Shown in pieces: positions 1-56,457 of a stretch of DNA of 56,457 nt. The notes beneath the pieces were generated by a model, which saw only the letters and a program-made list of their open reading frames with translations, had not been told where the DNA came from and did not search any database. Location: NCBI GenBank assembly GCA_029263455.1, contig JAJCXM010000033.1, forward strand, positions 1-56,457, given 5' to 3'. The position numbers and the translations under genes were made by a program. Each line of letters starts with the position of its first letter. Within the stretch, counting starts at the first letter, position 1. Origin of the DNA: Holophagae bacterium (GTDB lineage: Bacteria; Acidobacteriota; Holophagae; Acanthopleuribacterales; Acanthopleuribacteraceae).

Positions 1-3000
1 TTCGAGTTTGCCAATGCCTCGGCTGTAACGACGCCTCGCGTATTTGTGATGGGCGATGTTTTGGCCAACGATACGGATGGCGGAGACGGGCCAAGTCCAA
101 TCTCGGTATCAGCCTATGATGCCACCAGCGTCGCTGGCGCCGCCGTGGTCATGAACGCAACCGGTGAATTCACTTACCAGCCGCCTTTGGGCATGAACCC
201 AACCGGCGATACCTTTACTTACACGGTGACCGATGGTCTAGACACGACCGTGGGCACGGTGACCCTCGATGTGGTGGACATGGTGTGGTTCATTGATGGC
301 GATGCGGCAGCAGGCACAGGCGCCTCCAACGCACCTTTCAATACAATCCCGGCCTTTATGGCCGAACAGGGTGGCGGCATGATGGACGATCCCGAAGCCG
401 GCGACCGTATCTTCGTCTATCAGGCGATGTCGACCTATGACGCCATGACCAGTGGCGGTATCACATTGCTCGACGGTCAGATCCTGCATGGTGAAGGTGT
501 TGATTTGATGGTGGACACGGCCACGTTGCACGCCGTAGGCGGCAACCCGCTGGCCGTCAACGGACCGGTGATCACCAACACGAGTATGATGAATGGCGAT
601 GTGGTGACGCTTGCCATGAATAACACCGTCCAGGGCATGGTTTTACAACCGCAGAACAGTGCGGGGATAGGGTCGGGCGTGGTGCCACGTAAAGATAAAC
701 AAGGCTCGCGTCTACGTGAGCGCAGCAAGGTGGCGGTTTCTAAGGTGGGCAACCTAATCCTGGATTATCTGTCGATCCTGCCACTCAATGACTCAGATGG
801 TATCTATCTAAGTGGACGCACGGGAACGGCCACCATCACCAATACAACGATTTCGGGACCTGGCTCGGGCACTGGAGCAGCTTTGTGGATTGAAGTGTGT
901 AACGCCATCACCGTCACAGCGACTGACCTGATGAGTTCAGGCATGGGATGGGGCATGGATCTATTCCAAAATGACAATTCCGTATTGCAATTCTTGGGTA
1001 CGACCACATTGAACAATAGTGTCCAGCGCGGTGTTGCGCTGACCTCAAATGCCTCAGGGATTGATCAGTCAGTGAACTTCACGACCTTGAACATCACGTC
1101 CACACAAGGGGTGGCCTTTGAAGTTACGGACCACAACGGGACCTTGGTGGTCCCTGCGGGCACCATTAATCATGGCGGCGGACGATTGTGCGTCTTCGAT
1201 AATTTCAATTCTGGTACGGATCTAAGTAGTCTGACCATCTCAAGCACGGACCACGAAGGACTTGCAATCGACAACAGTGCCGGTACCTTCACCTTCCCGG
1301 CCATGACGATCACGACACCCCCCAGCGTCGATGCGATCTCGCTAGAGAACAATGTGGGCGCAACGACTAACTTCGGGAGTTTGGCTCTCACAACCAACGG
1401 CACCAGCGCCTTCTTTGCAAACAATAGCGGGCTCGTCAACCTCGCGGCCCCCAACACGGTGACCATCAACACGACTGACGACATGGGCATCGACGTGACG
1501 GGTACGATGATGTCGGCAAGCTTTGATTCAGTAATCGTCAACAACAGCACGGGCGGAGGGATCAACCTCAACAACAATACAGGAACGACGGACTTTGGTT
1601 TATTGACCATCACCAACACCGGTGGCACGGGATTAACGGCCATGACGGCAGGCACGGTGAATGTAACGAATGGCACGAGTTCCATCAACAGCACCAATGG
1701 TCCCGCTCTCGTCATCAATCCAACGGCTGTTGGCATGACTTTCGCCACTGTTTCATCGACCAATAGTCCGGCGATGGGCATCTCGTTAACGGGCGTCAGT
1801 GGCTCATTAACCATGAACGGCGGTACGATCAGCGGCAGTACCGGCACCGCCTTCAACGTCAACGGCGGTAACGGCAACATCATTTACGCGGGAACCGTCA
1901 ACAACTCGGCAGGCAATGCTGTCTCTGTGGTTTCACGAACTGGCGGCTTGATTGATTTGCTGGGCGCGATCACCGACATGGGCGCTGCTGGTATCGTGCT
2001 AAACAATAATAGTTCAGGGAATCCCATGGTGAACTTCAGCAGTACGGTTGATATCACCAACAGTACAGGTGCAGCGGTGAGTGCTAGCACAAACACAGGT
2101 GCCACGATCAGCTTCGCTGATCTCGACATTGACAATACCACCAGCAACCAAGAGGGATTAAGTGTGTCAGCCACAGGCACCCTTAACGTAACAACGGGCA
2201 CCATCGACGGTGGCAGCGCAAGTGCGGTGGATATCGACAACACGCAATTGGGCGTTAACCTAGTGCGTGTTGATTCCGATGGCGGCGCAAGTCCTGGCAT
2301 CGATTTGAATACGACAACGGGCAGTTTTACGGTGACCGGTGATGGTGGCGGTATGCGAAACGAAAGTGGCGGAGTCATTCAGAACAAAACTGGTAATGGC
2401 ATTACTTTGTCTAACGTGGTAGGGGTCTCTTTAACCTCAATGACGATACAAGATAACGATGGTAGTGGACTTGATGCTGTTGATGTGGATGGTTTCATTT
2501 TGGACGATTCAATCGTGACTAACAATATGGACTTGGGCGGTGGTTTTTCTGGCATCCAGGCCGGTCTTCACTTACATAACCTTAGTGGAACATGTGGTTT
2601 AGATAACACTGAAGTCAGTGATTCTCAGGAAGTAAATGTCTATTTGGTGAATGACGACACAACGCTTCCCATGTTCACGTTTGACACTTGTCTAATTGAG
2701 ATAACCGATAATGTGATAGGCGCGCATGGAATCTTGATAGAGGGTCGACTGACAGGTGACCTCACCGTGGATGTGTTGAACTCCACGATTCAGAATAATC
2801 GCAGCTCAGGTGTCTCAGTTAATACTTCCGACACCTCAACGATGGATATTGATATTGCCTCAAATTCATTTGATACCAATAATAACTCGGTCGATTTGGC
2901 GCACAATTCGTCAGATACGTTTGATTTCACCGTGACCGGAACAATGGCCTCCCCGCAAACTATGCTTAATGGTCAGGGTGCATCCGTGATTAATGTCAAT

Positions 3001-3543
3001 TTAGGAATATTAGGTGGAACAATGAGCGGTACCGTGGATAGGAACAGCATTGGTACTCATATGGTGGCTGGGTCTGGGTCTACGGGTGGATCGGGAATCC
3101 GTGCAGTATCCAATGGAAACGGGACGCTCAATGTCAATATCACTAATAACATCGTGCGCGGCATTGATGCCGGTGATGGCATCAATATTTTGGCACGTGA
3201 TGGTTCGAATACGTTGCGGGCCGTGGTCGAAGGCAATGATGTAAGGACTCTGAGTGGATTCGCCTCTGGCATCTTTGTGGACAATGGTGCATTAGCCACC
3301 GACACGACCACGATCTGCCTCAGCGCGTTGAACAACACGGCCGTAGGAGGAGGTTTCTTTGGCGATATCGAAATCGACAATAATCATGCGTCAACGGTAT
3401 TTCAATTAGAGCGTTTTGTTGGCAATGGTGCTGTGACGGCCGACATCAATGCGCACTTTGTTGCCGAAAACACGATTGGATTTGCATTCTCAACAATCAA
3501 CGCACCAATTATGGGCGTTGCCGACAACGCCTGCAATTTTTGA
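1..3543 (+). CDS. Large secreted cadherin-like / right-handed beta-helix protein (5' truncated)
   Basis: The frame is open from the first base, so the gene begins upstream of the window and only its last ~1180 residues are seen. The start of the visible part (VLANDTDG ... TFTYTVTDG) is a bacterial Ig/cadherin-like repeat of the kind found in giant adhesins. From about residue 95 onward the protein is Gly/Asn/Thr/Ser-rich with repeated units of the form 'F-x-S-L-x-I-x-N-T-x-G-x-G-I-x-L', typical of a parallel beta-helix. This suggests an extracellular surface or matrix protein. A short basic stretch at about 680-740 breaks the pattern. No C-terminal anchor or sorting signal is obvious; it ends DNACNF. 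The substrate is unknown. Confidence 0.8.
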   Translation, partial: FEFANASAVTTPRVFVMGDVLANDTDGGDGPSPISVSAYDATSVAGAAVVMNATGEFTYQPPLGMNPTGDTFTYTVTDGLDTTVGTVTLDVVDMVWFIDGDAAAGTGASNAPFNTIPAFMAEQGGGMMDDPEAGDRIFVYQAMSTYDAMTSGGITLLDGQILHGEGVDLMVDTATLHAVGGNPLAVNGPVITNTSMMNGDVVTLAMNNTVQGMVLQPQNSAGIGSGVVPRKDKQGSRLRERSKVAVSKVGNLILDYLSILPLNDSDGIYLSGRTGTATITNTTISGPGSGTGAALWIEVCNAITVTATDLMSSGMGWGMDLFQNDNSVLQFLGTTTLNNSVQRGVALTSNASGIDQSVNFTTLNITSTQGVAFEVTDHNGTLVVPAGTINHGGGRLCVFDNFNSGTDLSSLTISSTDHEGLAIDNSAGTFTFPAMTITTPPSVDAISLENNVGATTNFGSLALTTNGTSAFFANNSGLVNLAAPNTVTINTTDDMGIDVTGTMMSASFDSVIVNNSTGGGINLNNNTGTTDFGLLTITNTGGTGLTAMTAGTVNVTNGTSSINSTNGPALVINPTAVGMTFATVSSTNSPAMGISLTGVSGSLTMNGGTISGSTGTAFNVNGGNGNIIYAGTVNNSAGNAVSVVSRTGGLIDLLGAITDMGAAGIVLNNNSSGNPMVNFSSTVDITNSTGAAVSASTNTGATISFADLDIDNTTSNQEGLSVSATGTLNVTTGTIDGGSASAVDIDNTQLGVNLVRVDSDGGASPGIDLNTTTGSFTVTGDGGGMRNESGGVIQNKTGNGITLSNVVGVSLTSMTIQDNDGSGLDAVDVDGFILDDSIVTNNMDLGGGFSGIQAGLHLHNLSGTCGLDNTEVSDSQEVNVYLVNDDTTLPMFTFDTCLIEITDNVIGAHGILIEGRLTGDLTVDVLNSTIQNNRSSGVSVNTSDTSTMDIDIASNSFDTNNNSVDLAHNSSDTFDFTVTGTMASPQTMLNGQGASVINVNLGILGGTMSGTVDRNSIGTHMVAGSGSTGGSGIRAVSNGNGTLNVNITNNIVRGIDAGDGINILARDGSNTLRAVVEGNDVRTLSGFASGIFVDNGALATDTTTICLSALNNTAVGGGFFGDIEIDNNHASTVFQLERFVGNGAVTADINAHFVAENTIGFAFSTINAPIMGVADNACNF

Positions 3544-3921
3544 CGAGCGCATTCCGAATTTAGGGTGCATTTGATCAATCGACGTTCTGTGACATCCTGC
3601 CCACTGAACTGTTTTGAACGCGACAACAGCTTTTCTGAGCAGGACAATCGCTAGCTGGGTTTGGTGTCGCCAATGTCGCAACTAAAGGCCCAGAAACTGA
3701 CGCAACCTTTGCGCTCTTATTTGATGACTGTAAATGCCAGGTCACAGTATTGCGTTGGTCAAACGGTCTAGATCATCGAGACCGAATGGCCAGACTTGAA
3801 TTTAATATTCAGATAATCGTCAGCAAAAAGACTTGTTTGGCGAATTTGGAAGGAAGTCGAGGGAATAAACTCAATTTGTCCGTCTCATATGGTGTGTCAT
3901 TAAATCACCTTGGAGGATGGT
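3544..3921. other. Intergenic region, no gene seen
   Basis: These 378 bases separate the beta-helix exoprotein from the metallopeptidase lipoprotein. The open frames here are short and run antisense to or out of frame with their neighbours. No convincing hairpin-plus-T-tract terminator or -35/-10 pair was recognised. The downstream gene's promoter is presumably here. Confidence 0.4.
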
Positions 3922-4836
3922 ATGTATTATTGTCAAAAGAGACTGTTTTGGCTAGGCGTTCTACTCTTATGTTTCTTGATGGTTCAATGCTCGGGTAGTG
4001 GTGAAGAACAAGCTGATTCGCCCAGCGGCCCAACAACGGCTTCAGTCAAGGTGGGCTGTTACAGCGCCAGTTATGCCGGGTTTGCGCAGTCGCAGATAGG
4101 CTGTGGCACCTTGAATAGTTTTGGTGACGCTGCATTTGATTTGGCCTTTGGCCAAGAGATATCGATTCAAAGTAACTTTTGGGGTCCGGCATACCAAACT
4201 CAGTTCTATGCATTTGATGAGTGTAGTTACGATCGCCGCAACGCGCTTTCCTTTCCTCAGGGTTACGTTCTCTTTGGACGACACATGGCTATCTATCTTG
4301 TTCAGACGGCGCAAGGCTATGGTATCGCTGTCAGCGGTGTGATTGCCCATGAGTGGGCTCATCAGCTTCAGTTTCGCAACGACTGGATGGACCGTAATGC
4401 CTCTACCGCACGCGCAACGGAGTTAGAAGCAGATGCATTTAGCGGCTATTATCTATACCTTAGTAAGGCCGCTGATTGGTCCACAATATTCGGGTTCTAT
4501 TTGTCAACTCTGTATGCGATTGGCGACTACCAATTCAATTCGCCTAGTCACCATGGTACCCCGGACGAAAGAATACAGGCGTGCATGTTGGGGTTTAATG
4601 CGGCATCTGAGGCAAGACGAACTAACAATTACCCAACCGAACATCAATTGCATCAGATGTTTCGCGCTTACATTGGAAAGCATCTGCTTGACGAAAAAGT
4701 AGAGATTGGGAATATCGACCGAGATTATTGGGATTCATTTGACCGTATCGAAGCGATGACGTTAGCAAAAGAGGCCGCTGAACAAATGGAGGGCGTCGGT
4801 CAGGCGTATCAGGGATTCGGCAACTTTGCGAAGTAG
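3922..4836 (+). CDS. Secreted zinc metallopeptidase lipoprotein (HEXXH, YpfJ/M48-like)
   Basis: About 304 residues. The start at 3922 is favoured by a GGAGG five bases upstream; an in-frame TTG at 3910 lies on that SD. The N-terminus is a lipoprotein signal (hydrophobic run then VQCSGSG). The centre carries HEWAHQLQ (HEXXH), followed about 30 residues later by TELEADAFSGYYL, matching the H-E-x-x-H ... E-x-x-A-D arrangement of putative neutral zinc metallopeptidases. The second part therefore supplies the third zinc ligand. Likely a lipid-anchored envelope or surface peptidase; its substrate cannot be inferred. It stands alone between two intergenic gaps. Confidence 0.75.
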   Translation: MYYCQKRLFWLGVLLLCFLMVQCSGSGEEQADSPSGPTTASVKVGCYSASYAGFAQSQIGCGTLNSFGDAAFDLAFGQEISIQSNFWGPAYQTQFYAFDECSYDRRNALSFPQGYVLFGRHMAIYLVQTAQGYGIAVSGVIAHEWAHQLQFRNDWMDRNASTARATELEADAFSGYYLYLSKAADWSTIFGFYLSTLYAIGDYQFNSPSHHGTPDERIQACMLGFNAASEARRTNNYPTEHQLHQMFRAYIGKHLLDEKVEIGNIDRDYWDSFDRIEAMTLAKEAAEQMEGVGQAYQGFGNFAK

Positions 4837-4914
4837 TCGCTAAGTTGAGGGCATCCCGAACTGCTCCCGAGCTATGAACCTATCTATCTTGGTGGCAGAG
4901 GGCGTTTGTCGAGT

Positions 4915-5115
4915 TCACAGGAATTCGTCGGTCCGACGCTTGATGGTTTCTTTATCCAACCCCGGTAGCTGGAAGCAAAGGCATTGATCAAGATCCAAAT
5001 TTTGCTTGTGAATTGTAATGTGTCTGGCCAGCTGCCAATTGTTCTGGCGGTTTTGGGAGCGAACCAAACTTTGAGCGAGAATCAGGGCAGCGACTGAAAT
5101 GCTACGGATTCTCAA
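4915..5115 (-). CDS. Possible small protein coupled to the hydrolase gene
   Basis: A 66-residue frame starting at a TTG that overlaps the end of the upstream alpha/beta hydrolase by 14 nt. The overlap would permit translational coupling. The product has a mixed hydrophobic N-terminus (VAALILAQSLV) and a polar C-terminal half with LPGLDKETIKRR, which reads like a normal soluble protein. I recognise no family. It could equally be chance; the non-ATG start and lack of an SD keep confidence low. Confidence 0.3.
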   Translation of the reverse strand: MRIRSISVAALILAQSLVRSQNRQNNWQLARHITIHKQNLDLDQCLCFQLPGLDKETIKRRTDEFL

Positions 5116-5938
5116 TTAGGTCGGCGACGATGCTGGCGACGACGTCTGGATCCTGCCAGGGAATGAAGTGGCCACGCTTTGGCATGGTCACTTCCCAGAA
5201 ACGATTACTTGGGACTTGGGCTTTAACGTAATACATCTGCGCATAAGGCACCAGTTTATCCTTTTTGCCGTGGATCATGACCACCTTGGCTTTAACGGCA
5301 TCCCATTCGGAATCAAGTACTTGGAGTTCAGATCTTAGGGGCAATAGTTCATCATTGCTGGTCTCCCACATCTTGGGTAGAACCCAGCGTGCGACCCGAG
5401 TATCGGCTAGTTTTTGGAACCATTGAATCTTTTCTAGATCAGGATCCACGGCCGCTCCGATGAGGATTAGCGCACGCACACGTTCAGGGCACTGAGCAGC
5501 CAGTTTCACCGCGATCGGTGCACCGTACGAGTGTCCAATCAAAATAACGCCCGCGTCGTTCTCTGATGCCTCAACCAATTGACGGACAAAATCGGCCTGC
5601 TCCGCCAAGCTGCCTCGCCAGCGTTGTTCGCTTGAACCACCAAAGCCTGGCCTATCTAGAGCAGCAAACCATACACTGCCATCGATTTGAGGGTCTAATG
5701 CGATGGCTGCGCCGTTGTTCCAGGAACCGGGCGAGCCGTGCACGTAGATCACGGCCGGATCTTTTCGATCACCCCGTTCGGCGACGTGAAATGGGCGTGA
5801 ATCGTGCTGGTAAAGGCGATGGGTGAAGTACTTTCTGTATGGATCTTCGTTTGAACAGGTGATTTGCCACATGGCCATCACAAGAACCAAGAGCGTGACC
5901 GCAATCAGCCAGCCTTTACGGGCCATTTTCATCTTCAT
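5102..5938 (-). CDS. Membrane-anchored alpha/beta hydrolase
   Basis: 278 residues with an N-terminal hydrophobic segment (about residues 10-27) that would export or anchor it. The alpha/beta hydrolase core is clear: oxyanion-region HGSPGSW (67-73), nucleophile elbow GHSYG with Ser137, acid in HGKKDK (Asp near 227) and His near 257 in RGHF. The triad is intact, so it is probably an active esterase, lipase or amidase. The gene is third in a minus-strand run with a crotonase (33-bp gap) and a membrane Fe-S reductase, so a thioester or lipid substrate is plausible but unproven. The Cys near residue 28 is not in a canonical lipobox. Confidence 0.8.
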   Translation of the reverse strand: MKMKMARKGWLIAVTLLVLVMAMWQITCSNEDPYRKYFTHRLYQHDSRPFHVAERGDRKDPAVIYVHGSPGSWNNGAAIALDPQIDGSVWFAALDRPGFGGSSEQRWRGSLAEQADFVRQLVEASENDAGVILIGHSYGAPIAVKLAAQCPERVRALILIGAAVDPDLEKIQWFQKLADTRVARWVLPKMWETSNDELLPLRSELQVLDSEWDAVKAKVVMIHGKKDKLVPYAQMYYVKAQVPSNRFWEVTMPKRGHFIPWQDPDVVASIVADLIENP

Positions 5939-5972
5939 ATAGGATTACAACGCCGTATGAGTTTAAAGAGTT

Positions 5973-6740
5973 TCAACGAACGAAATTCGGGTGCCTGCCT
6001 TCCACCAGCGCTGACAGTCCTTCTCCTAAAAAGGCGTCTCCTACAAACGACGCGAAGACGCCCAATTCCCGCGCAAAGGCTTCAGCAGCTGAACGGACAT
6101 CATTTCGAACAGCGGCTTTTGTTTCTCTCATGACGGATGGACTCAAACGTGCGAGTTTCTTGGCGTGATCCATGAGCAGGTCTTCTGCTGCTTGACCTTG
6201 GCCAAGACCGTCAGCAAGTCCCACTTCCAGGGCACCGGCCGCGTCCAAATTTGCGGCCATCATGACCACGTTACGAACGTATTTTCGGGCGACGACCGCT
6301 TGAATTGCTTTGCAAATTGCGGACGGAATGGGCAGCCCTACTTTAGGTTCTGAAAAGCTTATGCGGCCCTTGTCCTGCTCAAAGAACCGGTAATCGGCTG
6401 TTAGAGCTAATATGGCGCCGCCGGCCATAGCAGGCCCGTTGACCAGCGTGAGGTGAGGTTTGTTTAAGTGGACGAGTGCGCAGAATAGGTCAGCAACGCC
6501 CTGGAACACTTCGACTCGTTTAGCATTGGAGAGCGCCAAAACGTAGCTTGGATCTAAGCCATTTGAATAGAAGTCGTCTACGCCTGATTTCGTCAGGATG
6601 ACCCGCGTTTCTGGGTGACTGTCGGCTTTTTGATGACCCTCAATCAGCTCTCGCATATCGGCCAACGTCATCAAGTTCATGGGCGGATTACTAAATTCTA
6701 CGATGCTGAAATGGCCCTTGTGAGTAACGGATACGCTCAT
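5973..6740 (-). CDS. Enoyl-CoA hydratase/isomerase family protein
   Basis: 255 residues, the usual crotonase length. The oxyanion-hole segments are FYSNGLD (57-63) and NGPAMAGGA (101-109), followed by ADYRF. Of the two catalytic glutamates of classical enoyl-CoA hydratase, only the second has a counterpart (Glu131 in FSEPKVGLPIP); the first position is hydrophobic. A single-Glu active site is typical of delta3,delta2-enoyl-CoA isomerases, so isomerase activity is more likely than hydration. The start overlaps the upstream Fe-S reductase stop by 4 nt (ATGA), so the two are translationally coupled. Confidence 0.85.
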   Translation of the reverse strand: MSVSVTHKGHFSIVEFSNPPMNLMTLADMRELIEGHQKADSHPETRVILTKSGVDDFYSNGLDPSYVLALSNAKRVEVFQGVADLFCALVHLNKPHLTLVNGPAMAGGAILALTADYRFFEQDKGRISFSEPKVGLPIPSAICKAIQAVVARKYVRNVVMMAANLDAAGALEVGLADGLGQGQAAEDLLMDHAKKLARLSPSVMRETKAAVRNDVRSAAEAFARELGVFASFVGDAFLGEGLSALVEGRHPNFVR

Positions 6741-8755
6741 GATGCCACCTCGATCAAGGCATCAGCAACAAGTTCTGCGATGTCTTTGACGACGATTTCT
6801 TCTTCTTTTTTGTGGTCCGCAACTCCATCCGTCATCATCACGGTGCAATAAGGACAAGCCGTGGCAATGATCTTCGGCGAAGATTCCAAGGCCTGGCCTA
6901 CACGATGTGAATTGATACGAGTGCCAATGGTTTCTTCCATCCACATGCGCGCGCCACCCGCTCCGCAGCACAAGGCCTTTTCTCGATTCATCGAGAACTC
7001 GAGTGGTTCATCCTTAGTTACCGACGCAAGGATGTTTCGTGGTTGATCGTAGATATTGTTGTGTCTAGCTATGTAACAAGGCTCGTGATAAATCACTTTT
7101 TCAAACGATTGATTGACCTTTATTTGGCCATTGCGGATGAACTGATCAATCACTTCCGTATGGTGATAGACCTTGTACTGGCCTCCAAACTCCGGGTATT
7201 CGTTCTTGAGTGAGTTATAGGCATGCGGATCGCAAGTGACAATTTTTGTGACTTCATATCCGTTAAGTGTTTCCACCAGCGTTTGCGCTAATTCCTGAAA
7301 CAACATCTCGTTTCCGGCGCGACGTACACACTCACCGGTTGAACCCTCACTGGCTCCTAAAATCGCGAATTTGACCCCAGCAGCCTGTAATACCTTAACG
7401 AAGGCGACAGCCACTTTCTGGTTGCGATTATCAAAGGACTGCCCAGAACCTACATAAAAGAGGTAGTCCAGGTCCTTTGCCTGTTCCGCTGACTCGAGAA
7501 GAGGTACGTCTAAGTCTTTTGCCCAATCACCACGTGTGGCTGAGTTGAGGCCCCATGGATTGCCTTGTCGTTCGTAATTGGAGAATGCGTCTTGTAGTTC
7601 CGCCGGGAACTCTGAGTCCATCATGACTTTGTGTTGGCGCATGCCGTAAATTTTTGGCAGTAGTTCTAATCCAATGGGACACGACCATTCGCAATAGCCA
7701 CAAGTCGTACAAGCCCACAATGTGTCTTCAGAGAAGACATCGCCTACCAAAGCAGGTAATTCGCTGCCGGCGTCCTCACTGTTCATGATGGTTTGGCGTT
7801 GATCCAACAAATGGTGCTTCACGCCGTCGTGTACCCATTTCAACGACAGCGGCTTGTCGGTTAGGAAAGTTGGGCAGGATGTTTTGCAACGGCCGCATTC
7901 CGTGCAGGTAAAGGCATCCAATCCTTCTTTCCAACTGAAATCGGCAGCGGTTCTTATCCCGACTTTGGGTTCTTCATCGCCACCGTCTTCGGAGAAAAGA
8001 GCCTCAAGATCCACCTTGGGAACAATGTTGGTGGTGCTCTGGTTTGAAAAGAACAAAGTGGGTAGAGCCGTTACGATATGAAAATGTTCGCCCATGGGAA
8101 TGATCACCAAGAACGCCAGTACGGTTGCTATTTGAATCCAGTAAGATAATTGGTAACCAATGGTTAATACGCTGTCGCTAAAGCCCGAGAAGGCATGGGC
8201 TAGGGACCCGCCGATAAAGGCCCAGTGTTGTTCGTGGGCTAAGCCAGGCCATTCGTCGGCGTAAAGGGCGAACTTGAAGCCGTCATAGAGGAAATCGGTA
8301 ACCATAATGGTCATGATGAGGCTCAGGATTAGATAGGCCTCTTTATTAGGTTCCAAGCGAGCGGGCTTCGTCACAATTCGACGATATAGTCCGTAACTTA
8401 CGGCCAAAATCACGGCCAACTCAATGAAATCCTTTACGGCAGCGTAAGGACCGCCGATGGCATCTGGATAAGTGAAATACGGTTGATAGCCGATGATGAA
8501 GAGTTGAATTTTTCGAATCAACAATGCCGAGAATCCATAGAAAACAACTAAATGCATGAGGCCGGCTTTGAATTCTCCTTTCAGCATTCTTGTTTGAAGA
8601 ATGCCAAGCGAAAGCACGTGTTTCAGGCGAGAACCGACATTTTTCCAGCGGTTCTCAGGTTGTAACTTGAAAAGAATACTCAACTTCTTGTGACTGAAAT
8701 AGGCAAATCCAGACAGTGATGCAAGCAGAGCCAGGGTCATGATCCATGGATTCAT
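6737..8755 (-). CDS. Membrane (Fe-S)-binding oxidoreductase, EMO/HdrD-like
   Basis: 672 residues. The N-terminal ~235 residues contain about five or six membrane helices of NarI/cytochrome-b type. Then come two [4Fe-4S] motifs, CTECGRCKTSCP (284-295) and CTTCGYCEWSCP (349-360), and two C-terminal CCG-type regions (CDPHAYN and CCGAGGARMWMEE). This architecture matches the membrane reductases that pass electrons from electron-transferring flavoprotein to menaquinone (EMO family) and relatives of heterodisulfide reductase HdrD. Coupling to a downstream crotonase supports a role in fatty-acid oxidation. No etfAB genes are in the window, so the partner is inferred. Confidence 0.8.
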   Translation of the reverse strand: MNPWIMTLALLASLSGFAYFSHKKLSILFKLQPENRWKNVGSRLKHVLSLGILQTRMLKGEFKAGLMHLVVFYGFSALLIRKIQLFIIGYQPYFTYPDAIGGPYAAVKDFIELAVILAVSYGLYRRIVTKPARLEPNKEAYLILSLIMTIMVTDFLYDGFKFALYADEWPGLAHEQHWAFIGGSLAHAFSGFSDSVLTIGYQLSYWIQIATVLAFLVIIPMGEHFHIVTALPTLFFSNQSTTNIVPKVDLEALFSEDGGDEEPKVGIRTAADFSWKEGLDAFTCTECGRCKTSCPTFLTDKPLSLKWVHDGVKHHLLDQRQTIMNSEDAGSELPALVGDVFSEDTLWACTTCGYCEWSCPIGLELLPKIYGMRQHKVMMDSEFPAELQDAFSNYERQGNPWGLNSATRGDWAKDLDVPLLESAEQAKDLDYLFYVGSGQSFDNRNQKVAVAFVKVLQAAGVKFAILGASEGSTGECVRRAGNEMLFQELAQTLVETLNGYEVTKIVTCDPHAYNSLKNEYPEFGGQYKVYHHTEVIDQFIRNGQIKVNQSFEKVIYHEPCYIARHNNIYDQPRNILASVTKDEPLEFSMNREKALCCGAGGARMWMEETIGTRINSHRVGQALESSPKIIATACPYCTVMMTDGVADHKKEEEIVVKDIAELVADALIEVAS

Positions 8756-8987
8756 AGTTCAACCTTTCGTGAATACGTCGCGCTCATCTTATGCGTGGCT
8801 AAAAACAGGTGTCAAGCGCCCATGCTGCAACGCGTCAAAAGGCAGTGCGTTTTACTTGTTTGTGATTTCTGAAGGTAGCGATTACAGGTACGGCTTAAGT
8901 GAAGTCGTCGTCACCCTTACGGGATCGATTACGTGGCTTGTTTGTTCCATGTCTAAATTGCATTTATCTTTGATCGCAAGCAATGCG

Positions 8988-9018
8988 CTGACGATCGACG
9001 GTGGTTCAAGACTATAAT
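8988..9018 (+). promoter_or_regulatory. Candidate sigma-70 promoter of the VWA gene
   Basis: A perfect TATAAT lies at 9013-9018, about 31 bases before the ATG at 9050. A weak -35 (CTGACG, 8988-8993) sits at a long 19-base spacing. An AAGGAG ribosome site follows at about 9036-9041. Confidence 0.45.
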
Positions 9019-9049
9019 CTGTTCATCAAGACCTCAAGGAGCTGAGTGT

Positions 9050-11206
9050 ATGTTTCGTAATTCCCTTCTAATATTGTGCCTGCCTGTGTTGGCACAGGTG
9101 GAATTGATTGCCCCAGATTCGGTTCCTGCGGGGTCCGCATTTGACGTTAGCTGGCGTAACGGGCAGTCTGAAAGAGATTTTTTGACGATCGTTGCGAAAG
9201 GCACACCTGAGGGCAAATACAAGAAGTATGGCTACGCAAAAGGCAAGACTTGGCAAGCTCTGGCCCCAGAAACACCAGGTGATTACGAGATACGTTATTT
9301 AGCCGAGAAAAGCCCCTATCCCACGCTTGCATCGAAGCCATTACTCATTACGCCAATCACGGCTGAATTAAATGTTCCGACTCAAATAGCGGCAGGTTCA
9401 GGGCTCATCGTTAGATGGACCGGTCCCGATAATCCAAGAGATTTCATTACCATCGTTCCAGAAGGTTCGCCTGAGCGTAAATACAAGAAGTACAAATACA
9501 CATCTGCGGGTAATCCGCTTGAATTACCAGTACCAGATCAGCCAGGAATCTATGAAATCAGATATTTGCTCGGTCAGTCTTATGCCACATTGGCTTCGGC
9601 GAAAGTGACCGTGACCTCGGTTTCAGCCAGTCTTAGTCATCCACCAACGGTTAAAGCTGGGGGGAAGTTCTCTGTGAGTTGGGAGGGCCCGGACAATGAT
9701 CGTGATTATGTCACCATCGTCGCTGCCGACCTCGAGGACGGTAAATATGGCAAGTATGCCTACACCAGCAAGGGGAGTCCACTTGAGTTGCCAGCTCCAG
9801 ACCAACCCGGAGCATATTCCATTAGGTACATGACTGGCGGTCAAGGCGTGGTTTTGGCCAAATCGCCAATAAGCGTGACTTCCGTTACCGCTTCGCTCAA
9901 GTTTGATTCGCCTAAAGGGGCCGGGGCGCAACTGGAAGTCCATTGGGATGGGCCCGATAATGAACGAGACTACATAACCATTGTCGAAAAAGGGACGCCC
10001 GAGCGTAAGTACGGAAAATATCGCTATACCGGGCGCGGCAACCCTGCTGTTATACCTGTTCCCGATGTGGCCGGTGAATACGAAGTTCGTTATCAAACGG
10101 GTCACGAAAACAGAACGCTGGCAGCGGAGCCACTGATGGTCGAACCTGAGTCGGCTACCTTGGAAGGCCCAGCAACGGTGAAGACGAGCGAGAGGTTTAA
10201 CATCAATTGGACGGGTCCAGACAACAAAGGTGATTTTGTTGCCATTGCACTGGTGGATTCCAAGCCTAATTCCTGGCCTTCATACAGTTATACCTATCGC
10301 GGTAACCCACTTGAGATGGTTGCTCCGCGTGAAGCTGGCAACTATGAGTTGCGCTACCAGACCGGGCAGAAAAACATAGTCCTGGCTTCTAGACGGCTGC
10401 GAGTGGACAAGGCAGATGTAGAACCAGGTCTGTTACGAGTCGTCTTTTCTGATTCCGCCGATAATTTGTTGGTGGGTAATGGGATTGAGGTGATTCTTGA
10501 TGCTTCCGGTAGCATGCTGCAGAAAATGGAAGGCAAAAGACGTATCGATATTGCAAAAGACGTATTGATAAAACTCGTTCAATCACAAATCCCAGCCGGC
10601 ACGCCGTTTGCGCTGCGCGTATTCGGTCATAAAGAAGCCGACTCCTGTCGTACCGATTTAGAATTCCCATTAAGCCCGTTGGAGCCGGCAAAAATACAGG
10701 CAAAGATTAAGGCTATCCAAGCGATGAACTTAGCCAAAACACCCATTGCCGATTCCTTGGCTTTGGTTGCTGCTGACTTGTCGTCCGTTAAGGGCCAGCG
10801 AATTATTATTCTGATAACGGATGGCGAAGAAACATGTGGTGGTGACCCGGCGGCTGCTATTGAGGAATTGAAGAAGCAGGGCATGGATGTGCGTGTCAAC
10901 ATCGTAGGGTTTGGAATTAACGAAGAGGAATTAAAGCAAAGCTTCCGATTTTGGGCCGAACTGGGTAATGGCTCCTATTTTGATGCCAAAGATGGCTCGC
11001 AACTTGGTGAATCCGTTGCAGAAGCGATTCGGGTTCCCTATCGCGTGATAAGTACTGGCGGTGAAGTTGTTGGACAAGGATTGGTCAACGGAGCTGCGAT
11101 TGAATTACCGGTCGGAGAATATCAAATCGAAACCATCGAGAGCCCGCCACGACGTGCTGTGGCTCAAATTGAAAGTGAGAGCGAAGAGCGGGTCGCTATC
11201 AAATAG
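9050..11206 (+). CDS. Exported protein with five repeats and a C-terminal VWA domain
   Basis: 718 residues with a short signal peptide (MFRNSLLILCLPVLAQ). Five tandem ~85-residue modules fill residues ~17-460. Each holds a beta-sandwich-like pattern 'G-x-x-x-V-x-W-x-G-P-D-N-x-x-D-[FY]-[VI]-T-I-V' then 'K-Y-x-K-Y-x-Y' then 'P-G-x-Y-E-[IV]-R-Y'. Residues ~475-690 are a von Willebrand A domain with an intact MIDAS: DASGS, Thr in KTPI, and Asp in ITDGEE. Such proteins bind divalent metal and a protein or matrix ligand at the cell envelope. It lies convergent to the UbiA-like gene and seems monocistronic. Confidence 0.8.
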   Translation: MFRNSLLILCLPVLAQVELIAPDSVPAGSAFDVSWRNGQSERDFLTIVAKGTPEGKYKKYGYAKGKTWQALAPETPGDYEIRYLAEKSPYPTLASKPLLITPITAELNVPTQIAAGSGLIVRWTGPDNPRDFITIVPEGSPERKYKKYKYTSAGNPLELPVPDQPGIYEIRYLLGQSYATLASAKVTVTSVSASLSHPPTVKAGGKFSVSWEGPDNDRDYVTIVAADLEDGKYGKYAYTSKGSPLELPAPDQPGAYSIRYMTGGQGVVLAKSPISVTSVTASLKFDSPKGAGAQLEVHWDGPDNERDYITIVEKGTPERKYGKYRYTGRGNPAVIPVPDVAGEYEVRYQTGHENRTLAAEPLMVEPESATLEGPATVKTSERFNINWTGPDNKGDFVAIALVDSKPNSWPSYSYTYRGNPLEMVAPREAGNYELRYQTGQKNIVLASRRLRVDKADVEPGLLRVVFSDSADNLLVGNGIEVILDASGSMLQKMEGKRRIDIAKDVLIKLVQSQIPAGTPFALRVFGHKEADSCRTDLEFPLSPLEPAKIQAKIKAIQAMNLAKTPIADSLALVAADLSSVKGQRIIILITDGEETCGGDPAAAIEELKKQGMDVRVNIVGFGINEEELKQSFRFWAELGNGSYFDAKDGSQLGESVAEAIRVPYRVISTGGEVVGQGLVNGAAIELPVGEYQIETIESPPRRAVAQIESESEERVAIK

Positions 11207-11231
11207 ATGAACAGGATTAGAAGGTCTGAGG

Positions 11232-11903
11232 TCAAGCTAAGGATATTGGTGTCCAGGTGATGACAATCGCCAAGAACGCCCAGTCGATGTGCGGCCCCGA
11301 ACGCGGCCAAACGATATGAGCTAAGGCGACCGCCGCAAGTCCCGGATGAGCTTGGAAGACTAACAGGGGCATTGCCAAGAACGCGACCAGTCGTGCCATC
11401 CAATCTGCCTGTTTCACACGTGTGGCAATGGTCCTGTGACCGTTTGTTTGATCGCGGTGACGGTCAAAAAAGGAACTCCAGATGAAGTTACTGAAGGCGA
11501 GCAGCCAAAAGCCCAAAATGGAGATCGTGGCTGGATCGTCGACACGGCCCCAGACGACCCAGGTAAAACAGCAGGCGCCAAGCCACTCCTTTGCGCCAAA
11601 GAGGAAAGCTCCTTTTCTGGATGCGACGTACGCGTAGAGTCCGCCAGCAACACCCAGTCCAATAAGCCAAAGCCAGTCACCTCTATCACGAAAAGCCAAT
11701 GTTGACGCAGATAAACCCAACATTAGCGCTATGAATAGGATCGCCGTATTTGGTGGCGCGATATGCCGTATTGCGTAGCTTTCGTACTGCAGTTGTTGCG
11801 CAAGGTGATCGGTTGCAAAGACGAGAAGGCAACCAAGCGTTGTCGTTGTGATGATTGCTATGGGCGCCGTGTGTCGCTCGAACGCGGCAAGTTGGCAAGC
11901 CAC
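11232..11903 (-). CDS. UbiA-like integral membrane protein (prenyltransferase superfamily)
   Basis: At least 223 residues with about seven hydrophobic segments. Residues ~136-160 (WSSFFDRHRDQTNGHRTI) resemble the second Asp-rich D-x-x-x-D-x-x-x-G-x-x-T motif of UbiA prenyltransferases. The annotated start is GTG at 11903, the only standard start. However, the same frame continues upstream with protein-like sequence (LARFYPRAKHHIAFWGIGP) up to a stop inside the preceding gene, without ATG, GTG or TTG. The true start may be non-canonical or the sequence may contain a small error. The first Asp-rich motif is not evident, so catalytic activity is uncertain. Confidence 0.55.
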   Translation of the reverse strand: MACQLAAFERHTAPIAIITTTTLGCLLVFATDHLAQQLQYESYAIRHIAPPNTAILFIALMLGLSASTLAFRDRGDWLWLIGLGVAGGLYAYVASRKGAFLFGAKEWLGACCFTWVVWGRVDDPATISILGFWLLAFSNFIWSSFFDRHRDQTNGHRTIATRVKQADWMARLVAFLAMPLLVFQAHPGLAAVALAHIVWPRSGPHIDWAFLAIVITWTPISLA

Positions 11904-11968
11904 GATGGCGCAGGTCGGTCCGATTCCCCAAAAGGCAATGTGATGTTTGGCTCGAGGATAGAATCGAG

Positions 11969-13063
11969 CTAAAACGGTAAGTCCCCCAGCAGTTCCACGT
12001 TGCCGTCGGCCAATTGCCGAATCAATTCGTCCTTAAAATAATTGGATCCGGCTGGTGCAATATTTTCAGTGCGTTCTTTGAAATGGTGAAAGCTGCGGTC
12101 TATGTCTTCCCTAAGCAACTTGTACATGTTGCCTCGCTGCTGTCCCAGCGCAACTTCGTTTTCATGATAGAGCTTGATATCGGAAACAAGTACTCGCGCC
12201 ACACGTTTCGCTTTTTTAATATTGCGATCTTCTTCGACAGGCGCTGCCGGCGCTTTGACTGGCGCTGCGTGTGCCTCAGGAGGTGGTGGCGGGGTCACAA
12301 AAACTGGATCGGGTTCTTGCTCTTCGTCAAAGTCGATTTCTGGTTCCGGTGCAGGCGCAGGGGCAACAGGTTTAGGTTTAGGGGCCGGTGGTGCAGCTTT
12401 GGGCGGTTCAGAAACCGGTATTTCTCGGGTTTTGTAATCACCTTCTTTTTTTAGTTTCATAGTGATCATGGTCAACTCGTGACCGGCGAAATAAGTGAGC
12501 ATGTCCAGCGCCAGTGATTCGGCTAAGTTCGTTTCAGAACCGGAGTCTGCGTATAGAACGGCAGCAACCTTGCCCCGCACTTGGATAGGATAAAAGGCCG
12601 ACTTGAGCGGCGCGTATTCATCGAATCCGGATATCTGGTCACCTAAATCACTTAAATCACTGAAGTTAGTCATGATCATTTCGCGTTGGAGGACCACGCG
12701 CGTCAATTCTGGGTAACTCTCGACGGCCCATTTCACTTTCTTAACCTGTGATTCAAAACCAGGTCCAAAGCCGCGAGCAGCCCATCCGTAGAGACTTCCA
12801 CCTTTGCTTATGAAAAGGATGACACGAGGAGCACATGTCGCTGAGCACTCCAAAAGAGTCGTTAGTAGATCTACTTGAGTGAAACTCTGTGCGAGTTTTT
12901 GAAAATTGGCGTGCAATGAATCGAGACCAGAGTCTCCTGGTGCTGCTGGAACCTGGTCGGCCGCCTGCAACTCCTTATTCACGGCGTCGCGAAGAGTCTG
13001 GTGGTGTCGATCGAGAATTCGGTTAATGTTCTCAGCCGCTACCCCAATGGGTTGCTCACTCAT
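11969..13063 (-). CDS. GAF-like sensor protein with Pro-rich linker and conserved C-terminal domain
   Basis: 364 residues from the ATG at 13063, chosen because AGGAG lies seven bases upstream; an ATG at 13069 is too close to that SD. Residues ~50-210 look like a GAF/PAS-like fold (ILFISKGGSLYGWAARGF ... ALYADSGSE). A low-complexity Pro/Ala/Glu linker spans ~215-275. The final ~90 residues begin RVARVLVSDIKLYHE and end DYF-like NYFKDELIRQLADGN. I associate this C-terminal domain with Acidobacteriota GAF or zinc-ribbon proteins. No catalytic motif is seen. A cytoplasmic regulatory or polarity role is possible but unproven. Confidence 0.65.
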   Translation of the reverse strand: MSEQPIGVAAENINRILDRHHQTLRDAVNKELQAADQVPAAPGDSGLDSLHANFQKLAQSFTQVDLLTTLLECSATCAPRVILFISKGGSLYGWAARGFGPGFESQVKKVKWAVESYPELTRVVLQREMIMTNFSDLSDLGDQISGFDEYAPLKSAFYPIQVRGKVAAVLYADSGSETNLAESLALDMLTYFAGHELTMITMKLKKEGDYKTREIPVSEPPKAAPPAPKPKPVAPAPAPEPEIDFDEEQEPDPVFVTPPPPPEAHAAPVKAPAAPVEEDRNIKKAKRVARVLVSDIKLYHENEVALGQQRGNMYKLLREDIDRSFHHFKERTENIAPAGSNYFKDELIRQLADGNVELLGDLPF

Positions 13064-13159
13064 ATGCATACTCCTGAGTTTGACCTTTTGATCTAACCTC
13101 ATTATTCCATGTTTTCGCGGATAGGTTAAGGGTGATGTCGATGTGCGCTCAGCCAGGAA

Positions 13160-13188
13160 TTGCAGGGCCTAGGATTTTAGGATATGGT
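13160..13188 (+). promoter_or_regulatory. Candidate sigma-70 promoter of ttcA
   Basis: TTGCAG (13160-13165), a 17-base spacer and TATGGT (13183-13188) precede the GTG start at 13206. The implied 5' UTR is very short and contains the GGAGGG ribosome site (13197-13202). Confidence 0.35.
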
Positions 13189-13205
13189 GAGCGCTTGGAG
13201 GGCGT

Positions 13206-14021
13206 GTGACTGACAGAGTTTTGAAGCAAGCTGAACGTCGGCTGACCACGGCTATGGGGCGTGCCATAAAAGACTACAACATGATCGAAGATGGTGATCG
13301 TGTCATGGTTTGTCTGTCCGGCGGCAAAGATTCTTACACCATGTTGGACATCCTATTATTACTGCAGAAAAAAGCTCCTGTTCGTTTCTCGCTAGTGGCC
13401 GTTAATTTGGATCAAAAACAGCCGGGCTTTCCTGAAGAAATATTGCCGCAGTACTTGCAGTCGCTGGGCGTCGAATACCGCGTTATCGAAGAAGACACCT
13501 ATAGCATTGTGAAACGTGTCATCCCTGAAGGGAAGACCACGTGCAGTCTTTGCTCGCGACTGAGGCGAGGCATTCTTTATCGCTGTGCCGATGAGTTGGG
13601 TGCCAATAAGCTGGCTTTGGGACATCACCGAGATGACATGGTTGAGACTCTGTTCTTGAATATGTTCTATAACGGTTCACTCAAATCGATGCCCCCCAAG
13701 CTAAAGAATGACAGCGGACGTCATATCGTTATTCGACCACTTGCCTATGCACGAGAAGCAGAAATTGAAGCTTATTCCTCGTTAAAGAATCACCCCATCA
13801 TTCCCTGTGACTTGTGTGGCTCACAGGAGAACCTCAAGCGCAAAGTCGTCAAACGTATGTTACAGCAATGGGAAATCGAGGATCCGGGCCGCACAGACGT
13901 TATCTTTGCGGCCATTCAAAACGTAAAACCCAGCCAACTTGCTGACCAACAATTATTCGACTTTAAAGGATTGATGGCCGAGAAAGAGGCGGCCGCTCTC
14001 AGCTATCCTTTAGACGTCTAA
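13206..14021 (+). CDS. ttcA: tRNA 2-thiocytidine biosynthesis protein TtcA
   Basis: 271 residues, normal for TtcA, which thiolates cytidine 32 of certain tRNAs using ATP and an Fe-S cluster. The PP-loop SGGKDSYT is at about residues 38-45. The CxxC pair lies in [13 protein letters not shown], and a later Cys lies in [14 protein letters not shown]; these provide the cluster ligands in the family. [10 protein letters not shown] is the conserved adenylation loop. The start is GTG with GGAGGG just upstream. The end overlaps the convergent fdhD gene by 12 bases. Confidence 0.93.
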
Positions 14022-14825
14022 TTTGATTCGTTGGTGTTCACAGTAAATATTGAATCCGTCGCTCGCTAGAAACCCGACGAGTGTCATCCTGCATTTTTGC
14101 GCCAACTCGACCGCTAAGCTTGAAGGTGCCCCAATGGCAGCCAATAGCGGTAACCCGGCCATGGCAGCCTTTTGAACCAACTCGAATGAAGCGCGCCCGC
14201 TCACGAGGATCCAGATATCGTTGGCTGGCAAAGTTGACTGCATGAATAGAGACCCGATGAGCTTGTCGACGGCATTATGCCTACCTACGTCTTCGCGCAA
14301 CGCCAACATGTTACCTGACTGATCAAAAACCGCTGCTGCGTGTAAGCCTCCTGTCCGATGAAAGGTGGCTTGGGCTGCTCGTAGCCGCGTGGGTGCGGAA
14401 ACAAGCGCTTCATGTTGCAGCAAGAAGGAATCGGACTGAACCGGCTCAGGCATGGTTAACTGATCGATGGTGGTCTTGCCGCACACACCACAACTCGAAC
14501 TGGTGAATACATGACGAGAGAATTTCTTGACGTCGAATTCGGTTTGCTCTCGCAGATGAACCACTAACTGATTCGTTTGAGGTGATGAAGTTCCCGTCAC
14601 CTGGCCTTTAGCAATCGCTGCTTCGCTATACAGGAACCCAATCGCTAGCTCGGAATCATGGCCTGGCGTGCGCATCGTAATCGCAATGCCGTGTTCCTGC
14701 CCGTTGACGTTTACGCGAATTTCAAGCGGCTCTTCTGTGGCGACCCAGTCTTCGCCTTCGATTGAACTTCCCTGACTGACCTGGAAACGGGTGATCAGTG
14801 ATGAAGCTTTTTTAGATGACTTCAA
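14010..14825 (-). CDS. fdhD: Formate dehydrogenase accessory sulfurtransferase FdhD
   Basis: 271 residues. FdhD transfers sulfur to the molybdenum cofactor of formate-dehydrogenase-type enzymes. The catalytic CGVC loop is at residues 112-115 ([11 protein letters not shown]), and the conserved NAVDKLIG and [14 protein letters not shown] segments follow. The start appears to be TTG at 14825, overlapping the upstream molybdoenzyme stop by 14 bases. This argues that the pair is co-translated and that the molybdoenzyme is the client. Confidence 0.92.
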
Positions 14826-16980
14826 TATCCACCCTGGTCTCTCGAAAAGCGGGCATGCCCGAATGTGGCTCGCTTGCAGCCCGATCCATCAAACTATTGC
14901 AAATTGGCCAATAAACGACGGCCATTCCTGGTTTGACCTTGCCGACGTTGATGTTCGCTTCAAGTGAACCGTGAGCGGAACGAATTTTGACTACCTGATT
15001 TGGGGACCAGCCCCGTTCGTCAAGGTCCTGTTGACTTAGAATAACCTGGTCACGCGTTGCACCAGCAAGATTGTCGCGGTCAACAAAGGTCATGCTGTTA
15101 AATTGTTTGCCCCGTCTGGTGGAAAGCATGAATTGACCATCGAGTGGTGTTGTTTTGGGGCGTGGAACGACAGAAAATTGAGCCTTGCCATCAGGTGTAT
15201 TGAATTTACCGCCTTCGCAAAGCCGATTGCCGCCCCATTGAAACTGATCTCCTGTACGCTCTAAATCCTTTATCTCCTCATAAACGGGAATGGATGCTGA
15301 AATCTCAGCGCGTATTTCCGCCGTGCCTTTGAAGCGGATAAGATCACGCCGACTGGGATCTACACAGCTGGCCAAATCCACCAAAACCCTCCATTCGTCT
15401 CTAGCTTCGGTGATCCGTTTCCCTGGGATCTCAGGGTTGAAAATGACGCGCCGCTCTGTGGATGTTTCGGTGTTGCCACCGACCATTTCATAGCGGGTTG
15501 TGGCGGGCAGAATGAGTACGGTATCGGCAGGTTCAAGGAACATCTGTTGATTTAGCAAAATATCATGGTGAATTCTTAAGGGGATCCGTTCTAACGCTGA
15601 TTTGACAAATTGGCTGTCTGGCAAGACATCCATGAGATTACTGCCAACGCAATAGAGTGCATCTAACTTACCGTCAGCCGCGCGCTCAATCATGTCGAGT
15701 ACGTAATCGCCTTGCCAATCGGGAATATCAAAACCCCACAAATCACTCATCGATTGGCGTTGGTCGAGTGCCAACCCGCCCGGTAATTTGTTGGGGACCG
15801 CACCCATTTCGGCTCCGCCTTGCACACCGGAATGACCGCGGATAGGCATTAAGCCCGTGTGCTTCTTGCCAATCATTCCTTTTGACAAGGCAAGATTAAC
15901 AATAGATTTCACGTTATCTACACCATGACGATGCATGGTGATTCCCATTGACCAAACGAATATGGCTGTGTCTGCTTTGGCGTAGAGATCGGCGAACTTC
16001 ACCATTTCGGATTGAGGTAATCCAGACTCGTCTATTAACTCTTGCCAAGAACTCTGCACTATTTGTTGACGTAGATCGGCCCAGCCCTGCGTGTGTTCTT
16101 GGATAAAGGATTCATCTATGGACTGTCTTTCGATCAACTCTTTGAGAACACCATGTATGAATGCGATGTCCCCGCCAGGTTTAACCTGAAAACAAGCGTC
16201 GGCAATGGTGGTGCCTAATATGGCTGAGCTGACGTTGGAGGGAACCCAGTATTTCTGCATGCCCGGTTCAAGGTATGGGTTTACTATGGCAACCTTCGTT
16301 CCCGCATCTTTGGCCATGGCCAGATATTTCATCATGACGGGTTGGTTATTGGCGGCGTTACTACCAAAAAAGACAACCCAATCACTGCCGATGAGATCAG
16401 AATAACTACACGTTGTGGCAGCATGTCCGATGGTTTGTTGTAAGCCAACCGTTGAAGGTGCATGGCATATGCGGGCCGAGTTATCGATGTGATTTGAACC
16501 TAAGAAGCGAGCGACTTTTTGCGCGGCGTAATAGGTTTCGTTAACCGTGCCTCTTGATACTAGATAAAAGGCGAATCGTTTAGGGTCAGTCAACCTAAAG
16601 CGGTCGGCCATTATTTCGATGGCTTGATCCCAATGAATGCGCGCGAAGGTGTTTTCACCTTTGTGGCGGATAAGTGGATAGGGAATTCTGCCTAGTTGAC
16701 GTAGTTCGCGTTCATTGAGCTGCTTGAGGCGCTCTAAGTCATGCAATTTCTTAGTGTCAATTGCAGGCATGGTGTTAAGGCGTAACAAATTCAGCCTAAT
16801 CCAACACAAATGGATACCAGGCATGGTCCAGTCTTTCATGCCACTGGTGCCGAGCGCACAACCGTCACAGACGCCGTCTTTAAGAATGCGCCAAGCGTAG
16901 CCAAGGTCTCGCTTGTTTTGCCAAGCCGCTCGACCGATTTCGATGAACGGACTAAATCGACGTTCAAACGCTCTTCGCAT
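14812..16980 (-). CDS. FdhF/YdeP-family molybdopterin oxidoreductase
   Basis: 722 residues, close to the family length of about 750. The N-terminal part has CDGCALGTSGMKDW instead of the usual [4Fe-4S] ferredoxin-like motif, as in YdeP-type proteins. Molybdopterin-binding regions follow (GSNHIDNSARICHAPS, SDWVVFFGSNAANNQPV, LMPIRGHSGVQGG), with a C-terminal molydopterin dinucleotide-binding domain (LSTRRGKQFNSM). It is a cytoplasmic, signal-peptide-free enzyme often annotated formate dehydrogenase H-like; the real electron donor and acceptor are unknown. Co-translated fdhD supports a sulfurated Mo/W-bis-MGD cofactor. Confidence 0.85.
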   Translation of the reverse strand: MRRAFERRFSPFIEIGRAAWQNKRDLGYAWRILKDGVCDGCALGTSGMKDWTMPGIHLCWIRLNLLRLNTMPAIDTKKLHDLERLKQLNERELRQLGRIPYPLIRHKGENTFARIHWDQAIEIMADRFRLTDPKRFAFYLVSRGTVNETYYAAQKVARFLGSNHIDNSARICHAPSTVGLQQTIGHAATTCSYSDLIGSDWVVFFGSNAANNQPVMMKYLAMAKDAGTKVAIVNPYLEPGMQKYWVPSNVSSAILGTTIADACFQVKPGGDIAFIHGVLKELIERQSIDESFIQEHTQGWADLRQQIVQSSWQELIDESGLPQSEMVKFADLYAKADTAIFVWSMGITMHRHGVDNVKSIVNLALSKGMIGKKHTGLMPIRGHSGVQGGAEMGAVPNKLPGGLALDQRQSMSDLWGFDIPDWQGDYVLDMIERAADGKLDALYCVGSNLMDVLPDSQFVKSALERIPLRIHHDILLNQQMFLEPADTVLILPATTRYEMVGGNTETSTERRVIFNPEIPGKRITEARDEWRVLVDLASCVDPSRRDLIRFKGTAEIRAEISASIPVYEEIKDLERTGDQFQWGGNRLCEGGKFNTPDGKAQFSVVPRPKTTPLDGQFMLSTRRGKQFNSMTFVDRDNLAGATRDQVILSQQDLDERGWSPNQVVKIRSAHGSLEANINVGKVKPGMAVVYWPICNSLMDRAASEPHSGMPAFRETRVDIEVI

Positions 16981-17039
16981 AGGTGCCTCGTTTCAAAGAT
17001 GAATAACTCATTGTAACGCGGATGTGAGCACCTATTTGG

Positions 17040-17080
17040 CTATAAAAGTGGGAACCCGACCGCATGGTGGTCAGGTTCCC
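17040..17080 (-). terminator. Rho-independent terminator downstream of htpG
   Basis: On the minus strand, 7-bp perfect arms GGGAACC (17074-17080 side) and GGTTCCC (17050-17056 side) enclose further partial pairing (GACC/GGTC). They are followed by ACTTTTATA. It lies 12 bases past the htpG stop. Confidence 0.7.
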
Positions 17081-17091
17081 AAGATTCAGGG

Positions 17092-18945
17092 TTATTGGTC
17101 GGTTGGGGTTTCTTCAACCAGCAACGGAATGATGAGTTGCGCCAATTCTTGCGGCTCGGCGACTTGGCCTTCCAGCAGATTGGCTAGGTGGTAAAGTAAC
17201 TTGATGCGATCGGTTACGCCTTCATCTTCAACCTGTTTGGCTAGTGAAAGCACAAACGGGTGTTCAGGGTTGAGCTCCAAATCCCTTTTCATCGGCACAC
17301 CCATACCTTCAAATTGCAGCATCATCTTCTTAACTGAATGACTCATGCCGCCGTCCGCATTGTAGAAGCGGCAGGGTGACTGTTTAAGTTGCTTGCTGAA
17401 TCGAACTTCATTGATGTGTTCTTGTAAGGTGGCTTTCACTTTTTCCTGCAATTGCTTCAGCTCACCTTCGACTTCGATAGGTTGAGTTTCTTCTTTCAGG
17501 CGTTCTGGAAGCTTTAATTCTCCAGATTCTACGTTGACGAAGGCTAACTCTTGGAAAGGTTCCAATTGGCCTAACATCAAGTCGTCTAGTGGGTCGGTTG
17601 CCAAAAGCACTTCGATTCCCTGTTCCAAAAAGAACTCCAAATGGGGGCTCTTACGCAACTGATCAGCCGACTCGCCAATCGCATAATAGATCGCTTCCTG
17701 ACCCTCAACTTTACGTTCGACATAGGCACTCAAAGTGACACTGGGTACGTCGCTCTCTTTGGTGCTGTGGTAGCGCAGCAGCGGTAGTAACTTATCGCGC
17801 AGATCTATTTCGCTATGGACACCTTCTTTAATGTAACGACCGTATTGTTTCCAGAACTCAAGATAAGCGGCTTCGTCTGAATCACCTTTTTTGCGCAGCG
17901 CGTCGATGATTTTCTTGGTGATAATTTTGTTGATCTTGAGGATGTTACGATCGTTTTGGATGGTTTCACGACTGACGTTGAGGGGGATATCTTCTGAGTC
18001 CACCAGGCCACGCAAGAACCGCAGGAAACGCGGTATCAACTGCTTGCATTGGTCTTGAATGAAGACGCGTTTGGCATAGAGCTTTAGTCCATGGTCGCTG
18101 TCATCGCCGGCAAATTCGGCAGGTGCTCGCTTGGGAATATAGGCGATCGATCGAAATTGAACAGGCGCCTCTGAAGAGATGTCCTCCCAGAATAGGGGAT
18201 CCTGATAGTCGCTGCCGATCTGTTTATAGAACTCTTTGTAGTCGTCGTCCGATATGTCGGCTTTGCTCTTGCGCCATAGGGCTTCTTTTTCGTTGATGCG
18301 TTCATCGTTGAGCATCACTGGAAAGGGGAGGTAATTTGAGTATTGCGAGACCAGATGCTTGATGCGGTGTTCGTTCAGGAACTCTTCGTATTCTGGTTTC
18401 AGTTTAAGCGTGATTTCGGTACCGCGTTTTCGCCGATCGCTTGGCGCCAGCGTGTAGCTGCCCGTGCCGTCACTTTCCCAGCGAACCGCTGCGGCATCTC
18501 GGTCCATTGATCTAGTTTCAATCGTGACGTAGTCAGCCACCATAAAGACAGAATAGAAGCCAACCCCAAATTGTCCGATCAGTTCCGGTGAGTCAACGTT
18601 CTTTGATTGCTTCAATTCGGCCAAGAACTTCTTGGTCCCGGAATGGGCGATGGTCCCGATCTGCTCAATTAAGCTGTCTCGAGTCATGCCTAACCCGGTA
18701 TCTTCGATGGTGATCATCTTAAGCTTTTCATCGAGCTTTATATCGATCTGCAGAGGTTGATCCTTGTCGTATAGCTCGGCATTGGTAAGTGACTCAAATT
18801 GAACCTTTGAGAGTGCATCGGTCGCATTGGAAAGCAACTCGCGCAGGAAGATCTCTTGGTGGGTGTAGAGTGTGTGCACGATGAGGTGCAACAACTCTTG
18901 TATCTCGGTTTTAAATGTAAAAGACTCGGCGGTCGAAGACGCCAT
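17092..18945 (-). CDS. htpG: Chaperone protein HtpG (Hsp90)
   Basis: 617 residues from the ATG at 18945, chosen because GGAGG lies six bases upstream and MASSTAESFTFKTEIQELL matches the family N-terminus; the longer frame is not needed. The GHKL ATPase motifs are present: ELLSNATDALSK (Glu and Asn), IEDTGLGMT (DxGxG) and GQFGVGFYS. Middle- and C-terminal dimerisation domains follow to normal length. It is a cytosolic ATP-dependent chaperone. A terminator follows directly, and the gene appears monocistronic. Confidence 0.96.
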   Translation of the reverse strand: MASSTAESFTFKTEIQELLHLIVHTLYTHQEIFLRELLSNATDALSKVQFESLTNAELYDKDQPLQIDIKLDEKLKMITIEDTGLGMTRDSLIEQIGTIAHSGTKKFLAELKQSKNVDSPELIGQFGVGFYSVFMVADYVTIETRSMDRDAAAVRWESDGTGSYTLAPSDRRKRGTEITLKLKPEYEEFLNEHRIKHLVSQYSNYLPFPVMLNDERINEKEALWRKSKADISDDDYKEFYKQIGSDYQDPLFWEDISSEAPVQFRSIAYIPKRAPAEFAGDDSDHGLKLYAKRVFIQDQCKQLIPRFLRFLRGLVDSEDIPLNVSRETIQNDRNILKINKIITKKIIDALRKKGDSDEAAYLEFWKQYGRYIKEGVHSEIDLRDKLLPLLRYHSTKESDVPSVTLSAYVERKVEGQEAIYYAIGESADQLRKSPHLEFFLEQGIEVLLATDPLDDLMLGQLEPFQELAFVNVESGELKLPERLKEETQPIEVEGELKQLQEKVKATLQEHINEVRFSKQLKQSPCRFYNADGGMSHSVKKMMLQFEGMGVPMKRDLELNPEHPFVLSLAKQVEDEGVTDRIKLLYHLANLLEGQVAEPQELAQLIIPLLVEETPTDQ

Positions 18946-19087
18946 GACTACCTCCAATATTGTGCCGCGTGCGCTCAGCGCATAAAATATGAGCGGCTTA
19001 TGTTCATATTCGGATTGTAACATGGCTGGCGGTGGCGGGCTAGACCCTGATAATGACCTATTTGCACAGGCTCAATCGCGCACCTAA

Positions 19088-21961
19088 TTATTCGAATAAA
19101 CGATCGATTTCTTGGTCTGATAGCTGAGAAATGGCGCTGCCACTTGCTTCCCATAACTGATCGGCGAGCTCTGATTTGTGCCGTTGCAATTCGACGATAC
19201 GTTCTTCGACCGTGCCTTGGGTGACGAGGCGGTAGTTGAATACGGTTTGGGTCTGACCGATTCGGTGGGCACGGTCCACTGCTTGACGCTCAACCATGGG
19301 GTTCCACCAGGGATCCATAATGAATACATAACTGGCTCTGGTCAAATTGAGGCCGACGCCTCCGGCCTTCAAACTGATCAAGAATATAGGTGCCTCGCCT
19401 TGCTGGAACCGCTTGACCACGTCAGCACGGTTGCGGGTTGCGCCGTCCAGATACAAGTAGTCATAACCCTGTTCTTCCAAATCAAAGGCCAGTAGTTTCA
19501 ACAATTGCGTGAATTGGGAAAAGATAAGTGTGGCATGACCGCGTTCCACAATGTCGGCGAGGTGTTGGAGAACGTAGTCAAATTTCGAAGACGATTCGTT
19601 GATGGCAGTGTCATCTACCAGTCCAGAGTGGCAGCAGATCTGGCGCAGTCTCAATAATTGTGTCAGCACTTCAAGGGGCTTACGTTTGCGGCCATCTTGG
19701 TCCAGTAGGCTGCGCGCCGATAGCTTTGCTTTTTGGTAGCGTAAGGCTTGTTCGCCCGATAGCGGCAGTTTGATCAGCATTTCTTGTTTTTCAGGAAGTT
19801 CGGGTGCGACATCCTTTTTGAGTCGTCTGAGAATGAAGGGTGCAGTTAGGTCGCGAACCAGTTTGTATTTAAATGACTGCGTGTGGTTAATGCGGCGTAA
19901 GGGTTCACGTTCACCAAGATAGCCGGGCGCAAAAAAATCAAACAACGACCACAGTTCGTCTAATCGGTTTTCGATCGGCGTGCCGCTTAAGGCAACCCGT
20001 TGATCTGCCCAGAGTTCTCGAGCGGCTTGACTGACCTGTGAATCGGGGTTCTTGATCATCTGGGCTTCATCCAAGACCACCACCGAGAAATGGATGTCAG
20101 CAAAGAGATCGATGTCGGCCCGCAGGGTGCCATAAGTGGTGATCACAATTTCTTGAGCTTGAAATGCTGCGGCTTCTCGGCGGCGCTGACTACCGTGGTG
20201 GATATGGTGCAAACGATGAGGGGTAAATCGGGCGATCTCGTCACACCAATTCTCGAGTAGTGATTTGGGCACCACGATAAGCTGCGGTTTCGTATCTCTG
20301 ACAATGTCCAGGTAAATGAGTGTCTGAATGGTCTTTCCTAATCCCATGTCATCAGCTAATAGGGCAGGTTCCTGCCAGTGATGGCGTTGGCAAAGCCATG
20401 AAACGCCAATCCGTTGGTAGGGCCGTAAGAGTTCGTGTTGCCACGGCTCAAGTGCGTCAGCGGGCTGTGAATCGATGTCGCCTTTTAGGCGTTTGATAAG
20501 GTTTTCCCGGCGTTCACCATCTTGGTGAATGCAGCTTACGGCATCACCTATCGCCTGTTGGCGAAGGATCTGTCTTGTGTCCACGCGCGCTAGACGTCCA
20601 TCCGGCAGGGCGATCAGATCGGGATCCAAAATGCCTTGTATGAGAGCCTTGGGTTCAAATGACTCGCCATCAATAGACACATGCGGCGCACCTGCCTCCC
20701 ACGTGATCTCCAGATGTGCGGACTCTAATCCGAACCAGCGATCGCTGGCTTGTCGATTCGTTTCCCAATCAGCTGGAAACTGGGCACGCGACAAGAAATC
20801 CCGAGCCTGCTGTTTGCGCACGTGGAAACGGGTCCCGTCCCAAGCCGCGCGCACCTGGCCTTTTTCACGATGGATGTGTGCTGATTGTGCTTGGTTAATC
20901 TTGATTAGGGCCCAACTCGATCCGTCAGGAGTCAAAAGCTGAGCTCCTGGTTGATCATGATCGAGAGGCCAATGTTTGTCATTCCAGGCCACCCCAAGTT
21001 GCGCATTTATGCCGGCTTCGCTGGGTGTAAGTTCAAGATTCAGTGATCCGAGTTCAGGAATCAAGAGGGGACGTTCAGACGCCCACACGACCGCATGTCT
21101 ATCGCGCAGCACGCGGTTCAACCAAGTTGCGTCAAGAGGCAGACATCCATTGACCTCATCCAGATCGACAAGCGCTTGAAAGTCAGGGGTGTAACTCGTA
21201 TTACGGTAAATTGTCTGGTCATGAATCAGGAATCCCGGTCGACCCTTAACCCATATGAAGTCTTTGTTCCACGCTGGGTCATCGTTTTTTTGCCAATGAA
21301 TCTGATTGCCATCAATACGCAGTTTTAGTTTGGCATCGGATTCGACTTTCTCCCACGCGTAGGCACCCTTTTGATTGTGCAATTCTGTGCCCTGGAGCGC
21401 TTGTAGGACAGAGTGAAGTTCACTACGGTCAATGGTGAAGCTGGGACTCACGTCAGATTCAATGCCGCAATTGAGCAATAGTTCTGCGGCCACGTCACTC
21501 AATCCCAAGGCATGCTGTTGTTGTTTGATCCGTTGCAAGGGCTGATGCAAGCTGTGTCCGGTAGATCGGCTCATAACCCAACATTGAGCGCCAGTCTCAC
21601 TAAAATTGATTAGGAATTTGAAGCCGACGCTTGGAAGCGGTTTAGGCGCAACGGGTGCGGTGCGATAGACGGGCTGACTACCGAGATGGTGTAGGACAAG
21701 TATCACCGTATGTATGCACCAAACATTGCGGCCACAGTGCCGACATTCCAGTATGACCTTTGAGCCTCGTTTAGTTATTTTGGCGAAACTTGGCGGCGAG
21801 TTGACGTTGACCGCCGGCTTTATGCCCGCCTCAAGTCGGCCTCTAACATCGTAGTGAAAGCGCGATATGCTTTCGATATCGGTTGCTGTCTTAGCTTGCT
21901 CAACTAGTTCAGACCCAGCAAGTTCCGTCAGCTCCGCTGTGGTGAAAAGCAATTGCGTCAC
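19088..21961 (-). CDS. SNF2-family helicase with SWIM zinc finger
   Basis: 957 residues. A SWIM-like finger CRHCGRNVWCIH is near residue 74. After a long beta-rich middle region, the SNF2 motor begins: motif I DDMGLGKTIQT near 537, motif II DEAQ near 630, ALSGTPIENRLDELWSL, and motif VI AHRIGQT near 900. These are dsDNA translocases that remodel protein-DNA complexes rather than unwind DNA. The gene starts 11 bases after the stop of the kinase-NTPase gene, so the two are probably one operon. Its biological target is unknown. Confidence 0.88.
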   Translation of the reverse strand: MTQLLFTTAELTELAGSELVEQAKTATDIESISRFHYDVRGRLEAGIKPAVNVNSPPSFAKITKRGSKVILECRHCGRNVWCIHTVILVLHHLGSQPVYRTAPVAPKPLPSVGFKFLINFSETGAQCWVMSRSTGHSLHQPLQRIKQQQHALGLSDVAAELLLNCGIESDVSPSFTIDRSELHSVLQALQGTELHNQKGAYAWEKVESDAKLKLRIDGNQIHWQKNDDPAWNKDFIWVKGRPGFLIHDQTIYRNTSYTPDFQALVDLDEVNGCLPLDATWLNRVLRDRHAVVWASERPLLIPELGSLNLELTPSEAGINAQLGVAWNDKHWPLDHDQPGAQLLTPDGSSWALIKINQAQSAHIHREKGQVRAAWDGTRFHVRKQQARDFLSRAQFPADWETNRQASDRWFGLESAHLEITWEAGAPHVSIDGESFEPKALIQGILDPDLIALPDGRLARVDTRQILRQQAIGDAVSCIHQDGERRENLIKRLKGDIDSQPADALEPWQHELLRPYQRIGVSWLCQRHHWQEPALLADDMGLGKTIQTLIYLDIVRDTKPQLIVVPKSLLENWCDEIARFTPHRLHHIHHGSQRRREAAAFQAQEIVITTYGTLRADIDLFADIHFSVVVLDEAQMIKNPDSQVSQAARELWADQRVALSGTPIENRLDELWSLFDFFAPGYLGEREPLRRINHTQSFKYKLVRDLTAPFILRRLKKDVAPELPEKQEMLIKLPLSGEQALRYQKAKLSARSLLDQDGRKRKPLEVLTQLLRLRQICCHSGLVDDTAINESSSKFDYVLQHLADIVERGHATLIFSQFTQLLKLLAFDLEEQGYDYLYLDGATRNRADVVKRFQQGEAPIFLISLKAGGVGLNLTRASYVFIMDPWWNPMVERQAVDRAHRIGQTQTVFNYRLVTQGTVEERIVELQRHKSELADQLWEASGSAISQLSDQEIDRLFE

Positions 21962-21972
21962 AGGTTACAGGA

Positions 21973-24900
21973 CTAACTTAAAAATTGTTTGAGGGCATTG
22001 CTAAATAATTTGGCGTCTGAAGTCTGTTCGACTTCGATGGGGACAGGGGCTGTGAGGGCAGGGTTCACACGTCCTTTTTCGGCCAGAAACTTTTGCAATG
22101 CGTCAAGTCTAAGCAATTCCATCGCAAGTTTGTTATTAGACGCGAATTCCGTGGCTTCACGAAAAACCTGGTCCAGGTTGCCATCGTCTTTGAAATAGCT
22201 TTTCAGCACTCGAAGTCTTGGGATCTGTAAGCGTACGGTAGATGATGGGGTGCGTGTTAAGCAATCAAACATAGCGTGAAAGCTGTCGGCATGGATTCGT
22301 TCTGGATTTAAAGCAGAGACCAGCGCTCCCAACCATGATTTCGAGCGATTGGCCAATGTAGAAAGCGGCTCCATGATGTGATCAAACTGAAAAATTTTGA
22401 CATCTTGAAGTAAGAACTCGGTGATTAGCTGCACAAGAGGCATCAATTGTTCGAGGTGTTCGTGGCTTTCTTTTGATGAACTGATACGTGCGATGAGTCG
22501 TTTCAAGTCCTCAATTCTTAGGAAACTCAAATACAAATACATCGACTCTCTGAATCGCGCCGTTTCGCGATCCTTACGGTTGACGAAACTATCGCTATAT
22601 ATCGTCATGGATTCATGGGCTTTAGCTAGCTGAAACAGGTTGATATGTGCGTGGAATCGCATATCGGAAATCGACGTTTCGTTTTGAGGTAATAGCTCAA
22701 TCGTCCGTGTTTGCCAGTAGCTAACCAGCTGGCTTGGTCGTGGCTGTAGCCGTTGCGTCTGTGCCAAGGCGATGATGTTGTTTGCGAACAGATCGTTGCG
22801 ACTGGAAAGTTGGTTCTCAAGGCTGGTTACTAGCCTGTCGGCTCGGTCTTGGTAGCCCATGGACACGAGGATGGGAATCAATTGTGTGGCTGACTGAATA
22901 TCGATATTGTCAATTGAACGGTCGCTATAGGCTTTGGAGACCAATTCATTGACTTGATCCGTGTTTTCCATATCGTATTCAAGAATGGCATTAAGGGCCA
23001 GACTATTGATGTTCTGCTCGATAGACAAAGCGCGTTTACCAAACATCAGGGCTTGAGCAGCGTCCACGCCACGGTGGGCGGTGGCCAACATACTCCAGAA
23101 CTCTTGATTGGTTTGCAGATCAGGGAAAGAGACAAATGGGGCCAGCATGGTTCGGATGGGCTCGTAGTTGGCATTTTGGAAGCAGTATCGAGAATAATCG
23201 ACCGCGTATTTGGCGGCTTTGTCGTCGTTGTCCGCTTGTTGGTAAAGCTGGGAGAGGACAAGCCAAAGCGGCGGAGAGAAAGGTAGGAAGGCTTCGGTTT
23301 CTTCTTCCATGACAACTGCGATCTTGCCGTATCGCTTCTTACGTTCACTGGAAGTATAGGACTCAACCAAGAAATCCCTTACTTTCGTTTTTCGCCAGCG
23401 AAAACCTTCCATCCCGGACGCTGAATAATCTAGTAAACCCAATTCGTCTGCCTTCTGAAGGGTGACGGCCAGGGTTGCGAGATCGGTGCGGGTAACTTTC
23501 TGGAGGATTTTTAGATCCAGACCCGCAGGGCTTAAAGCGACCCATTCCAAATGGTTAAGCTGTTCAGGTGTGAATGCGCCTAACTCTTCAGGGATGGTGG
23601 ATTTGGCAATATTGGGACGGGTATCCAGTACTTTGGTGTCGATTAACGCCAGCACGCTGTCCTGTACAAACAGCGTGTGGTTGTTCTTAAGTTTTGGCAC
23701 TAACTCCAAGAACGTTTGCACGTTTTCTTGAGAGTCTTCGGCTAACTGAGTGACCAATTCAAGCGGTACACGACAGTCACCAAATAGGGTGGCTAAGTAA
23801 TCTGAAATGGTTAGTACGTCGGGAAAGGTCATCTTTAATGAGGTCACCCGATCACCGAGAATAGTCAATTTGTCCTGAGCGGTCATGATCATGTGTATGC
23901 GCCCATCGTCACGACTGGCGATGTGGTCGACGATGTTGCGTAAGAAACGGTGGAACGAGTCGGGCGCGGCATCAACATCGTCGATCAGTAAAACAAAAGG
24001 ATGTTGGCTGGCGCGGATCAAGTGTAAGAACGATGACAAGATACTAGATTCGTGGATTTGTTGGTCGTGGTTAGGGACGCGCCATCCGAGTTGTGGTAAC
24101 ACGCTACCCAGGATATTGATCCATGGCTTGATGTCGGGATCCGCTTTCGATGGTAAGGAAATATTCTTGATCACCAATTCCATGAAGTCGTTCTGACTGA
24201 AGGTTTTCGTGCAGTTGATTTTGACAATCGCGTCGGGTGCAATTTTTTGGGCTAGATTCTCAGTGAGCGTACTCTTGCCACTACCAGATTCGCCATAGAC
24301 CAGAATCGTGCGGTGGGTAATCATTTGCTCTTTACAGTAGTCCAGATAATGCGCGTGCAAGAACGCACCTTTGGTCACCAAATCGATATGTTGAGCTGGT
24401 TGATTTTCGTCTTGAGGCGGTGCTGCTTTGAGTATCCGTTCTAAATCGAGGTAAACGGCTGCACAAGAGTCGTGCCGATTATGAGGCTCTTTATGGAGGA
24501 TCTTCTCCATGAATGCGTCTATTTCTGGCGGCAGATCTTTGAGCTGTGATGGTGCCTTGGGCCGGGTAACTAAACGTTGATAGACGGTTTCCGCAAGCGT
24601 ATGACCTCTAAAAGGCTTGGTGCCGGTTAACATGTCGTAAATCATGACGCCCATGGAAAAAATATCAGCTGCAAAATTTACTTCGTCACCACTTAAACAT
24701 TCGGGTGCCACATAGAACGCACTACCCATAAAGGTGTTTCGATTGGTATAAAGTGTCAAATTCTCGACCTTCATGATGCCAAAATCGATCAACTTAACCT
24801 TTTTATTAGGGTCAATAAGAATATTCTGAGGTTTGAGGTCGCGGTGAACGATGTGGTGTTTGTGAATGAAATCTAGAACTTCACAGAGTTCACGAATATG

Positions 24901-25245
24901 GTCAAGAAAGATCGATAGATGCTCAAAAACATCTTTGTCTTGCCAAAACGCTTGCCAAGTATCACCTTCAACCCACTCCATAACGTAGGCTGGGTGGCCC
25001 TGCCATTCGGGCAGGTAATCTTTGACTTCAACCAGGTTGTCGTGCGGATAGGCCCTTAGGAACTCGTATTCCATGTAAAAACGCTGTTCCGAACTCGGAT
25101 CATCGTCGTCTGGCAACATGCACTTCAGCACATATTGTTTGTCAGGAACCGAATCACCACCAGTCGGCTTGATCTTATAAATAACCGAGCAGCCGCCCTT
25201 GATATATTCTTCGACAACTTCAAATGGAAATGAACCAACCGACAT
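21973..25245 (-). CDS. Ser/Thr protein kinase fused to a STAND-like NTPase
   Basis: 1090 residues. The N-terminal ~280 residues are a Hanks-type kinase: glycine loop KGGCSVIYK, HRDLKPQN near residue 136, DFG in LIDFGIMK, and VAPECLSG. From ~300 an ATPase begins with P-loop GESGSGKST near 320 and Walker B LLIDDVD near 420. The rest is alpha-helical and looks like TPR/superhelical repeats, as in PknK- and MalT-type signalling proteins. No transmembrane segment is visible, so it is cytoplasmic. It is probably a sensor kinase whose NTPase and repeats gate activity. It is followed after 11 bases by an SNF2 helicase. Confidence 0.85.
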   Translation of the reverse strand: MSVGSFPFEVVEEYIKGGCSVIYKIKPTGGDSVPDKQYVLKCMLPDDDDPSSEQRFYMEYEFLRAYPHDNLVEVKDYLPEWQGHPAYVMEWVEGDTWQAFWQDKDVFEHLSIFLDHIRELCEVLDFIHKHHIVHRDLKPQNILIDPNKKVKLIDFGIMKVENLTLYTNRNTFMGSAFYVAPECLSGDEVNFAADIFSMGVMIYDMLTGTKPFRGHTLAETVYQRLVTRPKAPSQLKDLPPEIDAFMEKILHKEPHNRHDSCAAVYLDLERILKAAPPQDENQPAQHIDLVTKGAFLHAHYLDYCKEQMITHRTILVYGESGSGKSTLTENLAQKIAPDAIVKINCTKTFSQNDFMELVIKNISLPSKADPDIKPWINILGSVLPQLGWRVPNHDQQIHESSILSSFLHLIRASQHPFVLLIDDVDAAPDSFHRFLRNIVDHIASRDDGRIHMIMTAQDKLTILGDRVTSLKMTFPDVLTISDYLATLFGDCRVPLELVTQLAEDSQENVQTFLELVPKLKNNHTLFVQDSVLALIDTKVLDTRPNIAKSTIPEELGAFTPEQLNHLEWVALSPAGLDLKILQKVTRTDLATLAVTLQKADELGLLDYSASGMEGFRWRKTKVRDFLVESYTSSERKKRYGKIAVVMEEETEAFLPFSPPLWLVLSQLYQQADNDDKAAKYAVDYSRYCFQNANYEPIRTMLAPFVSFPDLQTNQEFWSMLATAHRGVDAAQALMFGKRALSIEQNINSLALNAILEYDMENTDQVNELVSKAYSDRSIDNIDIQSATQLIPILVSMGYQDRADRLVTSLENQLSSRNDLFANNIIALAQTQRLQPRPSQLVSYWQTRTIELLPQNETSISDMRFHAHINLFQLAKAHESMTIYSDSFVNRKDRETARFRESMYLYLSFLRIEDLKRLIARISSSKESHEHLEQLMPLVQLITEFLLQDVKIFQFDHIMEPLSTLANRSKSWLGALVSALNPERIHADSFHAMFDCLTRTPSSTVRLQIPRLRVLKSYFKDDGNLDQVFREATEFASNNKLAMELLRLDALQKFLAEKGRVNPALTAPVPIEVEQTSDAKLFSNALKQFLS

Positions 25246-25265
25246 CGAGACCTCGTAGGTGAATT

Positions 25266-25271
25266 ATTATA
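25266..25271 (-). promoter_or_regulatory. Candidate -10 element of the kinase/SNF2 operon
   Basis: A perfect TATAAT on the minus strand, about 20 bases before the kinase ATG at 25245. No good -35 is found at 16-18 bases, so a non-standard or activator-dependent promoter is possible. Confidence 0.3.
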
Positions 25272-25363
25272 AACCCGAAACCCGGTGAACCGCACGACAA
25301 GTCGCATATTTCCATATTCGGCCAAATGGCGTAAGGTGATGCGAAGATTGAGAGGAGAGTATT

Positions 25364-26158
25364 ATGTTTCGTTCTGACTGTTTGCAAGGCCAATCTGGGC
25401 TGATTACCGGTGGATCGTCTGGTATTGGTTTAGCTATGGCGAAAGTACTCCTGGCCCACGGTGCCAGTTTAACCATCACAGGTCGCAATCAGGAGAAACT
25501 GGACCTTGCGCAAAAGGAACTAGGCGAACGTGTGATGACGTCTGCAGGCGATGTCCGCATAGCTGAAGATGTTGATCGAAGTGTGGCTAGTCATATACAG
25601 CAATACGGAAAGATCGATTTCTTGATCAACAATGCTGCCGGTAATTTTTTGTGTCCCTTGGAGAAAATGTCTGAAAATGCGTTCCGGTCCGTGCAGGACA
25701 TCGTGACTTTGGGTACGTTCTTATTTTCAAAGGCCGTATTTCCCCACATGAAACAAAAAGGTTATGGTCGAATTATCAATATTGGCGCGACCTATGCCTG
25801 GGGTCAGGGATCTTACGTGGCCCATTCAGGTGCAGCTAAAGCCGCCGTCCTCAATCTCACCAAATCCATGGCTGTCGAGTGGGGTCCAGCCGGTATCCTG
25901 AGCAATATGATTGCGCCAGGACCGATAGCAGATACGGAAGGCATGAAGCGTCTGATGGCAGATCCCAGTCATGCCAAGCGCTTAATCAGTTTGATGCCGG
26001 TGCAGAGGATGGGCGAGGGCGCTGAAATTGGGCGTGCTGCTCTGTTTTTGATCCACCCCACCTCCAGCTATATCAATGGCATTGTATTACCTGTTGATGG
26101 CGGTATGAGTTTAATTACACCGGGTCTGATTCCGGCCGGTTTTGGACCACAGAATTGA
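25364..26158 (+). CDS. SDR-family 2,4-dienoyl-CoA reductase-like oxidoreductase
   Basis: 264 residues with a Rossmann NAD(P) motif GGSSGIGLAMA and NNAAGNF. The region that normally holds YxxxK reads HSGAAKAAV, keeping the Lys but not the Tyr. The decarboxy-type QxHSxAxKA pattern and AVEWGPAGI plus APGPIADTEGM are typical of 2,4-dienoyl-CoA reductases, which use a different Tyr. It likely assists oxidation of unsaturated fatty acyl-CoA and complements the crotonase/EMO genes elsewhere in the window. The start is preceded by GAGGAGAG. It is divergent from the kinase gene. Confidence 0.85.
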   Translation: MFRSDCLQGQSGLITGGSSGIGLAMAKVLLAHGASLTITGRNQEKLDLAQKELGERVMTSAGDVRIAEDVDRSVASHIQQYGKIDFLINNAAGNFLCPLEKMSENAFRSVQDIVTLGTFLFSKAVFPHMKQKGYGRIINIGATYAWGQGSYVAHSGAAKAAVLNLTKSMAVEWGPAGILSNMIAPGPIADTEGMKRLMADPSHAKRLISLMPVQRMGEGAEIGRAALFLIHPTSSYINGIVLPVDGGMSLITPGLIPAGFGPQN

Positions 26159-26187
26159 ACGAATAGGTTTCGATTGGAGGCATCCCA

Positions 26188-26997
26188 TTGCTTTTGGTTT
26201 CTTTTAATGTGAATGGTATTCGCGCCCGTATGCATCAAATCACGCGTGTGCTGAATGACTACCAACCCGATGCGGTTGGGCTTCAAGAGATTAAGGTTCA
26301 GGATAGCGAGTTTCCCATTGACGATATTCGCGCAACCGGGTACCACGTCTCTTTTTATGGTCAAAAATCCCATTATGGTGTGGCCATTTTGAGTAAACGT
26401 CCCCTTCGCGATGTGGTTATGGGGTTGCCTGACGATGACGAGCAATCTCAAAGACGATTGATCCGTGCCACAATTGACACAGATTTAGGCCCAATATCGA
26501 TGATTAATGGTTACTTTCCGCAAGGAGAGAGTCGTGATCATCCACTTAAGTTCCCACATAAACGCGCCTTTTATCAGCAGCTCAATCAGTTATTGGGCAG
26601 CCAATACAAGCCCGATGACAGATTAGCGGTGATGGGTGACTTCAATATCGCCTTTGAAGATAAGGATATCGGCATTGGCGAAGACAGCGCTAAACGATGG
26701 CTACGGACTGGCAAATCGAGTTTCTTGCCAGAAGAGCGTGATTGGTATCAAAAAATCATCGATTGGGGTCTGCTGGATTCCTATCGGCTTCACTATCCGC
26801 AGAAGGATGATTTGTATAGTTGGTTCGACTACCGCTCCAAGGGTTTTGATCGCGAACCAAGGCGTGGCCTACGAATCGATCACATTTTGGTGACCGAAAC
26901 CCTGTCATCTCATAGCAAAGATGCGGGCATCGATTATGAGATTAGGTCCATGGAGAAGCCTTCCGATCATTGTCCCATTTGGAGTCGATTTGAATGA
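26188..26997 (+). CDS. xthA: Exodeoxyribonuclease III (AP endonuclease)
   Basis: 269 residues, the XthA length. The EEP-fold active-site motifs are visible: FNVNGIRAR, LQEIKVQDSEFP (metal-binding Glu), INGYFPQGES, MGDFNIAFEDKDIG, and the terminal RIDHILVT and SDHCPIW. The enzyme removes nucleotides 3'-5' and incises abasic sites in base excision repair. The start is TTG at 26188 with GGAGG about seven bases upstream. It follows the SDR gene by 29 bases and may be co-transcribed. Confidence 0.93.
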   Translation: MLLVSFNVNGIRARMHQITRVLNDYQPDAVGLQEIKVQDSEFPIDDIRATGYHVSFYGQKSHYGVAILSKRPLRDVVMGLPDDDEQSQRRLIRATIDTDLGPISMINGYFPQGESRDHPLKFPHKRAFYQQLNQLLGSQYKPDDRLAVMGDFNIAFEDKDIGIGEDSAKRWLRTGKSSFLPEERDWYQKIIDWGLLDSYRLHYPQKDDLYSWFDYRSKGFDREPRRGLRIDHILVTETLSSHSKDAGIDYEIRSMEKPSDHCPIWSRFE

Positions 26998-27006
26998 TTT
27001 ATCGGT

Positions 27007-27477
27007 CTAAGAAGTCCGGTTGGGGCAGTTGTTGACGGTACATTTTCCATAAAGCTGATGGGTGTGTTTGACCATGACCAAGCCGTGTTTGGCTAATATG
27101 TCGTTCTGAATTCGTTCTAAATCGTCGTTAAAGAACTCGGTGATTTTGTTGCAATCCACACAAACAATGTGGTCGTGATGACCTTCCTTCAATGCCGCTT
27201 CAAAGACGGTCTCATGGCCCTCGAACTGATGTTTCTTCGCCAGGCCAGATTGCACCAGTAGATCAAGCGTTCGGTAGACGGTGGCACGAGAAACAGGGAT
27301 CTCCTTTTGACGTGCAAGGTCAAGAATGTCGTCAACGCTCAGATGTTCGTCATCCTCATACAGCAGCTTCAGAATGGCCATACGTTCACTAGTGAACTTG
27401 CCATTGTGGGTGTAAAGATACTCTTTAAAACGAGTCTCGAGGTCGTCGTTGCTGATCTTGCTGGCGAAGCGATTCAT
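27007..27477 (-). CDS. Fur-family metalloregulator
   Basis: 156 residues from the ATG at 27477, which has TGGAG about six bases upstream; an upstream in-frame ATG would extend it slightly. The winged helix is at ~20-95 (TSERMAILKLLYED, VSRATVYRTLDLLVQSG). Metal-site motifs are HHDHIVCVDC and a Cx4C pair, CTVNNC, near the C-terminus, as in E. coli Fur. It probably represses iron-uptake genes; zinc- or peroxide-responsive paralogues cannot be excluded. It is convergent with xthA with only nine bases between. Confidence 0.88.
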   Translation of the reverse strand: MNRFASKISNDDLETRFKEYLYTHNGKFTSERMAILKLLYEDDEHLSVDDILDLARQKEIPVSRATVYRTLDLLVQSGLAKKHQFEGHETVFEAALKEGHHDHIVCVDCNKITEFFNDDLERIQNDILAKHGLVMVKHTHQLYGKCTVNNCPNRTS

Positions 27478-27555
27478 TTTGACTCCAGATAAGCTCATTA
27501 TCCCGTGCACATGCCGTAAGGGTCAAGAAACTCAGCTTGAGGTGTCGCTCGCTCT

Positions 27556-28179
27556 TTAACTTCGTGATTCAGGCCAGTGTGCCAATAACGCACTTAGCTT
27601 ATGCCCTAAGAAAGGGTGAAGGAGGTCGTTATCTCGTATTTGCGTTAGGTGGTAAAGGAACTCGGCGCGCATTGATTCGGTTAAATCATTGCTGTCTTTG
27701 ACGAAGGCGATAAAACATTCGAGGATTTCGTTTATGGATATCGATTGGGCGTCCACGTCTTGATCCCCAATCGTCAAAGTTCCTAAGACTTTCTTAATTC
27801 GGGGTGATGACCAGTGCGGCAAGATATCTCGATCCTCGGGTCGACCAAACACTTCAATCGTCTGTAGTGTTTGTCGGAGCACGCGCTCGATGGTTTCCAA
27901 CTGTCCAATGTAGGATTGCCGATTAACGAACGTGTCCTCCATATTGAGCGTCTCTAGACCCATTTTCTGCATCGACCGCAGTGCGGCATCGCACGCTTTT
28001 CCGCCCTCTGCCAATAGATCCAGAACACATGTGCGCCATGCCTTGACTTTAGGGTGATGGATGCCCTCGCGAATGGCCTTCACTTCGGGAATTCGCGTAA
28101 TCACTTCCTTTAGATCTGCAATTAAGCTGGGAGTATCCATCATCTGGTGGTCCGCTTTCGCCTGTATAATCTCAATCAT
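27556..28179 (-). CDS. Conserved-looking helical protein of unknown function
   Basis: 207 residues, predicted almost entirely alpha-helical and soluble (for example PSLIADLKEVITRIPEVKAIREG). There are no Cys pairs, P-loop or membrane segment. I do not recognise a family. Coding looks real because of length, normal composition and no competing frame. It is divergent from the DUF503 gene, with the intergenic region 28180-28295 shared. Confidence 0.6.
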   Translation of the reverse strand: MIEIIQAKADHQMMDTPSLIADLKEVITRIPEVKAIREGIHHPKVKAWRTCVLDLLAEGGKACDAALRSMQKMGLETLNMEDTFVNRQSYIGQLETIERVLRQTLQTIEVFGRPEDRDILPHWSSPRIKKVLGTLTIGDQDVDAQSISINEILECFIAFVKDSNDLTESMRAEFLYHLTQIRDNDLLHPFLGHKLSALLAHWPESRS

Positions 28180-28295
28180 TGGTCCAGCCGATCAATCTAG
28201 CTGGCTGTTTAATAACTATTTACAAAACCTTTACGCCACCATTCTACATAATTAGATTGAGGTGTGGGAATGATTCGCAATCAAAGAGGTGTGAG

Positions 28296-28577
28296 ATGGC
28301 TTTAGGAATGATGGTTGTTCAATTTCGATTATCTGGCTGTCGATCATTGAAAGAAAAGCGGCGCCGCTTATCCGGCATTCGCCAACGCTATGGTCGCTTT
28401 TCACATCTCGCAGTTTGTGAATCTGCGTACCAGGACGATCACAAATTAGGCGAATGGCAGTTTGTGGCATTGGGGTCGGATGCGGGGTTTGTTGAACGAG
28501 CGTTACAGGCAGTCGAGTCTGAAATCGAAGATACCGTCGACGCCGAGCTCATTGATGTCATGATCGATGTCGATTAA
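28296..28577 (+). CDS. DUF503 family protein (YlxP-like)
   Basis: 93 residues. The start is ATG at 28296, preceded by AGAGGTG; the frame extends further upstream but without family similarity. The pattern MVVQFRLSGCRSLKEKRRRLSGI ... HLAVCESAYQDDHKLGEWQFVALGSD matches DUF503/YlxP, a small ferredoxin-like fold often found near rbfA and implicated in ribosome biogenesis. Here rbfA is not adjacent. Its last four bases overlap the convergent gene. Confidence 0.85.
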   Translation: MALGMMVVQFRLSGCRSLKEKRRRLSGIRQRYGRFSHLAVCESAYQDDHKLGEWQFVALGSDAGFVERALQAVESEIEDTVDAELIDVMIDVD

Positions 28578-29932
28578 GGGTTTGGATCTTTGTCCGGACC
28601 TGATTTGGGTATGACGCCCCCAAAAAAGTCATCCAACTCAATCTCTAGCGAGTCGTCTGTAGGCTTTTTGGGGACGACATGACGCTTTTTTTCCTGTCGG
28701 GTTGGCAGGTCTACGGTCACTTTGGGCACTAACTTATTGCGCGCAGGTCTTGGCTCAGGTCTTGGTTCAGATCTCGGCTGACGTCTTGGCGCTTCATCTA
28801 AGATGACGACCTCGTCTGCTTTAGCAAATTCCACCGCTTCGGGTTCTTTATTCGGTTCCACATGTTGGCCGAAGAAAGCATCCAAATCTTTGTCAATTTT
28901 GTCTTTAGGCTTATCTACTGTCGTTGGTGACGGAGTCGATAGGTTGCGAATAGGTGGCTGGGCTCTAGTGCCTTGTTTTAAAAGCTTTAGTGCCTGTTCC
29001 ATTTCGCGGTCTTGGGCTGCCGGTGGCATTATTTCAATGGGTGCTCCCGCTTTAGCGGTTGAAAGGGAATGGCGAATCCAGTTGATTAACCAGGCAAGGA
29101 GGGCCAGCGCGATCAGCGTCATCAATGATTGAAAAGAAAATAAGAGTCGGGTCATGCCGTAATTTGAGCGGTTCTGGTCGTCGAACTCGTCTAGGAGCTC
29201 GTTGAATGTTGGGAATCCCGCCATGTAAAGGGCATCTGATGAGTCGGAACCCTTAAGTGTTTCATGGATAAATACCTGTGATTTTTGTGGCCAGTTCTCC
29301 CACATCCAATTGGCTAACACAAAAGATAGAACCTGAAAATTATGGTCAGCGGTCGGTCCCAAGTCGCCAGTCAAAGATGGGTTATTAGCAATGTCTCGGT
29401 ACTCTCGAAACGCGAAAATAGCCAGATAACGATCCCTGGACGTAAAGGTGCGACTGAAGTTTAGGGCAAAGCCCGTGTCCATCATGGCAGGTAGGGTTTG
29501 CCCTTTAGAACGCAGTAGATAACGCACGGTCTCCATTTTCAAGCTACTCGCTACTGCTTGCGGTTCGAATTTGAATTGGTCTTTGACCTGGATGACTATT
29601 TTGTTTAACTGAGGCGAATATCCAGAGGCGAGCCAGTCGGGATTGTCATAGCTGTGGGGGAAACTATGCTTGGAAATGCGAACACTTATGGCGACCGGGA
29701 TTAGATCATCGGCAACTCGAATATTCCATAAACTTTCTAGATTAGTAACGAATTTGTCGGCATCAGCCGTAATACTACGGATAGTTGAAACGGGAATACC
29801 TGAAGCATGGAAAACATAGCGTTCACTTGTTACAACCTTGACGGTAGGCAGCGTTTGAACACGTGTTGGACCTTGTGCGGAAGCAAAAGTGACCCAACAC
29901 GTCACAAAAAATGGAATCATGGATAGCTTCAT
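28574..29932 (-). CDS. Membrane protein with degenerate peptidase-MA-like ectodomain and disordered tail
   Basis: 452 residues. A signal peptide (ends ASAQG) leads into a ~230-residue ectodomain. Its centre, METVRYLLRSKGQTLPAMMDTGFALNF, has the layout of gluzincin MA peptidases (HELTHYLL ... LPxWxxEGLA) but both His and the second Glu are replaced. It is therefore probably non-catalytic. One transmembrane helix (SLMTLIALALLAWLINWI, ~265-285) follows. A ~165-residue charged, Pro-rich tail carries two copies of a short acidic-aromatic motif, DLDAFFG and ELDDFFG, likely a peptide docking motif. The function is unknown. Confidence 0.65.
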   Translation of the reverse strand: MKLSMIPFFVTCWVTFASAQGPTRVQTLPTVKVVTSERYVFHASGIPVSTIRSITADADKFVTNLESLWNIRVADDLIPVAISVRISKHSFPHSYDNPDWLASGYSPQLNKIVIQVKDQFKFEPQAVASSLKMETVRYLLRSKGQTLPAMMDTGFALNFSRTFTSRDRYLAIFAFREYRDIANNPSLTGDLGPTADHNFQVLSFVLANWMWENWPQKSQVFIHETLKGSDSSDALYMAGFPTFNELLDEFDDQNRSNYGMTRLLFSFQSLMTLIALALLAWLINWIRHSLSTAKAGAPIEIMPPAAQDREMEQALKLLKQGTRAQPPIRNLSTPSPTTVDKPKDKIDKDLDAFFGQHVEPNKEPEAVEFAKADEVVILDEAPRRQPRSEPRPEPRPARNKLVPKVTVDLPTRQEKKRHVVPKKPTDDSLEIELDDFFGGVIPKSGPDKDPNP

Positions 29933-30024
29933 AACCTGATAGTTTACTCAAGTTGGATGAAACAGAACAGGTTTCAGCGTTATCGTTTTACAATGGCTAT
30001 ACTTTTATGAACAGTGGGGGCGAT

Positions 30025-30672
30025 GTGATCCACATATTGCTAACGGTACTTTCGATGCAAGTCCAATTTGACGTGAACAAAGACGCGACGATTCTGGCGG
30101 TGGTCACGCACAAGGCGGGCCTCGCTTCGGGGCTGGCTCATAACCACCTTATTGTGGCTAGTGATTTTGAACCTGAAATCTCGGTTGAGGAAGATGATCT
30201 CAGCCAATTGAGTTTTCGGGTGCGATTTGACGTCGCTGATCTCGTGGTCGACAGACCGGACCTTCAGCAACGCTGGCAAGCGAGGCTTCATGAGCTGGGC
30301 GCTTTAGCGGCGGACGAGACCTTTTCTGAAGTCAGTGAATCTGATCGGAATAAGATTACAGAATCGATGCTGGGCAAGAAACAGCTAGAAAAAGACAAGT
30401 TTCCGACCATTGAAGCATCTGTTTCTGGGCTTAAGAAGCACACAAACGACGAGTCATGGACGGCAAGTTTGGAGATAACCATTCATGGTGTCAAAAAAGT
30501 TCGCCAAATTTCCGCTAGCATAAACATCGTGGATGGGATTCTGCACATAGAATCACTCACCCCGTTCAAGTTTACGGATTTTGGGATCAAACCCTATTCG
30601 GCTGCATTTGGCGCCGTTAAGAACCAGGATAAATTTCATCTCTATGTGTCGATCTCGGCCAGCAAGCCGTGA
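30025..30672 (+). CDS. YceI-like domain protein
   Basis: About 215 residues. A GTG at 30025 preceded by GGGGG gives a short hydrophobic leader (IHILLTVLSM); an ATG at 30007 and a TTG at 29953 are alternatives. The body resembles the YceI lipid-binding beta-barrel: FDVNKDATILAVVTHKAGLASGLAHNHLIVAS at the start, KFPTIEASVSG in the middle and a final GIKPYSAAFGAVKNQDKFHLYVSI. YceI proteins bind isoprenoid lipids in the periplasm. The ligand here is unknown. It is divergent from the degenerate peptidase gene. Confidence 0.75.
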   Translation: MIHILLTVLSMQVQFDVNKDATILAVVTHKAGLASGLAHNHLIVASDFEPEISVEEDDLSQLSFRVRFDVADLVVDRPDLQQRWQARLHELGALAADETFSEVSESDRNKITESMLGKKQLEKDKFPTIEASVSGLKKHTNDESWTASLEITIHGVKKVRQISASINIVDGILHIESLTPFKFTDFGIKPYSAAFGAVKNQDKFHLYVSISASKP

Positions 30673-30795
30673 CGGCTTTTGTTGCTAGCGGATTGGCAAA
30701 ATCAACCCTCAAGGGTTACGTGAAAACTGTTATGGTATGAGGCGTTGATAGGCGTCGTGGTCTAATTTTTCTGTCTTGATGAGTGGGAGGATAAA

Positions 30796-33648
30796 GTGAA
30801 CGTGCGGGTGCTATTGGGATTGTTGGTTGCACTGATAGCCTTTGCGGCTGAAGACGAAAGTCGGTTTTTGGGCCAAGTCCGACAATTGACGTTTGAGGGA
30901 AAACGTTCCGGTGAAGGATATTTTGGGCCTCGCGCTCAATTCTTTGTCTTTCAGAGCGAACGCGAAGCGGGCAACCCTTTTTACCAAATCTACTTAACGG
31001 ATCTGGATACGGGTGATGTGACGCGTATCTCTCCCGGGTTTGGCAAGACCACGTGTGCCTGGATTCATCCCAAACGGTCGCGCGTCATGTTTGCTTCCAC
31101 CCATGCCGACCCACTCGCGCAACAGAAAATGACAGATGAACTTGCACTTAGGGCATCGGGCAAAGAGAGACGATATGCCTGGGACTACGACGAAACCTTC
31201 GACCTGTGGTCGGCAGATTTTGAAGGCACAGACCTGAAGCAGTTGACCCACGAGAAGGGCTACGATGCCGAGGGTTCCTGGTCACCAGATGGAACTCAAA
31301 TTGTCTTTGCATCCAATCGCGAGGCCTATCAAAGAGCGCTTAGCAATGACGAAGCCACCATTTTTGAACATGACAAATCTTTCATGATCGATCTCTACAT
31401 GATGGACGCCTCAAATAGCGCCACCAGAAAATTGACTGACATGCCCGGTTACGATGGCGGGCCCTTTTTTAATGCGGACGGTTCCCAGATCTGTTGGCGC
31501 CATTTCAGCGAAGATGGGGCGACGGCAGAAATATGGGTCATGAACAGCGACGGTTCGAAGCAAAGGGCTTTGACCAAACTGGGTGCCATGTCGTGGGCGC
31601 CTTATTTTCACCCCAGCAATCAATACCTTATCTTCACCACCAACGTGCATGGTTTCGCCAATTTTGAGCTTTACTTAGTTTCAAGCAAAGGCGGAAACCC
31701 GGTGCGTATCACGACGACCGATGGCTTTGATGGATTGCCTGTTTTTTCTCCTGATGGCAAAGAACTCGCCTGGACATCAAATCGCACGGCAAGTGGCGCA
31801 TCACAGATATTCATGGGTGCCTGGGACCACGAACAAGCTATTAATGCCTTAGCGCGCGCCAATTCCCAACTACCCGCATCCCAGGATGCTATTGACGGTA
31901 GCGACTTAATCAATCACATTCGTGTGCTGGCCTCGGAAGATATGGGCGGTCGACCCACAGGCGATGAGGGCGAGCGACTTGCTGCTGAATATATTGCCGG
32001 TGAATATCAAAAGATTGGGCTTAAACCGATGGGCGATGCGGGGGGCTATTTTCAACCCTTCGACTTTAAGGCTGGTGTCTCTTTAGGTGCCGAAAATCGC
32101 CTGACAGTTTCCGGCTTGGAAAGACAATGGATCGTTGACGAAGATTGGCGCCCGCTAACCTTCTCAAATACGGGGTCTTTTGATCAGTCGCCGATTATTT
32201 TCGCTGGCTATGGCATTGTGGCTCCGGCCCATGATGAATTGCCGGAATACGACTCTTATGTTCATCTTGATGTCAAGGACGCCTGGGTCATGGTGCTGAG
32301 GTTTGCGCCAAGTGACGTAGACGACGTGCAGCGACGCCAACTTAACCGCTATTCGAGCCTTCGTTTCAAGGCCATGTTGGCCCGCGAGCGCGGCGCGCGC
32401 GGCTTAATCGTGGTCAGCGGGTCTCGATCAAAAGTTGAATCACAATTGGTGCCATTGCGATTTGATGCAGCGGTGGCCGGCAGCGGGGTCGCGGCCGTGT
32501 CCGTCAGCGATGAGCTTGCTGAACAGTTATTATCAAATTCAGCCAAATCGTTAACGCAACTTCATGAGCAACTAGATGCGGGAGAGCCTGTAATGGGTTT
32601 CGCCTTGCAAGACATGACTGTGTCAATTGACATCGATTTGGTGCATGAAGAAAAACAAGGATTAAATGTGCTGGGTTTGATTCCTGCCAATCTGCAGCCG
32701 AAACTTCCTGCCGTAGCTGTTGGCGCCCACTTTGATCATTTGGGAGCCGGCTTGAGCGGAAGTTCTCTAGCCCGAAAAGACGAACAAGGTCAGACACATT
32801 ACGGCGCCGACGATAACGCTTCCGGCGTGGCCGGCATGTTAGAAATTGCCCAGTATGTGGCTGCACAACGAGCGGCAGGCAAGATGGATTCGGCCCGTGA
32901 TTTGTATATCATGGCGTGGTCTGGCGAAGAACTTGGCTTGCTGGGTTCCAGCCATTTCGTGAATCGCTATGAATTGAATGATCTTTCTGAAGTGTTTGCC
33001 GCCTACCTGAACCTGGATATGATTGGTCGCCTCAAAGATTCGTTAGTCCTTCAAGGCGTGGGCTCCAGTACCTCCTGGCCGGGCCTGATTGAACGCGCCA
33101 ATGTGCCCATTGGACTGTCGATAAAAACATCCCGTGACAGTTATTTACCCACCGATGCAACCTCTTTCTATTTGAAGAAGATACCTATTCTCAGCGCCTT
33201 TACGGGTGCGCACGAGGACTACCACACGCCCCGCGATGTGCCAGACAAAATCCAAATTGAAGGGGCTACGTCGATCACTAAATTCATGGCTTTGCTGACG
33301 CGATCGTTGTTAAAAAGCTTGGAATCGCCACTCTACGTGGAAACCGAGAAGCCTAGCTCAGGCGGGGAACGACGAGGTATTCGCGTCTATTTGGGCACGA
33401 TCCCCGATTACGCGACCGGAGACATTAAAGGCGTCAAAATATCGGGCGTCTCCAAAGAAGGACCGGCAGACGTTGCAGGCTTACAGGGCGGTGATGTGAT
33501 CGTGGCTCTGTCTGGTAGATCCATCGAGAATATTTATGATTACACCTATGCAATGGACGATCTGAAAGTGGGTGAAGTCGTCGAAATCGTCATTGAACGC
33601 GCAGGTGAACGAATTGTCTTGAACATCACGCCAACTTCACGGGACTAG
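30796..33648 (+). CDS. TolB-like propeller / M28 aminopeptidase / PDZ fusion, exported
   Basis: 950 residues. A signal peptide (LLGLLVALIAFAAEDE) precedes a WD40-like TolB propeller (~25-350) with repeats such as WSPDGTQIVFASNR and FSPDGKELAWTSNR. A PA-like insert lies at ~480-600. The M28 zinc peptidase at ~600-840 keeps all five ligands: His in AHFDH (~643), Asp in ADDNAS (~673), Glu pair in SGEELG (~710), Asp in LDMIG (~740) and His in HEDYHTP (~808). A C-terminal PDZ (862-948) probably binds peptide ends. Likely a periplasmic or secreted aminopeptidase. GGGAGG lies just upstream of the GTG start. Confidence 0.88.
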   Translation: MNVRVLLGLLVALIAFAAEDESRFLGQVRQLTFEGKRSGEGYFGPRAQFFVFQSEREAGNPFYQIYLTDLDTGDVTRISPGFGKTTCAWIHPKRSRVMFASTHADPLAQQKMTDELALRASGKERRYAWDYDETFDLWSADFEGTDLKQLTHEKGYDAEGSWSPDGTQIVFASNREAYQRALSNDEATIFEHDKSFMIDLYMMDASNSATRKLTDMPGYDGGPFFNADGSQICWRHFSEDGATAEIWVMNSDGSKQRALTKLGAMSWAPYFHPSNQYLIFTTNVHGFANFELYLVSSKGGNPVRITTTDGFDGLPVFSPDGKELAWTSNRTASGASQIFMGAWDHEQAINALARANSQLPASQDAIDGSDLINHIRVLASEDMGGRPTGDEGERLAAEYIAGEYQKIGLKPMGDAGGYFQPFDFKAGVSLGAENRLTVSGLERQWIVDEDWRPLTFSNTGSFDQSPIIFAGYGIVAPAHDELPEYDSYVHLDVKDAWVMVLRFAPSDVDDVQRRQLNRYSSLRFKAMLARERGARGLIVVSGSRSKVESQLVPLRFDAAVAGSGVAAVSVSDELAEQLLSNSAKSLTQLHEQLDAGEPVMGFALQDMTVSIDIDLVHEEKQGLNVLGLIPANLQPKLPAVAVGAHFDHLGAGLSGSSLARKDEQGQTHYGADDNASGVAGMLEIAQYVAAQRAAGKMDSARDLYIMAWSGEELGLLGSSHFVNRYELNDLSEVFAAYLNLDMIGRLKDSLVLQGVGSSTSWPGLIERANVPIGLSIKTSRDSYLPTDATSFYLKKIPILSAFTGAHEDYHTPRDVPDKIQIEGATSITKFMALLTRSLLKSLESPLYVETEKPSSGGERRGIRVYLGTIPDYATGDIKGVKISGVSKEGPADVAGLQGGDVIVALSGRSIENIYDYTYAMDDLKVGEVVEIVIERAGERIVLNITPTSRD

Positions 33649-33694
33649 TTCTTTTCTGAGTTAATGGAGACGGAATCTGTGTGAGGAGTTAAAC

Positions 33695-34048
33695 ATGAAG
33701 CGACCTCGTGAAGTGGTTTTGGATTGGGTAGCTGCGTTCAATAAAGCTGATGTTGAAGCCCTGTCCAACTTGTATGCCGAAGACTCGGTTAATCATCAGG
33801 TCATGTGGGAACCGCTTGCCGGACGTGCCGCCATTTCAGCTATGTTTCAGCGAGAATTTGCGCGTGCAAACATGACGTGCTTGGTCGAACAAATTCTTGA
33901 GGATGGGGATTGGGCGATCTTGGAGTGGCGTGACCCTTTGGGCCTGCGAGGTTGTGGCTTTTTTCAGATCGAGCATGGTCTTATTCGCTTTCAACGAGGG
34001 TATTGGGACCAGCTGTCGTTCCAAAAACAACAAGGCCTCGATTCTTAG
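33695..34048 (+). CDS. SnoaL/NTF2-like small protein
   Basis: 117 residues with the cone-shaped NTF2-like pattern: helix EVVLDWVAAFNKADVEALSNLYAEDSVNH, then GRAAISAMFQREF, then strands DWAILEWRDPLGLRGCGFFQIEHGLI. Such domains bind small hydrophobic molecules or act as isomerases/hydrolases or protein partners; no specific catalytic residue is decisive. It has GAGGAG upstream and lies 46 bases after the M28 peptidase gene, so may be co-transcribed. Confidence 0.8.
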   Translation: MKRPREVVLDWVAAFNKADVEALSNLYAEDSVNHQVMWEPLAGRAAISAMFQREFARANMTCLVEQILEDGDWAILEWRDPLGLRGCGFFQIEHGLIRFQRGYWDQLSFQKQQGLDS

Positions 34049-34166
34049 GCTTGGGGGAGGTTGCATATCGAGCGGCCTTCTTGAGTGTCACATTTAGTTT
34101 GAAGCGCCGGAATTGGCGTTGATTTGACAGCGTGAACACCGCTCGCAATGCAAGCTCAGTTAAGGT

Positions 34167-35039
34167 TCAGTTTTTCTTTTTAGTTTTAGACTTCTTTTTC
34201 GTTTTTTTGGTCGACTTCTTGGTTTTGGTGCTTGTCTTTGTGGTTTTCTTTACTTTGGTGCCTTTCTTGTCTTTACTGTGCTTGACAGTGGTTTTGCTTG
34301 TCTTGGTGGTTTTGACGTGTTTCACCTTGACCGTGGATTTGACTTGTCCTTTAGCAGGGTTTCGCACAGGTGCTTTGACCTTGACGGAAACATGGTGGGT
34401 ACGGTGAACGTGGTGTGCTCGTACCACACGCGTTTCGTGTGAACGATGCCATGTTGAGTGTTTATGCAATTTGACGCGCGGTCCATAAACTGAGACATGC
34501 ACGTGCGAATATGGGCGGTACCAACTTGGATAGACGCCAAACACAACGTTTGAGCGCCAAGGACGGTAATGGGGCCCGTATATCCAGGAAACAAAGCCAA
34601 CCGTTGCCCAATTCACGCCAGTTGGATACAGATAATAATTCACGCCGTAGATGTGTTCGTTGCCATGAACCTGGACGATCACGTCGTCATCTTCTCTGTC
34701 AATGTCAATCGTGGCGATGTCTTGATACTCGTCCTTTGCCATCGGTACCTGCAGCACGAGAACGCGTGTATCATTTTCGTCATGGGTGACGACGCGAATA
34801 TAGTCAACCTGACCGTCGAGATCTAAGTCTAAGTTGTTGATGCCACGGTCTGAATCATTCAATGCCCGTTCAAATGTTTCGATGTCTTCGATTTCTTGGA
34901 TAAGTTGTCCAACCGCTTCTAGGTCTAAACCAGCAGCAGCATCTTGATCTGCCTGGATGGTTACGTCATCAGCCAGAACCATGGGAAATAGGCATGTCAG
35001 CAATACCTGACAAAATAGTTTGGTTGCGCGATTAATCAT
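34167..35039 (-). CDS. Exported protein with His-rich middle and Lys/Thr-rich tail
   Basis: 290 residues with a signal peptide (LLTCLFPMVLADD). Residues ~30-150 include NNLDLDLDGQVDYIRVV, a calcium-loop-like D-x-D-x-D-G pattern known from a family of envelope proteins of unknown function. Next is a Trp/Tyr/His-rich segment (YGPHYRPWRSNVVFGVYPSWYRP and HHVHRTHHV) that could bind metal. The last ~70 residues are almost only Lys, Thr, Ser and Val, resembling histone-H1-like or polyanion-binding tails. A strong SD (GGAGG) precedes the ATG. It may bind DNA, LPS or extracellular polymer. Confidence 0.65.
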   Translation of the reverse strand: MINRATKLFCQVLLTCLFPMVLADDVTIQADQDAAAGLDLEAVGQLIQEIEDIETFERALNDSDRGINNLDLDLDGQVDYIRVVTHDENDTRVLVLQVPMAKDEYQDIATIDIDREDDDVIVQVHGNEHIYGVNYYLYPTGVNWATVGFVSWIYGPHYRPWRSNVVFGVYPSWYRPYSHVHVSVYGPRVKLHKHSTWHRSHETRVVRAHHVHRTHHVSVKVKAPVRNPAKGQVKSTVKVKHVKTTKTSKTTVKHSKDKKGTKVKKTTKTSTKTKKSTKKTKKKSKTKKKN

Positions 35040-35353
35040 AATTAGCCTCCGTTAGTTAGAATCTTGTCTCAATGGTGTCGACATGCAACTCTTCGCCTTT
35101 GTTTAATGGATTCGCGCAAAGTGTGATCAAGCCCACATGGGTTGATCTATTCGTTCCGAATGAAAGAGCGGCCCAATATCATTGCCAGATTCGTGTGACT
35201 ATTCTCTATCCTAGCAAAAGCAACTTTATCGATCTCTCAACGCATTCGTCAGGACGTAAGCGATTACTTTCGTCGTCGCTATTGAGCAGCCTCTCGCGAT
35301 TCGCCTCATTCGCGCGCCTTTAAAGAAAGCTGACGAAGATATGGATATCGGTT
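35040..35353. other. Intergenic region, no gene seen
   Basis: These 314 bases lie between the 5' end of the Lys-rich exported gene and the 3' end of the TPR-kinase gene. The region holds the GGAGG ribosome site of the former (about 35044-35048). No clear -35/-10 pair, terminator or small gene was recognised. Confidence 0.4.
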
Positions 35354-38128
35354 CTATCGAGTTTCTAGCTTAGCTTGCTCAAGCAGTTGACTAGCTTTTT
35401 GGGCGTTTGGGTGGGTGTGCCCCAATTGTTCTTGGATGGTTATTAGTTTGTCTGAAAGTAGGTCGCGAACGTCCTGCCACGAACCCTGAATCGCGAAATA
35501 CTCTGCCTGCAAGCGCCATTGATTGGCTTGTTCCCACGGCATATTGCTGAATTGATTAAGTAGGGCGTCTGACTTCTCGATATAAAGACCCGCTTCCTGG
35601 TACTGCTTTGAAAGCAATAAAGCCTGCCCGAAGGACTGATAGGCATAGACCAATTTCGGGTTAGATTCAGATATTTGTTCGAGCAATTGAACGGCTTCTC
35701 GCGCGCTGATAACGGCTTCGTCGAATTTGCCAGAGCGACCGTAAAAATTGGCAAGTTCAATGAGCGAATTACTTAATCTGGGATGAGGTGTCTCCTGTGA
35801 CACGCGGCGTAAGTGTGCCGTACAGGCTTTATAATAGTGAGCGGCAAGCTCGCGGTTACCTAGTCGCTCATGGGTGATAGCCAAATTTCCGCGCACTTCG
35901 GCGTGAAATTGATGATCCTCAGGTAGAGCAAGGTCTGCTTGTTCTCGTGCCCACTCAAGGTGGCTCGCCGCGGTCTCGTAGTCCTGAGTCACAAAGGCTA
36001 AAAAGACGCCGTAGTTAGCTCGCGACATAAACGTATGCGGATGCTGCTCACCATAAAGAGCTAAAAGCATGGCCAAAGACTCTTGATAGTGTGTTTTAGC
36101 TTCGTCAATCTTCCCTATTGTGCGCAACAATCCGGCAAAATCATTGTGACTGGTTGCCAAATGACTGTGACCATCTGGATAGGTCTTCTCGAGGATTTCT
36201 AATCCCAAGATGAAGTGTTGCTCCGCTTGCTCGTATTGCAGGTTCCAGCGCAGAGCATTAGCAATCTGTACGTGGGCCACGCCAATATCGGGATGGCCAG
36301 GGGCGTATAGTTGCAGTTTGAGAGCCAATAATTCCTGGAAACTTGAAAGCGCCTTTTCGTATGCAAGCGTTTCCGAAAAGTGGTTTGCACGGCTAGCTAA
36401 TAAACTAATGCGTACTTCGGGAGCCAAGTCGGTTTTGGTCTTGATGGCCCATGCTCGGTCATAGAACGTGGCTGCTTTTTCCGGCAAACCCTGTTTGGAC
36501 TGATTGTCGCCTAAAGCATTAAGGCACAAGGCTAGGCCGTCCTGATCTCCTTCATCCTCAAAGAGAATGGCGGCATTTTCAATGAGCGGATCGGCAAGTT
36601 CGTATTGACCAAGTTCCAAATGGATTTGGCCCAGCAGCAATTGATGCTGAGCCATAGCGTGGTTGTCCGTGATCAGTGGCAATGCCATGGAGCCAACGTC
36701 TAGTGCGTCTTCGGCTAATCCCAACTTGAAATAGACCTTGCAAAGTGAATGGGCCAGGATCGCTTTTTGTTGAGGGTGCTCGTCAAATGATTGCGCCAGA
36801 CGATCTTTGCCGCGGTCGAGCAGTTCTTTGGCGTCGGGCATGTTGCCCAAGCTGATTTCCGGGTTGGCCTGTTCAAAGAGTTGCTCGAGAAACTGGGAAA
36901 CTTCTAGTGCGCGGTCCCGTTGCACCAAAACCTGGGCACTCTCTTGGCGTACACGCTGGTTTTGCCGCCAAATTTGAATCGAACCAGCCATCCAGGAGAC
37001 AAACAACAACGCGAGCAGTGCACTAGCCGTCTGATTACGTTTTACCCATTTGGCCAACAATCCCAAGGCATTAATGTGGCGAGCTGAAACTGGTTTGTTT
37101 TGTATCCAACAAGTTAGGTCATTGGCCAATTGGGAGGCGCTTTGATAGCGCTCATGGGTTTCAATGCGCAACGCCTTCGCACAAATGGCATCTAGATCGC
37201 CGCGAACTTGCTTATAGCTGATTTTGTCTAGTGGACTCATCTGCAAACGTTTGCTCGGCAGCATCGCTTCTTTGGATACGATGGCATTTTGCAATTCAAA
37301 CGGCGAGGTCAATTCCGTAAACGCATGTGTCTTCGTAATAAGTTCGACGAGTATCAACCCAATCGCGAAGATATCGGAAGCTGTAGTGATCGGTTTGCCG
37401 AGTATCTGTTCTGGGGAACAATAACGTGGTGTCATGGCATAGGTGCCGGTCTCGTCACCATCGGGGTCTAGCCATTTGGCGATACCAAAGTCTAGTAGTT
37501 TCACTTGTCTGTCGTCTGTGACCATGATGTTGCTAGGCTTCAGGTCGCGATGAACGAACAAATTCTGATGAGCGGCTTGAACGGCATCACACACGTCAAT
37601 TACCAAAGCCACTCGCTCTTGTAGGGATAGTTGTTCTTCCTTCGCGTAGTCGATTAAATGGCGTCCCTGCACGTACTCCATGGTGAAATAGATGACGCCA
37701 TCATCGGTGGTGCCGCCATCCAACAACCTCACGATGCAGGGGTGGTTCATCATGGCTAACACGCGGCGTTCCTGTAGAAATTTCTCGGATAGGCTAGGTA
37801 ACGCGGTGGTAGCACGCATCAACTTGAGGGCGACCTGTTGATCAAAAGAACCGTCGGCACGCTCGGCTAAATAGACCACGCCCATGCCACCCGACCCTAG
37901 TTTGTGAATAACACGATAGGGACCGATGATCATTGGAGCCGTTTCTTCTTGCTCCATAAAACCTTGAGCTTCTGAATAGTGGCGGACCATATTGCCCAAT
38001 TCCTGTTCAAGATTTGGGTATTCATCCACTAATCGCTGATAGACGTCGTCCCTTTTATCTAAGGGACTGGCTTCCCACATTTCGAAACAGCGATTGAGTT
38101 GAGACCAGAAGTCAGATGCTTTGTTCAT
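35354..38128 (-). CDS. Transmembrane Ser/Thr kinase with TPR repeats
   Basis: About 924 residues from the ATG at 38128 (an upstream ATG at 38167 is also possible; neither has a strong SD). A ~60-residue helical N-terminal module precedes the kinase: glycine loop GSGGMGVVY, Lys in VALKLM, HRDLKPSN near 194, LLDFGIAKW, SPEQILGKP. One membrane helix (ASALLALLFVSWMAGSIQI, ~365-385) follows. The remaining ~540 residues are tetratricopeptide repeats (for example ALCLNALGDNQSKQGLPEKA) predicted outside the membrane or as a docking surface. Such kinases are usually encoded near PF07638-type ECF sigma factors; one lies 4.3 kb away, beyond the divergent exoprotein gene. Confidence 0.87.
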   Translation of the reverse strand: MNKASDFWSQLNRCFEMWEASPLDKRDDVYQRLVDEYPNLEQELGNMVRHYSEAQGFMEQEETAPMIIGPYRVIHKLGSGGMGVVYLAERADGSFDQQVALKLMRATTALPSLSEKFLQERRVLAMMNHPCIVRLLDGGTTDDGVIYFTMEYVQGRHLIDYAKEEQLSLQERVALVIDVCDAVQAAHQNLFVHRDLKPSNIMVTDDRQVKLLDFGIAKWLDPDGDETGTYAMTPRYCSPEQILGKPITTASDIFAIGLILVELITKTHAFTELTSPFELQNAIVSKEAMLPSKRLQMSPLDKISYKQVRGDLDAICAKALRIETHERYQSASQLANDLTCWIQNKPVSARHINALGLLAKWVKRNQTASALLALLFVSWMAGSIQIWRQNQRVRQESAQVLVQRDRALEVSQFLEQLFEQANPEISLGNMPDAKELLDRGKDRLAQSFDEHPQQKAILAHSLCKVYFKLGLAEDALDVGSMALPLITDNHAMAQHQLLLGQIHLELGQYELADPLIENAAILFEDEGDQDGLALCLNALGDNQSKQGLPEKAATFYDRAWAIKTKTDLAPEVRISLLASRANHFSETLAYEKALSSFQELLALKLQLYAPGHPDIGVAHVQIANALRWNLQYEQAEQHFILGLEILEKTYPDGHSHLATSHNDFAGLLRTIGKIDEAKTHYQESLAMLLALYGEQHPHTFMSRANYGVFLAFVTQDYETAASHLEWAREQADLALPEDHQFHAEVRGNLAITHERLGNRELAAHYYKACTAHLRRVSQETPHPRLSNSLIELANFYGRSGKFDEAVISAREAVQLLEQISESNPKLVYAYQSFGQALLLSKQYQEAGLYIEKSDALLNQFSNMPWEQANQWRLQAEYFAIQGSWQDVRDLLSDKLITIQEQLGHTHPNAQKASQLLEQAKLETR

Positions 38129-38211
38129 TGCTTCTATTCTAATTCGAAATGATGAGCTTTTTTTCATCCGTTCTGCGCATCCCCTTATAGCAAGAGGAAT
38201 GGAGGAAGCTA

Positions 38212-41200
38212 ATGGTGATCAGAAACTTGATATTGATGATGTGTCTATGCGCGAGTGGGTTAGCCCAGCTACGAACCTGGGAAGAACTGGGCAATGTAGC
38301 CGGCTCTACGATGGGCGACGTAACTTGGGGACGCGACCGATTTGTAGCGGTTGGATTTACGGGCACCGTCATCTACAGTTTGGACGGTGAAACTTGGAAC
38401 GATGGCACAGTCCCATCGCTGCCGGCTCTGTCTGGTATCTTTTTTGACGGCGAATGGTTTTTTGCCATGGGTGCTGGCACCATTTTTCGCAGCGCAGACG
38501 GTGCCGATTTTCATTCGGTCTTCTCAGGCAGTGGCTGGTTCAAATCGATGGCCTGTCACGAAGGAACGCTGGTTACCGTCGGCGACGACGGTGTTATTAG
38601 GCGCAGTACCAATGAGGGGGTAACTTGGGATCCCGTTACGTCGCCGACGGATAAAGATTTGAGGCAGGTGGTCTATTGGGCTGATCGCTTCGTAGCGGTC
38701 GGCAATGAGCGCACCATTCTGACTAGTTTTGATGGCACTACTTGGAACCAAACCCATCAGGAACTATCCGCGGACCGCTTTATGAACCTGGCTGCATGTA
38801 GAAATGAATTGCTTGCCGTCGATGAAGGCGGAGCCGTTTTTGCCACCAGCAATTTTGGCTCATGGACCGAAAAAACTACCTACGGCGTCACGTCTAGTAC
38901 TTATGATATGGCCAATTTCGGTTCCCTATTGGTGCGTTCAACCACTAATTATTTTGCCTACTCCAGTGATGGCGTTCATTGGGCTAGGGAGTTATTGGAA
39001 GAGCCGTTTCACAACGGGGCCTATATCGCCTCCAACGGAGCGATTTGGGTCGCCATCGCTTGGAATGGCGATGGGCTAATCTGCCGTGCTCCCAAGAAAA
39101 AACATTGGCAAGCCATGGTTACTAGCGAAACGCTCGTTTTTAATGATCTTATTCGGACCGATAAAGCTTGGTTTGCGGTTGGACAATTCGGGATGATCAG
39201 TACGACGGCTAATGGTTCTGACTGGACTCACCAGTTCGTTTCCGGCACGACCTCCTTAAACGGCATTGCTCAGGACGACGATCGTTTGGTGGCCGTTGGG
39301 GCAGGGGGTAAGATTTTCACCAGCCTGGGTGGCGTTACCTGGACATCTGTCACCAGTCCAACAGCCAATAACCTAGCCGATGTAGCTCATAACGGCATAC
39401 GCTGGCTGGCTGTGGGTGACAACGGCACTGCTATCACCAGCACCAATGGAACATCATGGACGCTTGAAAGCACAGGTACCGCGGTTGACCTGCACGGCGT
39501 GACGGATAATAGTATGGCTGAGTTTTGGGCTGTTGGCGATGGAGGAACCCTCGTCGTCCGTTCGGGCGGTGGAAGCTGGTCTTTTAACAACGTCCCTTCC
39601 AGCGAGAATATGCACGGAATCGCGAGACATCCAGCCGTCAATAGGACCTATGTAGTTGGCGAAAACGGGACCGCTTATGTGCATAACGGCTCCTGGTCTG
39701 CGGTAAACGTGCCTACCACAAATCATTTGCATGGCGTCGCTTTGGATCCAGACGGGTTTGGGGTGGTCATCGTTGGTGACGAAGGTGTGATCCTTGAGTC
39801 GCCCGATGCCAATATTTTCTCGCGCACTAGCTCGTTTACGTCCAATAACCTTAACGCTGTTGCGACATCTAACGATACATACATGGTCGCAGGCTTTAAC
39901 GGCTCAGCAGGCATGACCGGTCCTTCCATCCTTGGACAACCCGCTCTGGTTTTTGAAGGACCCACGCAATCACTGTTTAAAAAGATCATTCATGAAAATG
40001 GGTTGTATCTCGCCTTGTCATTCAAGAATGGATTGGCAACCAGCCTTGATGGCGACACTTGGACCTATTTGGACGTTTTTCCCGCATCGCACACATACGG
40101 AGACCTCATTTGGGACGGTTCGCAATTTATTGCCGTTGCGGGCGCGATCATAAGTCTTAGTCCCGATGGCTATAACTGGACAAGCACCAACCACGGGTTG
40201 GGTATTACACTGACGTCAATCGCTTACAACGGCGCGGTCTACGTTTTGGGTTCATTTTCGGGTTCGGTGGCCTATGGTCCGGACTTGAGTAGCTTAACGG
40301 TGGTTGCGACATCGAATAATGCAGCCAACCAGGTATTTTGGGATGGTACCTTTTTTCAGGGCTTTGGCGGCAGTTCATCAAATGTCGTTTATTCTAGTAA
40401 CGGATCATCTTGGACTCCAAGCTCGATTACTGGCTCCGATGAACCTATCTCCATGGCCAAGAACCAAGATGTATGGGTGATGGTGGGCAAATTTGGTCTT
40501 AGTTGGTTCAGTAGCGATGGCCTTACTTGGACCGAAGGCGGATCGCTAGGTGGCAGCACCTCGGTGGCATGGGCAGGTAATAAGTTTCTAGCGTCAGGAA
40601 ACGACGATTTACATCTAAGCAGTGATGGGAAAAACTGGTTTCCTTTGAATCTAGGGATGTCTGGCAGCAATTTGTTTTGGGATGAACACGGCCTTTTGAT
40701 GACCCGTTCTCCAGGTTCGTTTCTCGGTACCATTTGGCGGATTCCGAGTGCCGTACTTCAGCCGTGGAATTCATTTCGCTCTCGCGTTTTCTCAAGCACG
40801 CTTTTTGGCCTTGCCTTTAATGGGTGCCGTCTCATTGCGGTAGGTAGTAACGGGCAAGCTATGTTTTCGGATGACGGTCATCAATGGTGCAGTGTCGATA
40901 CCGGCAGCTCAGATTCATTGTTCAGCGTGGCTTGGATCGGCGATCGATTCCTGGCTGTGGGTGTAAGTGGTCGCGTTTTGTCCAGTCCAGACGGACTCTC
41001 GTGGACTCCGGAAACACTGGGCGCATCCACGTCACTCTATTCGGTCTTTTGGGACGGTGACGATGTGTTCGCTGGTGGTAATGACGGGCTTCTGTATCGA
41101 TCCACGGATAGTGGTGTCAGTTGGACTCAGGTCCATGACTTTTTTGACGATGTGGATGCTTTAACCTCGCGGGCAGGGCGGATTGTAGCGGTAGGGAAAT

Positions 41201-42264
41201 CGGGCTTAATTGCCAGCAGCACCAACGGAACTTTCTGGCAGGTTCATGCCTCAGGAACCTCGTCAAACTTTACCGATGTAGCTGTCACTGATAGCGGCTT
41301 TCTCGCCATTGGTCTTAACGGCGTTATGGCCAGTAGCAGTAATGGGACGGCTTGGCAATTGCTGCCCACTTTTACCAGTGACCATCTGCGCGCTATTCAA
41401 GTCTTTGGCGACCATAAAGTGATTAGCGGTGATGATGGCGTATGGACCCACGACGGCGGAGAAAACTGGCGCTTTGAATATATCGCATCTGGCGCAGGTG
41501 CTCGCGAAATCGTTCAAGCCCGAGGCCAATTCATCGGTGTGGGATCAAATACGCGAATCTGGCAGAGTAGCTGGGGCGTATCCAGTCTTAGTCCTTTCAT
41601 CGAAAGCCAAACCAACAGTCAAGAAGTGTGTGACGGCGGCAATATTAGCCTGAACATCGTAGCCAGGGGTGGTGAGCCGCTTAAATATCAATGGGTTAAG
41701 GACGGTGTCCCGATTTCTGGCAGTAGTGCGACCAGAACGATCTCGGGATTTGATGCCGCTGATCAAGGCAGCTACAGCTGCCGCATTTGGAACACAAGTG
41801 GCAGTGTCTTATCCGATGCCATCGATTTAACTTTGGGTACGGGTTTCACAGGTCGACTGGCGTCAGAAGTCTATGTTCAAGGTTTGTTTCCTGTTGAGTT
41901 AGAAGTGACCGTCGACTGTGACGTCAATCAGGTCTATGTCAGCTGGGAAGACCTGACATCCATGACTCACCTAGGATCGGGCGTCAATCCGCTAGTACTT
42001 AACAACCCATATCCACAAACTTCGCTCATTGAAGTCTCGGTCCAGGACACGGTGACCTTGAACTCCTTTGATGATCAAACCCTGGTTTTGGTAAGTGAAA
42101 ACCCCATCTATTTTGATATCAATAGCGATGGCTGCAACACGGTAGAAGACATCTCTTTTGTGTGTCCTAGTTGGGCCCAAGCCCAAGCCGGTGATCCCAA
42201 CGACGATGGCGTCTTCAACATACTTGATTACGTCTATATCAACACCAGCGGCAGTTGCCTTTGA
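38212..42264 (+). CDS. Giant exported BNR/YCF48-like propeller protein with Ig and dockerin-like ends
   Basis: 1350 residues. The signal peptide is ILMMCLCASGLAQ; GGAGG lies just before the ATG. About 25 ~40-residue repeats of the form 'W-x-G-x-x-F-[VL]-A-V-G-x-x-G-x-[IV]-x-x-S-x-[DN]-G-x-x-W' occupy residues ~20-1110, giving several BNR/YCF48-type beta-propellers. Residues ~1130-1210 form an Ig-like domain (YQWVKDGVPISG ... GSYSCRIWN). The C-terminus has two EF-hand-like loops (DINSDGCNTVEDI and DPNDDGVFNILDY), a dockerin-type calcium module. It is likely a surface or secreted binding protein. It starts 83 bases from the divergent TPR-kinase gene. Confidence 0.8.
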   Translation: MVIRNLILMMCLCASGLAQLRTWEELGNVAGSTMGDVTWGRDRFVAVGFTGTVIYSLDGETWNDGTVPSLPALSGIFFDGEWFFAMGAGTIFRSADGADFHSVFSGSGWFKSMACHEGTLVTVGDDGVIRRSTNEGVTWDPVTSPTDKDLRQVVYWADRFVAVGNERTILTSFDGTTWNQTHQELSADRFMNLAACRNELLAVDEGGAVFATSNFGSWTEKTTYGVTSSTYDMANFGSLLVRSTTNYFAYSSDGVHWARELLEEPFHNGAYIASNGAIWVAIAWNGDGLICRAPKKKHWQAMVTSETLVFNDLIRTDKAWFAVGQFGMISTTANGSDWTHQFVSGTTSLNGIAQDDDRLVAVGAGGKIFTSLGGVTWTSVTSPTANNLADVAHNGIRWLAVGDNGTAITSTNGTSWTLESTGTAVDLHGVTDNSMAEFWAVGDGGTLVVRSGGGSWSFNNVPSSENMHGIARHPAVNRTYVVGENGTAYVHNGSWSAVNVPTTNHLHGVALDPDGFGVVIVGDEGVILESPDANIFSRTSSFTSNNLNAVATSNDTYMVAGFNGSAGMTGPSILGQPALVFEGPTQSLFKKIIHENGLYLALSFKNGLATSLDGDTWTYLDVFPASHTYGDLIWDGSQFIAVAGAIISLSPDGYNWTSTNHGLGITLTSIAYNGAVYVLGSFSGSVAYGPDLSSLTVVATSNNAANQVFWDGTFFQGFGGSSSNVVYSSNGSSWTPSSITGSDEPISMAKNQDVWVMVGKFGLSWFSSDGLTWTEGGSLGGSTSVAWAGNKFLASGNDDLHLSSDGKNWFPLNLGMSGSNLFWDEHGLLMTRSPGSFLGTIWRIPSAVLQPWNSFRSRVFSSTLFGLAFNGCRLIAVGSNGQAMFSDDGHQWCSVDTGSSDSLFSVAWIGDRFLAVGVSGRVLSSPDGLSWTPETLGASTSLYSVFWDGDDVFAGGNDGLLYRSTDSGVSWTQVHDFFDDVDALTSRAGRIVAVGKSGLIASSTNGTFWQVHASGTSSNFTDVAVTDSGFLAIGLNGVMASSSNGTAWQLLPTFTSDHLRAIQVFGDHKVISGDDGVWTHDGGENWRFEYIASGAGAREIVQARGQFIGVGSNTRIWQSSWGVSSLSPFIESQTNSQEVCDGGNISLNIVARGGEPLKYQWVKDGVPISGSSATRTISGFDAADQGSYSCRIWNTSGSVLSDAIDLTLGTGFTGRLASEVYVQGLFPVELEVTVDCDVNQVYVSWEDLTSMTHLGSGVNPLVLNNPYPQTSLIEVSVQDTVTLNSFDDQTLVLVSENPIYFDINSDGCNTVEDISFVCPSWAQAQAGDPNDDGVFNILDYVYINTSGSCL

Positions 42265-42393
42265 GCGGGCAATTAGGTCAGCTTCAGGTGCTGCGCAGCA
42301 GGTTCTAACCCTTCAAACGTCATCGCAGTGGGCCATCTATGACGACTAGACTTCATCAAGGCGGTAAATCAAGCATTTGTATTCCCAGGTTTT

Positions 42394-42401
42394 GCTATGA
42401 T
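42394..42401 (+). promoter_or_regulatory. Candidate extended -10 promoter of the ECF sigma gene
   Basis: TGCTATGAT at 42393-42401 is an extended -10 element (TG-n-TATGAT), 33 bases before the ATG at 42434. No matching -35 is needed or seen. AAGGTG at about 42420 is the likely ribosome site. Confidence 0.35.
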
Positions 42402-42433
42402 TTGGCATTAGGTCAATTCAAGGTGCAGTACTC

Positions 42434-43024
42434 ATGGAATGCGGCGAACATACGAAACTATTGGCTCAGTGGCGCTCTGGAGATCAGTCCGTTTTGAACC
42501 AGTTGATGGAGCTCGTTTACGAGGAACTGCACTCGAAGGCAGCGAAGTTGATGGCCCGCGAGCGTGCGGGCCATACGCTTCAACCTGCGGGTCTCGTTAA
42601 TGAAGTCTACTTACGGTTTTGTCAGGCCCACGATTTAGGGGGTTCGCGAACGCAGTTCATCGCCAACTCTGCCCATGTCATGCGCCAAGTTCTCGTTGAT
42701 CATGCCCGTAAACGCGCATCCGAGAAACGTGGGGGCTCGGCGCAATGGGTAAGCATGTATTCCGGCATCAAAGGAAACACCGATCCACGTTTTCGTGTCA
42801 TTGACCTGGAACGTGCTTTGACGGAGCTGGAAGGCTTAGACCCGCGCAAGACGCAGGTCGTGGTGATGCGTTTTTTTGGAGGGCTCTCCATTGACGAAGT
42901 CGCTGACTCAATGAGTCTTTCGCCAGCGACCGTCAAACGAGAGTGGGTTTTTGCACGTACCTGGCTGTACAGCCGCTTAAACGAAAAACCCCAATCCAAG
43001 GCGGAAGCCGTAACTAGGACCTGA
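42434..43024 (+). CDS. ECF sigma factor, PF07638 type (kinase-associated class)
   Basis: 196 residues. Region 2 contains HTLQPAGLVNEVYLRF, where the usual acidic D-x-E-D of region 2.2 is replaced by Q-P-A-G. This is the hallmark of PF07638/ECF43-like sigma factors, some of which need threonine phosphorylation by a partner Ser/Thr kinase. Region 4 (LDPRKTQVVVMRFFGGLSIDEVADSMSLSPATVKREW) is a normal -35-binding helix-turn-helix. No anti-sigma gene adjoins it. The nearby TPR-kinase is the natural candidate activator, though the Thr found in many relatives at 'QPT' is Ala here. Confidence 0.88.
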   Translation: MECGEHTKLLAQWRSGDQSVLNQLMELVYEELHSKAAKLMARERAGHTLQPAGLVNEVYLRFCQAHDLGGSRTQFIANSAHVMRQVLVDHARKRASEKRGGSAQWVSMYSGIKGNTDPRFRVIDLERALTELEGLDPRKTQVVVMRFFGGLSIDEVADSMSLSPATVKREWVFARTWLYSRLNEKPQSKAEAVTRT

Positions 43025-43161
43025 AAATGCTCCACGCTGGACGCCAGAAATCAAGGTTGAGTACCTGGACCATCAAGCTATCGTGGGTACGATCAATCAC
43101 TGACTGCGCGCTCGGAAATGCTTTTTGAACCATTTTGGGTTTGTTTGCGTTTGGTAAGCTG

Positions 43162-43749
43162 ATGGCCACAAATGACACAATTAACATAGCGGCGAATTTC
43201 TGTGATGAAGACGGACGTTTGATGGCTTGCGCCGCCAAAGGCGACGATACTGCCTTTGAAGAATTGGTCGATCGCTGCCAGGACGGTGTCATCCAATATT
43301 TCAAGATGTTATGCCGCGATTCGCACATCGCAGAAGACCTGGCTCAGGAAGCCTTTATTAAGCTATATACCTCGCGTAACCGATACAGACGCACAGCCAA
43401 GTTCAAAACGTTCTTCTACCGCATTGCCTATCACACTTGGGTCGATTACGGTCGTCGCCACCGCGCCACACTTGTTTCTCTGACAGAGGTAAGCGAATTG
43501 ACGGCGCCGCAAGTCAAGGAACCCTTATTCGAGCAGGACACACTGCTAAGCGCTGAGATATTGGATGCCGTGGTCCGCCTTCCAGAAAAGCAAAAGCAGG
43601 TGTTGCTACTTCATCTGCTGGACGACTTCACCCATGCAGATATCGCCAAAACCTTAAGCATCCCACGTGGCACCGTGAAATCTCGCATGCATCACGCGCT
43701 ACAGAGCCTAAGGTCCACGTTGAAAACGGACGAACATCATGAAACATGA
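43162..43749 (+). CDS. ECF sigma factor, RpoE-like
   Basis: 195 residues from the ATG at 43162 (a TTG at 43135 would add nine). Region 2 keeps the canonical acidic signature IAEDLAQEAFIKLY and RTAKFKTFFYRIAYHTWVDYGRR. Region 4 is LPEKQKQVLLLHLLDDFTHADIAKTLSIPRGTVKSRMHHALQSL. It is a classical extracytoplasmic-function sigma factor. Its end overlaps the next gene by 11 bases; that gene encodes a one-helix membrane protein, as expected for a cognate anti-sigma factor. Confidence 0.92.
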   Translation: MATNDTINIAANFCDEDGRLMACAAKGDDTAFEELVDRCQDGVIQYFKMLCRDSHIAEDLAQEAFIKLYTSRNRYRRTAKFKTFFYRIAYHTWVDYGRRHRATLVSLTEVSELTAPQVKEPLFEQDTLLSAEILDAVVRLPEKQKQVLLLHLLDDFTHADIAKTLSIPRGTVKSRMHHALQSLRSTLKTDEHHET

Positions 43750-44356
43750 TCAAATGACAGATAATCAGCTGCTTGAAGCTATTGGCTCGGCACTACAAGT
43801 CGACGCGCAACGCCGTCCCGAGGATCGCGCTGCATTCACCAAAAAAACCATGGAAGCGGCTAACAGTCGCTCTGCGACCTCCCCACGCAGCCGTATCAAA
43901 CTCTACGCGATCGTCGCCAGCGCGCTCTTGCTCTCCGCCATGGTGATGATGATGAGTAGCTCAAATCCGTATTTGGCTGACGAACAACGATTGTGGCAGC
44001 TAAGATCCGAGTCCATTCCGATCGCAATCAACCACAGTGTAGCGATTCAAGTTGATCAACTGGAAGACATTGGTGCCGGGCGCTTTGTGTTGATGTTCAT
44101 GGACCATGGCCCTGAACGTTGCCTGTGGATTTATCCCCAAGATCAAATGGGTTTAGGCAAAGAGCCACTTGCTGATGTCGGCTATCTCAGGCTGGAAAAG
44201 TGGTGGGTGACGGTGTCAGGAAACTCATTGACGATTCCGCCCGATGTCTGGCGCCTCTTGGCAGGGAACGATCCGGTTGCCCTGAGCGTAGCCGGCCATC
44301 TTGAGCTATGGGATCGTCAGGCACTTCAGCGCCACCTAGCCAGGAAACCTCAATGA
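43739..44356 (+). CDS. Candidate membrane anti-sigma factor with MraZ/AbrB-like outer domain
   Basis: 205 residues. Residues 1-52 are a polar, helical cytoplasmic part of anti-sigma size; 54-74 form one membrane helix (YAIVASALLLSAMVMMM). Residues ~95-201 resemble the whole MraZ double repeat. GAGRFVLMF...CLWIYPQDQ parallels the MraZ 'CLLLYPLPEW' half, and LTIPPDVWRLLAG ... VAGHLELWDRQALQRHL parallels 'LLIAPVLRQHAGL ... FNKFELWDETTW'. The DNA-contacting D-x-x-G-R signatures of MraZ are missing. The gene overlaps the ECF sigma gene, so sigma control is inferred from context. The MraZ resemblance is by eye only. Confidence 0.7.
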   Translation: MKHDQMTDNQLLEAIGSALQVDAQRRPEDRAAFTKKTMEAANSRSATSPRSRIKLYAIVASALLLSAMVMMMSSSNPYLADEQRLWQLRSESIPIAINHSVAIQVDQLEDIGAGRFVLMFMDHGPERCLWIYPQDQMGLGKEPLADVGYLRLEKWWVTVSGNSLTIPPDVWRLLAGNDPVALSVAGHLELWDRQALQRHLARKPQ

Positions 44357-44390
44357 TTCTCTGTGAGCAAAGGTGAGCAAGGGAGGCTGT

Positions 44391-45269
44391 ATGTCGAAAT
44401 TTTTGAAATGGATAGCGATTCTTGCTTTCTCGGTCGTGATGTTGCTGGGTGTCTTATTAATCGTTCTTTGGGCCAAATTCCCTCGCGATATTCCGGTCCA
44501 GCAGCTCTCTGTGGGCAGTGATCCACAACACGTCGAACGTGGCAGGTACCTGGTTGAAAACGTGGCCTTCTGCTGGGACTGTCATGGTCGGCGCGATTGG
44601 GATCTGTATTCGGGGCCTGCCATCAAAGGAACAGAAGGACAGGGTGGGTCGACCACGTTGTTTGGCGATGATGGCGCCTTTGGGCGGAACATAACTCCTT
44701 TTGCGCTTGGCGATTGGACGGATGGCGAAATAAAGCGCGCCATTACGACGGGCATTGCTCAGGATGGTCAACCTATCCATCCTCAAATGCCCTATTTCAC
44801 TTTTCGCCATATGAAGGAAACCGATTTAAGCGCCGTCATTGCCTATCTTCGATCACTGCCGCCGATCGCTCACGAACCACCTCCATCTGAAATGTCATTC
44901 CTGATCAAATTGGTTGCGCGTGTTATGCCCAAGCCATACGTGGCGCCGGAACCATCAGCAACTAATGACGCTGTCGCACGAGGTGCCTATTTGGTGCGAC
45001 TTGCCGAGTGTCGAGCCTGTCATCTGCCAAGTTTTAGAGGCGGCTTTCCACTGACGTTGCCCAATGGTAGTCAGCTTAAGTCAGGCGACCTTTTGGCCCA
45101 TGTAAGTCAAACGGACCGTGACTCGTTCATCGATTCGTTCAAATCGAAGCTCGAGCCACGTCCATTGCGTGTCGGAGAAACCAATACACCCATGCCGTGG
45201 CAACACTATGCCGGATTGACTGAATCAGATCTCGGAGATATATATGAATTCCTCCGTAGCCGAGAGTGA
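44391..45269 (+). CDS. Membrane-anchored dihaem cytochrome c
   Basis: 292 residues from the ATG at 44391, which has GGGAGG five bases upstream; an ATG at 44373 lacks this. An N-terminal hydrophobic helix (WIAILAFSVVMLLGVLLIVLW) anchors it in the membrane. Two c-type haem motifs are CWDCH (near residue 59) and CRACH (near 207), each beginning a cytochrome-c domain with later Met candidates. It resembles the dihaem subunit of alcohol or aldehyde dehydrogenases and acts in periplasmic electron transfer. No dehydrogenase gene adjoins. It follows the anti-sigma gene by 34 bases and might be in the same transcript. Confidence 0.88.
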   Translation: MSKFLKWIAILAFSVVMLLGVLLIVLWAKFPRDIPVQQLSVGSDPQHVERGRYLVENVAFCWDCHGRRDWDLYSGPAIKGTEGQGGSTTLFGDDGAFGRNITPFALGDWTDGEIKRAITTGIAQDGQPIHPQMPYFTFRHMKETDLSAVIAYLRSLPPIAHEPPPSEMSFLIKLVARVMPKPYVAPEPSATNDAVARGAYLVRLAECRACHLPSFRGGFPLTLPNGSQLKSGDLLAHVSQTDRDSFIDSFKSKLEPRPLRVGETNTPMPWQHYAGLTESDLGDIYEFLRSRE

Positions 45270-45301
45270 GTTGTCGTCGCCTTACGATCAGGCAATATTT
45301 G

Positions 45302-46447
45302 TCAGTTCAGTGTTCGTTTGAGGATGGCGATGCCTTCATTGAGTTCCGACCAAGAGGTATTCAGTGGCGGTAAGAAACGCAGCGTTTGTGGCCCAGCGGA
45401 CAAAGCCAATAAGCCGTCTTTTTGGATATACGCCAGCATCAGTCGCGCCGAGCAGGTAATGTCTGCCGCCAACATCAGTCCTATCTGACGCACTTCAGTT
45501 ACTTGCGAGCAAGAGCGCAATGAATCGGCAAGATGAGCGCCTTTCTCTTCGATTTGCAATTCCGCGTAATCGTTGAGCAGGACATCCAGAAAAGCGTTGG
45601 CTGCCGCACAACTCAACGGGTTACCCCCAAAAGTTGATCCGTGCATGCCTTTTACAGGTTGGATGGCGCGATCGAACACCGTCGCGCCAATCGGTAAACC
45701 ACCACCCAGTGATTTGGCCATGCAGACGATATCTGGCAATATTTGGTGTCTCTGGTAAGCGAAGAGTGGACCGCAACGCGCAAAGCCTGTCTGCACTTCA
45801 TCCACAATGAGCAAAGCACCTGTCTCATGACACAGTCGTCGTGCTTCCTGAACAAACAGGTCGGTAGCCACACGAACACCGCCTTCACCTTGCACAATTT
45901 CCAAAATAAACGCCGCTGTGTTTTCATCTATGGCGGCCCGCAACGCCTCTAAGTTAGAAAAGGCAATATGCTCGCAATCGGGTAACAGGGATCCACAGCC
46001 TTTGCGATGGCGAGGATTGAATCCTGCGCTCAGCGCACCGTAGGTGCGGCCATGAAAACCACGAATACAGCCAACGATTTTGCTGCGACCCGTATGAATG
46101 CGGGCGAACTTCAAGGCGGCCTCTACACTCTCAGTACCTGAATTAGAGAGGAAAACGCGACTTCCGACCATGCCTGTCAAAGCCGAGAGTCGTGTCATCA
46201 ATCGCTGCCGTTGCTTGTGCGAAAATGCAGCCGAACAATGGACTATTTCAGACAACTGACGGTTGACTGCTTGGCTGATCTCAGGCCGCGAATGGCCCAT
46301 GTTCATCACACCGTGTCCGGCCATGAAGTCCAGGTAACGGCGTCCCGCATCATCCCAGACATAACTGCCAGAAACCTTTTCGAAGGTCAACTCGCGGTCG
46401 CCGGCCACGTCAAAGACGCATTCATTGAGCATAGGCATGATGGGCAT
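45302..46447 (-). CDS. lysJ: Class III PLP aminotransferase LysJ/ArgD
   Basis: 381 residues from the ATG at 46447 (AGGAGG just upstream). It is a fold-type I aminotransferase with NSGTESVEAALKFAR, HGRTYGALS, IVDEVQTGFARCG and the PLP lysine in MAKSLGGGLPIG (about residue 245). It acts on the carrier-bound semialdehyde: LysW-gamma-aminoadipate semialdehyde to LysW-Lys, or the glutamate equivalent to LysW-ornithine. It is the last gene of the LysW operon and overlaps lysZ by 26 bases. Whether lysine or ornithine is made cannot be told from sequence alone. Confidence 0.87.
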   Translation of the reverse strand: MPIMPMLNECVFDVAGDRELTFEKVSGSYVWDDAGRRYLDFMAGHGVMNMGHSRPEISQAVNRQLSEIVHCSAAFSHKQRQRLMTRLSALTGMVGSRVFLSNSGTESVEAALKFARIHTGRSKIVGCIRGFHGRTYGALSAGFNPRHRKGCGSLLPDCEHIAFSNLEALRAAIDENTAAFILEIVQGEGGVRVATDLFVQEARRLCHETGALLIVDEVQTGFARCGPLFAYQRHQILPDIVCMAKSLGGGLPIGATVFDRAIQPVKGMHGSTFGGNPLSCAAANAFLDVLLNDYAELQIEEKGAHLADSLRSCSQVTEVRQIGLMLAADITCSARLMLAYIQKDGLLALSAGPQTLRFLPPLNTSWSELNEGIAILKRTLN

Positions 46448-47237
46448 GGGGTTCCTCCTGCGTAAATCTTGTACCAATGTTCATTTGGCTAAGTGGCCGT
46501 GGCAATCGGCCGTCGGCAAAAATAACGGGCCCGTTTTGTAACATGCGATTAACGGCATGGAGTTTCCGTTTCATGCCGCCCTTTGCCTTTTCAATTAACC
46601 CTGGCATATCGTTCTGCGTCACCTCGGGAATCAAACTTTCCGGTCGTTGCGGATCATCCAGCAGTCCTGGTGCTTCGATGAGTTGGATCACCGTACATGG
46701 TGAATAAGCGCGCTGAAATAGCAGCACCAACTCGTCATTGTCGGCGTTAACGGCGCATCCCCGCTCATCTGCCACTGGAATCGTGATCACTGGCAGGATA
46801 TTCAGTTCGAACAAACTGCGAAGCAGCGGTAGTCGCACTTCAAATGGCTTTCCAGATAGGTCCTGAACGATCATTTGACGACCATCGACCTCCGTTCGAA
46901 TACCGCGTCGACGGCGTGCTTGGATGAGACCGCCGTCTATGCCACTCAAGTGGCAAGCTGATACGCCTGCTTGAGATAGCGTCTCGACAAAACGGGTCGC
47001 GCGCAATCCGGTATAGGCCATTGCAATGGCGTCAATCATGGTTTTGTCTGTTTGCACGCTGGGCATGCCCGACTTGGAAACTAAAGTGGTCTTCTGCTCA
47101 CCCAGCCGCGTCAATAAACGGTCACGTTCGGCATGAGCACCCAAAACAATCAAGGTCTCTTGCCGATCGGCAGCTAAATCTTGAGCAAGTCCAGCCAGGT
47201 TGATTCCCGCTCCGCCCCCGACTTTGATTATGCGCAT
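46422..47237 (-). CDS. lysZ: LysW-aminoadipate/glutamate kinase LysZ (ArgB-like)
   Basis: 271 residues. Amino-acid kinase fold: KVGGGAGINLAGLAQDLA at the N-terminus, then VLGAHAERDRL, LSGIDGGLIQARRRR, ILPVITIPVADERGCAVNADND, and KAKGGMKRKLHAVNRML with FADGR. The 'M-K-R-K' and 'F-A-D-G-R' segments match LysZ more than acetylglutamate kinase. It phosphorylates the carrier-bound side-chain carboxylate. GGAGGT precedes the ATG. It overlaps the upstream amidotransferase-like gene by 10 bases and lysJ by 26. Confidence 0.87.
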   Translation of the reverse strand: MRIIKVGGGAGINLAGLAQDLAADRQETLIVLGAHAERDRLLTRLGEQKTTLVSKSGMPSVQTDKTMIDAIAMAYTGLRATRFVETLSQAGVSACHLSGIDGGLIQARRRRGIRTEVDGRQMIVQDLSGKPFEVRLPLLRSLFELNILPVITIPVADERGCAVNADNDELVLLFQRAYSPCTVIQLIEAPGLLDDPQRPESLIPEVTQNDMPGLIEKAKGGMKRKLHAVNRMLQNGPVIFADGRLPRPLSQMNIGTRFTQEEPHAHHAYAQ

Positions 47238-47917
47238 GATGTGACCTCCGTCTTTAAAGGGATAAGGTGAGAAATACCCTGCTTGTCGATGCGTAATAGC
47301 TGATCGTTGCTCATTATTTTGTTGAGACTGGCGTCAAAAGGTTCCGAAGCTACACCGAACCGGCTCTTCGTGCTCCCGTAATGCAAGGTGAAGTATTCGT
47401 GGTCTTGACGGTATTGATTGCATATCAGCGTTTCGTCGGCGCGCGCCCAGACAAAATTATTGGCGCGTAAGACCCGGCTACGTTGTTCGATTAAGTTGGC
47501 GACACGTCTAACCCTTTGAATACCAGACTCCGGATGATCGCTCCGCAACAGGTGGAATATGCGTGCAGCGCCACTTCGGCCAGGAACGCGCAACCTAACA
47601 CCACGTAACTCACCATTAAAGGCAAATGCCTGTTGGCTAGAAGCGAATGGCATGTTGTTGGGCAGAATGATGTCGTGTTGTTCAAAGGCGCTTCGTGCAT
47701 GTATCAAGAAACGGGTGGAACGCGGGATGTTGGTTCTTTTGGATTCCCAGATAGGGACTATTTCGCGATGTAAGTGCCAGCCATAAGGCGTCCACCAGGA
47801 GATACCCCAGCCGTCACCTTGAAATTCGTGGCTTGACCGGCAACGTTGCGCGAAGGCTTCCAATAGTTCGTCAATCGCGAAGGGGTTTTCGTCTTGCACG
47901 TACGCAAATCTGCACAT
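47228..47917 (-). CDS. Class II glutamine amidotransferase-like Ntn hydrolase within the LysW operon
   Basis: 229 residues beginning MCRF, so removal of Met exposes the nucleophile Cys2. Other class II motifs are kept: DGWGISWW (35-42), HAR with Arg75, and FNGEL with oxyanion Asn101-Gly102. It is single-domain, like YafJ, EgtC and Dug3, with no synthetase domain. EgtC and Dug3 hydrolyse gamma-glutamyl amides. It sits between lysY (2-base gap) and lysZ (10-base overlap), so is clearly part of the LysW operon. I infer a gamma-glutamyl amidase acting on the LysW C-terminus (Gln deamidation and/or product release). Alternatively it is an unrelated glutaminase. Confidence 0.78.
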   Translation of the reverse strand: MCRFAYVQDENPFAIDELLEAFAQRCRSSHEFQGDGWGISWWTPYGWHLHREIVPIWESKRTNIPRSTRFLIHARSAFEQHDIILPNNMPFASSQQAFAFNGELRGVRLRVPGRSGAARIFHLLRSDHPESGIQRVRRVANLIEQRSRVLRANNFVWARADETLICNQYRQDHEYFTLHYGSTKSRFGVASEPFDASLNKIMSNDQLLRIDKQGISHLIPLKTEVTSCA

Positions 47918-47919
47918 GG

Positions 47920-48960
47920 CTACACCGGGCTCAAGCCAGGAAATGTGAGTGCCAACTGCTCGTCAAATCCCATCATGATATTGAGACACTGCACGGCTTG
48001 ACCGGCAGCACCCTTCATTAAGTTGTCAATGGCGCTCATGATCACCAAGCGCCCAGACCGCTCATCCACAGCCAACGCGATGTCACAGAAATTGGACCCA
48101 GCCAGGTATTTAGGTTCGGGCACGCGATGGATTCCTTGTCGCTGAGAGATCAGGCGAATGAAAGGATCGTTCTTGTAGAATTCACGGAACATGGCGAGAA
48201 TTTCTCGCCAGTTTAGTCTGTCTTTCAAAGTGACATGGCTGGTGGCCAGCACGCCACGCACTTGGTCAACGGCAGTGGCTGACATGTCCAATTGCATGGG
48301 TCCGAAGCTCCCCAGTGCCATTTCTACTTCGGCCGTGTGTCGGTGACCCGTTGGTTGAAAACTACGTAAACAGCCCGATCGAAGAGGGTGGTGCGAGCCT
48401 TCATTGGCAGAAGCACCAGCCTGTGAACTACTCACTTTCACTTCGCAAATGACGGGTTGATCAATCAAGCCAGCGTGAGCGATGGGTAGAAGTCCCAATA
48501 TGATGGCCGTCGCATTGCAGCCCGCGCCCGTGACGCGCCGTGCTTCAGGTAATAGGCCGCGGTTTAGTTCGGGGACGCCATAAACGAACGACGACAGGAG
48601 GTCTGGCCGCGCGTGTTCCGTCGTGTACCACTGGCAATAACGCTCGCTCGTGTCCAAACGAAAATCAGACGACAAATCAATGATCGTTGGGGCGAGTTTG
48701 CTCAGTTCGTCGATTCGCAGCATCGCTTGCCCGTGTGGCAGGCACAAGAACAGCACATCAACGGCTTCTAACGTTGCCAGCGACGTAAATGCCAAAGATT
48801 TGATATGTCTCAGGTTAGGGTGGACGACCGATACCGGCTTGCCCGCCCACCGTTCTGACGTGACCTGCGTCAGCTCAACTTCAGGGTGCTGTAGCAACAA
48901 GCGGATGAGTTCTCCGCCCGTGTAACCAGAACCGCCGACAATTGCGACTTGTAAACTCAT
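47920..48960 (-). CDS. lysY: LysW-gamma-phosphate semialdehyde reductase LysY (ArgC-like)
   Basis: 346 residues. Rossmann motif GGSGYTGGELIRLL at residues 9-22, catalytic Cys148 in GAGCNAT, and His in PTGHRHTAEVE. The whole length reads closely like Thermus LysY (VHPNLR, DLSSDFRL, SSSQAGASANEGSHHP, AIDNLMKGAAGQAVQCLN, ending FPGLSPV). It reduces the carrier-bound acyl phosphate to the semialdehyde with NADPH. It overlaps lysX by 4 bases. Confidence 0.92.
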   Translation of the reverse strand: MSLQVAIVGGSGYTGGELIRLLLQHPEVELTQVTSERWAGKPVSVVHPNLRHIKSLAFTSLATLEAVDVLFLCLPHGQAMLRIDELSKLAPTIIDLSSDFRLDTSERYCQWYTTEHARPDLLSSFVYGVPELNRGLLPEARRVTGAGCNATAIILGLLPIAHAGLIDQPVICEVKVSSSQAGASANEGSHHPLRSGCLRSFQPTGHRHTAEVEMALGSFGPMQLDMSATAVDQVRGVLATSHVTLKDRLNWREILAMFREFYKNDPFIRLISQRQGIHRVPEPKYLAGSNFCDIALAVDERSGRLVIMSAIDNLMKGAAGQAVQCLNIMMGFDEQLALTFPGLSPV

Positions 48961-49808
48961 GTCGCAGTCCCGACCGACTGTGGCTGTGCGACAAATAACG
49001 CCGTTTCCAAGGCCAGATCAATGCCTGTCGGGCCGATACTATTGCGAAACTCCATGCGGTCATTAATCTCGTTGACCAGGTATCCGTTGGGCGATTCCAG
49101 CAGGTCGATGGCCAATAGACCGCCGCCAACTGCCTGTGCTGCGCGCAAAGCCAACTCCTCAAGCTCTGCGTTCATCGGTAGACCCGATACCGTAGCGCCT
49201 CTTGCTGTGTTGGTGATCCAGTGCTCGGAGTGACGGTAAATGGCGGCAAACGCTCGATTCCCCGCGACAAATACACGGATGTCGCGACCCATTTTTGAGA
49301 CATACGCCTGCACAAAAAAGACGTGATGTTGCGGTCCTCCCAAAATAGATTTGTGTTCGATGATGGCTTCAGCCGCATGGCGGTCATGTACTTTGGCGAG
49401 TAAGCGGCCCCACGAACCGATCGGCGGCTTGAGCACACATGGATAACCGATCTCTTCAATCGCCATGAGCGCTTCGTTGGCTGAGAAGGCAACTCGGAAT
49501 TCAGGCTGAGGGATGCCGTGTCTTGCCAAAACGGAAGCAGTCCTAATCTTGTCGCCGCAGACATCAACCACAGCTGAACTGTTCAGACAGTTAACGCCAC
49601 GGGCTTCAAGTATCTGCGTGATGGCTGCAGCATGGGTCTGGCTGACACTGCGAACGAATGCGATATCCGTCGTTTCGGGTGTTATGTCTGCCAGTTCGGA
49701 TTCGTGCGTCAAGTTCAGCGAAACATGATCAAGCGAATTGAAGGCGTCGATAAGCAGACGTTCTTCCTGTCGTAAGATGCCATGGACCAAGGCGACGCGG
49801 GTCATCAT
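48957..49808 (-). CDS. lysX: LysW-amino acid ligase LysX (RimK-like ATP-grasp)
   Basis: 283 residues. The ATG at 49808 overlaps the lysW stop (ATGA), so it is chosen over an in-frame TTG within lysW. ATP-grasp motifs: CVLKPPIGSWGRLLAKV, QAYVSKMGRDIRVFV, AIYRHSEHWITNTARG, and metal-binding NEINDRMEFRNS. It closely follows Thermus LysX, which ligates the alpha-amino group of aminoadipate to the gamma-carboxyl of the LysW terminal Glu. The substrate-selecting end (RNSIGPTGID) differs from the Thermus version, so specificity for glutamate or aminoadipate is open. As encoded, its partner LysW ends in Gln. Confidence 0.92.
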   Translation of the reverse strand: MMTRVALVHGILRQEERLLIDAFNSLDHVSLNLTHESELADITPETTDIAFVRSVSQTHAAAITQILEARGVNCLNSSAVVDVCGDKIRTASVLARHGIPQPEFRVAFSANEALMAIEEIGYPCVLKPPIGSWGRLLAKVHDRHAAEAIIEHKSILGGPQHHVFFVQAYVSKMGRDIRVFVAGNRAFAAIYRHSEHWITNTARGATVSGLPMNAELEELALRAAQAVGGGLLAIDLLESPNGYLVNEINDRMEFRNSIGPTGIDLALETALFVAQPQSVGTAT

Positions 49809-49966
49809 TGACCCCAATCTTCTTCATCAGCAGGAATCTCTTGTAACGCCAAGGGTGTGATCGTCAATACTTCAAACTCACTCAAACACTCACCACACGA
49901 AACAACTTGGTGCACCACTAAATCGGTATTTTGGTCCATCACAGAACCGCAAATCGTGCATGACAT
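49805..49966 (-). CDS. lysW: Amino-group carrier protein LysW with unusual C-terminal Gln
   Basis: 53 residues from the ATG at 49966 (GGAGGT five bases upstream), close to the 54 of Thermus LysW. Four zinc cysteines lie in CTIC (3-6) and CGEC (24-27). The acidic C-terminus ADEEDWG is the family signature, but the final codon is CAA (Gln53) immediately before TGA, not Glu. LysW-family carriers use the gamma-carboxyl of a terminal Glu to hold the intermediate. The codon was checked base by base on the complementary strand (49808-49810). The stop overlaps the lysX start. Confidence 0.9.
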   Translation of the reverse strand: MSCTICGSVMDQNTDLVVHQVVSCGECLSEFEVLTITPLALQEIPADEEDWGQ

Positions 49967-50092
49967 GTTGACCTCCAAAATTGAAAGACCGGGATCCTTC
50001 GTTGATGGGCTGCATGCTAGCTGTCGCTGGCGTTCAGGTCCAAAAAATCGAAAAAATAGTTGTATTTGAACCACGCTGTGTTGCATTTGTAA

Positions 50093-50109
50093 CAAACATC
50101 TGTTGTTTG
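50093..50109. promoter_or_regulatory. Inverted repeat in the lysW / ACT-gene divergent region
   Basis: CAAACA (50093-50098) and TGTTTG (50104-50109) form a 6-bp inverted repeat with a five-base loop. It lies 63 bases before the ACT-domain gene start and 127 bases before lysW, so is a possible operator for both. No regulator is known. Confidence 0.3.
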
Positions 50110-50171
50110 ATCATCATGATGGCCACGCGTTTTTGATCGATTCGCAACGCCCTTTGAGCTAGGCTTGAACC

Positions 50172-50825
50172 ATGAAGAGGATAGGAGATGCCGTCGAAGA
50201 GATTGTCCACGCCAACGCTGCACTGCGTTTTGGCTTTCACCATGGACTACTCAATCTCACCCAGACGGCCAAGTTCATTAAGCCGTTGGTTGAAGCACGG
50301 ACGATGAAAGACATCAAAATCAGCGCCCTGGTGATGGCGTTATCGCGCTATGGGAAGAACCACACGCCGCCCACTCTTAACGTTCAATTTCAAATTGACC
50401 ATGTACGCGTACACCACGGCTTGGTATCCGTCACCTGGCCGAAGTCTGAGGAAGTTCACCGCGCCGTTGCTAAACTCTTCACGCAAGTTGAGCAGAAAGA
50501 TTTGTTTTTGACCGTGTCGGAAGGCGTCAGCGAGATTACCGTCATCACTGAACGTGACCTGTTTGAATCGATCGAAGCCAAGCTTAGAGAGAAGATCGAA
50601 ATACGAACAACACGTGTCACCGGCATCGGGGTTAAGTTTGGCAAACGGTACTTGAATCAGCCCGGACTGTTGAGTCATATCCTGCAGCAGATTTCGTTTC
50701 AGGGGATTAATGTCGTTGAAGTGGCATCAACGGCTACTGAATTCGTGGTTTACGTCCATGACCTTGACGCCCAGCTCGCGTTCGAGTCGATTTATCAGAG
50801 ATTCTGTGTGCAGCCCAATGAATAG
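50172..50825 (+). CDS. ACT-domain regulatory protein
   Basis: 217 residues. The first ~75 residues are helical (ALRFGFHHGLLNLTQTAKFIKPLVEARTMKDIKISALVMALSRY), similar to an N-terminal module seen in small ACT-type proteins of archaea and some bacteria. The second half has one or two ACT-like segments, the clearest being KRYLNQPGLLSHILQQISFQGINVVEVASTATEFVVYV. ACT domains bind amino acids and regulate metabolic enzymes or transcription. Its divergent placement beside lysW suggests it senses the pathway product, by inference only. Confidence 0.75.
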   Translation: MKRIGDAVEEIVHANAALRFGFHHGLLNLTQTAKFIKPLVEARTMKDIKISALVMALSRYGKNHTPPTLNVQFQIDHVRVHHGLVSVTWPKSEEVHRAVAKLFTQVEQKDLFLTVSEGVSEITVITERDLFESIEAKLREKIEIRTTRVTGIGVKFGKRYLNQPGLLSHILQQISFQGINVVEVASTATEFVVYVHDLDAQLAFESIYQRFCVQPNE

Positions 50826-50938
50826 GTTTGAGTTTTGGCAGTTAAATGGCGGTTGCCCTAAAAACTTGTCGAATTTGGGCATCGATATTCGTTTTAGATA
50901 CGTATGATTAACGGGTGGTTTTACGTTTGGAGGCATTT

Positions 50939-51979
50939 GTGCGTCTTTTATTAATGTTATTTGCTTTGTTTTGTTTGTCGTGTGGTGACGAGTCAAATGG
51001 GGACAATGCCGAGATGGGCGGATTCGCTGTCCCGGCTGTTGTTGCCGGCGTCAAGCTTGAAAAACTTGTCGAAAATCTGGAGTTAGTTGCCACCTTACGC
51101 GCCAATGAGCGTGTGGTTGTGGCTTCAGAAGTAGACGGCGTTATTACAAAGATAGGCTTCGATGAAGGTCAAAGAGTGCAGAAAGGTGCTGCTCTATTTG
51201 TACTGGACGATGCCAAGCTCGAAACCGAGTTGGCCGCAGCTGAAGCAGAACATGCCTTGTCTTCGTTAAACCTTGAACGCGGTAAACGGTTACTTGCGGA
51301 CGAAACCCTCAATCAGCAGGACTTCGATCAGTTAGAAGCACGTTACTTGGGTAACCGAGCACGTTTGAAAAAGGCACAGGAGGATATGGACGATACCCAG
51401 ATTCTGGCGCCCTTTTCAGGGTTCATGGGCTCAAGAACCATTAGTGAGGGTCAATACGTAACCCGGGGCACCATGCTTGCCGATTTAGTGGATCTGGACA
51501 ACTTGAAAGTTGAAGCTTATGTGCCTGAACGATATATAGGCCTGATGAAAACGGGTATGTCGGTCACCTTTCGCACCGTCAGTTTCCCTGACAAGATATT
51601 TAGCGGCACCGTCTATTTTTTGGCGCCCGAAGTTGATGCGCTTAACCGCACCTTATTAATAAAAGCACGCGTTGACAATACTGACAGCCTTCTGCGTCCT
51701 GGCATGTTTGGCAATATGCAACTGACGGTCGCCGAATACGACAACGCGATGACCATTCCAGAGGCAGCCATCTCCTTCAATCGTGAAGGTGTCACGGTGA
51801 TGGTCGTCAACGAGAGTGACCAAGCAGAACTGAGAACCATAGAAATTGGTATCAGGATTTCCGGCAAAGCCCAAATCGTGTCTGGCCTAACCTCATCAGA
51901 TCGTGTGGTTGTGGAAGGTCACCAAAAACTCTATCCGGGTGCTCAGGTCACGGTCATTGAATACGAGGAGTCGCCATGA
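50939..51979 (+). CDS. RND efflux periplasmic adaptor (membrane fusion protein)
   Basis: About 346 residues from a GTG at 50939 with GGAGG six bases upstream. The N-terminus is a signal or lipoprotein-like leader (LLLMLFALFCLSCGDES). The adaptor layout follows: barrel-sandwich halves around a helical hairpin (AAEAEHALSSLNLERGKRLLADETLNQQDFDQLEARY), DTQILAPFSGFMGSRTISEGQYV, and a beta-barrel with a membrane-proximal domain. It connects the permease to an outer-membrane channel (none in the window). It overlaps the permease gene by 4 bases. Confidence 0.9.
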   Translation: MRLLLMLFALFCLSCGDESNGDNAEMGGFAVPAVVAGVKLEKLVENLELVATLRANERVVVASEVDGVITKIGFDEGQRVQKGAALFVLDDAKLETELAAAEAEHALSSLNLERGKRLLADETLNQQDFDQLEARYLGNRARLKKAQEDMDDTQILAPFSGFMGSRTISEGQYVTRGTMLADLVDLDNLKVEAYVPERYIGLMKTGMSVTFRTVSFPDKIFSGTVYFLAPEVDALNRTLLIKARVDNTDSLLRPGMFGNMQLTVAEYDNAMTIPEAAISFNREGVTVMVVNESDQAELRTIEIGIRISGKAQIVSGLTSSDRVVVEGHQKLYPGAQVTVIEYEESP

Positions 51980-54900
51980 CACCTACGTCCTTACCTCCAG
52001 AAAAACGACAAGGCATATTTGAAGCCTTAATCAAGCGACCCGTTTTGACCACCATGATGAACCTTGCACTAGTGGTTTTTGGCGTGATTGGTTTGACACG
52101 ATTACCGGTGCGCGAATTGCCCAATATTGATCCCCCGATTGTGACCGTGCTGACGGTTTTCCCAGGCGCCAGCTCTCAAGTTGTTGAGACCGAGGTAACG
52201 GAACGCTTAGAAGAAGCTGTTTCTAGTGCGGAAGGCATCAAACGTGTCACCAGTGAGAGCCGCGAACAGGTTTCGAGCATTGTCGTCGAGTTCATCCAAG
52301 GACAAGATGTAGATGTGGCCGCCCAGGACGTAAGAGACCGCGTGGCTCGAGCTAGAGGCTTACTTCCTGAAGATATTGAAGAGCCCGTTATTTCGAAACA
52401 AGATGCCACCGCTCAGCCCTTCATTTGGATTGCGCTCTTTAGCGAACGATTCACGACACAAGAACTGACCAAATACGCCGAAGACCGCATCAAAGACCGC
52501 TTGCAAACGGTTCCTGGCGTTAGTGCGATTATCTTTGGTGGTGAAAAACGTTTTGCCATGCGACTTTGGTTAGATGCCGAAAAAATGGCGGCTCGTCAAG
52601 TCACCGTACTCGACGTGCAGAATGCCTTGCAGTCTCAGAACATTGAATTACCCAGTGGTCGCGTCGAGAATCTGAACCGCGAACTCACTATCCAGACCAA
52701 GGGCCAATTGGCGTCAACCGAGGAATTCAACCGCTTGGTCATCCGTGCTGACGGAGACCGTTTGATCCGTTTCCAAGATATAGGCAAGGCGGAGCCGGGC
52801 GTCGAAGATGAACGTAGTGTCGCCCGCTACAACGGCCAGCCAGCGGTTGGTTTGGGCGTAGTGAGACAGTCGAAATCAAATGCCATTAGTGTGGCCAGGG
52901 CGCTAAAAGCGGAACTGAAACGGATCGAAGCATTTCTTCCTGAAGGGGTTGAATGTTTTATTGCTTACGATGAATCGATTTTCGTGGAGAAAGCCGTCAC
53001 CGAAGTTTGGGAAACGCTGGGTCTAGCATTCTTGTTGGTGCTGTTGACCATCTTCCTATTTCTGCGCAATATCCGGTCCACCATCATCCCAACGTTGGCC
53101 ATCCCGGTTTCGGTCATTGCCACATTTGGCTTTATGTATGTGTTTGGTTTCTCAATCAATATCTTCACACTGCTCGCCATGGTTCTTGCCATCGGCATTG
53201 TGGTTGACGATGCCATTGTGGTGCTGGAAAACGTGTATCGGCATATAGAAGCAGGGGATTCGCCGCTCGTAGCCGCCCAGAAGACGATGCGCGAAATCGC
53301 GTTCGCCATTATTGCCATTACGTTGTCGCTGGTGGCCGTATTTGTGCCGCTCGTTTTCTTACAGGGCATCACGGGTAAGCTGCTGCTCGAATTTTCGGTC
53401 GCACTTGCGGTGTCGGTTCTGATTTCGGCATTTGTGGCTTTGACGCTGACACCCATGGCCAGTGCGAAAATTTTGAAACCGATCAGCCACACGAAACACG
53501 GGCGCCTGTTCATGCTGTTTGAACGTATTTTTGACCGCATCACGGCTACCTATACACGATGGTTGACCTGGGGATTAAAGTACCGATTTGTGGTTGTATC
53601 GGTCGCTATCCTGTCGTTGTTTGGTTCGTGGTGGTTCCTAACCCATCTAGAGAAAGAGTTCCTGCCAGAAGAGGACAAAGGGTTCCTGCTGTGTATGGTG
53701 ATGGCGCCGGTTGGTTCGACGTCGGAATATTCGGATCGCATGATGCGGAAAGTCGAAAAAATCATTGCCGATGAACCCGCCGTTAAAGGCTACTTTTCGG
53801 CTGTAGCCTTGCCATTTAACGGTCCTGGCGACGCCTCCTTTGGCATCATGTTTGCCATGTTAGATGGTGGAGAACGCAAGCACGTTCGCGACATTGTCCA
53901 GGCTCCCGGCGGCATTGGCCAGCGTTTGTTCAGCGAAGTAGAAGGTGCGCTGTCGTTTGCCATTATGCCGAAAGCAATCGATACTGGCTTTGGGCAGCCG
54001 TACCAATTAATCATTCAGAACGATGATCTGGAGGACTTAGACAATTTTGCGCAGGACTTCGCCAATGACCTGCGAGGAAGCGGATTCCTTGCCAACGTTC
54101 GTTCGACATTTGAGATCACGAAGCCTGAACTAAGGGTGGAGGTGGATCGAAACAGAGCCGCTGCGCTTGGTGTGTCGGTGCAAGATATTTCGAGGACTTT
54201 GCAAATCATGTTTGGAGGACTAGACATCAGCCGCATGAAAGAGGGCGGTAAAGAATACGACGTCATCGCTCAGCTACAGCGTGTCGATAGGTTGACGCCT
54301 TCCGATCTGGATCGACTCTATGTGCCCAGTAACCGCGGTGACTTGGTTCAGCTCAGTAATCTGGTCAAGACATACGAAGGTGCCAGCCCTAACGCGATTT
54401 ACCGACACAAGCGAGTGCGATCAACGACGATTGAAGCGACGCCAATCGATATTCCGCTGGGCACAGCCGTGGCACGCACGGAAGCCATGCTCAAGGAGAA
54501 GTTACCTCCTGGCTTTGACTACGACTGGTCAGGCGAGGCCGACAGTTTACGCGAGTCAGAAGCCCAGATATTGTTCTTCCTGATCCTGGCTGTTTTGGTT
54601 GTGTACATGGTGTTGGCGGCTCAATTTGAGAGTCTCATCCACCCCTTTACGGTGATGCTGGCGTTGCCACTGGCGGGTTTCGGTGCATTTGGTGCTTTGT
54701 ATTGCTTAGACGTATTGGATAACTATGCCCAGGCATTGCATGTACAGGCACAGATGGGTGCATTGACTGGATTCAAAGCTTGGGTTGCGGCTGTATTGCC
54801 AAGGATTCCATCCATGAACCTCAACATCTTCAGTCAGGTTGGCTTGGTTCTGCTTGTCGGTCTGGTGACGAAGAACGCGATTCTGTTGGTGGAGTTCGCC

Positions 54901-55215
54901 AATCAGTTGCGAGACCAAGGACGAAGCGCTGTGCAGGCCATGATCGAAGCGGGAAGGATCCGTTTACGACCGATCTTAATGACCAGCCTGGCAACCATCG
55001 CTGGTATCTTGCCCATCGCCATTGGCTTTGGAGATGCAGCCGACAGTCGACGACCGATGGGCGTTGTCGCCGTTGGCGGCATGCTGACCAGCACGGTGCT
55101 GACCTTATTCGTGATTCCGGTGATGTACAGCGTGTTGGCAGACCTAACCGCCTGGTTCAAATCCAAATTCAAAGTAGAAGCTGATCTCGGCACGGAGCAA
55201 CCGGAGGTTGTATAG
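51976..55215 (+). CDS. RND multidrug efflux permease (HAE1, AcrB/MexF-like)
   Basis: 1079 residues with the 12-helix RND plan and two large periplasmic loops. N-terminal RPVLTTMMNLALVVFGVIGL, then PNIDPPIVTVLTVFPGASSQVVE. The proton-relay aspartates are in GIVVDDAIVVLENV (about residues 411-412), and a Lys relay candidate is in GLVTKNAILLVEFANQL. A C-terminal insertion around FKAWVAAVLPRIPSMNL makes one loop longer than in AcrB. It exports drugs, dyes or lipids using proton motive force. It forms a two-gene operon with the adaptor. Confidence 0.95.
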   Translation: MTPTSLPPEKRQGIFEALIKRPVLTTMMNLALVVFGVIGLTRLPVRELPNIDPPIVTVLTVFPGASSQVVETEVTERLEEAVSSAEGIKRVTSESREQVSSIVVEFIQGQDVDVAAQDVRDRVARARGLLPEDIEEPVISKQDATAQPFIWIALFSERFTTQELTKYAEDRIKDRLQTVPGVSAIIFGGEKRFAMRLWLDAEKMAARQVTVLDVQNALQSQNIELPSGRVENLNRELTIQTKGQLASTEEFNRLVIRADGDRLIRFQDIGKAEPGVEDERSVARYNGQPAVGLGVVRQSKSNAISVARALKAELKRIEAFLPEGVECFIAYDESIFVEKAVTEVWETLGLAFLLVLLTIFLFLRNIRSTIIPTLAIPVSVIATFGFMYVFGFSINIFTLLAMVLAIGIVVDDAIVVLENVYRHIEAGDSPLVAAQKTMREIAFAIIAITLSLVAVFVPLVFLQGITGKLLLEFSVALAVSVLISAFVALTLTPMASAKILKPISHTKHGRLFMLFERIFDRITATYTRWLTWGLKYRFVVVSVAILSLFGSWWFLTHLEKEFLPEEDKGFLLCMVMAPVGSTSEYSDRMMRKVEKIIADEPAVKGYFSAVALPFNGPGDASFGIMFAMLDGGERKHVRDIVQAPGGIGQRLFSEVEGALSFAIMPKAIDTGFGQPYQLIIQNDDLEDLDNFAQDFANDLRGSGFLANVRSTFEITKPELRVEVDRNRAAALGVSVQDISRTLQIMFGGLDISRMKEGGKEYDVIAQLQRVDRLTPSDLDRLYVPSNRGDLVQLSNLVKTYEGASPNAIYRHKRVRSTTIEATPIDIPLGTAVARTEAMLKEKLPPGFDYDWSGEADSLRESEAQILFFLILAVLVVYMVLAAQFESLIHPFTVMLALPLAGFGAFGALYCLDVLDNYAQALHVQAQMGALTGFKAWVAAVLPRIPSMNLNIFSQVGLVLLVGLVTKNAILLVEFANQLRDQGRSAVQAMIEAGRIRLRPILMTSLATIAGILPIAIGFGDAADSRRPMGVVAVGGMLTSTVLTLFVIPVMYSVLADLTAWFKSKFKVEADLGTEQPEVV

Positions 55216-55233
55216 CAAGCAGCAAGCAACAAG

Positions 55234-55481
55234 AATGTGAGTCCGAGCTTCCACGGCGCGGCGTAACTAGTGAAGCCGGCCAGCCAGAGGTTCGGCTGTC
55301 AGCCCTCATCCGACCGTGGCACACCAAGCTTCAAGTATGTGAGTCTGGCTTCCCCGGCGCGGCGTAATTGATGAAGCCGGCCAGCCAGAGGTTCGGCTGT
55401 CAGCCTCGTCCTCGCCGGCACATAAAACCTCTCCAATGTGAGTCCGACATCCGTGTCGGAGGTTCGGCTGTTAGCCCTCAA
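55234..55481. repeat. Three imperfect ~100-bp palindromic direct repeats
   Basis: Units begin at 55234, 55336 and 55435, each with ATGTGAGTC, and share 'AGAGGTTCGGCTGTCAGCC' or close variants. The third unit is shortened. Each holds palindromes: GGCTGTCAGCC in units 1 and 2, GCTTCC...GAAGCC arms in units 1 and 2, and TCCGAC/GTCGGA in unit 3. No open frame of substance spans them. They look like REP/MITE-type non-autonomous elements or a transcribed structured repeat and occupy most of the 400-bp gap between the RND operon and the toxin gene. Confidence 0.6.
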
Positions 55482-55615
55482 CCCCTCGCGCTTTGCTCCA
55501 AATCACGGACGTCACCTCGTTCGGCCTGCTCGTCCTGTCTTTTGCTCGGCAGGGTAGCCGCGAACCGAGTGCTAATAATCTTGGTGGATAAAGGCTGAAT
55601 ATGTCTGTCTGACCA

Positions 55616-56005
55616 TTACGCTTGAGGAGCCAGGGCGCGCAGTTGCAGCGCAATGGCGGACTTTTCGAGCGTTCCCTCAGCGGTTGTGATCGTGACATCA
55701 AAGAGTTCTGAAGTTCCTCGGTTGATCACGATGCCGTTCAGATCCAGAAATACTAGTGCTGCCAGAAGACCCGTCCTCTTGTTACCGTCCACAAACGCGT
55801 GGTTATTCACGATGTGGAATAGGTACGCCGCCGCCATTTCAAAGAGGTCTGCGTGCAAAAATTCACCGCCAAACGAGGTTTGGGGTTGCGCAATGGCGGA
55901 CTCCAGCAGCGCTTGGTCACGGATCCCGTCCGCGCCGCCGAACTGTTCGAGTTGAAATTGGTGCAATGCAAGCACCTCTTCCAGCGTCAAGAAGTCCACG
56001 GTCAT
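55616..56005 (-). CDS. Doc-family toxin (Fic/Doc)
   Basis: 129 residues from the ATG at 56005. The Fic/Doc core motif HAFVDGNKRT is intact (H-x-F-x-D-G-N-K-R). DFLTLEEVLALHQFQLEQFGGADGIRD and ALLESAIAQPQ are the usual Doc N-terminal segments. Doc kinases phosphorylate EF-Tu and stop translation. The start overlaps the antitoxin stop by 4 bases, giving antitoxin-first order as in phd-doc, but the partner is AbrB-like rather than Phd. Confidence 0.9.
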   Translation of the reverse strand: MTVDFLTLEEVLALHQFQLEQFGGADGIRDQALLESAIAQPQTSFGGEFLHADLFEMAAAYLFHIVNNHAFVDGNKRTGLLAALVFLDLNGIVINRGTSELFDVTITTAEGTLEKSAIALQLRALAPQA

Positions 56006-56226
56006 TGGGCGAGCTTGCGGAAGGTCTCTTGGTGCGTGTCCATCGCGCACTGAGCGGCTTCACGAATCCGGCTGGCGCGTTCATCGCGGACGGGTCGAAT
56101 GATGAGGCCTTCGCCGTCGGTGGTCACTTCGAGTTCCGTGTCCCGGTCAATTTTGAGGAGTTCCAGGATAGGTCGTTCGATCAGAAGCCCCAGGCTATTG
56201 CCGATGGCGGTCAATTTCTTACGCAT
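56002..56226 (-). CDS. AbrB/MazE-type antitoxin
   Basis: 74 residues from the ATG at 56226 (GGAG six bases upstream; an ATG at 56238 would add four residues). The first ~48 residues (KKLTAIGNSLGLLIERPILELLKI ... LEVTTDGEGLIIRPV) form a SpoVT/AbrB swapped-hairpin DNA-binding domain. The remaining ~25 residues are a charged helix that would cover the toxin. It probably represses its own promoter (56252-56280). Confidence 0.88.
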   Translation of the reverse strand: MRKKLTAIGNSLGLLIERPILELLKIDRDTELEVTTDGEGLIIRPVRDERASRIREAAQCAMDTHQETFRKLAQ

Positions 56227-56251
56227 GTCATGCTCCATTCGTATCACACAT

Positions 56252-56280
56252 ATTATAACGAATGTATACCGCGCGTTCAA
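56252..56280 (-). promoter_or_regulatory. Promoter of the toxin-antitoxin operon
   Basis: On the minus strand TTGAAC (56275-56280), a 17-base spacer and TATAAT (56252-56257), about 26 bases before the antitoxin ATG. An imperfect palindrome ATACAT...ATATGT overlaps the -10 and could be the AbrB-type operator. The promoter lies wholly downstream of the group II intron end. Confidence 0.7.
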
Positions 56281-56321
56281 ACAGTTGCTTTGGAGGGGTG
56301 CAAATGGGAATCTCACCAATG

Positions 56322-56457
56322 ATAGGGGTAGGGAGGAGCCATTTCTGAATCCCCCCTCCCTCCGAACCGTACGTGCGGTTCTCCCGCATACGGCTCTCCG
56401 GTTGGTGGTCTTACCTCACAGAGGACTTGAAATTCAGCCGATGCGCACGTGTGGCTG
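56322..56457 (-). mobile_element. Group II intron, 3' end (domains V-VI), truncated by the window edge
   Basis: On the minus strand, 56364-56396 reads as a canonical domain V hairpin: GAGCCGTATGCGG, a GAGA-type tetraloop region, CCGCACGTACGGTTC. Downstream (56363-56322) the G-rich/C-rich arms form domain VI, with a bulged A at 56329. Seven bases later the sequence reaches ...TAT at 56322, matching the family's 3' end in AY with the branch A 7-8 nt upstream. The reverse-transcriptase gene would lie beyond the right edge, so mobility cannot be judged. Confidence 0.8.

Follow-up and report, generated by a model that had tools for sequence, protein, structure and literature searches.

A Class II Amidotransferase-Fold Hydrolase That Probably Replaces LysK in LysW Operons

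A gene for a small class II glutamine-amidotransferase-fold Ntn hydrolase, which we call gat, is embedded in LysW operons of diverse bacteria and was never found together with lysK, the gene for the hydrolase of the known pathway. From this exclusion, the conserved synteny and the active site, we conclude that gat has probably taken the place of LysK as the [LysW]-lysine hydrolase without being homologous to it (we put the probability at roughly 0.78), and thus would carry out the release of lysine from LysW-gamma-lysine.

Genomic Context and Distribution

The window, meaning the whole 56,457-nucleotide stretch of Holophagae DNA analyzed here, contains an operon with the gene order lysW-lysX-lysY-gat-lysZ-lysJ and a divergent neighbor:

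49805..49966, minus strand: lysW, carrier protein of 53 aa with the C-terminus EEDWGQ
48957..49805, minus strand: lysX, ATP-grasp ligase with a GSWGR motif and the aminoadipate-type NT signature (HWITNTARG); the ATG start was chosen over an upstream TTG at 49817
47920..48960, minus strand: lysY (argC-like), [LysW]-aminoadipyl phosphate reductase
47228..47917, minus strand: gat, class II glutamine-amidotransferase-fold Ntn hydrolase of 229 aa, proposed [LysW]-lysine hydrolase / LysW-Gln deamidase
46422..47237, minus strand: lysZ, [LysW]-aminoadipate kinase
45302..46447, minus strand: lysJ, [LysW]-aminoadipate semialdehyde aminotransferase; a start at the internal ATG near position 46447 is more probable than one at the TTG at 46477
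50172..50825, plus strand: divergent gene, possible regulator, with a weak ACT-domain match (aspartokinase-like)

The joint presence of lysW, lysX, lysY, lysZ and lysJ, a zinc-ribbon LysW and the GSWGR motif of LysX place this operon in the LysW pathway. The encoded LysW terminates in EDWGQ instead of the expected EDWGE, and no lysK lies within the operon. A first-pass annotation had described the gat reading frame as beginning with Met-Cys, carrying R75 and N101-G102, and being separated from lysY by a 2-base gap while overlapping lysZ by 10 bases, all of which we find in the sequence. It had further claimed that gat is co-translated with the pathway; the start codon, 2 bases past the lysY stop and preceded by no clear Shine-Dalgarno sequence, is consistent with translational coupling. 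Relatives of the divergent gene occupy the same place in ten other loci (L007, L008, L009, L012, L016, L032, L035, L048, L056 and L088), and this gene is a possible lysine-sensing regulator, judging by its ACT-domain match. The end of the window carries a match to the group II catalytic intron (RF00029, 61.8 bits; 56322-56398, minus strand).

Four other genomes of the window's family carry gat with identical gene order and EDWGQ in all: in a sister genome the copy is 55% identical and occupies the same slot, and in the other three the copies are 35-37% identical. A search with a five-sequence alignment against one genome per GTDB species returned 239 relatives. Because of this conservation in the sister genome, the family and GTDB at large, the reading frame is not a chance occurrence. 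The best 80 of the 239 relatives all reside in LysW operons, nearly always between lysY and lysZ, and their loci span about ten phyla; among these 80, LysW ends in EDWGE more often than in EDWGQ. The phyla represented include Acidobacteriota, Ignavibacteriota, Calditrichota, KSB1, Gammaproteobacteria, Gemmatimonadota, Spirochaetota, Planctomycetota, Zixibacteria and others, and no gat gene was found on plasmids. With a gat profile, 80 genomes that either contain lysK or are without LysW gave 0 matches; this run included no separate positive control, although the search tool was the one that detects gat in the family genomes. Two loci (L121:4303-5121 and L129:4068-4901) carry a more divergent gat after lysJ, the slot occupied elsewhere by lysK, in operons that also contain a homocitrate-synthase-like gene; this placement possibly represents an intermediate or a second recruitment. 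In the open literature searched, we found no description of a gat-type enzyme in a LysW pathway and no mention of EDWGQ.

Lysine as the More Likely Product

The GSWGR motif of LysX recognizes the EDWG motif of LysW, and an Asn-Thr signature is specific to LysX enzymes that act on aminoadipate (PMC10433800). The window LysX has both, and the Asn-Thr signature is also present in most loci. DapB is missing at its curated cut-off both in the window's genome and in every other gat genome of Acidobacteriota and Ignavibacteria that was tested, so lysine is probably supplied by the LysW operon, and many gat loci include a homocitrate-synthase-like gene. A riboswitch could have given a clue to the product, and none was detected at gathering thresholds upstream of the LysW operon in the window and four loci. 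The first-pass annotation had left the product as lysine or ornithine; of the two, lysine is the more likely in the window's genome, given the LysX signature and the missing DapB, and ornithine the less likely.

The main argument for ornithine, alone or together with lysine, as the released product is that the window's genome and its sister have no canonical ArgB, yet possess an ornithine carbamoyltransferase, so that ornithine may be a further product of the LysW enzymes, as in Thermococcus (PMC10433800). Nevertheless, three relatives (G003, G005 and G006) have their own ArgB, and the aminoadipate-type LysX, the homocitrate-synthase-like genes and the need for a LysW route to lysine where DapB is missing all speak for lysine, which leaves this alternative unlikely.

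Some loci depart from this pattern. Three Gammaproteobacteria (G315, G317 and G318, with loci L046, L052 and L061) combine a gat-type LysW operon with canonical ArgB and DapB, and there the operon looks redundant for both lysine and arginine. One gat operon contains two lysX genes (L070:7216-8070 and 9063-10022), one with an NT and one with an NA signature, which suggests a second LysX substrate, and two lysX genes are possible in L082.

Mutual Exclusion of gat and lysK

For sampling independent of gat, individual clades were searched for the exact EDWG[E/Q]-stop motif, and the surrounding DNA was read. This covered 297 Acidobacteriota genomes, 121 Gemmatimonadota, 149 in the class of an Ignavibacteria genome, 41 of one gammaproteobacterial order, and 149 in the phylum of a Planctomycetota genome. 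Where gat is lacking, an M20 peptidase gene is located immediately after lysJ, and its best PDB matches are 4q7a and 5xoy, the latter (E 2e-69) a [LysW]-lysine hydrolase; by these matches, the M20 neighbor that gat excludes is LysK.

Among operons with a visible LysW, 108 carry gat, 26 carry lysK and none carries both. Some genomes were reached twice in these counts, which cover operons found either through gat itself or through a LysW ending in exactly EDWG[EQ] and so miss other C-termini and other LysW lineages. Nine operons have neither gene, mostly through truncation at contig ends, and the assemblies are mostly MAGs, in which some gene absences may be gaps. The first-pass annotation had proposed to test whether gat goes along with the absence of lysK, and this association holds fully. 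Its suggestion that the enzyme releases the product is likewise well supported, since gat occurs in just those cases where LysK is missing. The gat protein itself lacks the M20 metallopeptidase sequence and has a different fold.

Lysine might instead be released by an unlinked M20 peptidase of the ArgE or DapE kind, with gat having an accessory task such as clearing wrong or stalled LysW adducts. Most gat genomes do encode other M20 proteins, which score 30-117 bits against a LysK profile. However, seven lysK genomes reach 414-608 bits with the same profile, against a maximum of 117 bits in the gat genomes tested (69 in the window's genome); no LysK-grade protein was found in any of these gat genomes, and two of them (G321 and G326) yield no M20 match at threshold. 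Retention of gat in the operon across many phyla, with lysK consistently absent, also argues against an accessory task, and we regard this explanation as improbable.

In a tree of LysX plus LysY, built after removal of identical LysX sequences (gat rows: 58 with Glu, 36 with Gln and 6 with an unknown last residue; lysK rows: 26 with Glu), all lysK rows fall on one side of a single branch. Because the switch is one change on the tree, the exclusion counts as a single evolutionary event in this sample, no matter how many operons show it. The two groups of operons also differ within LysW, in the triplet at residues -12 to -10 (counted back from the C-terminus), whose middle residue is nearly always Glu (xEA) in the gat type and mostly Leu, Pro or His in the lysK type. 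This residue follows phylogeny, and possibly the releasing enzyme recognizes LysW by it.

Glu and Gln at the LysW C-Terminus

The first-pass annotation had expected gat to co-occur with LysW proteins ending in EDWGQ, and one direction of this expectation is borne out. EDWGQ is found in 47 of the 108 gat operons and in none of the 26 lysK operons, all of which encode EDWGE, and the EDWGQ loci in which gat is missing are all cut by contig ends. The other direction fails, with EDWGE in the remaining 61 gat operons, and a symmetric association was therefore rejected. Characterized LysW proteins in the PDB (5k2m and 3wwl) end in EDWGE, and EDWGQ occurs in 0 of 8 plasmid LysW operons; in all of those from Deinococcus, Bacillota and Streptomyces, LysW has Glu as its last residue, and most of these operons adjoin an M20 hydrolase. 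Three clusters on plasmids (L236, L237 from Staphylococcus epidermidis plasmid NZ_CP043848.1, and L238) combine LysW with a RimK-type ligase, aminotransferases, an M20 hydrolase and a split transketolase, apparently for a secondary metabolite.

On the LysX plus LysY tree the last residue of LysW changes at least 14 times, with all Gln rows inside gat lineages; counting the starred branches only, the Gln group still requires 12 changes. The lysK part makes up 26% of the tree length, and the chance that 0 of 14 changes would fall there is about 0.014 if changes follow branch length.

An enzyme that only matures LysW, deamidating the terminal Gln of EDWGQ while some other enzyme releases lysine, would account for the restriction of EDWGQ to gat lineages, and a precedent exists in Dop, which deamidates Pup ending in Gln (PMC8223512). 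This is very improbable, since there is nothing to deamidate in the 61 EDWGE operons, where Cys2, Arg75 and Asn101-Gly102 are nonetheless invariant, and LysK is absent from the same genomes. Because these operons make up 61 of 108, Gln maturation, one of the activities offered by the first-pass annotation, is not the general job of gat. It does fit as a second use, as EDWGQ was never seen with lysK. Lineages with EDWGQ, that of the window included, probably have both activities, and those with EDWGE product release alone.

The gamma-carboxyl group that carries the product is, in Gln, present as its amide with ammonia, which would make Glu and Gln interchangeable wherever gat is present. The most economical reading is a permissive one, in which the target of gat is the gamma-amide at the final residue and Gln serves as well as Glu. 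We moderately favor the view that one Ntn hydrolase both matures LysW-Gln to LysW-Glu and unloads the product, freeing the last codon to drift between Glu and Gln, a dual role like that of Dop in an unrelated fold.

Structure and Active Site

Residues C2, R75, N101 and G102 are invariant in 129 gat sequences. An AlphaFold2 model built from 54 sequences (pLDDT 92, pTM 0.90) has the alpha-beta-beta-alpha architecture which, together with the Cys after Met, the Arg and the Asn-Gly, defines the class II glutamine-amidotransferase (Ntn hydrolase) fold. In comparisons with this model, the closest solved structure is EgtC bound to its natural gamma-glutamyl substrate (Z 25.9, rmsd 2.1 over 209 residues), followed by PurF (Z 22.6) and GlmS (Z 22.5). 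A single gat protein has no sequence match in the PDB, and a gat profile reaches only EgtC and 3mdn. The 54 aligned members match the EgtC NCBIfam model weakly (best E 4e-17) and no other NCBIfam model. The candidate assignment of gat as an EgtC orthologue was rejected on score, as the window protein reaches 32.9 bits with TIGR03442, for which the curated equivalog cut-off is 218.65. A protein much closer to EgtC (213 bits) is encoded elsewhere in the sister genome, G001.

In GlmS, the free alpha-amino group of glutamine is held by Asp123, part of the [ST]D[ST]E motif. MAFFT and hhalign agree in aligning this Asp with G116 of gat (Gly in 99% of the 129 sequences), so that gat lacks the Asp expected of a class II amidotransferase acting on free glutamine, whereas EgtC-like proteins, PurF and GlmS of the same phylum retain it (TD[ST]E). 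A pocket without this residue is what action on LysW predicts, because the alpha-amino group of the LysW C-terminal Glu sits in a peptide bond. Based on the alignment and on what is known of GlmS, the loss would suit an N-acylated gamma-glutamyl substrate.

That gat is an ordinary glutaminase or a hydrolase of gamma-glutamyl metabolites (of the EgtC or Dug3 type) placed in the operon by chance accords with its fold, which is that of EgtC, and with GATase_4 and EgtC as its closest sequence models, but is most improbable of all given its score far below the EgtC cut-off, the conserved LysW synteny, the lost Asp and its absence from all 80 genomes with lysK or without LysW.

Discussion

By the proposed mechanism, LysX would couple 2-aminoadipate to the gamma-carboxyl group of the LysW C-terminal Glu, and LysZ, LysY and LysJ would turn the bound aminoadipate into LysW-gamma-lysine. 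The N-terminal Cys2 of gat could then attack the gamma-glutamyl amide, yielding a LysW-Glu thioester and free lysine, after which water would resolve the thioester and regenerate LysW-Glu. Where the last codon specifies Gln, as in the window, gat would first convert LysW-Gln to LysW-Glu with ammonia as the leaving group. Both reactions are predicted from the exclusion, the synteny and the active site. In the haloarchaeal LysW homologue ArgW, an E54A mutation results in arginine auxotrophy, demonstrating that the C-terminal Glu side chain is essential (PMC10433800). Hence, a LysW ending in Gln must become one ending in Glu, if the usual linkage is used.

LysK (Thermus thermophilus, 5xoy) shares with gat the proposed hydrolysis of LysW-gamma-lysine and membership in LysW operons, but it is a metallopeptidase, unrelated in fold and chemistry to an N-terminal-Cys Ntn hydrolase. 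EgtC, the ergothioneine gamma-glutamyl amidohydrolase (4zfj, 4zfk and 4zfl), and Dug3 likewise use the class II amidotransferase fold in a stand-alone gamma-glutamyl amide hydrolase; EgtC is only about 19% identical to gat, has Asp in place of the near-invariant Gly, and does not share the linkage of gat to LysW genes. Dop, the depupylase and deamidase of Pup, follows the same logic, in that one enzyme deamidates the Gln of a carrier and cleaves its gamma-glutamyl conjugates; Pup ends in Gln or Glu depending on lineage (PMC8223512). This likeness is in logic only, as Dop is related to glutamine synthetase. The aminoadipate pathway of Thermus, Deinococcus and archaea shares lysW, lysX, lysY, lysZ, lysJ and the EDWG motif (for example, Deinococcus L235), whereas the operons described here have gat instead of LysK and allow EDWGQ.

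If gat is indeed the releasing enzyme, this would be a second, independently evolved case of the carrier logic seen with Pup and Dop, and a biosynthetic step would clearly have been taken over by a non-homologous enzyme. It would also give a name to a family now labeled merely as a weak EgtC or GATase_4 match, and pathway predictors, which report a gap wherever LysK is not found, could be corrected. Many gat bacteria lack DapB, and the LysW pathway is thus probably their only source of lysine. For these organisms, in which the pathway is present with no enzyme annotated for lysine release, the finding would close the missing step.
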